Shown here piece after piece: positions 1 through 64,000 of a stretch of DNA of 64,000 bases. Both the position numbers and the translations under genes were made by a program. Where the stretch lies: contig OZ038457.1 in the NCBI GenBank assembly GCA_964036195.1, positions 16,829,147 to 16,893,146 on the forward strand, in the 5' to 3' direction. This DNA comes from Sphaerolaimus hirsutus (taxonomy: Eukaryota > Nematoda > Chromadorea > Monhysterida > Sphaerolaimidae). The notes below the pieces were generated by a model that was not told the origin of the DNA, searched no databases, and was given only the letters and a program-made list of their open reading frames with translations. Position 1 is the stretch's first letter. Every line of letters starts with the position of its first letter.

Positions 1-28
1 TCCAATTCACAGCAGTACCCTTCTCAAT

Positions 29-362
29 ACCGTATTTGCTCGAATAATTCCCCCGGGGAATATTTTTTTCGTCATTCTTTTTTGAGGGGGGAACTATTCG
101 AGGGGGGATTATTAAAGCGGAAGAATTTTTAATTCGTCAAAATTTTTAAGTATGTTTCTATCAACTCATTGCACAAAATATGCTTTATTAAAACAATACC
201 ATGCCATTTTTGTTCAAATGGAACTTTGATCATTTAACATACATCATATAAGGGGGAATTATTCAAGGGTGAATTATTTTTCCTCGCCATCTTACCCGGG
301 GGGGGGGAATCATTCAAGAGGGGGAATTATTCGAGGGGGGAATTATTCAAGCAAATACTTTA
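29..362. repeat. Family A inverted-repeat element
   Basis: Begins ACCGTATTTGCTCGAATAAT and ends AATTATTCAAGCAAATACTT. The interior is repeated AATTATTCGAGGGG in both orientations. Confidence 0.8.
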
Positions 363-1371
363 TTTAAAAGTCCAATCTGCCGCCTACCGAGTACACTTGG
401 GTGGGCTGACTGAGCGCTCCCTTCGCTTACACTGAATTTTCAACGACCGTGCAAAACAATGTACCTATGTTAAGCCGAGCCAGCTTATGGATGTCTGTAA
501 TTGACAAAGAAACGCAAGCGAGCTAATGCAACTATTATTTACGGTGTCTTCATTTCAGGGTGCATTTTTTGTTATTGAAAAGTGAGAGGCGATAAAAACT
601 TGAGTTTAAATGGCAAGACATTGTCAGCTATAAATAGAACCAATAGTTTTTTGTGACTATGTCGTCAATTTGTGATAGAAACCGGTCAATTTGAAATTCA
701 TGAACTGAAATGTCCCTTACTGTGTTAAATTTAAAATGGTCAGATCCAAAGGAATTTGGGCCACCGTGCAAACTCCACCGCTATATATCTCGCTTACGCT
801 AAAAATTTCTGATTAATTCCAGTTGACCGAAGAAGAAAATTTTGCATCTGCAACAACAATGGACTTTCTTATTACTGTTTCAGAAAGACGGGTGTTTTAT
901 TCCGGTCACATGGTCTTTACAAGCGGCTAAGCTTGTTAATAGGTTACGAAAATATAACGATGGCAAACTTACTGGAAAAAAATGTTTCAATTTTTGAGTA
1001 TTCGTTCTAAAAGGAGTTGTTGAATTTTCGAATTTTCTCTAATGGTCATTCACAAACTAGTTTTCTACCGAAATTTCAACAATTTAGGAACTCATATATC
1101 AGCTTTGAGTGCACTTGGCTTCAGTCATGCATTTTCAAATAGTTATTTAATTAAAAATTCCCAAAATATTCGCATTTTTGATATTGTGTGAATTTTTTTC
1201 CAAAACTCCAAAAACTTGAAACATTTTTCAAATGTCTGTTTGCCATCATTCATAAATGCAACGGAACCAACAGCAAGCCAGCACCAGCGTCAATTACGGA
1301 GATTACGAAACAAGTAGATGGATAGAAATGTTGGGTCTGATTGAAAGGTGCTTTGATGTGATAAATACATT

Positions 1372-1769
1372 AAGCCGGAATTACAGCTCAGCGGCGTTTG
1401 ACGTGAAATGATGACGTCGTAAAATTGATTACATCAAAATAGACAAAGGTACAGCATTGAAATTTCAGAATTAGATAGTACTAGTAATTGTGTGTAATGT
1501 CCCAAAAAAATTTATCACATTTATCAAATTTTTTGGTGACGTAAAATGTTTGACGTGAAATGTTGACATTAGAATGTGTAAATTTTGACGTAAAATTAAT
1601 AACTTATTAAATAATAATTATTTTTCTAATTTTTTTTAGGACATTACACACAATTACTAGAACTATCAAACTCTGAAATTTCAACGCTGTACCTATGTCT
1701 ATTTTGATGTAATCAATTTTACGACGTCATCATTTCACGTCAAACGCTGCTGAGCTGTAATTCCGGCTT
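1372..1769. repeat. Long palindrome (family H), about 398 bp
   Basis: Left arm starts AAGCCGGAATTACAGCTCAG, right arm ends CTGAGCTGTAATTCCGGCTT. The arms pair over some 130 bp with few mismatches (ATGATGACGTCGTAAAATTG against its complement). The centre is AT-rich. Confidence 0.9.
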
Positions 1770-3365
1770 TAAAGAGAGCGACAAGAAGGTGTGGAATAGA
1801 ATTTAATATGTAAATAAGAAATTTATGCTTTAAGATGATGAAACGGTACAAAATAAAAAAATGTAAAAATTACCTTGAAGGAAATATTCAGTTGCCTTAC
1901 ACAAGAAGGAAGCCGTCAATTACTAAATACTGAACAGAGGAAACCATAGCATGCTTATTTTTTATGGTTGCTAAAAACCTTGATTAGTTAACCAAATTTG
2001 TATCTGAAAGGCTTAGCGAAATGGCTGCGACCATTTTACATGCCAAAGAACTAGCCCTGATATCAGACGACTTCAAAACTTTTGTCAAAATCTTAAATCA
2101 TTTTGTGGATTTTCAAGTTCTACAAAAAAATTCTTGATAACTATACCCTGAAACTTCGAAGACTACATAGGTAACTAAAAACACCGATGGTCGACTGCTG
2201 TTTTATGACATGTTCTATTATTGTGATCGAAAACACGCTGAACAATGTAATAACGGATTGTTTTTACGAGCTAATAAATAGACTCGCTGGACAATGAATA
2301 CGGATTACGAACTGATTGAGGTTTCCAATTCAAAATTGCAGTACGCGGTCCAATTTTGTGCAGAAAACGTCACGTACAGATTGCCGTTATAAATAGATAC
2401 AGGAAGCAATAAGGCAGGCAATTCCAATCGGATGGCGGGAAGTAGGCACAAATGTGGCAAAAGGTACGGTACCCCCAGTGACGGTACGGTAAGCGCTACA
2501 GCAGTGAAAGCCCGCAGGGGAACGGTACGGCAAACTTTCACCGTGTACAAGTAAATATTTGCGGTATGGTAATTGGTGAATTGGCTGCGAGCCGGTGAAT
2601 GTCAAGGTGCGGTCATTTTGACGATCACCGAAAAATACCCGCACCGAACCGTAATTTGCCCACCCTATTCGGTGTAGCGCGGTGCTCTGCATGGCTGCAC
2701 TGAGCGACCGAACCAACCATGCACGCGGTTCAACGACATCACTGGTACCGGAAACTTGAATCAAATGCAATTGCACTGATCGTTTTTTTCTTCGCCGTGT
2801 CACGCTGCAGTTTGTGGGGAGCGGCAGGTGAAAAAATGCGCAATTTGTTGCCGAATGGGAACCATTCAAGGAGCCATTTTGGTCGGTGATTCCAATGCAC
2901 GTATAATATTTACTTCGAGTGCATGTGCACGGTATTTGCATTTGTACGCATTTACAGTATTATCCAGTAACCGAAGGCAGTTAATGAGAACTGCGTTAAT
3001 GAGGAAACAGTTTTCTGAGGAATCCTGCAATTTTTAACCCGCTTTTGTAAAAGTCAACTTTGTACTCACTGTCCAGCACTTGATTGACTGGAAATTTCAA
3101 TGAGGAAAGACAAAGCGATAAACCAGAAAATGCACATATTTTAATGCCGCGTCGCCGCAACACTCCATATTCCCTAGTTTTGGCGGCATTCAGCTGTTGC
3201 AAAATAGTTTTCGCGCGATCGAATCGAAACGGGCACTGGGGGCGGTTAAACAAGTGGGAAACGATCACTCAGCTCGGCCCAACGTTCCCATGCCGCATCA
3301 GCCCACAGAAGGAGAATCTTCAGTGGTCATGTGCAAAATTCAATGTTTTTGCAGATGCATCCGCA

Positions 3366-3805
3366 ACAGGGGGTCTCAAAGGGGGGGGGCACCCCTCCCC
3401 CGAATCCGCCAGCTATCTATCTATCCCGGAGGCCACTCAGCTATCTATCCGGGGGTAAATTTTCTGGCTACTACCCTCTGAGACCCCCCAAATCGCTCAG
3501 CTATCTATCTATCTGGAGTGAGTTTTGAGAAATTTTGCCCGATTTTTCGCTCAAAATCGCGGTTTTCGGCTATATACATGGTTATATACCAATTTTTAGC
3601 CGTTTTCAAACTATTTTTGGCTTCTTTTCCCTATTATTATCTATTATTTCCCCTTTCTGCCATCTTTACTTTGAAAAAGCCTATATTATTTACCCCGCGA
3701 CCCCCCCAGAAAATTTTTCAGCTAACTACCCCTCCAGAGGAGCGATTTGTTATCTATCCAACCCCCGCGAGGGCCAAAATCATGGAGACCCCTCATCCGT
3801 AACTA
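3366..3805. repeat. Family C element (CTATCTATC type)
   Basis: Starts with GGGGTCTCAAAGGGGG, then CAGCTATCTATCTATCCCGG, a T-rich middle, CAGCTAACTACCCCTCCAGA, GAGCGATTTGTTATCTATCC and a final AAAATCATGGAGACCCC. Six other copies share this order. Confidence 0.7.
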
Positions 3806-5170
3806 AACCCCAGCCGGCAATGCGCGCCGGCCCGTAAATGGGATGCAATGTATCTATCAAACGGGGCATGGTTCAATCCAGCCGGGACCAGGGTTCAATC
3901 AGAATATTTGTGACCGTGACCGACCGCAGGGCGGCTGCGGGAAGTGGGATTTCTAAAAAATGTGCGGATTCACTTTTTTGGCGGTGATCGACTGCCGAAT
4001 CAAATTGAAAATAGCATTTTCTACAATTTTGGAGTGTGCTTGTTTAAGCAGTTTTTGGAGACCTTTGCTCCTTTTTGACCTTTTGGACACCTGATAATAC
4101 CGATAAAAATCTACCTATTCAAAAAAATAGCGCACAAAATCATGCCAGGAAAAAACCCTCCAGCAACATTTAAACGGAACCGCGCCGCAGACTATCGCCG
4201 CTGCAATTTTCCGCGCGGCAGATGAAAATGCGCACTTGCGTCGCGGCACTGAAAACGCAGTGCGCTGCGCACACGCACACATGCTTCTCAAATTCGCAAT
4301 TGAAACGAGCCATAAACTAAACAAAATGCTCGGCCGACGAGCGGCGGCTACAATTGTGGAAATGAAATGGGGCACAGTGTGGGGCGGCGATGAAAGTTTA
4401 TGGATGGGAAGCGGTTCGACCGGAACGACTCTGGCATCGAGTACTTTTTCCGTATTTTTGTATCGTTGTATTGACGTCAAAAACGTGATGTATCGAATGT
4501 ATTTAGTATCCAGCACTTTTGCCGTGTCGAAATTAATTTTGAATTGAATATCAACACCGAAAATATCAAGAAGGTACAAAAATAATGGAAATGAATTTAT
4601 AGCATCTATTTCAAATCACAAATTTCCACCAATTTCGTCTTAACACCGAGTCAATCACGCGAGTGTTCCGAAATGACGTTGGCACGATTCCGGCACGCAC
4701 TTCACTATGCCAGCGACTCCAAATGAGCAAAGCGCAACAAGTAGAGAATTTCATGGCGAAGTCAATAAAAAGTGAACTGTCTATAAAGAGACCAACCAAT
4801 AGGAGAAGGGAAATGTTGTCGAAAAATGGAAAGATTTTATGAACATGTGAAACTGATAAATTGAGATAATTTGAGGACTAGGTAATCGTGAGTTAAAAAT
4901 GCAGCATAAGCTGATCTCAAATAGGTAATCAAAAACCATGGTGATGCACGTGGTTATAGGTAAAAAATAAAAATAAATAGATATGCGGAATATTAATGTG
5001 CATGATGTAAATATAAGAAACTGTGTAGATCAACTGCCACATATATGCAAATTGCGAAAAAGTGTCTCCAAAATTCCAATACCAGTCACGTCTTCCCAAA
5101 CAATTACCAAACTCTCACACCAACAAACCCCCAACCCCAACTATAATAATCAACCAAACAATCTCCCAAC

Positions 5171-7830
5171 CGACCGTCCATTCTTCGGAAACTTCAAAGG
5201 CGCCTCGACCTGCCTGCCGCCGTGCATGGCGTGCTGTTGCTGCGTGGGCTCGCCGCTGACGGCGAAGCGGCGCGACGCCGTGCTGGAGCGGGTGCCCGCG
5301 CGCACTCTGGGCAGCACGTTGCCGCCGCCGCTGTGAGCGATTGAGAGTAGTGAGGAGTATATATGGACATTTTTCATCCAGGACGGTTTACATGCTCACG
5401 GTTTTCATGTTGTTCTGTGTCACTTTACTAGCTAAGTGTGCCACTTTACTTGCTACTTACTCTAGTGTTACAGTTTTCATCCAAAGTGTGTCACTTTACT
5501 TACTTTCTATAAGTATGCCACTTTTCAAGCCAAAGTTGTGTGTTTTGTGTCAATTTACTTGCTAGGTTTGAATCTTTACATGCTAATCTATGTGGCATTT
5601 TTATTTGGCATGTCTGTGGCTTGTAAACCGTAATACTTTGGCATGTAAACTGCTACACGTTGGGATGAAAAGTGTCACATGAATTTGGCATGTAAAACTA
5701 TGTCTGGGGTTGAAAACCATATGTTTTACAAGTAAAACAGAGGATTTGAGATGAAAACCGTGAACATGTAAACAGTGAGGGATGAAATCTTGAGGATCAA
5801 GTGGGCGCTTCGGTAAAATCTACCATATCCCATCGGAATAAAATACCAAGAATACTGTTGCTTTTTCCCACGAGATTTTCTGGGTGAATTTCGTCTGACT
5901 TAATTCAACAGATCGCGTGCAGTTGGTATCGCGTGCAGTTCGACCAATTTATTTTTTTTATCAGTTGAAGTTTGTTCAATTTCGAAAACAATAGCACTGG
6001 CATTTTGTTGGGTGGGCATATATTGTGACACAAATATTTACCTGGCTCACTTTATACTGTCCTATGAAAGTGTAACGTCGGGTGAAATAGTTGGGTCACG
6101 GTCTAACCCAGCCCACTACATTCACCTTCTGCCAACTATCTCTATATGTGTGTATATATTGCTTTTTGAAGCATTTGTCCTCTAGATTGTTTCCCAGAAC
6201 AGTATCCATTATGTACTTGATACAAAACACCAGGAATTAGAAACGCGTTGTTGAGAGTAAATATCACGCTAAAGGCAGTTCCGAGCTATGTAAAGTGTAA
6301 AGTCAAGTAAGTGTCAAACGTCATGTAAAATGTCAAATAAAACGTTTAAAAAAATTATTTCTGAACTTTGCAAGACAATTGACACTTTGCCTGATAATTT
6401 GCATGACAGCTGGAAGATTTGTATGACATTTGTCATGGCATTTGACACTTGACTTTACGCTTTACATGGCTTGCGACTGGCACCAGGTGGCAGTCCCAAG
6501 CCCTGTAAAGTGTAAGCCCTGTAAAGTAAAGTGTCAAATGTAAAGTCAAATGCAAAGTAAACTGTCAATTGTCATGCAAAGTTCAGTAATATAATCTTTT
6601 CTTTTTTGTTTTGATTGACACTTTACTTTGCATTTGACTTTACATTTGACACTTTACTTTACACTTTACAGGGCTTGGGACTGCCCCCAGGCCTGCATAC
6701 AATCTACATGAATAAATATCCAAAAACCACTTTGAACAAGGGATCTACAGGGTGCGGCAATTTAGACCTACGCCGTAGATTTCGAATAACATGTCACTGG
6801 GTGGTCGGATTTTGGTCAACATTAACAACTAAATAGGAAAGGATCTCTGAAAATACAGCTGCGATAGCTCCACTCGTTCTTAAGTTATTCATGCAAACAC
6901 CAATAATTGTCGCTTTACTACCACCTTGCTTTACAACTAATTACGCAAGCGTCTGCCGATTTCCTTATCGATAAGGCGGATTAGTGGCGCGCGCACGCAT
7001 TTTGGCATGCCACTGCGAAAATAAAGATAAAAACAAACAGAAAAAAAACAATCCCAATCCCGATCCGGCTCCCGAAAAGTGGATCCCGCTTGAAACCTAT
7101 CACGGGGTGGTGGTAATGTAACAATAACGCGTTTGCATGAATAACTTGAGAACGAGGGGAGCTATCGCGGCCATATTTTCAGGGATCCTTTCATATTTAG
7201 TTGTTAATGTTGACCTAAAATTTGACGTAAATCCGACCACCCAGTGACAAGTTATTCGAAATGTTGGGCGGGCGTCTCAATTGCCGCACCCTGTACAACA
7301 TCAAACACACTCCAAGCTCACCCAGCAGGCGGCGCGTCGGGCTGGCCGCGCTGCGCGCCGCTGGTGGCCGGCTCGTCGCGCTGTCGCTGCTGCGGATGGC
7401 GGTCTGGGCGGCGATTGCGCGAACTTTCCGCCCGCTGCTGTTGCTGTAGGGAGAACACAGTCTGGTACTGGTCTAGCTGGGATCTGCAAGAAGGGGGGAA
7501 GTACTGGAATTGTGCCAAATGCATGAACCGGATATTGCTTTGGTGATGCTCAAAAAGTAATTAATTGCGAATCCGGCCAATTAAAGGTCAAAATTAGGTA
7601 ATCACCCAGACATGCTTTTTTCGGGCGGCCAAGTCGACTTAACGAGACAGACATTAACAGCGTGTAATTTAATCCACAAAACGTCGTGCCCAAAAACATA
7701 ACCACAACCCAACCACCCACCTAAGTTGCTCAATCTCCCTGTCCCTGAGCGTGAGCAGCTCGTGCAGCTGTCTGATCTCCACCTCCTTCTGGTGCAGCAC
7801 CGCCCTGAACTCGTGCAGTGCGGCGTTCAT
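5171..7830 (-). CDS. PRKG1: cGMP-dependent protein kinase, type I / foraging-like, N-terminal exons (partial)
   Basis: The first three coding exons of a PKG I-type kinase: exon 1 7721-7830, exon 2 7322-7483, exon 3 5171-5330, together 144 codons. Splice phases agree (2, 2, 0) and all borders are GT..AG. Exon 1 starts at ATG 7830 and encodes a heptad-patterned leucine-zipper segment rich in E, L and R, as in the PKG I dimerisation and docking domain. Exon 2 opens with SQLDQYQTVF, close to the family's QLDKFQSVFP. Exon 3 encodes an Arg/Ser-rich stretch (RVRAGTRSSTASRRFAVSGE) in the place of the autoinhibitory sequence whose family core is RAQGISAEP, then PLKFPKNGRS, which normally leads into the first cNMP domain. 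The cNMP and kinase domains are outside the window. A Gln/Arg-rich insert in exon 2 (residues 45-90) is lineage-specific. The family phosphorylates Ser/Thr targets in response to cGMP. Assignment rests on remembered family motifs, not on a search. Confidence 0.72.
5371..5789. repeat. Palindromic element (family L) in PKG intron 2
   Basis: Left TTTTCATCCAGGACGGTTTA and CATGCTCACGGTTTTCATG; right GATGAAAACCGTGAACATG and AAACAGTGAGGGATGAAAT. Interior GTGTCACTTTACTTGC repeats. Confidence 0.75.
6273..6483. mobile_element. Family B element abutting the next copy
   Basis: Left end GGCAGTTCCGAGCTATGTAA, right end TTGCGACTGGCAC followed by CAG, which is also the left flank of the copy at 6487. Interior AAAGTGTAAAGTCAAG and complement. 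Confidence 0.7.
6487..6687. mobile_element. Family B element, clear 3-bp duplication CAG
   Basis: Ends GTGGCAGTCCCAAGCCCTG and CAGGGCTTGGGACTGCCCC, flanked by CAG at 6484-6486 and 6688-6690. Interior AAAGTGTCAAATGTAAAGTC and its complement. Lies in PKG intron 2. Confidence 0.85.
6748..7293. mobile_element. Mariner-like non-autonomous element (family K) in PKG intron 2
   Basis: Ends CAGGGTGCGGCAATT and AATTGCCGCACCCTG, flanked by TA on both sides as for Tc1/mariner. Arms of over 150 bp pair (ATGTCACTGGGTGGTCGGAT against ATCCGACCACCCAGTGACAA). It ends 28 bp from the donor of PKG exon 2. Confidence 0.8.
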
Positions 7831-8320
7831 TGTTGTCCACTAGATGTTGCTACGCGGGTCTCATCGCAGTGTGTGGTAGGTTGTGAAGGGAGTTGGGTTA
7901 GGGTTGGGGTAGATAATAGAGGGATTGTGGAAGTGTGGATCTGGTCCCGCCGCGGTCGCTGTAATGATTGGATTGTTTTTATTTGGAATTCTTCAGAACT
8001 GTGTGCTTCCGTGGAATTAATGATTGCGGCAGAATTCAATGGATCCGGTAACGGTATGGCATGGCTAAATTAAAAAGTTTGCATAAGCAAATAATAAACA
8101 AAATACCCAATTTCGCAAAGTGGCTCAGCTCGAAACTACGCAATAAAAAGCCACTTCGGTGGCAAAGGAATTTGAAACATAAATATTTCAAATGTTGGAG
8201 CATAACAATTCCCATAGGAAATCTTAATAGACTGGGTATATACACTTGACTTGATAGCAATGAGAATGCAAAAGAACAGAATACTTGGTTTCAGAATTGC
8301 TGATGAAATGTCGTTTGAAT

Positions 8321-8543
8321 GGGCCCACACACATCGCAAATAAATGTCAACTGAATGTCAACTAAATAACACAATAAATTGTTTTTTAAAGCATCACACT
8401 TAACAGACACAATGAAAATTAACTGTCAAGATAAAAAATTCGCGGTACCCTATCACACTGAAAAGTTGAAATCACATAATCAACTAAAATTCAGTTGAAT
8501 TTAGTTGACACGAATTTTGATGTCAACTATTATGTGTGGGCCC
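8321..8543. mobile_element. Family G element (GGGCCCACACACA ends)
   Basis: Left GGGCCCACACACATCG, right ATTATGTGTGGGCCC; AATGTCAACT repeats inside. Confidence 0.75.
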
Positions 8544-8881
8544 AATATCGCTTGAATGTAGAGGCATTCACACAAAAACATGCACGGAAGCAATTTGCAT
8601 TGCTCAGCGCGCCACTGACTCGACAACAGACTTAACGTGACGTCGTGAAACGTCTGCAACGTAACAAAGCCGCATTATTACAGCTAATGGTGACAGTCTG
8701 CATTGTCTAGTTTTTTCTATCACACTTTAAGAAAATATGTGAATGGTACACGATGTTAAGCTCAAGATAATGATTAAGCACATTGAATTGCTCAGCGTGT
8801 ACGGTAACCTCATATGAACAATGAATATGGCTCACCGATAAGTGTAGGGATAATTAAATCACGCCCCGGTAGCTACACGCC

Positions 8882-9199
8882 TACCGTATTTGCTTGAATA
8901 ATCATCCTGGGGAATTATTATTTCGTCAGACTTTTTTGAGGGAGGAACTATTCGAGGGGGATTATTCAAGGGGAGGAATTATCACTTCGTGAAAATTTTC
9001 AAGCATATTTCTATCAACTCATTTCACGAAATAGGTATGCTTTTTTGACACAAAAAAGTTCCATTTTTGTAAAAATTCGGAACAACAAATTCATCAAACC
9101 TCTTAGGGGGAATTATTCAAATGGGGGAATTATTATTTTCTCACTCGTCTTATAGGGGTGAATTATTCGAGGGAGGGAACTATTCAAGCAAATACGGTA
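8882..9199. repeat. Family A element
   Basis: TACCGTATTTGCTTGAATAA at the left and ATTCAAGCAAATACGGTAA at the right; G-rich GGGGGAATTATTC units inside. Confidence 0.8.
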
Positions 9200-9854
9200 A
9201 ATTAGTATCATGTAGTCATTACGCAGAGTATTTACTGATCAGTGTGCCACCAGTAGACCGTGCGAAAGACTAATTACACAAAGTCTAATCTAATCCCAAT
9301 GAAAACAAATGTCAATGAAAATAATGGATCAATTACCTAATTTCACCGAAACGAGAATTTTATGTATATATATACATTCTATATATACAATATAATGAAT
9401 ATTTGTCAGCGAATACGTATTGGAGCCGGTTCAGTGTTCGATAAGCGTTCAAATCAGACGGAAATTTGTGCAAAATGTCTGGAGAAGTTTGCCGCGTTAC
9501 TTGATGGTCAGATAAATAACAGCTAGGATCCCATGCATATGCATGCAAAGAGGTTCAACAATAAATCTAAAATAGAGTAGACTAATTTAGCTAATTTCTC
9601 ATACTCAGGGCAGCCCATACGGCTGAAGGGCGGGCGAGATCGAATACAGACAATCTAGCACTTTTTTATATCGCCGGGCCAACTTTTTGATATTACAAAA
9701 CAATTGACAAAACCGTTGAGAAATTCGTTGGCTTTTCAAAAGTATTGGGCAAGGGTTGTCACTCAAAGCGTGCCCGCTCAGTTCACTCTCAAAGTTTCAA
9801 ATGCAATTTTCACAAAACTGAAAAACATGGAGTTATTTATCGAGTTTCAGAAGC

Positions 9855-9959
9855 AAACTCCTCAATTCCCCCATTGAATAATTTCCCCTTGAATAGTCCC
9901 CCATCAAAAGTGTGATACGAAATCATCCCCGTGGGAATTATTCAAGTAAATATGGTATC
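9855..9959. repeat. Family A fragment
   Basis: CCCCATTGAATAATTTCCCC near the left and GAATTATTCAAGTAAATATG at the right; the left terminus is missing. Confidence 0.55.
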
Positions 9960-10109
9960 AATTTACATTTATTTTAATATCAAATTTATTAAATATTATT
10001 AATTTTTTAAATTCATAATTCTACTTATAAATATGTTTATTAATATTTAATTAATTAATAAACTTATAAATCAATTTAAAAAATAAATGTTAAAGTTTAA
10101 TAAATGGAC

Positions 10110-10196
10110 TTAGATGTCTAATGGGTCTAGATGGGTAATGGGTATAATTAGATAGGTGCCGGGTCTAGATGTGTAATAAGTTTAGATGTGTACCGG
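10110..10196. repeat. Degenerate short tandem repeat
   Basis: Variants of GGTCTAGATGGGTAAT repeat about five times next to an AT-only stretch (9960-10100) made of TTAATATTTAATTAAT-like sequence. Confidence 0.55.
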
Positions 10197-10244
10197 CACA
10201 GGGTCTCATAGTCAAGCGACATGGAGTCAGGTAAAGTTATTCAG

Positions 10245-10498
10245 GGGCCAGTTCCACAAATTGAGAAGTAAAATGGCAAATGCGAAGTGAAATGAGAAGT
10301 GAGATATGAATTGAGAAGGAAATTGGCAAAATCGAACGTGAATTACTTTTTATTTTTATTTTTCATTGTTTCGCGTTTGCCAATTTACTAGCCATTTCAC
10401 TTCACTTTTGACAATTTTCTTCTCAATTCACCTCGCGTTTTCCATCTTACTTCTCAATACTCACTTTGCCAGCACTACTCAATTTGCGGAACTGGCAC
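10245..10498. mobile_element. Family M element (relative of B) with CAG duplication
   Basis: Ends GGGCCAGTTCCACAAATTGA and TCAATTTGCGGAACTGGCAC, flanked by CAG at 10242-10244 and 10499-10501. Interior repeats of GAGAAGTGAAATGG type differ from family B, but the ends and target are alike. Confidence 0.75.
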
Positions 10499-11033
10499 CA
10501 GGTAAAGATTTTGTCCGTATGGCCCCTGATTCATATCATCACACATGGCATCATTGATCCACCAGCTGCATCAGAACACATTTTTCGAGGTCTTAAGAAT
10601 CATATTCCCCTACAAACACGGTTTCTTTGAACGGCTGTTCTGCCCTGTTCAGCAGGGGTCTCGAATGGAGGGGCGGTTTGGGGCGGGGGGGGGGGTGGTA
10701 CCCCCAAATCTTTGAACGATTTTTGTAAAAATTGTACCCCAATTTATGCCCTGAAACCACACCAAACAATTACCAGAAAGGTAATGTTTGTAGTGAACGA
10801 AGATCATTTAGGTAGACACAGCACAATTTGTTTTGATGCAGCTATCGGATGTAGCAGGTAAGTAATGAGATCGGTAACATACAGAGAGAGAATACAGACA
10901 ACAACCTTAGTAACCCAACTCCAAGTCCCCTGATTAGTAGCATCACGGGTTATGTTACATTCTGTCCGACCTTGGCGGCACAGTGAGGCGACTTTTTATG
11001 GGGTTTACTTAGAATATTGACGCCACATATAGG

Positions 11034-11709
11034 TAGGGTTGGCCGATGTTTTTTTAAAACGTTTTTTATTATAAAAAAACGTTGTTTTTTAAAAAAAAAA
11101 CATGATGTTCGAAATGTTTTTTTTTTTAAAAACATCGACCGAAATTTTTAGTACTAAGCACTAGGTATTTTGCAAAATTTTTGCGCGCAAGCGCGCAATT
11201 TCACACACAAATTGACATTGGTGGTTGTTTTAATTGGTTTTGTGGCATTTTTAGTATCAAAGTATCCATTTCTATGTGCTAACATGGGTTAATAAGCCGT
11301 CATATGTTGCTGTAGTATATAATATTGAGGTAATGTGCTTCCATGTACCTCCACAGTGTGTAACTTCACTCCCAAAGTAACAACCTCGTTTTATAACCTT
11401 GTTTGATCACTATTCCGTGCCAAACTTTACCTGAAGTCACGAACATTTGACTATAAGGCGATATACGAACGATATGTCGACGAAAAATGGATATTTTTGA
11501 CACAAATCACCACTTATAATGCTATCCCATGGCTCCACAGACATTATATGGTCATATATAACATCACAGAGTATTGCCACTGTCTGATATACCTATATAT
11601 GTTGACACAAGGTCATATCTGGGAGCTTTTAAAAAAAAACGTTTTTTATTTAAAAAAAACGTTGTTTTTTAAAAAAACATCGAGAAAAAAACGTTTTTTT
11701 CCAACCCTA
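11034..11709. mobile_element. Family F element (hAT-like), 676 bp
   Basis: Ends TAGGGTTGGCCGATG and TTTCCAACCCTA; exact 8-bp duplication CATATAGG (11026-11033 and 11710-11717). Poly-A/T-rich terminal parts and GCGCGCAAGCGCGC near 11190. Confidence 0.9.
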
Positions 11710-11718
11710 CATATAGGT

Positions 11719-11906
11719 ATACTCCTGCGACATTACACCTTACAATGAAATCTACCATATCCCATATGAATTAAAGAAAAGGCATTAAAATTTATCTAAT
11801 CACATCACATTGCCCCAACATTTGGTTAATTTGGTGCAGTTTTGCACGTGACCTTATTCATCAAAATATGGTATCATTCATTGTAAGGCGATCTGTCTGT
11901 AAATAC
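11719..11906. repeat. Family N repeat
   Basis: ACTCCTGCGACATTACACCT, AATCTACCATATCCCAT, then CATTGTAAGGCGATCTGTCTG. Matches 47718-47911 in reverse orientation. Confidence 0.7.
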
Positions 11907-12204
11907 AGTCTAAGATGAAAATTGGATATCGAATAACGAAATCGTTCAGACAGATTGCCAGAACCATATGCAAAGCTATACTTTCAAAGCAATTTGAGAT
12001 TGTCACGCCAACGTCATGCAAACTCATTGAAACGATTCTAAACTACAATATGTCGCTCGGTGCTGTATGTCGAACATTTTTAAGCATTTTTAAACTCCGC
12101 TAATCCTGGAATTCGGTCGTAAAAGGGAAGCTGAACTAATCAATATGGTTTCTGAAGCGCAGCGGTGCCATCCACCACTACAGAGGCGTGACATGGTGCC
12201 AGGG

Positions 12205-12655
<451 letters not shown>

Positions 12656-13006
12656 CCCAGCATCGGTTACAATCACTAAACGGTTACTCTTAATCGCTAT
12701 ACAGTTGAAGGCACTGATGGCGTCAAACGGTAATCACTTTTGAATAATTGCGCTCCCATCACAATTACCTAGCACCTTGGCAACAATAAATCACCATTTA
12801 AAATGGGCTATTTACAAGTAAACCTACAGGCTACAGGGGGTTCTAAATATAGCCAAAGTCGTCACAAGAATGCGGTTTTGCACCGGGAAGTTCAATTAGA
12901 GAAATAGTGAAAGTAAAAATGGAAAAAAAATTAAGTAAACGAGGATGTGAATACAGTATTCCTTCGAAACACCCTATTGAATAAACCACTTCCAAAAAAA
13001 ACCCAG

Positions 13007-13198
13007 GGGGCAATCCCAAGCCCTGTAAAGTGTAAAGTAAAGTGTCAAATGTAAAGTCAAATGCAAAGTAAAGTGTCAATCAAAACAAAAAAGAAAAAGT
13101 TTTATTACTGAAATTTGCATGACAATTGACACTTTACTTTGCATTTGACTTTACATTTAACACTTTACTTTACACTTTACAGGGCTTGGGATTGCCAC
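13007..13198. mobile_element. Family B element
   Basis: Ends GGGGCAATCCCAAGCCCTG and CAGGGCTTGGGATTGCCAC, flanked by CAG (13004-13006) and CTG (13199-13201). Confidence 0.8.
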
Positions 13199-13735
13199 CT
13201 GGTCTGAGCGAGCTGTGAAAAAAAAACTCCCCCCTCGAAATACCCCCCCCCCGTCTGGAATGATATACATAGGTGAACTTAACTGTCTGCGAAATAGATT
13301 TATCGGTTTTGGATATCATTGCAATCACGCAGACAGATGGGAAAAAATTCCAACACATGACAAAAAACAAACAAACACAAACAAACAGACACAAACAAAA
13401 ATGTGAATGGATAATGGATAACTGAAAGCTGGAAGTTCGTAAATATCAGCTAAATTCGAATAAGCCTAATCAAGCAACGCAAACGTGTATGCAAAACCTA
13501 TGTTTACCTAGTCAGAACGCAACACCGACTATACGTGACAAAGCATGATGTAAATGGAGAAAAAGCGGATGAAACGCAATCGTAGGCAACTGAAACGATA
13601 AAAAACTGACGCCTGCGCACTGAAGCATTCTCAAAGAGATGAGCATAATCTCCGGGAAAACGTTCGAATTTTGAGGCATTTTTTTAAAGACCCAAAGTTT
13701 CATTCTGGCAGCTGTGTGCGTCACTTGTGTGCAGG

Positions 13736-14142
13736 CAGCAGGGGTTTTGTAGATTTGAACCCCTGCGGCTGCGGGGGTTCAAATAGACAATAAAACGCTC
13801 ACCCGGAGTGATGGATAGCTGAAAAATTTTTCTGGGGGGTTTGCGGAGATTCGACGCATTTATAGCCTTTTTCAAGGTATAGAAGGAAAAAGGCGAGAAA
13901 AATCGCTGAAATAGGTGTATATAGGCAATAAGTCACATGGACTAGTGATTTTGAAGGTGCAAATGAGTAAAAATGTTTGAAAATTATCGATTTTGAGCGA
14001 AAATTGGGGCAACATTTCTCAAACCTTGCTAAAGATAGATAACTCAGAGCCACAGGCCTCCGGGATAGATATAAATATATGTAGCTAGAGCGTTTGGGTG
14101 GGGGGTTAACCCCAAACGACCCCCCCTCTATTAGACCCCCGG
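13736..14142. repeat. Family C element, reverse orientation
   Basis: AGATTTGAACCCCTGCGG, GGATGGATAGCTGAAAAATT, then ATAGATATAAATATATGTAG and GACCCCCGG at the far end. Confidence 0.65.
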
Positions 14143-15576
14143 TGGACAGACAATGGCAGTAGGTGGATACAATAGATCTGACCGCGGAAGAAACCCACAC
14201 AGTTAATGAACTTGAATCCCAACTGTGGAAACTGGAAGAATAACTCCAACTGAAACAAATGGTTCTATCCAACTTCATATGCATATTGCGAATGGAATTT
14301 ACAGCTGTTACGTGCGCAGTATGTAGTTTTTTAGATGAACAACGAAAAATTGGTGTCAGAAATCAACAAATCACTACGGGACACTTTTCAAAGGTTATAT
14401 AGCATATTTCGTGACATATTTTTTCATTATCACAAGATTTTTCTCCTAAACCAACTCTGAGAATAGTTTAGACTTGATCACTTGATCACTGTAGATCCAC
14501 AGAATAGCATGAAAGTGAGTCATTTCCACTTTTAGAGGAAGGAACATTCACCACCAAATACGACTTGTATAGCGTTGTCTAGACTCTCTATAACCCCATC
14601 TAGGTAAATTTAAAAAAAATAGAATTGTTTATAAAGAAATTCTTTTAAAAATAAATTCTTATGATTATTGACAAACCCAACTGACAGATCTGAGGTGCGG
14701 AAGTTAAGCCAAACAAGCTTTACATGGTTTAAATAAGCACATTGTCTAACTACATTAGTTTCTGCGGTAGATTGCCTCAAACTCGTCACAAATGAACAAG
14801 GGAGTTATTCAAGGAAAAGTGAGACACACAATAACTCGTACGGGGACACGAAAGCCTCTTAAATATTTATCTGAATTAATTGTTTTCGCCGGCAATCTAT
14901 CGCCGGCAACGTAAAATACACTTTTTGCGCGCCGCACAAGATTTTTGTGGTTTTGAGAAATGAAGCCTCGAATTTTTCCCAAGTATTTATGACTTGTCTC
15001 GTCTCAAAACCCCACAAGAGCAAAAAACTCGAAACAGAAGTGAGAATGTACAATCTCGCGAGAGATCGCCAGAAACAGAAACAGAAAGGATGGTATACTC
15101 CGGTTACTTTACACCCTGCACGCGTGGTTCCCGCTGGAAGTGCGCCAATGATGGTTAACGCGTGCGGGTTTCATAAAAAGATGACAAAAATGTTGTCGTT
15201 ATAATGTTATTCATTACTATATTCACCTCGATGAATTTTTTCATCTTTTTACGGAACTCGCATGATTTGATAATCATTGGCACGCTTCCAACACGAGACA
15301 TAAATCAGTGCTAGGGCAGAGTATCATGTACGCCGAGTATAATAACAGTAATCCATAATCACATTTCTCATCAACCAAACCCCACCCTAAAAAGTGTTAC
15401 CGAACCAGACCACGCGCGAAATAGCATACAAATTGCTTCATCATGCACAAGAAACGAGAGACACGCTGCATTGTATTATGCACATGCATTGTGACGAGTA
15501 TAAGCCAAAGGAGAGTTAATGTCCCCAGACGTAGCTGCAGCGTCAATTAACGAAGGCAACAAGCTGGGGGTGCACT

Positions 15577-15942
15577 GATACGCACTGATCTGCCCGTTAC
15601 GCACATTTGCCCGTTTTTTTCACTTGACACTTTTTAAAGTGATTTTCAGATATGAGTGAAGTGAAAGACGCTGCGCAATGACATTAGTGAACTTTTTTTA
15701 CTTCACTCATATCTGAAAATCACTTGAAAATGTGTCAAGTGAAAAACAGTGAAAAATAGCATTTTTCACTGGTTTTTTTTCACCTGACACATTTTCAACT
15801 GATTTTCAGATATGAGTGAAGTGAAAAAAGTTCACTAATGTCATTGCGCAACTTTTTTCACTTTACTCATATCTGAAAATCACTTAAAAAAGTGTCAAGT
15901 AAAAAAACGGGCAAATATGCGTAACGGGCAGATGTGCGTATC
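15577..15942. repeat. Nested palindrome (family J)
   Basis: Outer ends TGATACGCACTGATCTGCCC and GGGCAGATGTGCGTATCA. The TTTTCAGATATGAGTGAAGTG block occurs four times in alternating orientation. Confidence 0.8.
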
Positions 15943-16059
15943 AGGCCTGCCCTAACAAGCTGCCGTCGCTCCGCTGAGAAGCGAACTATGCTGAAGTAGG
16001 GTTCGGAAGGCGGGTCGCATCGAATACCTATCGATCGGTTCTCTAGTTCCGGATATCGA

Positions 16060-16525
16060 ATCAGGGATATTCTAGAATTTGACCCTACGTGGGGTTAGAT
16101 AGGCAGCAAATCGCACCTCCGGAGGGATAGATAGCTGGCAATTTTTTGGCGGGGGGGGGGGCTCGCGGGATTCAATATACCTAAGCCTTTTCCAAAGTGT
16201 AGAAAGATGGAAAGTGAGAAAAATCGCTAAAAGTAGGTGAAAAATAGCTAAAAATGGGTATACAAACACATATAGTATAAAAAGGGCTGAAAATAGGCAA
16301 TAAAACCCATGATCTAGCGATTCTGAAAGTGAAAGTCCAAAAAAGGTATGAAACTTAGTGATTATGAGTGAAAATTAGGGTAAAATTTTTCAAAAATAAC
16401 TCCAGATAGCCGCTGGGTGATTGGGGGGGGGGGTTCAGGGAATAGTAACCGAAAAATTTGCCTCCAGGATAGATAGATAGCTGGGCGGTTTGGGGGGGGC
16501 ACTTACCCCCACCCCGACCCCTCGT
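16060..16525. repeat. Family C element, reverse orientation
   Basis: AGATAGGCAGCAAATCGCAC, GGATAGATAGCTGGCAATTT and GGATAGATAGATAGCTGGGC. Confidence 0.65.
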
Positions 16526-16803
16526 TCCTACCCCATTTACTGCACAAATCGAAAATCGACATTGAAAATGGCTGAAAAAGTATCGAATATCGACACCGAC
16601 CGATAAGCCCTAGCGTCCGGAACATCGTGGCACGTATGCGGACACTCAGCAAAGCATAACGCATGGCCTAAAGTGTGGCACCCGCGGGAAATATACTGCA
16701 ATCAATCATGTCAGATCAAATGCATTGCACTGCACTTCAAGACGACGCAATACGCCAGCAACCAGGCAGCCTATTCACTCGTTTGCTTTGAAGCCACTCG
16801 CGT

Positions 16804-17345
16804 AGGGTTGGAAAAAATTGATTAAAAAATGAAAATCAGATTTTTGGAAATTGGCCAGAAGTGTGTACAGAGCGAGAATACTGACCGGGAGATAAATGTT
16901 ATCCCATGGTTCCACAGCCATTATAAGTTGTGATTTGCGCCAAAAATTTCTATTTTTATGTCAAATCAAACGTATATCACCTTCTGTCGAATACGCCCGA
17001 CTTGAAGTGAAATTAGACACAGAACAGGGCTCAAGACTTTTACGAGCAGGTTTTTACATTGAGACTGATGTTTCATTCGTCAGAAGCATGTGGAAGCTCA
17101 TTGGCTGATATTATATACTACTCTGTTTCTAACATATCACAGCATGTTTTACATGGTAGCATTCAGAAATGGAAGGTTTGTAATTAGAAAGACAACAGAA
17201 CCAATGAAAAAACCTGTGAAATAAATTGCGCTCGCGTGCAAAAACTTGCAAAATACCTGGTGAATCGCTACCAAAATTTTTACATTTGTTTTTGAAAAAA
17301 TCAGATTAACCCCTGTGATTTAAAAAATCTGTTCAAAACTCAAGT
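16804..17345. mobile_element. Diverged family F relative
   Basis: Begins TAGGGTTGGAAAAAATTG; interior shares CATGTGGAAGCTCATTGGCTGATATTATATACTA-type blocks (short shared pieces) with other copies; right end eroded near AAAATCTGTTC. Confidence 0.6.
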
Positions 17346-17479
17346 ACCATCCCAAGACTTTACCAAGACTATGGCAACAGAATCGGGCAAAGAAAAGCCA
17401 TGTAAACACATTGTCGCATTAGTTCGTGTAAGCACGTAAGCATACTACCAGTCCCGACAGACAGCCCAATCCTAAATTT

Positions 17480-18355
17480 CCAGAGTTGGAAAAACGTATT
17501 TACGTTTACCCGAAATACCCGGTTATTCGGGTATTTATACTTACGTTTACGTTTACGTTTTCCAAAAATACCATTACGCTTTGTTACGTTTTCCTGACCA
17601 AAATACCCGGGTACTAGGGAAAACGTAAAAACCTTGTGATCGTTCACACGTGCACATGTTCAAATGGGCTGCACCACCTGCAGCCAACAATATTCTTATG
17701 TTTTTGCATAAATGTAACATGTATACATACAAACAAAAAAGCGGTACATGAAAAAGTGACTGCACACTTGCACATACACATGGAATACTGGGTACATATT
17801 CATAACTGTGTTCAAATGCTGAACACAGAAACATTTTTGTTTATTTGTGGAGCCTTGTGTTAATAAATTTTTTGTGATGAATTTCCGACAACGCCACTTG
17901 CAACAACTGTGAGTAGCACACATTTTGAAACTGGCAGGGCGAGTGCAACCTCTCGTGCCAGCCAATCCCAGACTCTGTAGGATGCCCTGTAAAATGTTAA
18001 ATTTCATGCAAATGTCAAAACTCATGTAAAATGCCCAGCAAAATGGCAAAGATTTGCCACCTGCCAGAGCATTTTGCATGACTTTAGACACTTTGCATGA
18101 CATTTGACATTTTACAGGGCATTTTATATAGTCTGGGAGTGACGTCAGTCATGACGTGTGAAAATAATGGTATTTTCCAAAGCACAATGGCAAATACTGT
18201 GTGTAAAAAAAATTTTTACGTTTACGTTTTATTTTACGTATTCCTTGGTATTTTAAAAATACCTTACGTTTTAGTATTGATACTTTTGATTTGAAAAAAG
18301 TATTTACGTTTACGTTTACGTTTTCCAAAAATACCAGTATTTGCACAACTCTGTA
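17480..18355. repeat. Family O element split by a family B copy
   Basis: Ends CAGAGTTGGAAAAACGTATT and ACCAGTATTTGCACAACTCTG; TTTACGTTTACG repeats near both ends; family B at 17955-18141. Confidence 0.65.
17955..18141. mobile_element. Diverged family B element inside a family O element
   Basis: Left GTGCCAGCCAATCCCAGACT, right TATAGTCTGGGAGTGACG; interior CCTGTAAAATG repeated in both orientations. It splits the family O element 17480-18355. Confidence 0.65.
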
Positions 18356-18587
18356 AATTTCATACATTTTTAGTTTTTCACCTTCAAATCACTACCGCGA
18401 TTGTTCAGACATCAAAATCACCATCGTTCATCTGAATTATTGCGAATTTTCAACCACTTTTGTCTGTATAATTGCTTATATACTTATTCTGAGTAAATTT
18501 TTTCGCCTATTTTTTCTCTTTACATCCTGAAAAGGCCTATAAATTGTACCCATAAACCCAACCCACAAATTTTCCTCGAAAAAGTAT

Positions 18588-18872
18588 ATCCGTATATCCT
18601 CGGATAAGACCTCAGGGGAGTTATTTTTTCGGTGGTTGAGGGAGGAGTTATTAAAGGAGGATGAGTTTTTCAATAGGGGTATTTTTTCCTCAGAATCACA
18701 TTATGTATCTGTTGTCGTTTATAATTAACCCAGCATCTTTTCCACCTAACAGAGGGTGAGTAATTCAAGCGTGGGGAGTTTCTCAAGGGGTTTTTTTTCC
18801 TCACTCATCCAACAGGGGGGTTATTCAAGGGAGGGATTTATTCAAGGGGGTCTTATTAGAGGATATACGGTA
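18588..18872. repeat. Family A element, ATATACGG subtype
   Basis: Left CCGTATATCCTCGGATAAGA, right GTCTTATTAGAGGATATACG. Confidence 0.75.
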
Positions 18873-19778
18873 TGTAATGAAACGGTGCAATAAAGCGCGC
18901 ACGTCATCCTTAACGCCCATCGCACCGCCTCAAACGGATTATGAAACATGAGCACCAACATCAGCACCAGCAACCAATTGAACCATCCAATAACATTATG
19001 CAGATCTGTTGTCACATCAAAAATTCAGACTGAATAAAATTAACTGTGAACTTGAAAAATTCCATGCATTGAAATTGTAATTGAAGACTTAAGTATTTGT
19101 ATCTAAGTGAAACAAAATTGTAAGCGAGAAGGCCATTGAGTGAATAAACAACATTGTATACTTGTTGTAAATAGTGAGCATAAATTCACAGTGGGCGCAG
19201 GACAGACAGACTAGCGATTCTCGACGACAAGGGAAAGTCATACAAGAAGTACTTAAGTTTTATGGCACTTAGATTCCTTCATGCACATCGTTTCGCATTC
19301 ATGATGCAAATGATGTATGACAATACGTTTCACTACTCGATGACGTAAAAAATGTGTATTGAAAAACTAGAGCAGCGATGTGTGCGTGGATCTACGTAAA
19401 TGCGTACACAGTAGAATGAAAGTAAACTAGTTTACGAATTAATTAACGCATTTAAATACAGATAACAGTCGCCTGTAGTCTTATTCTGACGCGCAAAAAT
19501 GCATTCAAACAAAATAACTACAAATAAAAAAATAATAAGAAACTTAGTTGCCAGCATGAAACAACTGACCAGGGCCACTGAACACAAGACACATATCAAA
19601 TTTCAAACATCCTCGTTTGCTCCCTGTCAGCCGTGGCTAAGTGCATGGAATCTGAGAAACGCAGTAGACCGCATATCATTTCTGGGAAAAACGAAGTATG
19701 CATGTGAAAGGAGTAAAAAGCGTAGACTACATTCTGAAGGCAAACATTACAGAGAGCTTGATCGGTAAGAAACTGATC

Positions 19779-20082
19779 TACCGTATATGCTCGAAAAATG
19801 CCAGGGTAGTTATTTTGTCAGAAGTTTGGGAAGGAGAGTTATTCGAGAGGGGGGGTTTTTGATGATGATTATATTGATGAATCAGCCTACATTAGTTTCA
19901 TAAACCGTTTTTCCACAACGTAAAACGTTTTTCACGCGAATGTCTTCCCCACCCGTCACATAGGGGGGGGGGGGTTATTCGAGGGGGGTATTTTTTCCTC
20001 ACCCAGCCTACAGGGGCTATTCGAGGGGTAATTATTCGAGGGAAGGTTATTCGAGGGGAGACTTATTCGAGGATATACGGTA
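19779..20082. repeat. Family A element, ATATACGG subtype
   Basis: Left TACCGTATATGCTCGAAAAA, right CTTATTCGAGGATATACGGT. It is flanked by two imperfect direct copies of a 40-bp sequence (19740-19779 and 20085-20124). Confidence 0.75.
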
Positions 20083-20536
20083 GAAACATTACAGAAAGTC
20101 TGATCGAAAGGAAATTGATCTAGAATATATTTATATCATTATGACGGCTAGGAACTTTGTATAGATCAGATTCAGATTCAACATGTACGCGTGTCTCGAG
20201 ATGTAAGTTTTTGACCACGAAAGTCGCACAAACATTCCCAGATAACGCCACGCAAATAGCATTGAAAAAAACGACCTTTTTTCAGAAAATATAATAAAAT
20301 ATTATCTCAGAAAATCTCTCAAGAAAAAAATATAATTAAATATCTTGGGTCATTTTCGAAAATATAATTAAATCTCTGAGAAAATCTCTTGCAGTTCCAA
20401 AAAAAATCTCATAAAATCTCTCAACTTTAAGTATGATTTTATCGATTTTTCAAGATGTTTGAACCATTGAGAGTAGATAGTAAGCACACTATGCGTTGTT
20501 TAACTTTTTCATTTACAATTTCATATGATAACAGCA

Positions 20537-20803
20537 CACCGTATTTCCTCGAATTACCCCCCGGGGGTTTATTTTTTCAGAGTGACAATTTTGAGAGAAA
20601 AACGTGAAAAATGCAACAATAACCACCATTTTTTAAGTTTTTACAGCCTTTTATAAGGATGTAGATGGTATAAACGATGTTCTAACGTAACACAGTAAGT
20701 GTTTTGAACGTCTGTTATGCATTTCCCGGACCACAAATTCATAGTGCCCATTTTGAGGGGGGTATTTCGAGGGGGGGGGGGGGGTATTTCGAGGAAATAC
20801 GTA
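20537..20803. repeat. Family A element, TCGAAATAC subtype
   Basis: Left CACCGTATTTCCTCGAATTA, right GGTATTTCGAGGAAATACGT. Confidence 0.75.
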
Positions 20804-21048
20804 TTATCTACTGATGGCACACTTTGTACTACCAGGTATTTATTTAGTATCTTAATAATGAACAAAAATATGGTTTAGGACTTTAGGCACAGTTTTCCTC
20901 ATAGTAGAATACATTACTTTCACGTGTGATGATCACCACAGAATTTATCAGATGACGTTTTCACCAAAATTTGGTAACAATATTTCCAAAGCATGCTGTC
21001 AACTCGTGAGCTGTTAAAACGGCTAGAACCCAGTGCAGGGGTTCAGTA

Positions 21049-21755
21049 TGGTTCAGGGGTTAAAACATATTTACGTTTACTCAAAATACATATACTTGAG
21101 TACTAAGTAAATACATCGAAAATATTCTCTGAAGAAGTAACAGTAAACTCGGCGGACTTTTTGGAAGTCATTGTTCTACGGGATTTTTGTACGAGTGTTA
21201 ATACTTAAACTTGGCACACATCCAAGTTGCTTGCATTTCATGCAAACAAGTTTAGAGACACACGATTTCTGTTCGCGTCACCGTTCGCGTTCGCGTTCAA
21301 ATTGATTTAAGCGACCGCAAATGGCGACCCACGTACTAGTTGAAACTTGTGTGGACTTGATCCCATTCCGCGGCCGTTTTCGGTGGCGCAAACAGAAATC
21401 GTGTGTCTTTAATCTTTTTGGTATCCAACGCAAGGAATTTGGACGTGTGCCAAATTCATGCATACGTACTTTTTTGGAGGAATTTGTCGGGGCTGCGACG
21501 ATAAGATCAGACTTAAGGCCTTACAATCCGACTCTCTATAACGATATGCCTATCAAATTCATATCGTTGTCATATAAAAGTCGGATTGAAAAAAATGAAC
21601 TTGAATGGACACATTCCATTCGGTTCACGATACGAATTTAAAAACATACGTCATTGGTAACCAAGGGCCGGATCACTGATTCGTTTCATGTCCGCCGAGT
21701 TTACTCTCTTTTATGTATACTTCTTGAAAGTACTTGAGTACAGAAAATGTTTTTC
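21049..21755. repeat. Family O-like element
   Basis: GGGTTAAAACATATTTACG at the left and TATACTTCTTGAAAGTACTT at the right. The middle (21270-21660) is unique GC-richer DNA with an open frame of no known type. Confidence 0.45.
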
Positions 21756-22796
21756 AGATAACTTTTTTATCAGCTCTTTCATGCCATAGAACAGAAAAAG
21801 GGGAAGAAAAATTACAAATAGCGGGAAAATAGCCAAAAATGGTTTTATAAGCAAATATATAGTTTGAAATAGATGAAAATTGGTAAAAAGCACATGAACT
21901 AGTGAATTTGAAGGTGAAAATGGGCAAATATAGAGATATTTTCTTGAAAGATTTTCTCAATCAGGAGAAAATATAATTAAATCTCTCTTGAAAATCATGG
22001 AAAAAATATATTTTATCTTATATTTTCTGAGATTTTTTATATATAAATCTCCCAGATTTTTTCAATGCTACACGCAAACGCTACATGGCGTCAGCCAAGC
22101 AGAAACATGGCGCCACAAAACGAAATAAACAATAGCCAAATCTGGACGTTCCTAGCGCCAAATGGACTTTTTGCAAAATGGCGCCAACGGTGACACGAGA
22201 TCATCTTGACAACGCAAAACCGAGCAAAGATAAATGGGGCAGGGACAATCGCAAAAAGCCAAGGCACTTAAGAAAAGTCTGCGCTACATAAGCACACACA
22301 GGCGGCAAAAACACGAACATGTGACAGCAGACGCAGAGAAGTTTAGCAAACGCAAAAAGCACGTAAAACACACCGTTACTAGTCCAGCGACAACGCTGAT
22401 ATCTGCAACGGCCAGCTAACGATGCCCACACATCCCAAAATCCCACGGGAATGAGCTAGCCAATGGAAAAGCCGCAATTTAGCCGCATACAGAGATGAAC
22501 TATTTCTGGCATACAATGAACCGCGTGTTACAGTTGACTCGGTACCGCCTGAAAAAAATAATTTAAGGTGAATCTATAAAAAAGACAGAAAGTTCTGAGA
22601 TGCAGAAAGATCCAGGAAATTGACACGCGACAACTATCAATCAAACGTCAGCAAAAGTATTTCCCGCATCGGCGGAGTGGGTTACATCAACAACACAACA
22701 CTTTCGAACACACGTGCACGTTTCACAAGACACAAATAGGTAAGTACAACAAAGATAAAGAGATTGTGCCTAGAAATTGTGAGGCAGGGAAATTAC

Positions 22797-23592
22797 CGTA
22801 TTTGCTCGAAAAATTCACCTGAGGGAATTATTTTTTTCGTCACTTGTTTGAGGGGGCTATTCAAGAGGGGGGTTTTCAAGGGGGATGATTATTTCTGCAA
22901 AATTTCCAAGCAAGTTTCTACATATTAACCCATTTTACAAGATCAAAGTTTTTATAGTACTGAACTTTTTTTATAAAGTACCCGTACTGGTAAATACTTT
23001 GTTTTTACCCAGTACTTGGGTGAAATTGCGTAAAAGTATTTTTCAAGTAAATATTGTTGAGTAAATCAAGTATTTTTGTCACGAGCACAAAATCGATTCT
23101 TTTTTAGGGTACATGATTGCTTCAGGTAAGTGACACTAAATAGGTTTAGAGTATAGATGCCCGCATTCTGGTAAGTGACAAAGAATGCAGGCATCTATAC
23201 TCTAAACGTATTTAAGAACAAATAACATGTGAAAATATTTATTAATGCAGGCATATTTACAGTAAGTTCATGCTCAATTTTTGCTTTTTGCATGCGTATT
23301 TGAATTTTCTAAAATACTCAGTACCCAGTACTGATTAGAAAGCACACATACAGAAGGGTACAGGTACAAATAGAGTATTGCACCCATGAGTATTTACCCA
23401 GTACACAGTTTTACACACACTTTAGAGTAAAAGTAAATACCCACTGTCAACTCTGTGCAAGTAATGCTTTTTTAACAGCATTACATGTCATTTTTGTTCA
23501 TAGTGTACACAAAAATTTCATATGACCAAAGGAGAATTATTCAAGAGAGGGCATTATTTAAGGGGGGGAAATATTCAAGACAGTATTTGTTA
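22797..23592. repeat. Family A element with an inserted family O segment
   Basis: Left TACCGTATTTGCTCGAAAAA, right GGGAAATATTCAAGACAGTA. About 22940-23460 is foreign, with GTACT-rich family O sequence (AGTACCCGTACTGG). Confidence 0.65.
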
Positions 23593-23610
23593 ACAGAACA
23601 TGGCCTTGGC

Positions 23611-24206
23611 TAGGGTTGGAAAAAATCATTTTTATAAACGCCTTGATGTAAAAAAAATCAATTAAAAAAATTGATTTTTTAAAATTAATATCAGATTTTT
23701 CAAAATTGTCCAAAATGGGGGTACAAAGAAAAAATGTGTAAATATGTAAAGTGTCAGACAATGTATTGTTATGTCTATTGTAATCATATTATGACTGTGG
23801 AGTCATGGAATAGCATTATAAGCATGATTTCTTTCAAAAATAACCATTTTTATGTCACTTATTAGTATAGTGCCTTTTGTTGAACATTCGTGATTTCAAG
23901 TGAAGTTCAGCATGGAATAGTGCTTGAATAAGGTTGTAAAGAAGGCTAATACATTGACAGTGATGTTACACACTGTAGAAGTATGTGGGAGCATGAATAA
24001 ATGAAGGCTTTTACCTTCAAAATGTCACAAGACACATGAAAACACAACCAATGGTAATATGCATGAGAAGTTTTTTTTGGTAGACTTGCACTAGGTATTT
24101 TGCATTTTGATTTAAAAAAATTAAAATCAGTTTCCACCCTGTGATTTTTTAAAAAATCAGATTTTTCTAAAAAATCAGTTGAACAAAATCAAGTGCCAAC
24201 TCTAGC
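23611..24206. mobile_element. Diverged family F relative
   Basis: Begins CTAGGGTTGGAAAAAATC and ends AAGTGCCAACTCTAG. Interior has the conserved AGTGATGTTACACACTGTAG and ACCAATGGTAATATGCATG blocks. Confidence 0.65.
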
Positions 24207-24292
24207 TTTGGCGCATCATGCAAAATCAATGTCACACAAATTTCTCAAATGTCATGTAAGGTGTCTCCTGATCATTTATCTCTACTGCAATG

Positions 24293-25313
24293 CAGAGTTG
24301 TTATACGTATATTTTTGATAAAGTTCAGTATTTGTATGTAAAATACTTTATTTTTACTCACCCTGAATACAGAAAATGTAAAATACTTTTTTATGTGTGT
24401 AAATTACTTTTATAATACTTTTTTCCAGGAAAATATAAAATCGAGTACTTTTTCAATGGAAAATGTAAAAGCAAGTTCATAGAATATGGGAAAATGTAAA
24501 TCGTAAACGTGGGTACTTCTTAGTGAAAAATGCAAAAGCTATAACTTTTACATGTTAGATGGATTTTTACACTGGAGGACATAAAGCCGAGATTAGAGCT
24601 CAGTGTGATTTTGACATAAAATGACGATGTAAAATGATGTCAGAAAATAAATTACATTAGTGTGGATCATGCTACGGGTCTACAATTTTCCAAGGATAAC
24701 ATATGAATCCATACCATAATCGTGTCCAATACAGAGTGTTGTCAGCCACAGCTAGAGTGAATTGAAAAATTCAATTTTTATCATTTCACGTCATCATTTT
24801 ACGTCAGGGAACTAATTTTACATTTCCCATTTGTTGTTCCCTTGTTCAAATTTGTTCCCTGACGTAAAATGATAAAAATTGAATTTTTCAATTCGCTCTA
24901 GCTGTGTCTGACAACAATCTGTATTGGACACGATTTAGGTATGGATTCATATATTTTCCTTAGAAAATTGTAGACCGTAGCATGATGCACACTCATGTAA
25001 TTTATTTTACGACATCATTTCACGTCGTCATTTTACATCAAAATCATGCTGAGCTCTAATCTCCACTTCATAGATGTCATTTTTCAATGACTATTTGGTA
25101 TATTATAGGAAAATGATTTGATTTCTTCAAGATTTCATCATTTTAGATTTCAACAGAAAATTGCCATTTGAAATTTCGTAAACACATTTTCTGTACACCT
25201 GTACTTCTCAAAAGTATGCGTACAGATGAGTACGGATACTTCTTCAGATGTATATGTATATGTGTTTACAATGTATTTTTCGAGTAATTGTAAATACATT
25301 TTAACAACTGTGC
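24293..25313. repeat. Family O element carrying the nested palindrome
   Basis: Ends CAGAGTTGTTATACGTATAT and ATACATTTTAACAACTGTG; rich in AAATGTAAAATACTTT repeats. Confidence 0.65.
24593..25069. repeat. Family H-like palindrome nested in a family O element
   Basis: Left AAAGCCGAGATTAGAGCTCA, right GAGCTCTAATCTCCACTT. Arms contain ACGTAAAATGATAAAAATTG and its complement around a central TTGTTCCCTTGTTC. Confidence 0.85.
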
Positions 25314-25498
25314 TCCGGTGGACATGACATTTGACAAATTTGTCCAACATTTTACAGTTACAGCCCATTGACAACATCACAAAACCAAGTTTTACCTTTG
25401 TAAAAATTGATATTCATTTATTTATAAGAATATCCTAATATATAAGAACTGTAAAAAATCTTTAGAGATTAATAAAACCATCTTTTCGTCATTAAGAC

Positions 25499-25978
25499 TA
25501 GAGTTGAAATGGGACCACGGTCCCGGTATGTAGATGGTTCAGCAAAATTCCGGGACAGAGGTTGTACCAGTCCCGGTCCAGACACCCCAGTCCCGGTACC
25601 GATAAAAATAAGCCAGTCCTGGTCCCGGTACGATGCCCCAGTCTCGGTCCAGGAATTTTATGGTATTTTAGTACCAAGAAGGAATGAAAAAACGTTGTTT
25701 TTCAGTGACCACCGGGTATGAATAAACAACGTTTTTTTCCATAAAATTGTCTTCTCAAAGGCCTTATTAGGCTTATTACTATTTACAAGGTAGTTCTGCT
25801 CCTGATACCTCAGTCCCAGTCACAGTAGATGGTTCGGCGAAATTCGGGGACTGAGGTGGTACCGGTCCCGATAAACAATATACCAGTTCCGGTCCCAGTA
25901 CGATCCCCCAGTCCCAATAAGATAAATTTCTGGTCCCGGTCCAGTCCCGAAACTGAAAGTGGTCCCGTTTGAACCCTA
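25499..25978. mobile_element. Family E element (hAT-like)
   Basis: Ends TAGAGTTGAAATGGGACC and GGTCCCGTTTGAACCCTA; exact 8-bp duplication ATTAAGAC. The interior is repeats of GGTCCCGGT type. Confidence 0.85.
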
Positions 25979-27130
25979 ATTAAGACTGAAGTGTCACAAG
26001 TCAAATCCTCAATTTTCATTAGCGTTGTTGCTTAGAACAGAGATCGAATTTCAAATTGCACATCACATGCTTTTGTAGTTGGGCGTAGTCTGGGTATTTG
26101 TTCTGTGCAACACCATTAACGAGGTTGAAAACCTGGATGTTCAATGACTGGGGCCAATCGCGCACTGTTCGAGGACAAATACTACACCTTATTTAATGAC
26201 AACCATACAGTATGAGTACTAGTGATGTTAAAGGCACCGGAAAATTGGCACCCAGCACCTTCGTCCCCTGGCTAAAAGTGGCACCACACAGCACTGGCAC
26301 CAGTTCATTGTGAAAGAATAGTGCTAACGTCAAAGGGCACCCGCCTGTTGCAGGGGCACTGCGTAAAAGTGTAAAATTTTGCCGTTTTCGGGAAGTGAAA
26401 AAAATGTCCATTTCAGTAAAAAAAAATTTTTGCCACCCTACTAATGAGGGCTATCAAAATTTTGCAGAAGCTTGAAAATACAACTCAAATTTACACTTAG
26501 CAGGGAGCAGGATTGACCCGTGGACATCTGAACAATATCAACTTCTATAGATATTTAGCAATAGATAAATCAACCGTCAGTTAAAAATTTGACTTCAAAT
26601 TATGTACAAGAGAGAAATCAAAGCAAACATAAAGAAAAACTATCACCCGATCGCCAAACAAACAACCGAAAACAGATATTTTAAATCTACAAAAAACTGT
26701 GCACAAGCAAAGTGGCAATTTGTTCATGTGTCAAGTTGTTATGAAAATTCCAGAAAATGCTAAATGTATCCGCACGAAATTTGTGTAATAGATAGACGGA
26801 ATAAACATACCATTCAAAACATGCTAGCGATAGAGTGACGCTATGGCGCCCTTTGAACATGGCGCAAAAAGTATTGGCGCCATAGACTGTAAATACGCGG
26901 CGCCAAACGAACGAACCGTAGCGCTTTTCCATAATAATATTATACACACACACGTGTGCGCATTTAGCTACGACAAAATAAATATGTAAATAAACACACT
27001 ATCGGGACCTTTCGGAACAGAATCGCTCAGTAGGGCAGTTACAATGACGACAGATGTGACACAAGTTCGCCAAACTACAAGGCCCAGGACTTACGATTTT
27101 GGCAAAGTCTTGGGTATAACACGACCCGAC

Positions 27131-28531
27131 CAAATATTGCGGGCCATGCTCACTTTACAACTTTGACAGTTTACAAGTAGAGTAAACCTGACACTTTACA
27201 AGTAGATATATACAAGTTTACAAGTATAAATAACAAAGTGTACAAGTACATTTCAACTCCATTTTTGCGCTCACTTTACAAGTAAATATAACAAGTTTAC
27301 AAGTATAAATACCCAAGTTTACAAGTAGATTTCAACTGCATTTTCGCGCTCACTTTACAAGTAAATATATACAAGTTTACAAGTATATTTCAACTGCATT
27401 TTTGCGCTCAATTTACAAGTCCAATGGCCAAACTTTACAAGTACAAATATGCTAGTATTCTAGTATGCTAGTGATAGTATAAATATAAATCATTACAGAT
27501 ATATATATATGGACTCACCGACACATGGAATATCGCTGTATTAACAATTTCAAACCTACTTAAGTACATAAAAGAGCGCTTTTTCACGTTGCACCATGAG
27601 TGCAGTTTGTCATTCAAAATGGTAATTTTTTAAATTGTTTTATAATCTTTGTCTTCACGAAATTTCATGAAAGTGTAAGCAAAAAATCACGTTCTTTTGA
27701 GATATTACACTACATAAAAATCTGACATCAAATGCAAAAGTTACAATATTTTCTTTTTTCTCAGGAATGGAGTTGTTATTTCCAATCATGGATATTTCAC
27801 TTGTGACCAATATGTAAAAACCATACTTTGCATTGTGGCAACTTGGCAGTTCTCTTACTCACTTGATACCTATGAAACTTAATACTGTCTCTGACAAAAA
27901 AGAACACTTACTCACTTGATACCTTGGCTGACTGAGTTGACCACAAGCTTACTCAGTCAACTGTTTGCTCACCCAGCAGTTTTCCTGACTCACTTGATTA
28001 GTAGATTGAGTTGGCGATTTACTCAGTTGACAGTGGGTCTTTTTGAACAGACACTTGATGAAGTCTTTTTCCTGCATGCTTTTTTTGCATGCCACTTCAT
28101 CAAAGTCAGCCGGAATGACCACGCAGGCGCGAAGCAGATACACGTGCCAATCACATACAATAATGGATAATTGTGATTGGAAATTTTGTTTGATGATTTT
28201 AATATAATGTTTGCACAATGAGAGCAGGCAACACCTGTTGGCTATGGGACTTGTCATATAGTTGTAAAGTGCGCTTTTTACTTGTAAAGTTTGGTAGTTG
28301 GACCTGTAACGTGAGCGCAAAAATGCGGTTGAAATCTACTTGTAAACTTGGGGTTTTTTTACTTGTAAACTTGTATATAATTACTTGTAAAGTGAGCGTG
28401 AAAGGGGAGTTAAAATCTACTTGTAAACTTGGGTCTTATTACTTGTAAAGTTTCATATTATTACTTGTAAAGTTTCAGGTTTACTCTACTTGTAAACTGT
28501 CAAAGTTGTAAAGTGATGCAGGGTCAATATT
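27131..28531. mobile_element. 1.4-kb inverted-repeat element with subterminal repeats (family I)
   Basis: Arms about 300 bp: left CACTTTACAACTTTGACAGT, right ACTGTCAAAGTTGTAAAGTG. Inside each arm the unit CACTTTACAAGTA / TTTACAAGTAGATTTCAAC, with GCGCTCACTTTACAAGT, recurs several times. No transposase frame is visible in the middle. Confidence 0.75.
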
Positions 28532-29093
28532 GCTGCGGACATCCGCCATAAAATTGTATTTGCATAACCTCAACGTAAATACTGTCGTGTTTTATCGGGC
28601 GTCCCGAACCGTGTATTTATTGTATTTAAATACCGCAAACATTGTTAACACGGCCTTGGAAAATCGTTAGTCTCGGGACCTGCCAAGTTCCAGTAAGTGA
28701 TCACCTACACAAACTGATGTACACGCGCACTGTACTGTTCGATTGTGATCGCGCATAAATAGCATTCCAAAGTATGAGCGCTTGTTTTAAAATATAAATC
28801 AAGAAAATCTTTTGGCGAGAAAAATACAATTAAGTCTATGTGGAAAACCCTGAAAACGATTTTTTGGTATAAAAATATTTATATCTGACTATCTGGAATG
28901 CTAATCATGCAAGCCGCAGCAGTGAACCAATCTATAAATAACTTCAACGAACAACATGCTATTTTACATGCACGAAAAGTATAAAATTTCAGCGAAGTGA
29001 AATTATTACACAAAGTCCTGCGTGTATTTTTACACGCTTCTATTTTTTGACGTTAAAACACTTGGTTGACGGATCTGTTTGTAAGTTACAAAA

Positions 29094-29348
29094 GGGCCCA
29101 CACACACTAGTCCGTGTCTACAGAATCTCAAATAAAAAACGCAAACTTTTTTTTTAGCATCACGCATAGCAGATTCAATGAAAATAAAGTATCATGATCT
29201 AAAATGAACTATGCTCTAACACACAGTGTAGTATTTGGTAGTAATTCAATCAAATACTACAATAGGAAAGTTGAAATCACATAATTTATCAAAATATAGT
29301 CGAATTGAGCTGACACGAATTTTGAAGTCAACTAGCGTGTGTGGGCCC
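29094..29348. mobile_element. Family G element
   Basis: Left GGGCCCACACACACTAGTCC, right CTAGCGTGTGTGGGCCC; the TGACACGAATTTTGAAGTCA block is shared with the copy at 8321. Confidence 0.75.
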
Positions 29349-29514
29349 TTAGTGACGAGGAATGCCATGTAATTGTCCTAGCAGGTAGTGGTGAAAACAA
29401 AACCACAGCAAACATGGTGGTCTGGTCAGCTAATCAAAATCGTATACAAAACCACATATTTTATACACGCGTTCTATACGGCAGTTCATAGTACAAATTG
29501 CCACCATTTCCAAA

Positions 29515-30405
29515 TACCGTATTTCCTCGAATATACTGAAGAGGTCAATTTTTTGTGCGCAGAATCCTGATGGATTTTTATTCAAATGTTGATCAAACAA
29601 TTCCCCCCAAAACCCCCGAGTAGTACAGAGAAAAAAAGCACCAACTAAAGCGTATCATCAAAATACTTGATGGTGATTAGTGAAGGAGAAACCACCAACA
29701 ATAACCACATAGTGTATTACTTGCAACTGCGCATTATATTGCCACAAAATTGGTAGTCACAAATACCGTATTTCTTCGATTTTATTGACTGTTCATTTAC
29801 ATTGCCTTGCTCGTTTACATTGTCGGGTCTGCGGGCCTTCTGAAAAATACATTGCCATGTTCGAATACATTGGCGTATGAAAAAATAGATGAAAAATAGA
29901 TTTGATTCATCACTTTGTTTGCCGCTCTAAGGAGTCTAACAACCCTACTATTGTGTAAATTTACCTAATTTTTGATGAACGCAGAGTGTAGTTTTCATTA
30001 TACTTATTCCACATTCATATCTAATTAAGAAATGCACATGGAAAAAACAGTGTGGAATATACATTGCCATGTTCATTCACTTTGCCGTGCTCGTTTACAT
30101 TGCCCCCCAAAATGGCTTATGAAACTATACATTGGCGGTCAATAAAATCGAAGAAATACGGTACATCGAATAGTGGAATATTTTCCGCATTTTCTTCCTG
30201 TTTTCAGCGAAACAGCACGATCTGGGTGCAGCTTCACGTTTGTTTTGTTTTTACGTTTTTTTTTGTAAACAAGTTGCGCTTTGCATCATTCTGGTGTTCA
30301 TTGCACTTATTATGGAGAAGTTATTTTTCAGGGAAGCGATTATTGTTTCCCAATTAGCTCTAATAGAAGATATATTCGAATAGGTTTTAATCGAGAAAAT
30401 ACGGT
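29515..30405. repeat. Family A element with a nested palindrome
   Basis: Outer ends TACCGTATTTCCTCGAATAT and TTTTAATCGAGAAAATACGG. A second inverted-repeat element with ends TACCGTATTTCTTCGATTTT and AAAATCGAAGAAATACGGTA sits inside at 29764-30163 and carries CATTGCC repeats. Confidence 0.7.
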
Positions 30406-30877
30406 GATTACGGTAATACGATAATAAAACAATACCGAAACCTAAGACAAAAATCTCCCAAAAGATGAAGCTCGCAGTAAAACAAGTTCCAAAAGCAGCT
30501 AAATGAAATTTCCGGGCACTACGACACTGAGCAGCGAGTCTGTAGAAATGACCAGATCAGTAATTGCGAAAAAATAATTACCAATAGAAACATTTACATA
30601 CAAAATCTATCGACCACATATCGATTACATATTTACATACAATCCTACCGTAAAGTGCTAAACAAAGACACCATGGGCGGCAATTGTTCAGTACTTTTTA
30701 TCGATATACAGTACTCAATTATTGCACAAGAGCGAGCGTCATTTCCTCACATGTGAATAAACCATCTATCATAAAAAAAACCAGACGTTGCTTCAAGTGA
30801 AATGAGCAAGCACACCGGCATAATGATCAGTGCAAAATAGCCCAAAATGTGCAGAAAAGACAAGTAAGTCCATTTTG

Positions 30878-33800
30878 TCAAGCGACAAGGCGTTCTAATT
30901 GTTCCTCACACGAGCCGGCCGCCAGCCTGTTGTAAGCCATTTCGGTGATGCCGTGGTAGTGCACAAATGCAGCTACCAGCACGCACATGTGGAATATCTG
31001 GTGAGACTGGAACTGCGAAAAGGGAAAAACTTAGCTGGCAACGTGCCCATGATACAGAAATAAATATCAGTGGAAAATGTAGGGTTCAAATGGGATTGAC
31101 TTTTCGGGATCGTGATAGGTATTGAGGTCACCAGATAGGGATTGATTTTCGAGTTTTCGGGATCGGGATCATCCCTGGGTACTGGTCGCGGGATCGGGAT
31201 TTCGGCCAAAGTTCTCGTATTGATGGTTTTTATTAAAAAAATTCACAAAAAAGCCTAAATACACACAGCTTTTCGGGATATGAAAATTTTCGGGATAGGG
31301 ACCGGGATCGGGACCGCTGAATCCCGGAAATTATCGGGATCCGGTATAGCTATCCCGTTTGAGCCCTAGGAAAGCGGCACACTGTGAAACCTACCCAAAT
31401 ATCACACTTCCCCGGAAAGAATCTCTCCGGCACCCTCCACGCATACAGCAGCGCGCCACCAATATACAGTGCGGCCATGAGCGCCATCCAATGGAAGGCC
31501 ACGTCGCGCACGAGCGACACCAACCCGTCGGTGATGATGTAGTGGATGCAGGGCACCACGCCGCTCAGACCCGTGCCGATGAACACGCCCGCGCGCAGCG
31601 GACGGAACTGCGGCGTGGCGAACCGGTCCCACAGCGAGACGACGATCGAGAAGGCGCCCTGGGTGGCAGTCCCGGACACTGTAAAATGCCCTGTGAGATG
31701 TCAAATGTCACGCAAAGTGTCAAAAGTCATGTAAAATGCCCTGCAAAATGGCAACCTGGTTGCCATTTTACAGGGCATTTTACATGACTTTCGACACTTT
31801 GCGTGACCTTTGACATTTTACAGGGCATTTTACAGTGTCTGGGAATGGCACCAGCACGCTGATCAGCACCGAGTAGACGATCTTGGGCTCGGTGCGACAG
31901 TAGAAGCCGTAGAACAGCCAGGGGATGAACGAGCCGACGATCATCAAAGAGATGCCCACGTAGTCGAGCTTGGAGAACAGTTTGCCTACCTGCGTGGGTG
32001 GCACGGAGGTATTAGGTTGGAGAATGTCAACTTAAGCGGCTATGAATCTGACAATACACATACATATGAAGGGTGTGCTTCTAAATGTACCGATCTACAA
32101 ATTTTTCAAATTTGAGTTAATACCATTTTTGGGGTCCCCATAAAAATGCGCTTCAAAAATATACATAATATGTGGGGGGTGCGAAATTCAATTTTGAGAT
32201 ATGGGGGGTCGAAAAAAGCAAAAAAATCGCAAAATACAGTTTTTGAAATTTTAAAAGTACCAATCTACAAGCTTTTTCAGCTTTTGTGTCTTTAAAAGTA
32301 CCGATCTACACACTTTTTTCAAAATTGTTCTTTTAAATGTACCGATCTGCACATTATTTTTTGTGCTTCTAAAAGTACCGATGTCAGATCGGTGTCCGGT
32401 TGCGCAAAAACTCATTTTGTGCTTTTTTATCATGGGTAAAAGTACCGATCTACAGCTTTCTGATTTTGTGCCTTAAAAAATACCGATCTACACGCTATTA
32501 CCAATTTGTTCCTTTAAAATGTATTGTACTACAAAAAATACGATTCACTAAATGTTATATAGCTAGTGTTATATGTATAAACAATGATTATACCCATGCA
32601 TGTGGATACCCAATAATATGGCCGAAATACCCATACCCAAAATTCCCATACCCAATATCTATGTATGGGTATTGCATGCTCCAAACTTTCAATCGCGATT
32701 ATCTCGAAATCGATTTTTTTGTAGATCGGTACTTCTAGAAGCACACCCTTCATATTTACGTTGTCGTTTTCGGCAAATTTTTTGGCTAAATACTACCCCC
32801 GACACCCATCTGCAGCGATTTTTAAGAAATTTTACAGCTCTTCTCACCAAAAATCACTAATCTTGATACAATTATATAGATTTTCACCTCCAAAATCACT
32901 AGTTCATGTGTCTAATAGCCTATTTTTAGCTATTTTAGTATGTACTATATGTAGGGTTCAAACGGGACCGCGGATTCGGCAAAACACGTTACATGGTTCG
33001 GCAAAACGTCGGGACTGGGGCGGTCCCGGTCCCGGTCCCGACACCCAAGTCCCGGTCCCGGTCCCGACAATTAAAAAAGTCAGTCCCGGTCCCCACCACT
33101 CAGTCACGGTCCCGGTCCGGACCACCCAGTCCCGGTCCCGGTCCCGGAATTTGATAGCGGTCCCGACAAGGGATGGTAAAAAACGTATTTTTCAATGACC
33201 TGGGTTTAAAGGATGTTTTTTTAATAAAATGGTTTTTTCAAAGGCTCCCAAATATAGTTACAATGTGTTCAACATATACACGTAAATATGTGAGACAAAT
33301 AGCAGTATCTTATGATGTCATATATCGTAAGAGAAGGCTTATACATTGACACTGTCATCAATTTGACAGTGATGTTACAGGGGTATGTGGGAGCACATTG
33401 GTTTGATATTATATACTACACTAGCATTCTTATTACACGGTAAGATGAAAAGTGCCAACCCTACTAGACCCAACCCAACAAACACCTCACTAACCTCATG
33501 CGAGTGGTTGCACACCGTATGGAACGCGGTGGACATGGCCAGGCACATGATGGCGCCGAGAAAGAACGAGGAGAAGACGATCTTCTCCTGCCACTGCACG
33601 TGGTGCTCCGGCCGCGACAGGAACCACACCGCCACGCCCATGAATGCCACGCAGCCTGTGAGGGGGGGGGGGTTATTTAGGTTACATGGCACTCGATATT
33701 AGGATACGATGATTATTTTGCCAACCAAAAAATGTGTTGCGGTTAGATTTGGAAAATGGGTGATTTTTAGAAAATGTAGTAAATTTTATCTCAGAAAATT

Positions 33801-36800
33801 TCTCCAATTAAAAAAATGCCAATTGCGGTCATCAACACTTTCGAAACTATGTGTCAACATTGCCCCTCATTTCAAGATTACATGTAAACCACAACCAACA
33901 AAGGAAAAAAAGTGGGCCCCGCTTATTTTCAAAATAACATTTTATTGCATTTCGACTTTGTATTGGTACACAGCTGACAATTGTAGCAAAAAAAATCATA
34001 AAAAGTAATTGCGCACAAAATTGATAAGATTTGGCAATGAAAACGTTCCTAGCACACTGGAAGATAACGGCACGCAAAGCAACTCATTGTGCCAATTTGC
34101 TATTGCCAACTATTCACATAATCTACTGTACTTCCTCGAAATACACCCTTGAAAAAAATACTACAGAGTGAGACATCACAACACTCTCATGTATTAGCCT
34201 TCCCGTATAATATTATATAAGCACTGTTCCATGCCGAACTTCACTTGAAGTCTAAACATTTGACAAAAGGCGATGTATGCAACAAGACACAAAAGTCAAC
34301 ACAAAAATGAATATTTTTGAGAGAAATCACCAATTATAAGGCTATCCCATGACTCCACAGCCATTCTATGGCTGTATTTATCATCGCCAAGTACTGGCAA
34401 TTGCCTGATATAACTGCATACGTTGACTCATAACTGTTTTTAGGATTTAAAAAAACGGTTTTATTATTTTTTAAACTTTTTTTTAATTTCCCTAGCTAGT
34501 ATAATTTTGCATCGCAACCAGTAGAATTTTGCGCAACACAACTCAGAACTTCACTTTACTTCAAACTAGAAAGAAGTTAAAACAGCCGTGCAAACTTCGA
34601 GAAAGAAAAAAAAACATTTTCAAAGTAAACACGAACCCCACCAACCCAAAAGATGCGTCCAAATATTGCCCGTCTCAGTGTGCAGCGCGAACACGGACCG
34701 CAGACAGGCGCCCATGTGGGGCACGGGCACCCTGTGACCCCCGTGCAGGAACTCGTTGTCCTTGAGCCAGTCCGGCAGCTCGTTGAAGTGCGTCACCCGC
34801 GTCGAGTACGCCCAGAACTGAGAGAAGGGGTGTAGTGTTTTGCTGTGTGGATGCTAGGCTCTAGTCCACTATGCGTTTGAAGCGAACATGACAGTATTCA
34901 CACTCATCGTTTTGTGAGTGGCTTCTGAAAGGGCTAGGGTTGGCCGATGTTTTTTAAAAAACGTTTTTTATTAAAAAACGTTTAAAAAAACAAAACATGA
35001 CGTCCGAAATGTTTTTTTTTTTAAAACATCGACCGAAATTTTTAGTACTAAGCACTAGGTATTTTGCAAAATTTTTGCGCGCAAGCGCGCAATTTCACAC
35101 ACAAAGTGACATTGGTGGTTGTTTTCATTGGTCTTGTGGCATTTTTAGTATCAAAGTATCCATTTATATATGCTACCATGGGTTAATAAGCCGTAATATG
35201 TCGGTGTAGTATATAATATTGAGGTAATGTGCTTCCATGTACCTCCACAGTGTGTAACTTCCCTCCCAAAGTAACAACCTCCTTTTATAACCTTGTTTCA
35301 TCACTATTCCGTGCCAAGCTTTACCTGAAGTCACGAACATTCGACTATAAGGCGATATACGAACGTATCGACAAAAAAATGGATATTTTTGACACAAATC
35401 ACCACTTATAATGCTATCCCATGGCTCAACAGCCATTATATGGTCATATATAAACTTCACAGAGTATTGCCACTGTCTGATATACCTATATATGTTGACA
35501 CAAGGTCATATCTGGGAGCTTTTAAAAAAAACGTTTTTTATTTAAAAAAAACGTGTTTTTTTATTAAAAAAACATCGAGTTAAAAAAAAACGTTTTTTTT
35601 TCCAACCCTAGAAAGGGCTCCCAATTAAGCGCTTTAGGTGTCATTTGGTGGTGTAAATTAAAATGAGAAATGATTACATGGTGCATGCACGTTAATAGAT
35701 GCAATTTAAATACTAGGTGTTACTACATAAACTACGTTCTGAGTGAAGCACTGCAGTAAATATGTATTTAGCTATGGCTACTGAATGTGCACAATAAAAA
35801 TACAGCTTATCCAGACAGCAATAAATAATGCCCCAAAACCAAGAAAGTTTGAAGTCACGACAGGGTGGAACATTATATGCGCGCATAGCGATTTATTAGT
35901 TTTGAGAGGGTGACTTAGCACGCGACCGATACCTTGTCAGCCCAAGAGCCATACCGCTGGTCATCCTGCACCAACAGTGGAATAGCGGCAAAAACGACAA
36001 TGCAGTATACCGAGTGGAGCATTCCTTGCGCAGAATCCTACCGTAATTTAATGAATAAAATCTTGTTATAAATTTCGTAATTGATTATTCCGTAGTGAAA
36101 GCGAAGTATTGCGATGAAAACAACTGTGTAATTTTTGTTTCATCGTTCAGATGGGTTATGGTAGTTTTCCACGCAAAGTGTGCTGTCCGCCGACCAACAA
36201 ACGCCGAGTACAACAAACGCACCACACAACAATACGACACAACACGCATCACTTCACCTAGTGTCCAGCACAACACCAAAGCACAGTTGCCCACGTACCC
36301 GTCGAAACATGTGCCCGGCGTGCTCCTTGGCCGAGTCGAACGCGGGGAAGCACACGTTGATGTCGTCCTCCATCTCGACGGTGAGCTCGTCGTCGAGGAG
36401 CGCGTCGGGCAGCGGGACCACCGGCGGCACGAGCACGTTGTTCTCGTCGCCCAGCTGCTCGTGGAAGGCGGTAGAGTCGGGCGAATGGGGCGACAGCGGC
36501 AGGCGGCGGCGACGCCTGTGAATGCGCAACATTGTTGTGAAAAAAATGCGCAAAAATATAAGGCTTATTTATTTTATGTTTCAAGATTTTTTTGATAATT
36601 TCATTTAACCCTTCAAGGAGCTTTTGAGATTATATTTAAAAATATTTTCAAAAAATTACCAATTTTTGAAAGCTAATCTCTTTAATGGCACAGATCTCAC
36701 GATATAGAACTAGCCAAAGGCTCAGTAGAGTTTGAATTTCAGATTGCAGCTTTTGAGCTCTTTGGGGCGGACAATGTCAAAAAATCCGGAAAATCGGGAA

Positions 36801-37569
36801 AGGGGATGGTTGTGCTCTTTGTTTCACAGTTTCATTCTGCGGAATTATACAGCAATAAGACACCTGATTCACATATATTTATATACGCTCTTAGGCACCA
36901 TCCAATACATGTGCCGCCGAGCCACCAACTCTCAAGAACAACCACCGCCACAAGTACACACCTATATGACGCATGAATCTCACCACCGAGCACATTGCCG
37001 TGGCCGTCGAGAAGGTCGCAGCCCCTGGCCAGAAGTTCCGTGTACTGAGGGTCGCGTCGACTGGCCACATCGTCCGGTGAAGATTGGTGACCCGATGATG
37101 CACCCGTCAGAGGCAATTCTGCAAATGGTAAAGTTGGTTAAGGCGAATAAATCAACTTAAGTAGATTTAATTACAATAACTTTTTGTCCAGTGATGATCA
37201 CGCGATGAGATCACTGAGATGATCGATTTTCTTTGGCAAAAACACCCTGGGGGCAGTCCCAGACCCTGTAAAGTGTCAATAAGTAAAGTGAAGTGTAAAA
37301 TAAAGTAAAATAAAATGTCAATAGAAAAGATGTTATTGCAGAATTTTGCATGACAATTGACACTGTACTTTACATTTGTCATGACAATTAACAGTTTGCA
37401 TGGCATTTTACACGACATTTGACACTTTACTTTGCATCGACCGACCTGACTGCGCCTGCACAAACTCGGCACTGTCATCGTCGGACTCAATTAGCTGCGC
37501 GCCCGCGCCGCCCGTCTGTTGGTGCGTCACAATTATGTCGATCGGCTGCGATCGGGCTTCATCAGACAT
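30878..37569 (-). CDS. AdipoR: Adiponectin receptor (PAQR family seven-transmembrane protein)
   Basis: Eight coding exons give a 455-residue protein: 37446-37569, 36962-37118, 36299-36515, 34646-34817, 33495-33655, 31852-31989, 31395-31658, 30878-31012. All phases agree. The N-terminal 166 residues are hydrophilic and acidic. Family blocks follow in order: LPDWLKDNEFLHGGHR, HTETGNIWTHLLG, FFLGAIMCLAMSTAFHTV, LFSKLDYVG, SLWDRFATP, GLSGVVPCIHY, RVPERFFPGKCDIW and FQSHQIFH. The zinc-binding residues expected from adiponectin receptor structures are present as His269, His415 and His419, and the catalytic-site Asp as Asp286. Human receptors have about 375-386 residues, so the extra length is N-terminal. 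The family has seven membrane helices with an inward N-terminus and ceramidase-like activity in lipid metabolism. Exon 2 must use the donor at 36961-36960 (GTGTGT); the nearer GTGAGA breaks the frame. Intron 6 is entirely a mobile element (see 31659-31851). The gene is head to head with TMEM185. Confidence 0.93.
31080..31368. mobile_element. Family E element in AdipoR intron 7
   Basis: Ends TAGGGTTCAAATGGGAT and ATCCCGTTTGAGCCCTA; flanking 8-mers GGAAAATG and GGAAAGCG match at six of eight. It fills most of the 382-bp intron. Confidence 0.75.
31659..31851 (-). mobile_element. Family B element forming the whole of AdipoR intron 6 (introner)
   Basis: A 193-bp near-perfect palindrome centred near 31755 (TGGCAACC / GGTTGCCA). 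On the coding strand the exon ends GTGCTG, then GTGCCATTCCCAGACACTG begins the intron. The intron ends GTGTCCGGGACTGCCACC plus CAG, followed by GGCGCC of the next exon. Removing it joins VLISVL to GAFSIVVSLWDRFATP with no gap relative to known adiponectin receptors (VLGISAIIVAQWDRFATP in human). The inverted repeat thus supplies GT. The 3-bp flank (CTG on the donor side, CAG on the acceptor side) supplies AG. Confidence 0.9.
32068..32751. mobile_element. Inverted-repeat element (family Q) with a repeated 13-mer, AdipoR intron 5
   Basis: Ends TGAAGGGTGTGCTTCTAAAT and TCTAGAAGCACACCCTTCA, flanked by TA. The motif GTACCGATCTACA or its complement occurs about ten times between the ends. Confidence 0.75.
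32952..33180. mobile_element. Family E element, right end merged with a family F remnant
   Basis: Begins TAGGGTTCAAACGGGACC; GGTCCCGGTCCCG repeats; right end not resolved. AdipoR intron 5. Confidence 0.6.
33170..33465. mobile_element. Family F remnant in AdipoR intron 5
   Basis: AGGGATGGTAAAAAACG at the left, AGTGCCAACCCTACTA at the right; AGTGATGTTACAGGGGTATG inside. Confidence 0.5.
34935..35610. mobile_element. Family F element (hAT-like) in AdipoR intron 3, near-identical to 11034-11709
   Basis: Same ends; exact 8-bp duplication GAAAGGGC (34927-34934 and 35611-35618). The two copies differ at only a few per cent of positions by eye, so transposition was recent. Confidence 0.9.
37250..37445 (-). 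mobile_element. Family B element starting exactly at the donor of AdipoR intron 1
   Basis: On the coding strand exon 1 ends GTCAG and the intron starts GTCGGTCGATGCAAAGTAAA, an eroded family B end running into the family's interior. The other end, GGGTCTGGGACTGCCCC followed by CAG, is at 37250 and 37247-37249. Both flanks are therefore CAG on the coding strand. The present acceptor lies 131 bp further on (37119). Confidence 0.75.
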
Positions 37570-38269
37570 TTTCGATTCGATTTCAGCGATTTGTTGCTAT
37601 TTAGAGTTAAACAGCTGGCGATAGCAGGATGGAACGACGATCGAATCACGCGGCTCCGGTCACTTTTCAATGAATTGAACATAAGTTGAGTGAAATTTAA
37701 TGTTGAAAAAGTTTGAATGGGAAATCTAGGAAGCATTTGACAATAGCCATTCCTGTCGATAACATTTATACATGTGACGATTCATTACATTGAACCCAAT
37801 GGTGGAAAATGCGCAGTTTACACGGAAAAAGCTTAGCATAAAATGACGTCATGCTTTCAGTCATACGGTTATCAAAAAGAACATAAATTTTATCCGAGAT
37901 ACCCTTATAACAAGTTGGTAGCAAGCCAAATATTTCGAAATCGCTAAAAGATAAAAATAGGCTAAAAATAGGTATATAATTATGTATACAAACAAAAATA
38001 GCTATTATGAAGGTGAATCGTGGCAAAATGGTACACAATTAAGCGATTTCGAGCAAAAATTGTTGAAAAATCGCTCAAAATACAATACGCAAAGTGTGAC
38101 TTGGACGTGGGCCAAGTTGTCATTAATGACCCGATCCGAATATTATTGCCAAAAAGAAAGGTAGAATAAAAGCCATGAACGAGAAAGTCGGCCAGTGATG
38201 GTTTCCAGTTATTAAACAGTAACAGAATATATCACTGTCTTAGATACATATTGCCTTGGTGTCGTTCTG
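37570..38269. promoter_or_regulatory. Head-to-head intergenic region between AdipoR and TMEM185
   Basis: Only 700 bp separate the two start codons, so the 5' UTRs and promoters of both genes should lie here. The middle (37900-38070) has family C-like AT-rich sequence (AAAATAGGCTAAAAATAGG). I cannot point to a TATA box or a defined element, so this is an inference from gene layout. Confidence 0.45.
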
Positions 38270-41200
38270 ATGAGTCACATCGAGATGGAGCTGAGTTTGA
38301 GGGGACTGTTTCAGGATTTCAACGCAACGTGAGTTCATTGGGTGAACTGGCCCAAAGGTTATGCAATCGCTTGTCGAATACTACCTTATCTGTTTTTTTG
38401 GTGTTATTCTCATGGCGGCGTCGCTTGGCTCATTCTTTATAGCGTACGCACTACGGTATCAAGTACGGTGTGTGCTTTTACATTTGCTCATTGGGTCACA
38501 CACTACTTGACATCAAAATTACTTCATTAATTACTTGATTACGATTAATTACTTAATTTATCACTCTCCGTCCCAACCTCGCAGCAAGGCGTTCGTGTAC
38601 GGCGCGCTGTTGGTGTTTACGTGCGCGTTCGCCCTCCGCCTGGACAACGTGTACAGCGCCCCTTACGTGGTCGTGTTCACGCCGCTGTGGCTGTGGAAAA
38701 TCGCCGCGCTGGCGGGCGCCCTGGTGGGATGCGTGGCGCACTGGAAGCGACCGCCTGCTAGGTAGTGTTTTCGCTGGGGTGGGAGGGGGCCGCTGGCTGA
38801 AGACGATGGATGAAAAAAAAACAACATTTTTTTAAATAATGCATTTTTTTCCAAGAACATCGTTTTGTTGGCTGTTTTTTTTTCAGAACTGCTAAAAAAT
38901 GGCGAAGACAGAATAAGCCACTAAATTATATGAGACAAGTCGTGATATTTTGGGCTATTGTGTGCGGAATATTGTAAAATTTGTCAATAAAAATTGTGCA
39001 ATAAATTTATACAACAAAAATTTTGTCAATACAAATTGATATTTTATGTTGTGCAAAAATGATGAACATGTAAGTGTCATAAAGTTGACAAAAGTAAGTG
39101 TGTAAAAATCCAGCGCTATACCAAAAATCGAAATTTTGACAAAAAACATACCATTAATCTGAGCACAGGAGCGATGTAGCTGGTGAATTGGAATACCGGA
39201 CCATGGTTTTGTGCGCGCTGCAACACTTGCTTCTATTTGTCTTTGAAATTCTGGCATGTTACAAACTTGACTCTGGCGACCCTAATTTGAAGTGGATCCT
39301 TGTATTTGTACCCTTGGTTTTCGAAAGCATCATATCTATTGTAATCTGCATTTGGGCTGTGAGGCAGGAACGCGGTTTCGAGGTTTGTGGCGTCATTTTT
39401 TCTTTGTACACAAAAATATCATGAACTAGATTTCTAAATTTTTCAGTTTGAAATATTCTTCTGCGTCAACGGGCTTCAATTCGTCTTTCTGGCCCTAAAA
39501 CTTGACAATGTTGTCGCCTGGAATTGGGCTGTAAGTCATTCAATTTGATCACCAATAAAGCCTCTACTTATTTTCAAACCATAAATTTACACCCAGGTTA
39601 TTTTCATTCCACTTTGGATCGTGATCTGCCTGAGTCTGATCGGCGTGCTCTATGCAATCATCTTGGCCGTGTTGTTGATTAGGAGCTTCGAGCTGTTGCC
39701 GGAGCGGCGCAGGCAGCACATCTGGTCGGCCATTGGGTACACGCTGCTGGTTGTGCCACTGCTAGTGTTTTTGGTGCGTTTTATTTGTTCTGTCAGTGAG
39801 AGTCTTCCAGACAGGGGTCTTCAAAGTGGGGAGGGAGATCACCCAGCTTTTGCCGGTTCTCGCCTTCAAAATAACTAGTTCATCTGCTTTATTAACACCT
39901 ATTTCAGCTGGGTTTTTTTATCACCTACTCTTAGCGATTTCTCTACACTTCCTTCTACACTTTGAAAAAGCCTTCATATTTTTTGAACCCCCAACCTCCC
40001 TCCAAAAAAATTTATCCCTCCATGGGAGCGATTTGCTATCTACCCAACCCCGGCGGGTCAAAATCCCTGCTTGCACAAACAGCCTCACTGCAAATCAACT
40101 TGCACAGGTGCTTCTGACGGGCAAGCTGGACGGCGCGGGAGCGGGCGACGACGCGGCGGCGGCGCTGCCCCTGTCGGTGGTGTGCACGCCGCTCTACGTG
40201 TCGCTCGCCTGTCTCATGCTCATGGCGTGCGGCACTCGCGGCGGCAACACTTGTCGGTTTTGGGTGCCTGTGTTTCGTGTTGGGGGTGGCGGTCAAGGAC
40301 GTATCCAGGGGGGGGCGGGGGGGGGGGGGCTGCAGCCCCCCCCCCTTCCCGGGGTGAGACCTAAAAAGTCCCGGAAAATGCAACTTTTACTATATATTTT
40401 TTGGTGTTTCTTAAAAATTTTGCGCGCAAGCGCGCAATTTCTTCCCCATACATAGTATTTTCAACGGATCGGTCCATGTAAACCAATATGCTTGGAAATG
40501 AATTTATTTCTGCAACTTTCGCTGCATATGTATGCATATTTACATACATATAAAGCGGTTCCTGGCGCTGGCGCCAACGCCAATAGCGCCATGGCGTGGC
40601 GCCTTTGTATGGCGCCACCGCCAAAACGCCTTTCCATCCCTATATAGGGAAAATTTTAGGGGGGGGGGGCTGAGCCCCCCCCCCCCGTACGCCGGGTTCC
40701 GTAAACAAGCAGCCCCCCCCCGCTCAAAAATCCTGGATACGTCCCTGGTGGCGGTAGAGGTTTTTTGTTTTAAAAATCGTAGCTAGGGTTGGCAAGCGAT
40801 TTTTAAACCGATTTTTTAAATTGATTTTTTAAATCGCAACCCCTGGTCCAATTAAAAAATAATAGATTTTTTTAATTAATCGAGGTCGTTAAAAAAATCT
40901 TTTTTTCCAACTCTAGTCGAAGCCGTTGTTTTTAAAATGTGCCACTTCATATATTTGCATTTATTTTATCTCTACACACCATTTTTGGGGAACTTCTAAT
41001 AATCGCCCTTTGACGTTTGATTAAAATTCCATCCCTATTTGGTACTATTTCAACTAGTTGCTAAACGCTCAGGGTGGTTCGGCATGCGAACGGACGTGTG
41101 CACCTTCCTGTTGGAGTCTTGTCCATGCTTGCAAGAGTATGGTAACGTGAGCTACAAATTTGGCCGCTCTGCCAATCGACGGAATTCACCCAGTGACGCC

Positions 41201-41742
41201 GTTCAGGTGCTAAATTTGTTCCTTGTAGTTATGATTAGGGTTCAGACGGGATCGAGATCGGTTTTGTCAAAATTTCGGGAACGGGGTCAAAATTAGAGTC
41301 TCATATGGGGATCGGTATATTGAACTAAGTTCTGTTATTAAGGTTTTCTCTAATTTTTCACAAAGAGCCTAAAAACACACATGGATGTTGGATATTGCCG
41401 TTCGCAGTTCTCGGTACAAAAAAAGTCATTTGGGAAATTTGTCAGAATTTTTCCGGGTACACAATTTGGGAATTTTTTTTATTGATATCGTGTTTGGGAT
41501 TTGGAAATTCGCCCGATCGGGTTTGGCTTATCAAATTTTCGGGATCGTGCAGGGGTGTCATTAAATGTGACCAAATAATTCGTCATCAAATCTCCACGGC
41601 GTCACAGGAGGTTCAAGTTGGCGACCAGCCAGACGCTTTTGAAATGGCCAGTAGCAGAAGGACTGTGGCAAACAGTCGCAGTGCCTCCAAGGACGTATTT
41701 AGAACTGTTTGCCCCGTGGTCACCATTGAGGCACCTGACTGA
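38270..41742 (+). CDS. TMEM185: Transmembrane protein 185 (TMEM185/FAM11 family)
   Basis: Eight exons: 38285-38328 (or from ATG 38270), 38585-38761, 39169-39382, 39447-39530, 39597-39773, 40108-40252, 41073-41206, 41608-41742. All phases agree, giving 369 residues from the ATG at 38285; the 38270 ATG adds five. I prefer 38285 because the family starts close to MNLRGLFQDFNPS and this reads MELSLRGLFQDFNAT. Three internal repeats of the family pattern are seen: LRLDNVYSAPYVVVFTPLWL, LKLDNVVAWNWAVIFIPLWI and KLDGAGAG...VVCTPLYVSL, each followed by hydrophobic helices. FGMRTDVCTFLLE and LQEYGNVSY match the conserved C-terminal region. The C-terminal 45 residues are polar and Ser/Thr-rich. It is a multi-pass membrane protein, in mammals found on endomembranes and in dendrites; its biochemical role is not known. 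Introns 5 and 6 hold family C, D and F elements. Confidence 0.92.
39813..40075. repeat. Family C element in TMEM185 intron 5
   Basis: AGGGGTCTTCAAAGTGGGGA at the left; GAGCGATTTGCTATCTACCC and GGGTCAAAATCCCTGC at the right. Confidence 0.6.
40294..40747. mobile_element. Family D element (hAT-like, non-autonomous) in TMEM185 intron 6
   Basis: Ends CAAGGACGTATCCAGG and CCTGGATACGTCCCTG. An exact 8-bp duplication GTGGCGGT lies on both sides (40286-40293 and 40748-40755). Contains runs of G and C that pair, GCGCGCAAGCGCGC, and a cluster of GGCGCCATGGCG motifs. Confidence 0.85.
40784..40915. mobile_element. Short family F relative in TMEM185 intron 6
   Basis: Ends TAGGGTTGGCAAGCGATTTT and TTTTTTTCCAACTCTA; flanking 8-mers ATCGTAGC and GTCGAAGC match at six of eight. 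Confidence 0.7.
41236..41555. mobile_element. Family E element in TMEM185 intron 7, truncated
   Basis: Begins TAGGGTTCAGACGGGATC; ends near TTTTCGGGATCGTGCAGGGG without a proper right terminus. Confidence 0.6.
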
Positions 41743-43262
41743 TTTGTAGCCATTTTGATACGTTTGTCTTTGTACTTATGTGTATAATGTAGTCAATGAG
41801 TTTTTTGCGATATTGTATTTATTGCTGATTTTTCCCTCGTGTACACGGTTTTTTAAGTCATGGCTTAACAGTGCTGGATAGCAAGGACGTATGCGGGGGG
41901 GGTGGGGGGGCTGCAGCCCCTCCCCCCTTCCCGGGTTGATACCTAAAAAGTCCCGGAAAATGCAACTTTTCCTATAGATTTTTCGATGTTTCTGAAAAAT
42001 TTTGCGCACAAGCGCGCAATTTCTACCCCATGCATTGTATTTGCAGCAGATCGGTCCCTCTAAACAAATATCCTTGGAAATGAACACATTTTTGCAATTT
42101 TCGCTGTATATGTATGCATATTTACATAAAATATAAGGCGATTACTGGCGCCAACGCCAATAGCGCCATGGCGTGGCGCCTTTGTTTGGCGCCAGCGCCA
42201 AAACGCCTTTCCGTCCCTATATAGGGAAAAAATTTAGGGGGGGGGGCTGAGCCCCCCCCCCCGTTCGCCGGCTCCCGTAAACAAGCAGCCCCCCCCCCGC
42301 TCAAAAATCCTGGATACGTCCCTGCTGGAAAGATTTGAGTCATGGTATAGTGACGTTTTTTGCGTAAATACTTTTTTAGATCTCGAATTTTTTTGTATAA
42401 ATGCATATTTAAATTTTCATTTACAACTATTTAAAGCGAATGTGCGGCAATTCCAGCCAAACCATTTTCACAGTCGTCGCACATCTTGACAGGTAATTTA
42501 TTTATGCTAGAAAATCAGTTTGCTGAAAAAATGTACCGCGTCCGCGACACGTAAAGGTAAATTCTGCGAATGCAATCCCTGCGCCAGAAGCTTATACCAA
42601 AGTATAGTTCATTTTTCATAAATAGGTAGCTACATTCTGCTAGTCACAAAAAATGCTACTTACAAGTTTATGTTGTCACCGTTGTATTATTTATTTTTAT
42701 CTTCTCGATTGTCTGTGAGCTTGCTGAGATGTGCACATAAATTCTTACCATGCAATTGTTGTTAAATTGAACAGTTACACGTACCGTATTTCCTTGATTA
42801 ACTCCCACCTTATAACTCTTCCGTGCGAAACAAGCGCCAGGTGGTTAAATATACTCCGCTTTTAGGAATGAAAAAGGGAACTTTTTGTTGGCCTGGACCC
42901 CCCCCCCCCCAAAAAAAAAAAAAATATGTGTCGGGGCCGGGGGTTTCTGAGGAAATGAGGTACTATTTTTCAGAAATGTATGTATGTCAGTTTCTTGATT
43001 GTTGTAAACTAGAAGATTATACGATAATAGGAACATAAAAGTAGCTACTATTCAAGTGTCATTCATTCTCGATTCGTATGATTAATAAACTTAATATTAA
43101 CTGATTTTTTGCATTCAATGGCGCCATTCTGGTGGACTGCACTGCCCACCTGCATTCGCTTGCAGAGTATTTTTGTCCAGTTCATTCCTGATTGTCCCCT
43201 CACTAATATCACTTGCTTACAGTTGGTTGTTCCACTGGAAATTCGGAATTCCTTCTTTCGTG
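41743..43262. other. TMEM185 to TMA7 intergenic
   Basis: Contains the family D element at 41882-42324 and a family A end fragment near 42784 (TACCGTATTTCCTTGATTAA). The TMA7 promoter should be just left of 43263; nothing specific is recognisable. Confidence 0.55.
41882..42324. mobile_element. Family D element (hAT-like)
   Basis: Ends CAAGGACGTATGCGGG and CCTGGATACGTCCCTG; flanking 8-mers CTGGATAG and CTGGAAAG differ at one base. Same interior as the copy at 40294. Confidence 0.85.
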
Positions 43263-44754
43263 ATGTCGGGCAGAGAAGGTCAGTTTTGGGTGTCGCAGTT
43301 AGGGTGTCAACTTTCCGTTTTTCGCAGGACAAATTTTTACCTTTTCGTTTTCTGGCGGCTAAATTTTTTTACCTTTGAATATTTTTGGCACCCTAGTTGC
43401 AGATACTTTTAAGACGCTTGAGAGAGGCGTGTCCCATGTTTTGCACACCGGCTCGGCAATTTCGTATGCGAATATATCTTGGGGTTGCTTTCATTGGTTT
43501 TGTCGTGTTTGTAGTGGCAAATATCCCATTTCTGCCTGCTACTGCATAATAACATGCTTCTGGTGTATGAAGTCCCAATTCACCTTATTTCCCATGAACT
43601 TAAATTTTTGGTGCCACTTAGGATGTCAAAAAAAATTTTTACGGAAAACGGAAACGGAATAAAAATTCAGCGGACGAAAACGGAATGGAAAACGGAAAAA
43701 AATTTGCACTTGCCGGAAACGGATACAGAAAAAAAATTCAGCCGCGGGAAAGCGGAAAACGGCCGGAAAACGGGAAACGGACAAATTAAATTTGCATGGA
43801 AACAAGAAAAATTGCTGAAATTTTGATGGAAAATGGTAAAAAATTAACATAATTGAAAACCTTCATGCATGTTCACCAGTTTCGCTGAAACAGAAAACAG
43901 ACAGTTGAGCTAGAAAAAGGGAATATGAGGTGGAAAACAGAAAATTGAGCTGGAAAATGGAAAAAAGGGGGGGAAAAACAGAAAATTGAGCCGGAAAACG
44001 GAAAAAGCTGGAAAAACTGAAAATTGAGCCGGAAAAATGGAAACGGAAAAAAATTTCAATGCTGGAAAATGGAAAAAAATTTCAGAGGCCGGAAAATGGA
44101 AAAAATTCGCCTTCGGAAAACGGAAATTGACACCCTAGTGCCAATCATTACTTATAATGCTATCACATGGTTCCAGGGACATAGTCATTTTCCTGTTGAC
44201 TGTAGATACCCTGTATTATGTGATACTTAAGTATTATAACATTTATTTTTAGTTTCTGCTACAATGTCAAAATATTTTGAAAGACTTTTAAATGATATCA
44301 TTTTAAAATATGAAACTGGGTCGTTGAAAAATATCACCTTTTCAATTCCTGTTCGACACATACTGAAATCTATGCTGTTCTATTTTCGTGTTATTTCTTC
44401 ACTGATTCTAAAAAACCGTTTGATCGCAGGTGGCAAGAAAAAGCCGTTGAAGCAGGCCAAGAAGGGCGAAAAGCTTGTCACAGATGTACGTTCTCATTAT
44501 TATTATTCTTTTCCATCATTGTAAATACTAAAAAATACTTAAACTTTAGCCCATTTCATTTTTCGTGCAGGAGGATGTCGATTTTAAGAAGAAGCAAATG
44601 GAAGAACAGAAGAAAATGAAAGAAATGGCGCAAAAAGCAGCGCAGAAGGGTCCTTTGGGTGAGTAGTTTTCAATCTTGAATTTTGACAGTTGCTTTATGT
44701 CGGTCCGTGCCCCACACAGCTGGCACGGGGATAAAGAAATCTGGTAAAAAGTAA
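43263..44754 (+). CDS. TMA7: Translation machinery-associated protein 7 (TMA7/CCDC72)
   Basis: Four tiny exons (43263-43278, 44430-44485, 44571-44658, 44720-44754) with phases 1, 0, 1 give exactly 64 residues, the usual length of the family. The protein begins MSGREGGKKKPLKQAKKGEK, continues with an acidic turn (TDEDVDF), then a Lys/Glu/Gln/Met-rich helix (KKKQMEEQKKMKEMAQKAA), and ends QKGPLAGTGIKKSGKK, as in yeast and human TMA7. The protein is small, very basic and ribosome-associated; its exact role is not settled. Intron 1 (1151 bp) is far larger than the coding sequence and consists largely of repeated A-rich units of the pattern GGAAAACGGAAA (43620-44137). The exon 1 to exon 2 split after the fifth codon leaves a 16-nt coding exon that automatic gene finders would probably miss. 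Confidence 0.95.
43300..44137. repeat. A-rich repeat element filling TMA7 intron 1
   Basis: Ends TAGGGTGTCAACTTTCCGTT and AACGGAAATTGACACCCTA. 43620-44130 is a degenerate array of GGAAAACGGAAAA; a family F-like segment lies in 43395-43620. Confidence 0.7.
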
Positions 44755-45048
44755 CTGCTACTGGTGATATCGACAAAATGGGTGCCTGTTCTGGACATTT
44801 CCAATGTAACTTGATCTTCGCTCGAATATATTATCAATGATAAAAAATTTCAATTCTCGTCTGGAATGTCGCTTTCATTTACGTAGCGTTTGATGTCGAT
44901 TACTTTAAACAAATCGTGATGTGAAATTCGATCGCTAATTGAATGTTGAGTATCAAGTGCGGATCCATGTGTAAATTGACATACTTCGCATGTGTAAATG
45001 AATTTGGGTGGATTAATCATTTGAAAGAGTTTCCTAGATTCCTTTAGC

Positions 45049-45481
45049 CAGGGACGTACGCAGGATTTTTGAGCGGGGGGGGCGGATTGTTTACGGAGCC
45101 CGGCGAACGGGGGGGGCGGCGCCCCCCCCCCCCTAAAATTTGGCCCTATAGTAAAGGAATGGAGCCATGGCGCTGGCGCCATTTGTAGGCGCCAGCACCA
45201 TGGCAGTATTGGCGTTGGCGCTGGCGCCAACGTACACTCTATAGGTACCGATTTAGACCTATATAGGACTAAGACATATGTCGGACACTTTTATGATGCT
45301 TTTCAGGCTCCTGAAAATACATTAAACAATGGGGTGAGGATTTGCGCGCTTGCGCGCAAAAAATTTTGAAAGTGCCTACAAAATCACTTTAGAAAAGTGC
45401 CATTCCTGGCAAATTTTTATGTCCGGCCCGGGAACGGGGGGGGCGGCCGCCCCCCCCGCCCCCCCCCTGCGTACGTCCTTG
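45049..45481. mobile_element. Family D element (hAT-like), opposite orientation
   Basis: Ends CAGGGACGTACGCAGG and CTGCGTACGTCCTTG; exact 8-bp duplication CCTTTAGC on both sides. GCGCGCTTGCGCGC and GGCGCC motifs inside. Confidence 0.85.
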
Positions 45482-45626
45482 CCTTTAGCTATGAAGGTCC
45501 GACGTGCACATGTTAAAACTGAACTTCCGCTGGCCTTTAAAACATTCTTCCATCAAACGGTTTTACGGAATCCCGGACAAATCGACTAAGCACATATCTA
45601 TGTTCAGTAATCACGCATAGTGTATT

Positions 45627-45758
45627 TCCGCACCCTATAAAATGTCATTCAAAATGTCAGATAAAAGCAAATAAATGTAAAATGTTCAGTGAAATGCAAC
45701 AGAATTTTTGGACACGTTACATTTTACATGACACCTTACAGGGTTTGGAATGCCCTCT
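45627..45758. mobile_element. Short family B element
   Basis: CCGCACCCTATAAAATGTCA at the left and ACCTTACAGGGTTTGGAATG at the right, with the usual internal AAATGTCA repeats. Confidence 0.6.
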
Positions 45759-45854
45759 GAACATTTGAGCTCTGCAAATACACCCTGGCAAATGCTTTTT
45801 TCACCATTTAATTTAATTTGAGTCCCACCGCTGTTTGGATGCATGGCATGTTAT

Positions 45855-46030
45855 GTGGCAATCCCGCACGCTATAAAGTGTCAAGTTAGATGTCATCCAG
45901 AACCAGACTTGTAAAATGTAATGATAAATGTCAAAAGTTCAGTGATAATATCTTGTCGTTTTATGTTTATTGACATTTTGCATGGCATATGATACCTTAC
46001 TTTACATTTTACAGGGCGCAGGACTGCCCC
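45855..46030. mobile_element. Family B element
   Basis: GTGGCAATCCCGCACGCTAT at the left and TACAGGGCGCAGGACTGCCC at the right. Flanks TAT and CAT are not an exact duplication. Confidence 0.65.
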
Positions 46031-46248
46031 ATGCCATGACTAATGTGTCACTGAACCACAACTGATTTTAGGGTCGAGCGTTAATATCCACCGAGCTCGA
46101 AAATCCGAGGTAATTGATGTCCACATGTTATTGTCCGTCCAAACCCTGATTTACCGTAAAGTTATGGGTAACCCGCTTGGCTCCGCTGCCACCTTAGCGA
46201 AAAATACTGGTCTGATACAGATCTCTATATAATATTTATCCCTAATTA

Positions 46249-49200
46249 TCACAAACTGGTTTCATGAAGCAAAAATCCTGCGCCATCGCATTGCAATATC
46301 CTTCTTTGGGCCAGTAAAGTGGTGTGGCTGTCGCACTGGTTTGGCCCACCGCCAGTTGACCGATATTGCGAGTGTCTTCTGTGAGTTCGCGCTGGCAACT
46401 GCCTGTTGTCGCCGTTCTGCTGCAAGCTCAGTCTGTGCTGCTTGTGCTTGCCGGTGTTTTCGGCTATGCTTACTCGCTTCCCAACTCGGTCGATTTTCGT
46501 TGTTCTGAGATGCAAAATGCCTCTACTGCGATGTTTCGGTGACTAATTACGTGATCTCTTTCATTCGCTCATGCTGGACACCGAATTGTGTCGACAAGTC
46601 CATCAATTGCCCTTTAAGGAGATTTATCAGGGATGGGAACAAAAAATGTCGATTCAAGTGTAAAAAGTTTATAACTTGATTCCCCTCCCAAAACATTTCT
46701 GCTCATGTCCAAATGTGATCTATGGACACCTCATTTTTCAAATATCCATATGTTGAGAGCAGGAGCAGAAAATTTTAACTTTATTATCAACATTTGGAAC
46801 TTAACGGCACTTTACTTAGGCATTAGCGAGTCCTATTGGACACAGTCCACAGGTTGTGAACTGTAGTGGAACTTAAAATGCGAAAATCGCATTTGGTGGA
46901 CTTGTCGGCTTTCAGAATGAGACGCTTCAAATGTTTCAGCCCCTCCTGCACTTACTTGGTTCCATCCGCTCTCGCCGCGCTTCCGCTGGGGCTAGTAAAC
47001 ACCGAGGGGTTGGCGCCGGTGTTGCTCTGGCCGGTGCCCTGCTCGTCGGTCTGGCCGCACCAGTACGGCTTGGTGGCGAACAGCACGACCGTGAGCCACA
47101 GGAAGAGGCAGCCCATGCCCAGCCAGTACTTGTCCGACTCGCTGCGGCGCGCGCCTGCGGTGACCAGGTCGCTAGCGAACTCTACGTACATTGTGTACTG
47201 CGGCGTCGGAGAGCGGCCGATTGGAGTTGATGGTGGGTATTTACGTTTTCTCTGAAATACGCGTAAAACCGCGTACTGGGTGAATATTAATGGGTACAAT
47301 ACTCTAATTGTGCCAGTACCCATATGTACGCGTACAATTGAATGAGTACCTACTGGATACTTCTGAGTATTTCTGAAAATTCTAGGGATGCCGTTATGCC
47401 TGCATTACAATTACAATTGATAATTACAGTATTTTTCTAAGAATGCAGGCATATTTAGAGAAAAAACATGTTTGCACTTTCTTCAAAAAAATTTTGGTCG
47501 TCGTTTACATCGTCGACTGTTTCGTATCGTTTCAAAAAACGTTCCGTTGAGATTTAAAAGTTCTACCCAATTTCATACCAATGATACATAAAATACCCAG
47601 AAAACTACCGTATTTCCTCGAAATACCCCCGTCTCGAAATACGCCCCTCAAAATGGCCACTAGAATTTTTTAGCCCCCCCCCCCCCTCGAAATACCCCCC
47701 AAAAAAAGATAGAGTGTAAACTGGGCAGACAGATCGCCCTACAATGAATGATACCATATTTTGATGAATACGGTCACATAAAAAACTCCACCAAATTCAC
47801 CCAAAGTAGAAGCGATGTGATAAATATGATTAGAAAAATCGTATGTTTGTTCTTTTATTCAGATGGGATATGGTAGATTTCATTGTGAGGTGTAATGTCG
47901 CTGGAGTATAAAGGGAACGTCAATGACAATAGATGCGGTTTGTGATCCGGACAATGCAAAATACACGTTAAAGCAATGACTTGTTACGTTAGAACAGGGT
48001 TTATGCCATCTAAAATACATACTTATCTTATCTACCATCTACCTACATATATAAGTCTATAGACTCTTATACATGGTGCTTATTGTTGTATTTTTCTACG
48101 TCTGCGTACGTTACAAACGACAAATTAGTACTGGAAGTTAAAAAAATTTCTGGCAAAATAATAAGCCCCCCCCCCCCCTGTTTAACTCCCACACAAAATT
48201 CTCACTCTGAAACAATCACCCCCCGGGGGGGGATTCCGAGAAATTACGGTACACACTTTTTTGCAAGTACCAAGCAAACTTCTCATTTTACACTTCGACG
48301 AAGAAAGGTATCAAAAATACTCGATTTTATGCTCTCATGACGAAAAAAATACCATACGCAATTTACCCAGGTACTGGGTAAAAAGTATTCACCCGGGTAT
48401 TCTTTTGTACATGGGTAAAAATGAAAGTATTTACCCATACGCGTACTTTCGAAAAAGTTCGGTACTCAAACAACCTGCAGCCGACATTGGTTTGTTTGTA
48501 GTATTCTGCGCTCACTGACTTCTAGGAAACTCTGCGGTCACGTGATCGAGCACGTGCATGCCGTCTATGAACAGCGCGCTGTTGTTGACGACACTGGCCG
48601 TGGATAGCTCCATCATAGCCCTCCGTTCGGCGCCCAGGGGGCACTCCCAGACCCTGTAAAATGTAAAATGTCATGCAAAGTGTCAAAAGTCACGGAAAAT
48701 GCCCTGCAAAATGGCAACCGAGTTGCCATTTTGCAGGGCATTTTCCATGACTTTTGACACTTTGCATGACATTTTACATTTTACATAACATTTTACAAGG
48801 TCTGGGAGTGGCACCAGTGCCCGTATTTCCTGCGCCATGCGGCCGGGTCGAATTAGAATATAATACGCCTGTGTTTACTGTCGGCAATTGAGCTTTCAAT
48901 CAACTGGCCATGGTAAATTGCCCAGCTGCAATTTCACATCGCGACGTTTTCCGTATCGTCGAGAATCAATTTAGTTAGTGTTGGCCGGATGTTGCATTAT
49001 TATTTTGCAACGTGGCCGAGGTTATTAGGTTTTTACACTGCGATAAAGTTGTGATACATTTTAGTGTCTCATTGTAGTGTAAGTAGTGTTTCAAAGTGAA
49101 GACTAGGGTTCGAATGGGATGGACTTTTCGGAATCGGGATTGGTTTTTTGAGATTTCGGGATTGGGGTTTCGGAACCGGGATCGGAATTGGGATTGCCGT

Positions 49201-50113
49201 TTTTCCGGGATTGGGATTTTGTCCAGAAAAATCTGGTTCTCAAAGGATAATTTTTAAATAATCTTTCACAAATCGTCTAACACGCTTGGATGCCAGATAA
49301 GTGGGATACAATTTGCACCCTAAAAGAACAGAATGGATCAATGGTACTGGTGCCATTTGTAGGTGCTGCACAATGGAGGGGCTGGCATTGACATTGACAC
49401 CAGTGTCTACTATAATTACCTATACATATCTAAATATATAGGTAGGTATATATAAAATACCTAAATTCATGGTAATAAGCACTGCATTGAGTACATTTAT
49501 AATGGTCTAAATATGCTCATGAAAATAGCAGAGAGATACTGTGAGGTGGGGAAATTGCATGCCTGCACGCAAGATTTTTGCATACTGCCCCCAAAATTAT
49601 CGTATAAAAGTGCCATTCCTGGCATCTTTTATGTCTGGTTGGGGGGCAATAAATTTTTCCAGGTTTGAGATCATGATTGTAGTTTTGGGATCGGGATCGG
49701 GATTGGGATTTTCAAACTATCGGGATCGGAATCGGGATTGAGGTTTCGGGATCGGGACTGCAAAATCCCGAAAAGTTTCATGATTCGGGATCGGGATCCC
49801 GTTTGGACCCTAGTAAAGACGGTTCATTATTTAAACCGTCTTGGCAGTGTCCGTGCCACCGCTGCAGTCTGCGACAAAGCTTTGGCTAAGATATAAAGCA
49901 TATCCAAGGTAAACAATTCTCTGCGGCGGTTATCGCCGAGCTTACCAACAGCAGTTCGTAACTAAGTAAATACATCTGGGGCAGCCGGACCTTGAATACA
50001 AAAGTCCATTTTTCATCATGTGGGTATTCCATTTCTGCTTTATTTGTGGTCTCACTTACAAAAGTGAACGCAATGAGCCGTGGGCGCTCGTTTGCGGCCG
50101 CTATGAAATGACA
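46249..50113 (-). CDS. Unidentified gene with one C-terminal membrane segment (tentative model)
   Basis: Tentative exons, 5' to 3': 50060-50113, 48815-48868, 48542-48643, 46956-47197, 46249-46504. Borders are GT..AG and phases agree (0, 0, 0, 2). The two best pieces are 48542-48643, a GC-rich exon reading ELSTASVVNNSALFIDGMH, and 46956-47197, which encodes SESDKYWLGMGCLFLWLTVV, a clear membrane helix preceded by Arg-Arg and followed by a Gly/Ser/Thr-rich tail. The last exon (basic, to a stop at 46249) and the 50060 exon (strong GTAAGT donor, weak acceptor) are less sure, and the 5' end is not found. Tail-anchored SNAREs such as Sec20 have a similar RR...DK plus helix ending, but the spacing and the upstream exons do not fit, so I give no family. 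The intron at 48644-48814 is formed by a family B element. Confidence 0.4.
47606..48251. repeat. Family A element carrying a family N insertion
   Basis: Ends TACCGTATTTCCTCGAAATA and GATTCCGAGAAATTACGGTA; family N lies at 47718-47911. In the gene-body intron of the unidentified gene. Confidence 0.65.
47718..47911. repeat. Family N repeat, reverse orientation, inside family A
   Basis: CAGACAGATCGCCCTACAATG at the left and ATGGGATATGGTAGATTTCA, GGTGTAATGTCGCTGGAGT at the right. Confidence 0.7.
48638..48814 (-). mobile_element. Family B element forming an intron in the unidentified gene
   Basis: A 177-bp palindrome (centre GGCAACC / GAGTTGCC near 48720) flanked by CAG on both sides (48635-48637 and 48815-48817 in plus orientation). 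Donor GTGCCACTCCC is the element end. Because the target copy reads CTG on the coding strand, the acceptor is not at the element's end; the nearest AG (GGGAG) lies 9 nt upstream of the end of the second target copy. Using it keeps the frame and adds CPL before GAERRAMM. Confidence 0.72.
49104..49812. mobile_element. Family E element, longest copy
   Basis: Ends TAGGGTTCGAATGGGAT and ATCCCGTTTGGACCCTA; flanking 8-mers GTGAAGAC and GTAAAGAC (seven of eight). The centre resembles family D (CTTTTATGTCTGG, GTGCCATT). Confidence 0.8.
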
Positions 50114-50382
50114 CTGCATGATTTCATGCCCTGGGCTAATATCATATAAAATTAAGATAACCAGACCTGGTCAAGGGGGTGGCAGATGCCCCCCCCCTTC
50201 CATCATACTTCGCTGCCACAAATTTGGATTTTCTTGGGATAGTAACTTTGATATGTCATAAATACTATGTACAAAAATTAGTTTGATGAAATATAAAGAT
50301 CTAAAAAACCATATCAAATAAATATAAACAGTGACCTATGAGTCGGGTGATGTTAGGTAATACGACGACAGTATAGGTTCAG

Positions 50383-50602
50383 GTGCCATTTCCAGACCCT
50401 GCAAAAATGAAAAAATCTGTAACCCTGCTCTGCTCTGTAAAATGAAAAATGTACTGCAACATGTTGAAATTCATGTATAATAGCGTCAAGAATAGTGTCA
50501 AAATCTCGTTTAGGTATTTCTTTAATGTTTTATTAACATTTTTCATGACATTTTACACTACCTTTGGCACTTTTATGCTTTTACAGTGCAGCTTACAGTG
50601 CA
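50383..50602. mobile_element. Family B element, right end eroded
   Basis: Left flank CAG then GTGCCATTTCCAGACCCTGC. Internal CATGTTGAAATTCATG-type repeats are degenerate and the right terminus is not clear. Confidence 0.55.
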
Positions 50603-50764
50603 TAGTTGTTAAAACGTAATTACTTTTACTCGATAAATACGTATACTCGAGTACAGAGTAAATACGTTTACGTTTCCTCCTAAAAAAAGTTCCGGTACTC
50701 GCTTTTACGTATACTGTTTGAAAGTACTCGAGTACAGAAACCGTATTTAAGATCACCTTTTATA

Positions 50765-51572
50765 TACCGTATTTCCTCGAAATACCACCCCCATATAATT
50801 AACCCCCCCCCCCCCTTCGAAATACCCCCAGGTGTTTTCGAGCTGGGGAAAAATAAACCCCCCTCGAAATACGGGAGGGTACTGATGAACATCTCCGCAA
50901 TGAACATCCCAACCCACTTATGAATGATCATCCTACAGTGCGAGATGTTCATTACCTCTCGTGTATTGATGAACACCTTCAATGTACTGATGAACCTCCC
51001 ACTCCCCATGTGTATTCAATGCATGCGGTTAGATCTAAGCAGACAATGGGGATTATGTAGTGCAAATAGATAAGTGAGTGCAAGCCCTATTTTACTGTCA
51101 ATCATAAAATGATTTTTAAGGTAATGAACATAAATGTGTGCATTTGATATGACATACCGTATTACCTCGAAATACCCCCATGGGGGTTTATTATTTCGCC
51201 AGCAAAATTTGAGGGGGGTTAATTCGAGGGGGGGGGGGTTTATTCGAGGGGGGTTTTATTATTTCGCCAGAAATTTTCGTGAAATTCATCGTAAGATACA
51301 CGCGTTTTCTTACACAAAAACGGTAATAAATGAAAGAAATTAGGTTATATTGGGGCCTTAGATGTACATCTGTACACAAATGAGCGTAAAAGTGTAGCTG
51401 CGATGCAAATAAGTAGTAATCAATACATCATGTACATTGCATACATGATGTACATCATTCCGGAGGGGGGGTATTTCGAGGGGGGGTTTATTATTTCCCC
51501 AGCCCATTTTGAGGGGGGGTTAATTCGAGGGGGGGGTTAATTCAAGGGGGGGATAATTCGAGGTAATACGGT
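50765..51572. repeat. Compound family A element
   Basis: Ends TACCGTATTTCCTCGAAATA and AATTCGAGGTAATACGGTAA, with further internal ends (TACCGTATTACCTCGAAATA at 51157), so at least two copies are nested or fused. Confidence 0.65.
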
Positions 51573-52302
51573 AAATACGATTATTTGTAGTTCAAAAGGG
51601 CACTAATTTTCCATTCAGAATAAACAATTTGGTGTATAAGTGATGAAAATAAATAAGTGTGCATTAGAAAGGTCATCAAATGTATTTTTGTTTCTAAAAT
51701 GACAATTTTCTGTTGCTTCAATAAGAAAATTTTGAAGAAATCATATCATTTTTGTAAAAAATACTAAAAAATCACTATAAAATGACATCTACTATGTCTT
51801 CCAGTGTAAAACTAACTTTCACATGTAAAAATTGGCAGCTTTTTCTTTTTCCAGGGGAAAAGTACTCACTTTTACATTTTTCTGGAAAAGAAGTAATTTA
51901 CTCACAATTACACATGAGTACGAGTAAAAAAGTATTTTACATTTTTTTAACTTTGTGGTGAGTAAAAAAATACTTAGGTACATTTAAATATACTTTTGAA
52001 AAAGTTCAGTAATTTGAACAACTCTGATGTGCCATGTATTCCAAAAAACGCCACAGATGGAGGATTAATTAAGCTTTGAACTTTGACCGTTGCCGACATA
52101 TTTAGGTTACAACAGACGTAAGTGACGTGAGATGTTCATCGCTACATTAGCTTTTGTATGATCATCAGGTGTTCAGAATTATTGACCGATGATCATACAC
52201 TATGTATGAATGATCATCTCAATTGGATGTTCATCGGTAAAGATGTTCATTGTGGAGATGTTCTTCAAGAATCTACCCGAAATACCCCTGTCTGGAATGA
52301 TG

Positions 52303-52370
52303 TACATCATGTATTCAATGTACATGATGTATTCAATGTACATGATGTATTCAATGTACATGATGTATTT
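52303..52370. repeat. 18-bp tandem repeat, near four units
   Basis: Unit TACATGATGTATTCAATG repeated; each unit plus the next few bases contains ATGTACAT or CATGATG, so the array is itself partly palindromic. Lone relatives lie at 51425-51455. Confidence 0.9.
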
Positions 52371-52494
52371 ATCTAAGCAAGTTTGTATCGCAGATACACA
52401 TATACGCCAACTTGTGTAGGTATTTGTTCACGTTAACTCCCGTTTTGCGTATGTAAAAGCGTACTCTTTACTGTGAATTTCATGAAAATTTCTG

Positions 52495-53067
52495 GCAAAA
52501 TAATAACCCTCCCTCGAATAAGCCCCCCCTCGAAATACCCCCTCAAAATTTCCACTCTGAAAAAATAAACCCCCTGGGGCCAGATTAAATTCTCCCTACA
52601 GATTTGTAGGGTAGGGCGTATGCCCGATAGATTTTTTTAAGTTCAGCCGCATCGACGCACATGCACCAAGAGCAAGGCGGTTTGTAGAATATACGAAACC
52701 ATCCCTTAAGGTCGCCGATATTGCAATATGACGTATATCACTTCGATTTTGGCACGGAAATCATGATTTCGTCATTTCTTGGCTGTCGGCCAATTCGTCT
52801 TTTATTTTATTTTGTCGGGCGGGTTACTTGCATAAGTCGCGCTTTTGTGTAGTTAGGTGGTCACTTTTTTAGTGTTCACTGTCTGCAACCGAAACCATGA
52901 GGGCAGCGACGGGAAAGAAATGCATGCACAAGCGTATCCGCCGTGATCTCGGTGCATGTGCGTCGATGCGGCTGAACTTTAAAGAATCTATCGGGCGTAC
53001 GCCCTACCCTACAAATCTGTAGGGGAATTAAATCTGGCCCCTGGGGGTATTTCGAGGAAATACGGTA
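52495..53067. repeat. Family A element split by a palindrome
   Basis: Right end TATTTCGAGGAAATACGGTA; left part AATAACCCTCCCTCGAATAA. The palindrome 52578-53040 is inserted in it. Confidence 0.6.
52578..53040. repeat. Palindrome (family S)
   Basis: Left GGCCAGATTAAATTCTCCCT and TAGGGTAGGGCGTATGCCCG; right CGGGCGTACGCCCTACCCTA and GGGGAATTAAATCTGGCC. The centre 52680-52960 is unique. Confidence 0.85.
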
Positions 53068-53864
53068 GATTTTTAAAGGCATAGAAGGGAGAAAATATGC
53101 ACAAAAAATATGGGAAACTAGTCGAAAATAGGTATAGAACCAAATATATCAAAAATTATGTCAAAAATTACATAAAATTGGTAAAAAAATTGGCGAAAAT
53201 GATTGATTTTGAGAGAAAATTTTGGCGACATTTCTCAAAAGTACTCGCGTTTACGTTTTCTGAGGGGAAAGTACGTTTACTCACGTTAACTCATGAGTAA
53301 AAGTAAAAACAATTTACTTTACGTTTTCTGTACTCAGGGGGTGAGTAAAAATAAACGTACTATACGTTTACGTATAGTTTGAAAAAAGTTTGGTACTTTT
53401 AACAACTCTGTATACAGTGTCTAGAAGTGGCCCCTGGCCGGACGTTGCCTTCAAAGTTACTCGTTTAACATTTTTGGTTGCAACTGTCAAAATGTTGCAC
53501 AACTGCCAGAGAAACCAAATTGCCCAGCTGCAGCGTGAAAGGTGGCATTCATTTCCTGCGCATGAAAATTGCGCTGCGAAATAAGTCGACCGGCCGCTGG
53601 CAGGCGCTTTCCGAGCGACTTAGCTAATGAGCGCTATTGACATTCCGCGTTGACATTCGGTAAATGTGGAAGTCGAGTTATTTGACTGACGTGACGCTGT
53701 GGTTGGCCGACTTGGCAGCCACTTTTCATATCGTTGATTATCTGCATTCGTGCGGTAAAAAGCACATTCAGAACGGTCGTGATGGATGGAATCAGGGACT
53801 CTCAGACCTCAGATGGACTCTCAGACCCTAGAGCCTCGAAGCTATCAGTTTTTTTGCACCCCAG

Positions 53865-54060
53865 TGCGAATCCTAGACCATGTAAAGTGTAAATTTAAGT
53901 GTCAAATGTCAATCAAAAAATAAGAAAAGATTTTCTTACTGAACTTTACATGACATTTGACACTTAACTTTACATTTGTCATGACAATTGACAGTTTGCA
54001 TGACATTTTACATAACACTTGACACTTTACTTTGCACACTTTACAGAGTCTGGAACTACC
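53865..54060. mobile_element. Family B element
   Basis: Left flank CAG then TGCGAATCCTAGACCATG; right ACAGAGTCTGGAACTACC followed by CGG. Internal AAAGTGTCAAATGTC repeats. Confidence 0.65.
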
Positions 54061-54895
54061 CGGTGTGGTACAACCAGCCCAAACTCGAGAATAAAAAAAA
54101 CCACCTTCAAACCCATGACTCAGCACCAAACCGGACAAAATTGAGCCACCCTGTACTGAAAGGTAAACGGACGAAAGCCGGCGTGCGGACTGTTAACGTC
54201 AAACGTGAATTCAATGGGGCCCACGCGTTACGGAGCTAACGGGGCACTGGATCTGACGGACGCATGGACCCGCACTTTTTCTTTTTATGCGCTGATGATA
54301 AATGGACGCAAACGTCCTGTTTATTAGCGTACAATAACCTAAATTGAATGGCTGCGCATTGAAATAATAAATCAGACTATTGGGTGGAGTTTTATGGAAG
54401 TTTGCTTGTTGGCAGCTTGCTCGATGCCGGGTATTTTGCGTGTTTGATTCGATGCATGGAGGCGGGTCACTGAAAAAGCGATTTGGTGTTAGTGTTAGGG
54501 AGAGCGCATGGCGCCGCTGCTAACTCTGGCTTGCTGGCAACACAAATCAGCGCCAGCACACTGATTTTGGCGCTGAAATGGCGCCGGCGCCAAGGACTTT
54601 CAGTGGCGCTTTTATGTCACTAGACCGAGTAAATTTACTGACTCTTGTTACTAATTGATGGTGGACCCATGGTAACAGCGCAAACCATAGTAAAATTTCA
54701 TCAGGATATTAAATCACTTCGATTCGCGGACGTATCGTTATGTGCCAGCTTGTCCCTTTTTCTTTTATACGGCTCTTCAGCTTTATGCCTGAAAGCAGCC
54801 GTTTGCACGACTGTTTCATGTGACGAAATAATAAAAAATAAAAATTGTTTCGCAACATTCCACAGCGACAACCGCGCACATCACTACCAAAAAAT

Positions 54896-57800
54896 ATGAG
54901 TTTGCCACTGTGTAAATACGGTGAAAAGTGCTATCGGAAAAACCCAGAACATCTGAAGCAGTTCCTTCATCCGCATCTCGATGACTCTCCCTCCACATCG
55001 AACACACAGAATAACTTATCTAAAGGTTTGGTATTTGGCAAACTGCCAAAATTGTAAATTTGTGAATTTTGCGCGTGTTTCACATGCTATATGCATTTTT
55101 TTAGATAGAATGCGGCCGCCGCCCGCGAAGCGGCCCCGAAATAGTGCCAAGAACGTCGAGAAAATAATCGAAAGCGCCGGGGATGTACCTTTATTTTTAA
55201 GTACCGTGGAAGGCGTCGAAGAAAAGTCTATTGGGGGACCTTTTATGCACTGATTTTCCTTAACAGCACCGATGTTCTCCACTCAGATTCAACGAGAATT
55301 GTTTGAGCCTTCGCGATATTCTGTTTCAACGTGATTTATTTGGCAAACTCGTCAGATCGATTCATTTCAATTTTATGGTGGAACTTGATTGGTTGCTGGT
55401 TCAGTATCCATACGTGGATAGGTGGAAACCGATGGACATCGTTGTCGGTGTACAACAAGGTAACGACTCCATTTTTCGGACCTACATAAGTTCCACAAGT
55501 GCCGCATCTACAAGACCCAAATCGAAACATAAGACTGGGGGCAAGTTCCACAAGTGGCGAAGTAAAGTAAAGTGAAGAAAGGTAAAGAGTAATATAAAAA
55601 TTGAAGAGTAAAGTCAGAATTAGTTCAAGTTTCAAGTTTATTTGTTCGGAGCAAATAGGAACTGCACGAAAGTGTGTTAAATTTAAGAGTAAAAAGTAAA
55701 GTACTTTGCCACTTGCGTAACTGGCCCCGGATGTGCGGTGTCATGTGATGTTCTTGCTCCAAAATTTTTTTCCATAGTTAATAGTCAACTTTTGACCCAG
55801 GCACCAGTGCCCATGAGCTGCGAACTGATGCGGCTAAGTTGGGTGTGAAAGAAAATGTCAAAATTTTCGGCGCTGTCCTTCCGGTGCCATTTGGCACACA
55901 TCACACAAAAATGTCCATTTTGCATTATGAGCATGGTATCAGAATCATAATAAGTACAGCGAATTTGATTTACAGGGACTGGTCACAGAAAACGCAGGTG
56001 AATTTCTGCTTGAGAGGGTGAAAAATGATGGTCACACAACAATTTTACCAAATTACAGGAACTTTTCGTGACACCAATACTTCCACTGTCACGTGAAAAT
56101 GCCACAGACGAGCAACCATTCAGGGAGGATCTTTTGAGATATTTGAAAGCGTATAATCTGAGCGATCATTTGAAAACGTGGATTGAACTGATTGGAAAAG
56201 TTGACTGTGGTCAACTAAAGGTATCAGTAGGGATGGCGGTTTTTTAAACAGTTTAAAAAACAGGTGTCGAAACCGTTTCTTTTTTAAAAACATCAGCCAA
56301 TTTTTTTAGTACTAAGCACATGGAAGCTTCCTTTGCTTTGTGCTGTTGTGTTGTAATAAGCTGCGATATGTTTGTGCAGTATATAATATCCAACCAACGT
56401 GCTCCCACATACTTCTACAGTGTGTAACATCACTGTCAATGTTGCCTTCTCTTATAACCTTATTTAAGCATTATTCCATGTCCAACTTCACTTGAAGTTA
56501 TGAACGGTCGTAAAGGCAATATACACAATGGGTTGACATCAAAATGACCGAAATTTGACAGAAATAACCACTTATAATGTTGACTCATAACCATATTTGG
56601 AAACTTTTGAAGAAGAAAAGCAGGTTTTTTAAGGTTATTTTAATGGGTTCGCTGAAAAAAAACTTTTTTACCACCCCTAGTATCGGAGCAAAATTGTACA
56701 TTTATGCCGTTATGCTGTTTTAAAAAACACACCAAAATTACTCATTTCAGTGCCGATTGGTTGCTTCTGTACCTGGGTACCATAAAGATACTGCACTAGC
56801 AGAGTGGGGTCATTTGCGCCTCAGAAAGTTGTTAAAGCGAAACTCAGTTGACAAGGAAACATCTGAAGGTACTGCCAGGACTTTGGTTTGTCTATTTTAT
56901 TTTTGTATTTTTATTTGGCTTAACTTCGGTCTCTTGGCACTATTTATTGACATCACCATTCCGACCGCAGATTTGCCAAGCGAGTTCGATAGGAAGCTTG
57001 GGGCCGAACGCCCAAAAATGGTTGATTGAGCAACTGGGGCGGAGTATGGCACCAGTTGTGGGGCCTGTGCCACAGATAAAATTGGTGAATTTCGTTTTTG
57101 TGGTTAGGTACGCGATAAAGATAACTTACCCCGTTATTGTCTCTTTTCATTTTCTTGATCTCACTTTTTCTTATTTTCAACTATATCAATATTTTTACAT
57201 AAATACTATTCAATATCTATTTTTTTGGCCATTTTTCAACTACCCTATATCCTCGAATAAGTCCCCAGCGGATTTATTTTTCACAAGTTTTAAACTGGGG
57301 TGTTATTTTTTAGGGGAGGAGCTATTTTTCCATCAGAATTTTGCATAAAATGTGCGATCAATTTATTGTGTAAATGGGGTTAAATGAGTTTCATAAATCA
57401 TAAGTTGGAATACAATTTCCATAATTGAATCGATAAGATCAATACTAGTTAGCACCAACTGCAACATAATACTCGAATTTTACAGAATACATATTTACAT
57501 AACACATTTTTCATACATTTTTTCAGTGATTTTTTCCACACTCGGCTAACAGGACCGGGGAAGGGGGGGGGATAATTCGATGATTTACAACCTATGTGGA
57601 AATCCTAGCGAGATTTGCTGCCCCCAACGAATTTGTCGTTTGTTTGCCTTATCAGTATATATCTCATTAATCCAAACCCCATGGGATATGCAGATTTTCC
57701 CATCAGCCGAAGACGTGCGCACCAGTTTGGAAGGTTACGCCGGCGGCGGCAGTTTGCCCTACAGGAAATCCAGCGATGCGAAGCAGCGCTGGCTCAGAGA

Positions 57801-59050
57801 TTACATGCACCGGTGTGTCACGATTTTGTGAACCGACCCAACCCTGCAGCCGATGCTAATGACCCTGTGCCTATGGGCATGTATCCCGCTGGACGTGTAG
57901 ACCCGGTCGACATGTGTCAGGGTCGTGCCTGTCCAGCGGGCAGGGCAGTAATAGTATTACTTTTTACCTTTTTTCATTTTTTTGCATTTTTTTCTTTCAA
58001 AAGTGACAAGTGAAAAGTAATCACTTTTTACTGGCGTTTCCGCGTGACATGTACGACCCCTACATGTCAAGCGGGTTTACATGTCTAGGGAGCCAAGGTA
58101 CGTCATGCTAATCACACACTCAGATGGAAATCAGACACCAAGGGCAGAACGCGCGCGCTGCCGCATGTCAAGTCATACACTTGCATCACCTGTGCTGAGG
58201 AAGGCTGTGCCGAAGCTGATTGGGCACTGGTGACCAGCGCCAACATGTCCAAGGCTGCTTGGGGGGAGCAGCAGAAATATAACACGCAGCTGTTTTGCAG
58301 GTTGGTGATATTCATATACTGCATAGGATGATTGCATAATGATATATTACAGGATATCGAACATATTTTCCAAGTCAGATACATGAAGTATTGATTTGAA
58401 AATCTTAAAATGTTAAATATGAACTGGATTCTTTGAGGTCCGACACCGGAGAACAATGTTTTGCGCGAATTTTTTCACATGGTGTTGGATCGAAAAGTTA
58501 AAACGTTGTTGGAAATTAATTACTTTACTCGGTGCAAGTTTGACTACCCCCAACGGCCAGTATTTAACCCGTTACGCGACACTTAGTCAACCAAGAAGTG
58601 CCACTTTGCAGGTCTTACGAACTGGGCGTTCTGTTCTTTGCGAGAACAAAGGAGGAGCGGCGAAGACTAGCTGCAGCTTTGCCATATGACGTGCCCAGTT
58701 TGAGGAAGTACAGAAAAGCTAATGGTTAGCTATAGCATTCTAATTTTAGCGATTTTTAATGACCTTCAAAAAAATAATAAAACAGTTTTTTGAACGGTCA
58801 TTAAAAACCGCCAAGTTATAAGAAGGCTAGTGTTTTGTATTTAATTTGATGTAATTTTAGTTTGGCCCATTCTTAGTTAGCTTCAATCTGTGCTGCCACA
58901 TGTTTTTATCTTTCACTTGCAGTGGATACATGCCTGCCGAAATACTCTGATCCAAAGGTGAACACTTCAATAAGCGGACAGGATGTGCCTTGGCTGGCTG
59001 ACGAAAAGTACACTGTACCAGATATTTTCGGCCACGTCTGTAACATGTGA
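54896..59050 (+). CDS. TDP1: Tyrosyl-DNA phosphodiesterase 1 with N-terminal PBZ zinc finger
   Basis: Eleven exons: 54896-55025, 55105-55225, 55287-55459, 55801-55997, 56059-56220, 56751-56885, 56971-57084, 57694-57812, 58124-58300, 58612-58724, 58923-59050. Phases all agree; 522 residues (human 608). Residues 6-25 form a PBZ-type finger, C6-x5-C12-x6-H19-x5-H25, with the diagnostic CYRKNPEH core. The catalytic domain shows both HKD motifs of the phospholipase D superfamily: FGTHHTK (His176, Lys178) and LPHVKSY (His398, Lys400), plus the conserved [45 protein letters not shown] and [10 protein letters not shown] blocks. The enzyme removes topoisomerase I peptides and other 3' adducts from DNA in the nucleus. 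Exon 6 must end at 56885: the nearer GTACTG site breaks the frame into the SSIGSLG exon. Introns 3, 5 and 7 carry repeats. An AATAAA at 59294-59299 is a candidate polyadenylation signal. Confidence 0.95.
55538..55727. mobile_element. Family M-like element in TDP1 intron 3
   Basis: GGGGCAAGTTCCACAAGTGG at the left and CCACTTGCGTAACTGGCCC at the right, flanked by CTG and CGG. Internal AAAGTAAAGTGAAG repeats. Confidence 0.65.
56228..56691. mobile_element. Diverged family F relative in TDP1 intron 5
   Basis: Begins TAGGGATGGCGGTTTTTTAA and ends TTTTTACCACCCCTAG; shares GTGCAGTATATAATATC and CCACTTATAATG blocks with the long copies. Confidence 0.65.
57241..57585. repeat. Family A element in TDP1 intron 7
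   Basis: Left TACCCTATATCCTCGAATAA, right GGGATAATTCGATGATTT; GGGGAGGAGCTATTTTT inside. Confidence 0.6.
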
Positions 59051-59293
59051 TGGTCGCTTGAAACGTTTATTGAATTTAAAAGCCAATTTTGCACTCGCAA
59101 AGATGGGATGAATAGGACACATTTACTTACATTATAGCAAATATTTTTGCAAAGATGCTCTAGGACTCACCTATGCGAATGCATTTGAATAGGTATATTT
59201 GAACAGATTTACGTAAATACATGAGCATTTTCACGACAATGCGGTCAAGCATAAGAATATACTACAGACATTTATAAGGTATTTAAATAAGCA

Positions 59294-59299
59294 AATAAA
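59294..59299 (+). terminator. Candidate polyadenylation signal of TDP1
   Basis: AATAAA lies 244 bp after the TDP1 stop codon, the first such hexamer I noticed on this strand after the gene. No transcript evidence is available here. Confidence 0.4.
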
Positions 59300-59579
59300 C
59301 TTTTCTTATAAAGACATCCTATAAATCAGTATTTGTGAATTGTTGACTACAACATAATCAGCATAAAATGAAAACTTTACACACAAATCAGGTATGCCTG
59401 AAAGCGTCAAAACAGTCACCCGTGGAAAAAGGAACGAGCTAAAGAAAAAGCTATCTCTAAAAAGAAGCATCATAGACTTCTCAGTGAGAAGCGCAGAACG
59501 CGAATCGCCGGGGTTGATTGAAATCGGATAAATTACGTGCTAGTCGCACAAATAATGACCAATGGCTAATGCCCTTCAT

Positions 59580-59721
59580 TAGGGTTCGAACGGGATCGGG
59601 TCCCCATCCCAAAAATTCAAGATTTTACAGTCCCGAAACCTAAATCCCGATCAATAAGATTTTAAAAAACCAATCCCGTGACCCCAATTCCGATCCCGTA
59701 GTCAATCCCGTTTGAACCCCA
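59580..59721. mobile_element. Short family E element
   Basis: Ends TAGGGTTCGAACGGGATC and GATCCCGTAGTCAATCCCGT followed by TTGAACCCCA; exact 8-bp duplication CCCTTCAT. Confidence 0.8.
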
Positions 59722-60744
59722 CCCTTCATATTTACGGTAAACACACAGTAGTTAATACAGTCGACACGCCAATTTGTGACTTATCGTTTCTCATATTTCA
59801 GAAGTTGCATACCGGTCGAGCGAAAGAAAGACTAAATAACCGTGTTGACTGTAGGTAAAAATATATTCCTGTATTTCTCACAAAGTTGACATTTTTCAAT
59901 GGTCTATACAAACATTCAGGGGAGTAACACAAAACAACGACAACAACAACAGAAAAGCTTGTGTATGTGTTCGTGTTGCCAAATTTAGTCACACATAATT
60001 AGTGATGGAAAAGCGCCAGAAAAATCGCGTCCTTCCATCACTAGCCACAAAATACATCGTCCGCCGAACTACTGGCATCTAGAAGCGCCTAACCGATAGA
60101 AAAAACATTCTGTGTAATTTTTGTCCATGCTCCCCGATCCTTCCAAGTGGTTTGAGAAAAAATGTTTTGGAACAAGTTTGAAGAACGATGAAAAATTCTC
60201 CATACAAAGATCGCCAAGATTCACTTCTCAAAGCTGTGAATCACGTTGCGCAGAATGAAACAATCCCAAATTCAAGGACAAATTTCCCCTGCTTCAGACC
60301 CCACTAGAGGCCAGTCCCGCACTCTGTAAAGTGCCCTGTCAAGTGTTATTTTCGGATGAAAGTTCATGTCTCGGGTAAATAAAAAATTTCAACGCTATCA
60401 AATACATATCAGATGACATGTGGAGAGGAAATAAACACCGCACTCCACTGAGTCCACCTTAGTTCCGTTGTTCAATGGCGTATCACACGCTGAATTTGGG
60501 TGAAATCGTGAGCATTCGACGTTTTTGGGATGCAGAAAAAGAAATCTACAGGGCGGAAACCTGTATAAGTAAACAAGTTAGGCCTGCATGCGAATTGCAT
60601 AAAGGAACAGGAACAAACTTTTCTCAGTGGGCCTGTTTTTCATCTAAAAGTTTTACTTTTTAAAATGGTTCCGCATCCACAAAATACATTCGAATGCACA
60701 ACGCGACCTTCAGCGCGTAATGCGCCATAGAACCCACAAAACAT

Positions 60745-63700
60745 CTAATCCTCTCTGGTGTAGAACAACAAGTAAGCCTGGGCGGCGAGCACCTCCTCCA
60801 CGGAACACAGACGCAAACGGGCGTCGTTGCAGTGCAACCAGAAGCCGCCCAGCGAGTGCCAGCAGTAGGATGTGTAGTGACCTGTGATCAAGGATCGACG
60901 ATTTTTGACTGTTTTTCTTTATGAAAGCGGACTTTTTAAGGACTTGACACACACTATCAAAATGTCAAGTGTAGTGTCAACTCCATTTTGGTTAATCGTG
61001 TGTTTCAACTTTCCTTTGTGGAAATGCATAGTTAATTTTATACGTGACACCTAATTTCCATCGTTTCTGTTGAGTGATGCTTAGAATTTTTTTATACCTA
61101 GATGCTTGGAATGTTGTTTAGTTGACATTCCGTTGACAATTATTTGCGATGTCAACTAGTGTGTGTGTGGGCCCTAAGGAGCAAAGATTTAAACAAAACC
61201 CAATCCTAACCAGCAGTGAATCCGCGGCCATGATGCATGATCACGCCGACCAACTTATAACTGGTGCCGCCGTCGATATCGTCCAAACAAAACGGACGCA
61301 CGTCCAGCGTCTCGTCAAACTGCACATGCACGCTGATCTTCTCACGGGCGCCGCGCGTCCGCCCCGACCACCGGAAACGCTTCATGTGCAATCGGAGTAT
61401 CTTTGGCAGCTTGCCAAGCAGCATGCGTTTCTTTGCTCGACTGAAGCGCTTGTCGCCAGCCGACTTTTGTAGTTGGACGGCACTACTGATGTTGCTGCCG
61501 CTCGCACTGGCCGATGAAAGCCTGTGAATTGGGTGCCCGTGTTATGTCTGCAATCCTGCGGTATCACACTGCAGAGTCGTTCAAAGTACTGTACCTTTTG
61601 AAAGTAAAAGTGAATGTTAAGCAAGGACGTAGCCAGGGGGGGGGGCGGGGGGGGCGGCCGCCCCCCCCCTTCCCGGGCCGGACCAAAAAATGTGCCAGAA
61701 ATGGCACTTTCAGACGACGATTTTGTCGACAGTTTGAAAATTTTTTGCGCGCAAGCGCGCAGTCTCCCTTCCCAACATAACTTTTTGGCTGACCAGTCTC
61801 TGCGGCCTAAAAGCCAGTGAAAATGAACTCAATTTCTGTCCATGTCGCTGTATATGCCTGTAAAATACAGACGTATACTGCTGTTTTGGCGCCAATGCCA
61901 ACGCCAGTAGCGCCATGGCGTGGCGCCTACGAATGGCGCCAGCGCCATGGCGCCATTCCCCTACAACAGGGGTAAAATTTTAGGGGGGGGGGCGCCGCCC
62001 CCCCGTTCGCCGGGCTCCGTATACAATCCGCCCCCCCCGCTCAAAAATCCTGGCTACGTCCCTGATGTTAAGTATTTGATTTTTACTCACCGCTGAGTAC
62101 AGAAAACGTAAAGTAAAAAGTTCTTACTTTTACACTGCGTAAAGGGTGAGTAAACGTAAAAACAAGCGTTTTTACAGTTAAACCTAAAAGTGAATTTTTT
62201 GCTTCGATTTTGTACCCAGAAAAACACGAAAGTAAGTAAAAGTGAAAGTGAGAGTCGTCGCTTTCACTACACATCGCAACTTTGATAATTTTCGCCCCCA
62301 TTTCAATTAGTTTGAGTCGTTTTTGCTTTTTATGCACCCCATAAATTTTTCGTTTTACGTTTTCTCTACTTGCGTACTTTCGTAAAGTACGCGTAAGGTA
62401 CAGGTATTTTTTTGCGGGAAACGTAAAATTATTGCTCCAGTACTCAAGTACACGTATTTTTCGAGTAAACGCAAATACGTTTCAACAACCATGTCACCCC
62501 GTGTTCTCGCAAACCTGCTACTTGAACGTCTCTGCACTTTGATTGGCCCAGTTTCACATTCTGACTTTTCGGTGTAGTTGCATCTTTCACAGAAATACAC
62601 CTGCCCAAGGTCCTCGATTGATGTGAAGGACCGCAGCATTTCTGTCACATGGCAACATTCTAATGCCAGATTCAGACTCGTCAGGCGACAGTCTTGATGC
62701 CTGCAAACGGATTTATCTAACATTACTTTTTGTACAGTAAAGGGAGTGTCCTGATGCCAATCACAGACCCTGTAAAGTGTAAAATAAAGTGTCAAATGTC
62801 GTGTCAAATGTCATGCAAAGTGTCAACTGTCACGGCAAATCTAAAGCAAATTGTCGATTGTCATGCTAAGTTCTGTAAAAAATCTTATATATTTGTTTTG
62901 ATTGACTTTTTACATGACATTTGACACTTTTCCTCACACTTTACAGGTCTGGGATGCGGGGGGCTCCAAACTTTAAATGTCCTACAAATTTGTCAAATAT
63001 CACGCAAAATGTCAGAAGTTCAGTAAGAAATCTTCTTTTTTATTTTAATTGACATTTACATGACATTCACACGCTACAGAGTGCAGTATTACTCCAAAAT
63101 GTAACATCGAATCACACCTCTGCGGGAACTCCAAACTCAAATCCGCGAACGGCTCAACAGTCTCCGAATTTCTGCCGCACTCGACACAATTAACTCTGGA
63201 CACGATGGCGCCGTTGAACAGTCGCTGGATCATGTCGCTGACCGCGGGCGACCTGTGCAGCTGCTGTTCCGAGCTGCGGTAGCGCGCGCTGTGCCGACCC
63301 GAGGGGCTCAATGCAGAACGGGGGTCGGTATCTTCTAAGCTCGACTGCTCGTCCGCCAGCTTGTCCAGTAGTTCACTGTCAATGGAGAGAGGATGATGGA
63401 GTCAATGATGGAGAAAACACACCTGAAACATATATACTCAGTGGCAGGAATGGGGGGGGTTGTGGGGGGGGGGTCACCGCCCCCCCCCCAAACCGCCCAG
63501 CTATATATCTATCACGGGCGCACATTTTTTGGCTACTTTCCTCTGAATATATTTTCATCTTCAAAATTGCTAACTTTATTGCCTATTTTCAGCTAAATAC
63601 TTTTTGTAATTTATGTGTGTTTATATACCTACCTATTTTCAGTTATTTTCAAGTTTTCAGCAATTTTTTGCCCTCCTGTCTTCTACACCTTGAAAAAGCC

Positions 63701-64000
63701 GATATATTGAACCAGCGCACCCCCCCCCCGTTAAATTTTTTTCAGCTATATACCATTTGAAAAGGCGATAAATTTTCTATCTATCCAAACCCTCGGAAAA
63801 TCAAAACCCGGAACACTTGCAGGCAACTTGAGGCCCCTCACCCACCCTAAAAACTCCTGCGCGTCCTGCTGCGCGTACCCCTTCATCGAGGGCACCCTCT
63901 CCCACAGAGCAGAAGCGATCCCGTGCGGCACGACCAGCGACCACCGGCCGGACCACATGGTTTCCAACAACGAGTGCACTTCCCTTCGCAGACTAGTGTT
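60745..64000 (-). CDS. USP44: Ubiquitin-specific protease, USP44/USP49-like (3' part; 5' end outside window)
   Basis: Five exons are visible: 63846-64000 (cut by the window), 63118-63375, 62515-62700, 61211-61521, 60745-60881. Phases agree (2, 2, 2, 1); 348 residues to the stop. Order of blocks: MWSGRW then [19 protein letters not shown] (the QQDAQEF box typical of USP44/49), [40 protein letters not shown] followed by a zinc-ribbon CxxC (CERC), [28 protein letters not shown], and the His box GHYTSYCW followed by WLHCND and [14 protein letters not shown]. The catalytic Cys box and the N-terminal ZnF-UBP domain would lie to the right. Compared with USP44/49 the segment after the QQD box has a Ser/Arg-rich insert. 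USP44/49 remove ubiquitin from substrates such as histones. The gene converges on TDP1. The intron 62701-63117 is mostly two family B elements. Confidence 0.93.
60944..61174. mobile_element. Family G element in the USP44-like intron 60882-61210
   Basis: Right ACTAGTGTGTGTGTGGGCCC intact; left end altered (TTGACACACACTATCAAAAT). AAGGA is present at both flanks. Confidence 0.6.
61622..62064. mobile_element. Family D element (hAT-like) in the USP44-like intron 61522-62514
   Basis: Ends CAAGGACGTAGCCAGG and CCTGGCTACGTCCCTG; exact 8-bp duplication ATGTTAAG on both sides. Same interior motifs as the other copies. Confidence 0.85.
62754..62958. mobile_element. Family B element in the USP44-like intron 62701-63117
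   Basis: Left flank CTG then ATGCCAATCACAGACCCTGT; right ACTTTACAGGTCTGGGATGC. It occupies about half of the intron. Confidence 0.65.
62961..63095. mobile_element. Second, shorter family B element in the same USP44-like intron
   Basis: CTCCAAACTTTAAATGTCCT at the left, GCTACAGAGTGCAGTATTAC at the right, with AAATGTCA-type interior. It lies about 22 bp from the donor of this intron. Confidence 0.5.
63449..63815. repeat. Family C element in the USP44-like intron 63376-63845
   Basis: CCCAGCTATATATCTATCAC near the left, AAAGCCGATATATTGAACCA in the middle, TTTCTATCTATCCAAACCCT and AAAACCCGG at the right. Confidence 0.65.

Follow-up and report, generated by a model that had tools for sequence, protein, structure and literature searches.

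The adiponectin receptor gene and its surroundings

The window, i.e. the whole 64-kb stretch of DNA that was analysed (GC content 40.5%), carries on its minus strand an adiponectin receptor (AdipoR) gene, of which six coding exon pieces were recognised, from about position 36532 down to 30878. The reading frame is open in all six pieces. Beyond the two borders that are the subject of this report, five were placed, all outside the two exons lying furthest upstream, and each is GT or AG. The relevant part of the gene is laid out as follows.

33495..33655, minus strand: AdipoR exon (GCVAFMG...NHSHE)
31852..31989, minus strand: AdipoR exon upstream of the 193-nt intron (VGKLFSK...ISVL)
31659..31851, minus strand: AdipoR intron, 193 nt, GT-AG, phase 0, the sole gapless in-frame GT-AG solution
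31395..31658, minus strand: AdipoR exon downstream of the 193-nt intron (GAFSIVV...KCDIW)
30878..31012, minus strand: last AdipoR coding exon (FQSHQIF...ERLVA, stop)

Translated together, the last three exons align to human AdipoR2, a receptor of solved structure, with an E-value of 2.3e-66. A quick tree was computed from an alignment of 121 rows, namely the window's receptor and the best 120 of 976 matches. The closest partner in this tree is an environmental protein, P0002 (SH-aLRT 80), and the two join 13 further rows to form a 15-row set with a support of 96. These 13 rows comprise 11 named nematodes, all chromadorean, one further protein and one row labelled as a contaminant; the receptors of Trichinella and Romanomermis fall outside the set, and the window's own branch is long. 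The host is likely to be a nematode or an animal close to nematodes. A search of viral contigs with the receptor as query confirmed no relative.

Several other features were observed in the window. A TMEM185-like gene lies at 38557-39878 (Pfam Tmemb_185A); two JGI proteins cover a quarter of its product at identities of 92% and 82%, which makes it probable that sequence data exist for a close relative of the host. Gly/Pro-rich open frames recur at 40036-42430, 44850-45290 and 61382-61806 and look, judged by eye, like copies of a dispersed repeat; a CTAT microsatellite of 42 units (100% matches) occupies 12267-12435. Inverted repeats at 32058-32761, within an AdipoR intron, and at 27150-28516 each apparently represent another foldback family. 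A strong foldback with a 160-bp tandem repeat is found at 15614-15906 (84% self-complementarity in a sampled window at 15651) and is not a match to the family profile described below.

Predicted splicing of the 193-nt intron

A previous reading made from the sequence only had placed an intron at 31659-31851, and these coordinates proved correct, the gene being on the minus strand so that the interval runs from 31851 to 31659. It had been numbered intron 6, but the six recognised coding exon pieces make it number four of five. Splicing at these borders leaves the junction in frame (...YSVLISVL^GAFSIVVSLWDRFATP...), and the frame crosses it without gap, as had been claimed, both when compared to human AdipoR2 and when compared to the 120 other rows of the alignment in 20 junction columns. 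The leucine codon upstream of the junction corresponds to Leu in 121 of 121 rows, and the residue after it is Gly in 118 of them (in both cases the window's receptor plus the best 120 of 976 matches). Unspliced translation meets a stop after 23 codons of intron sequence.

The further claim that splicing must be exact was overstated. When 17 donors were paired with 9 acceptors, the frame remained open in 10 GT-AG pairs; only one of these, 31851-31659, neither adds nor removes residues at the exon junction. From this comparison we infer strongly, if short of proof, that splicing takes place exactly at 31851/31659. Another solution would be to use other borders; the same acceptor combined with a GTAAAA donor at 31833, for example, is in frame and adds VPFPDT. 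GTAAAA is closer than the GTGCCA at 31851 to the usual donor consensus, from which GTGCCA departs past the GT. But such borders are very improbable, because the 20 junction columns are gapless in the 121 rows (the window and the best 120 of 976 matches) and because two prolines would enter a segment that aligns gaplessly to the solved receptor. An RNA gene was also considered for the interval and rejected, there being no Rfam match at the gathering score and no tRNA.

The intron consists of a foldback element and a target triplet

Nearly all of the intron is one palindromic element, a foldback MITE recognised by its arms, its fold and its match to a family profile. Its parts are the following.

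31662..31851, minus strand: foldback MITE, 190 bp, with two arms meeting near 31757
31841..31851, minus strand: terminal inverted repeat supplying the 5' splice site (GTGCCATTCCC)
31662..31673, minus strand: opposite terminal inverted repeat, adjoining the 3' splice site (GGGACTGCCACC)
31659..31661, minus strand: intron-side target triplet CAG, which provides the AG of the 3' splice site
31852..31854, minus strand: exon-side target triplet CTG, which is the conserved Leu codon and the last codon of the upstream exon

The two arms (31662-31756 and 31758-31852) are separated by a single base and show 92% complementarity over 95 nt. The DNA fold has an energy of -96.9 kcal/mol, as compared to a mean of -24.6 for shuffled sequences (z = -21.4, none of 200 shuffles being as good), and the RNA fold of the coding strand with its flanks gives a z of -21.8; in self-complementarity the intron ranks first among 1277 sampled 193-nt windows. 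The shuffled folds and this rank rule out a chance palindrome. The very stable predicted hairpin has both splice sites at its base. It had been proposed that the intron is a foldback from its first base to its last; this holds for the 190 bp of 31662-31851, whereas the last three bases, CAG, are the target-site triplet. On the coding strand the order is thus ...GTG CTG, the element, then CAG GGC GCC..., so that 190 of the 193 nt belong to the element, the remainder is the target triplet and the ends of the element coincide with both ends of the intron.

A family of related elements in the window

BLAST and a profile search (profile E < 1e-6) detected relatives of this element at some 15 sites across the 64 kb: 6274, 6486, 10244, 13006, 17961, 31662, 37249, 45628, 45855, 48637, 50382, 53864, 60308, 62754 and 62975. 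The AdipoR copy matches the profile on both strands, with E-values of 1.7e-50 and 5.8e-48, the profile having been trained on 10 of its 15 reported places with this copy included. The family pattern gave no match in viral and prokaryote contigs.

Copy ends were placed by hand at 12 of the 15 places, the copies being hand-picked. Among these 12, a CWG triplet flanks both ends in five, one end in four and neither end in three; CWG makes up 2.7% of the triplets in the window. Because of the hand placement and the picking, a product f^10 is no fair p-value. The CWG target site duplication expected of a NuwaI MITE is found, the halves being identical in three of the five both-end copies (plus-strand pairs: 6486 CAG/CAG, 10244 CAG/CAG, 13006 CAG/CTG, 31662 CTG/CAG, 48637 CAG/CAG). 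The terminal repeats of these five copies are of 11 bp, approximately GKGGCARTCCC, apart from one 12-bp end at 31662 (31662..31673), which exceeds by one base the ends of the other four copies. Four of the five begin with GGG at one end and with GTG at the other. The copy at 13006-13199 is palindromic and flanked by CAG and CTG, a mismatch as in AdipoR, and no gene was recognised around it. At 6274-6687 two family copies adjoin, with a single CAG triplet common to both.

Three sites bear on how the family behaves with respect to genes:

6487..6687, plus strand: family copy with ready-made intron ends (CAG^GTGGCAG...TGCCCCCAG^), in no recognised gene
48638..48814, minus strand: family copy flanked by CTG on either side, without an AG at the triplet, inside a GC-rich open frame that it interrupts (MAQEIRAL^GAERRAMMELST)
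63117-62701: what seems an ordinary intron in a gene for a ubiquitin protease, with two family copies lying away from its splice sites

At the second of these, GC content by codon position after the junction is 0.59/0.44/0.72, which is similar to that of the AdipoR exon (0.60/0.47/0.84), and the shortest in-frame GT-AG splice among those listed adds three residues. The open frame had no match to Pfam families or to PDB, and a protein search gave none among 29 candidates. A SEC20-like SNARE had been suspected but found no support from Pfam (0 families), PDB (0), the protein search or a tblastn with human letters. This copy could be an exonic insertion that never received its acceptor, in which case exonic insertions need not be spliced.

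The protease gene, presumably USP44-like, has a Pfam UCH match in a downstream exon; the borders of the intron (GTGTGA/TTTGCAG) were placed by eye with USP44 as a guide. The nearer of its two family copies is about 50 bases from the acceptor, and here the family looks as if it had merely entered an existing intron. The same might be supposed for AdipoR, i.e. that the position already had an older intron, which the element then filled or displaced, since the protease gene indicates that the family does enter introns. This is hardly probable at all, however, because no residual intron sequence is left on either side of the AdipoR element, whereas even the nearer protease copy keeps its distance from the acceptor. 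For the same reason, and in contrast to the protease intron, an ordinary intron with an inner insertion was rejected. No exon borders were recognised at the remaining family places, the window being annotated in part.

Origin of the intron

We think it quite probable, from sequence evidence, that a nonautonomous transposon with a CWG target inserted into a CTG codon of AdipoR and became the 193-nt spliceosomal intron. In this scenario an almost fully palindromic, NuwaI/Harbinger-like element would have inserted, presumably at a recent date, into a leucine codon within an exon and duplicated the CTG target triplet. The terminal repeat starts with GT, which would have become the 5' splice site; the second copy of the triplet, which now reads CAG, would serve as 3' splice site, and removal of the element with one triplet would restore the original reading frame exactly. 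As Leu is found in all 121 rows (the window and the best 120 of 976 matches), the target was most likely CTG, and the intron-side CAG probably arose from it by a T to A change. That this copy created the intron, as had been asserted, is supported in part: insertion is the best reading, because the intron holds only the element and the target triplet and because CWG flanks recur in the family. Several observations speak against it, namely that the donor departs from the usual consensus past its GT, that both splice sites are at the base of a very stable hairpin, that the CTG and CAG triplets differ, the duplication thus being strictly imperfect, and that one terminal repeat of the AdipoR copy has an extra base.

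A different explanation would be that the insertion is a recent exonic one that is not spliced, or only poorly, so that the assembly contains a disrupted or polymorphic allele. The donor, which beyond its GT is far from the consensus, the confinement of both splice sites in a hairpin and the copy at 48638-48814, which splits another open frame without an acceptor at its triplet, are all compatible with this. On the other hand, the AG at the AdipoR triplet is just the dinucleotide that splicing requires, and a plain CTG duplication would not yield it. Moreover, the two arms of the AdipoR copy differ at 11 alignment columns, and four to six of the differences look private to one arm when two sister copies are compared, yet all recognised exon pieces are open. 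If these private differences arose after insertion, the gene has kept an open frame throughout that time, a point in favour of splicing; the insertion may then have been sitting in place for some time. They may instead have been inherited from the source copy. Altogether we regard a disrupted or polymorphic allele as improbable.

Returning to a spliced insertion, the change from CTG to CAG need not be due to selection for splicing only, because the same mismatch occurs, with the triplets in reverse order, at 13006, where no gene was seen. One possibility is templated copying within the hairpin: the mismatched triplets at 31662 and at 13006 are complementary to each other, as such copying predicts. 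This evidence consists of two copies, one of them not clean, and hairpin-templated correction was rejected as the sure cause, the extra base at the AdipoR end being unlike a clean copy of the other arm.

One may speculate further that a CWG-targeting transposon makes introns by its very design, its palindrome helping to make the splice site, and that the family would represent a Harbinger-type introner in a nematode-like animal. On one strand the duplicated triplet would read CAG and so provide a 3' splice site, and one end would start with GT, a 5' splice site, so that about a quarter of exonic insertions would be born spliceable, given even chances for orientation and triplet. Insertions with CTG would be rescued when the T:T mismatch at the base of the hairpin is copied to A:T, which would write an AG. 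We consider this extended proposal rather unlikely.

The designation as introner, proposed from the sequence alone, stands as far as an element-only intron with matching ends is concerned; in the published sense of a family generating many introns it is a candidate designation, there being one clean case. Among the approximately 15 family places in 64 kb there are one clean intron, one possible second and two copies inside the protease intron. A single clean element-only intron points to an introner-like birth, not yet to a proven introner family. There are few clear examples of the birth of an intron in animals, and in this one no base of the intron is left unaccounted for by the element and the target triplet, and the 3' splice site comes from the family's own target preference. 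If this genome holds copies at other exon junctions, the early stages of intron gain, possibly including unfinished ones such as 48638-48814, could be observed and tested in this animal.

Comparison with known transposons and introners

Among known transposons, a close counterpart is NuwaI, of the PHIS (PIF/Harbinger-ISL2EU-Spy) group, which has CWG duplications and short repeats usually starting with GGG, and whose hosts, in the sections concerned, are fishes, a beetle, a crustacean, a mollusc and an anthozoan, with no nematode among them (PMC4482050). The window family resembles it in its CWG target duplications, short terminal repeats and animal host, but its copies are palindromes of about 190 bp without coding capacity, the triplet halves sometimes differ, one repeat end starts with GTG and no transposase was seen (PMC4482050). 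We would place the family, on the basis of its ends and targets, among elements of a NuwaI/Harbinger-like kind, the transposase class being a putative one.

Introners have been surveyed by Gozashti et al. in 2022, who reported 27,563 introns in 175 genomes, alike to near both borders; according to the passages on animals and land plants, they occur there in two groups only, both animals, with copepods named (PMC9860276). Like these, the AdipoR element is nonautonomous, has inverted repeats and has ends that are the ends of the intron; unlike them, it is a single clean case with no set of similar introns, and its target is a CWG triplet (PMC9860276). In the introners of Chrysochromulina, too, the splice sites are of two origins, one lying in the element and one in the target duplication; as described in a figure legend, they have a 4-bp target site duplication, the element carries the 5' site and there are no terminal inverted repeats (Fig. 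2C legend, PMC9860276). Those of Amoebophrya share with the AdipoR intron the inverted repeats at the intron ends, the direct repeats at the borders (3-5 nt) and a predicted hairpin that places the exon ends side by side (PMC7789003). They are described as non-canonical dinoflagellate introns with inverted repeats of 8-20 nt, whereas the AdipoR intron is GT-AG and palindromic over its whole length (PMC7789003). The copepod Eurytemora affinis is likewise an animal with apparently recently acquired, idiosyncratic introns, but its donors are GA/GG after an obligate exon AG, compared to GT after exon CTG in AdipoR, and no element family is described for these introns in the sections concerned (PMC5714493). 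A paper on intron gain in nematodes mentions introners, in the parts available, as background only (PMC9169325), and among the literature matches listed (titles and starts of abstracts, with few subscription papers) there were no CWG, Harbinger or nematode introners. The mechanism that we propose is already known from these systems; what would be new is the CWG target and the likely host, a nematode or an animal close to nematodes.
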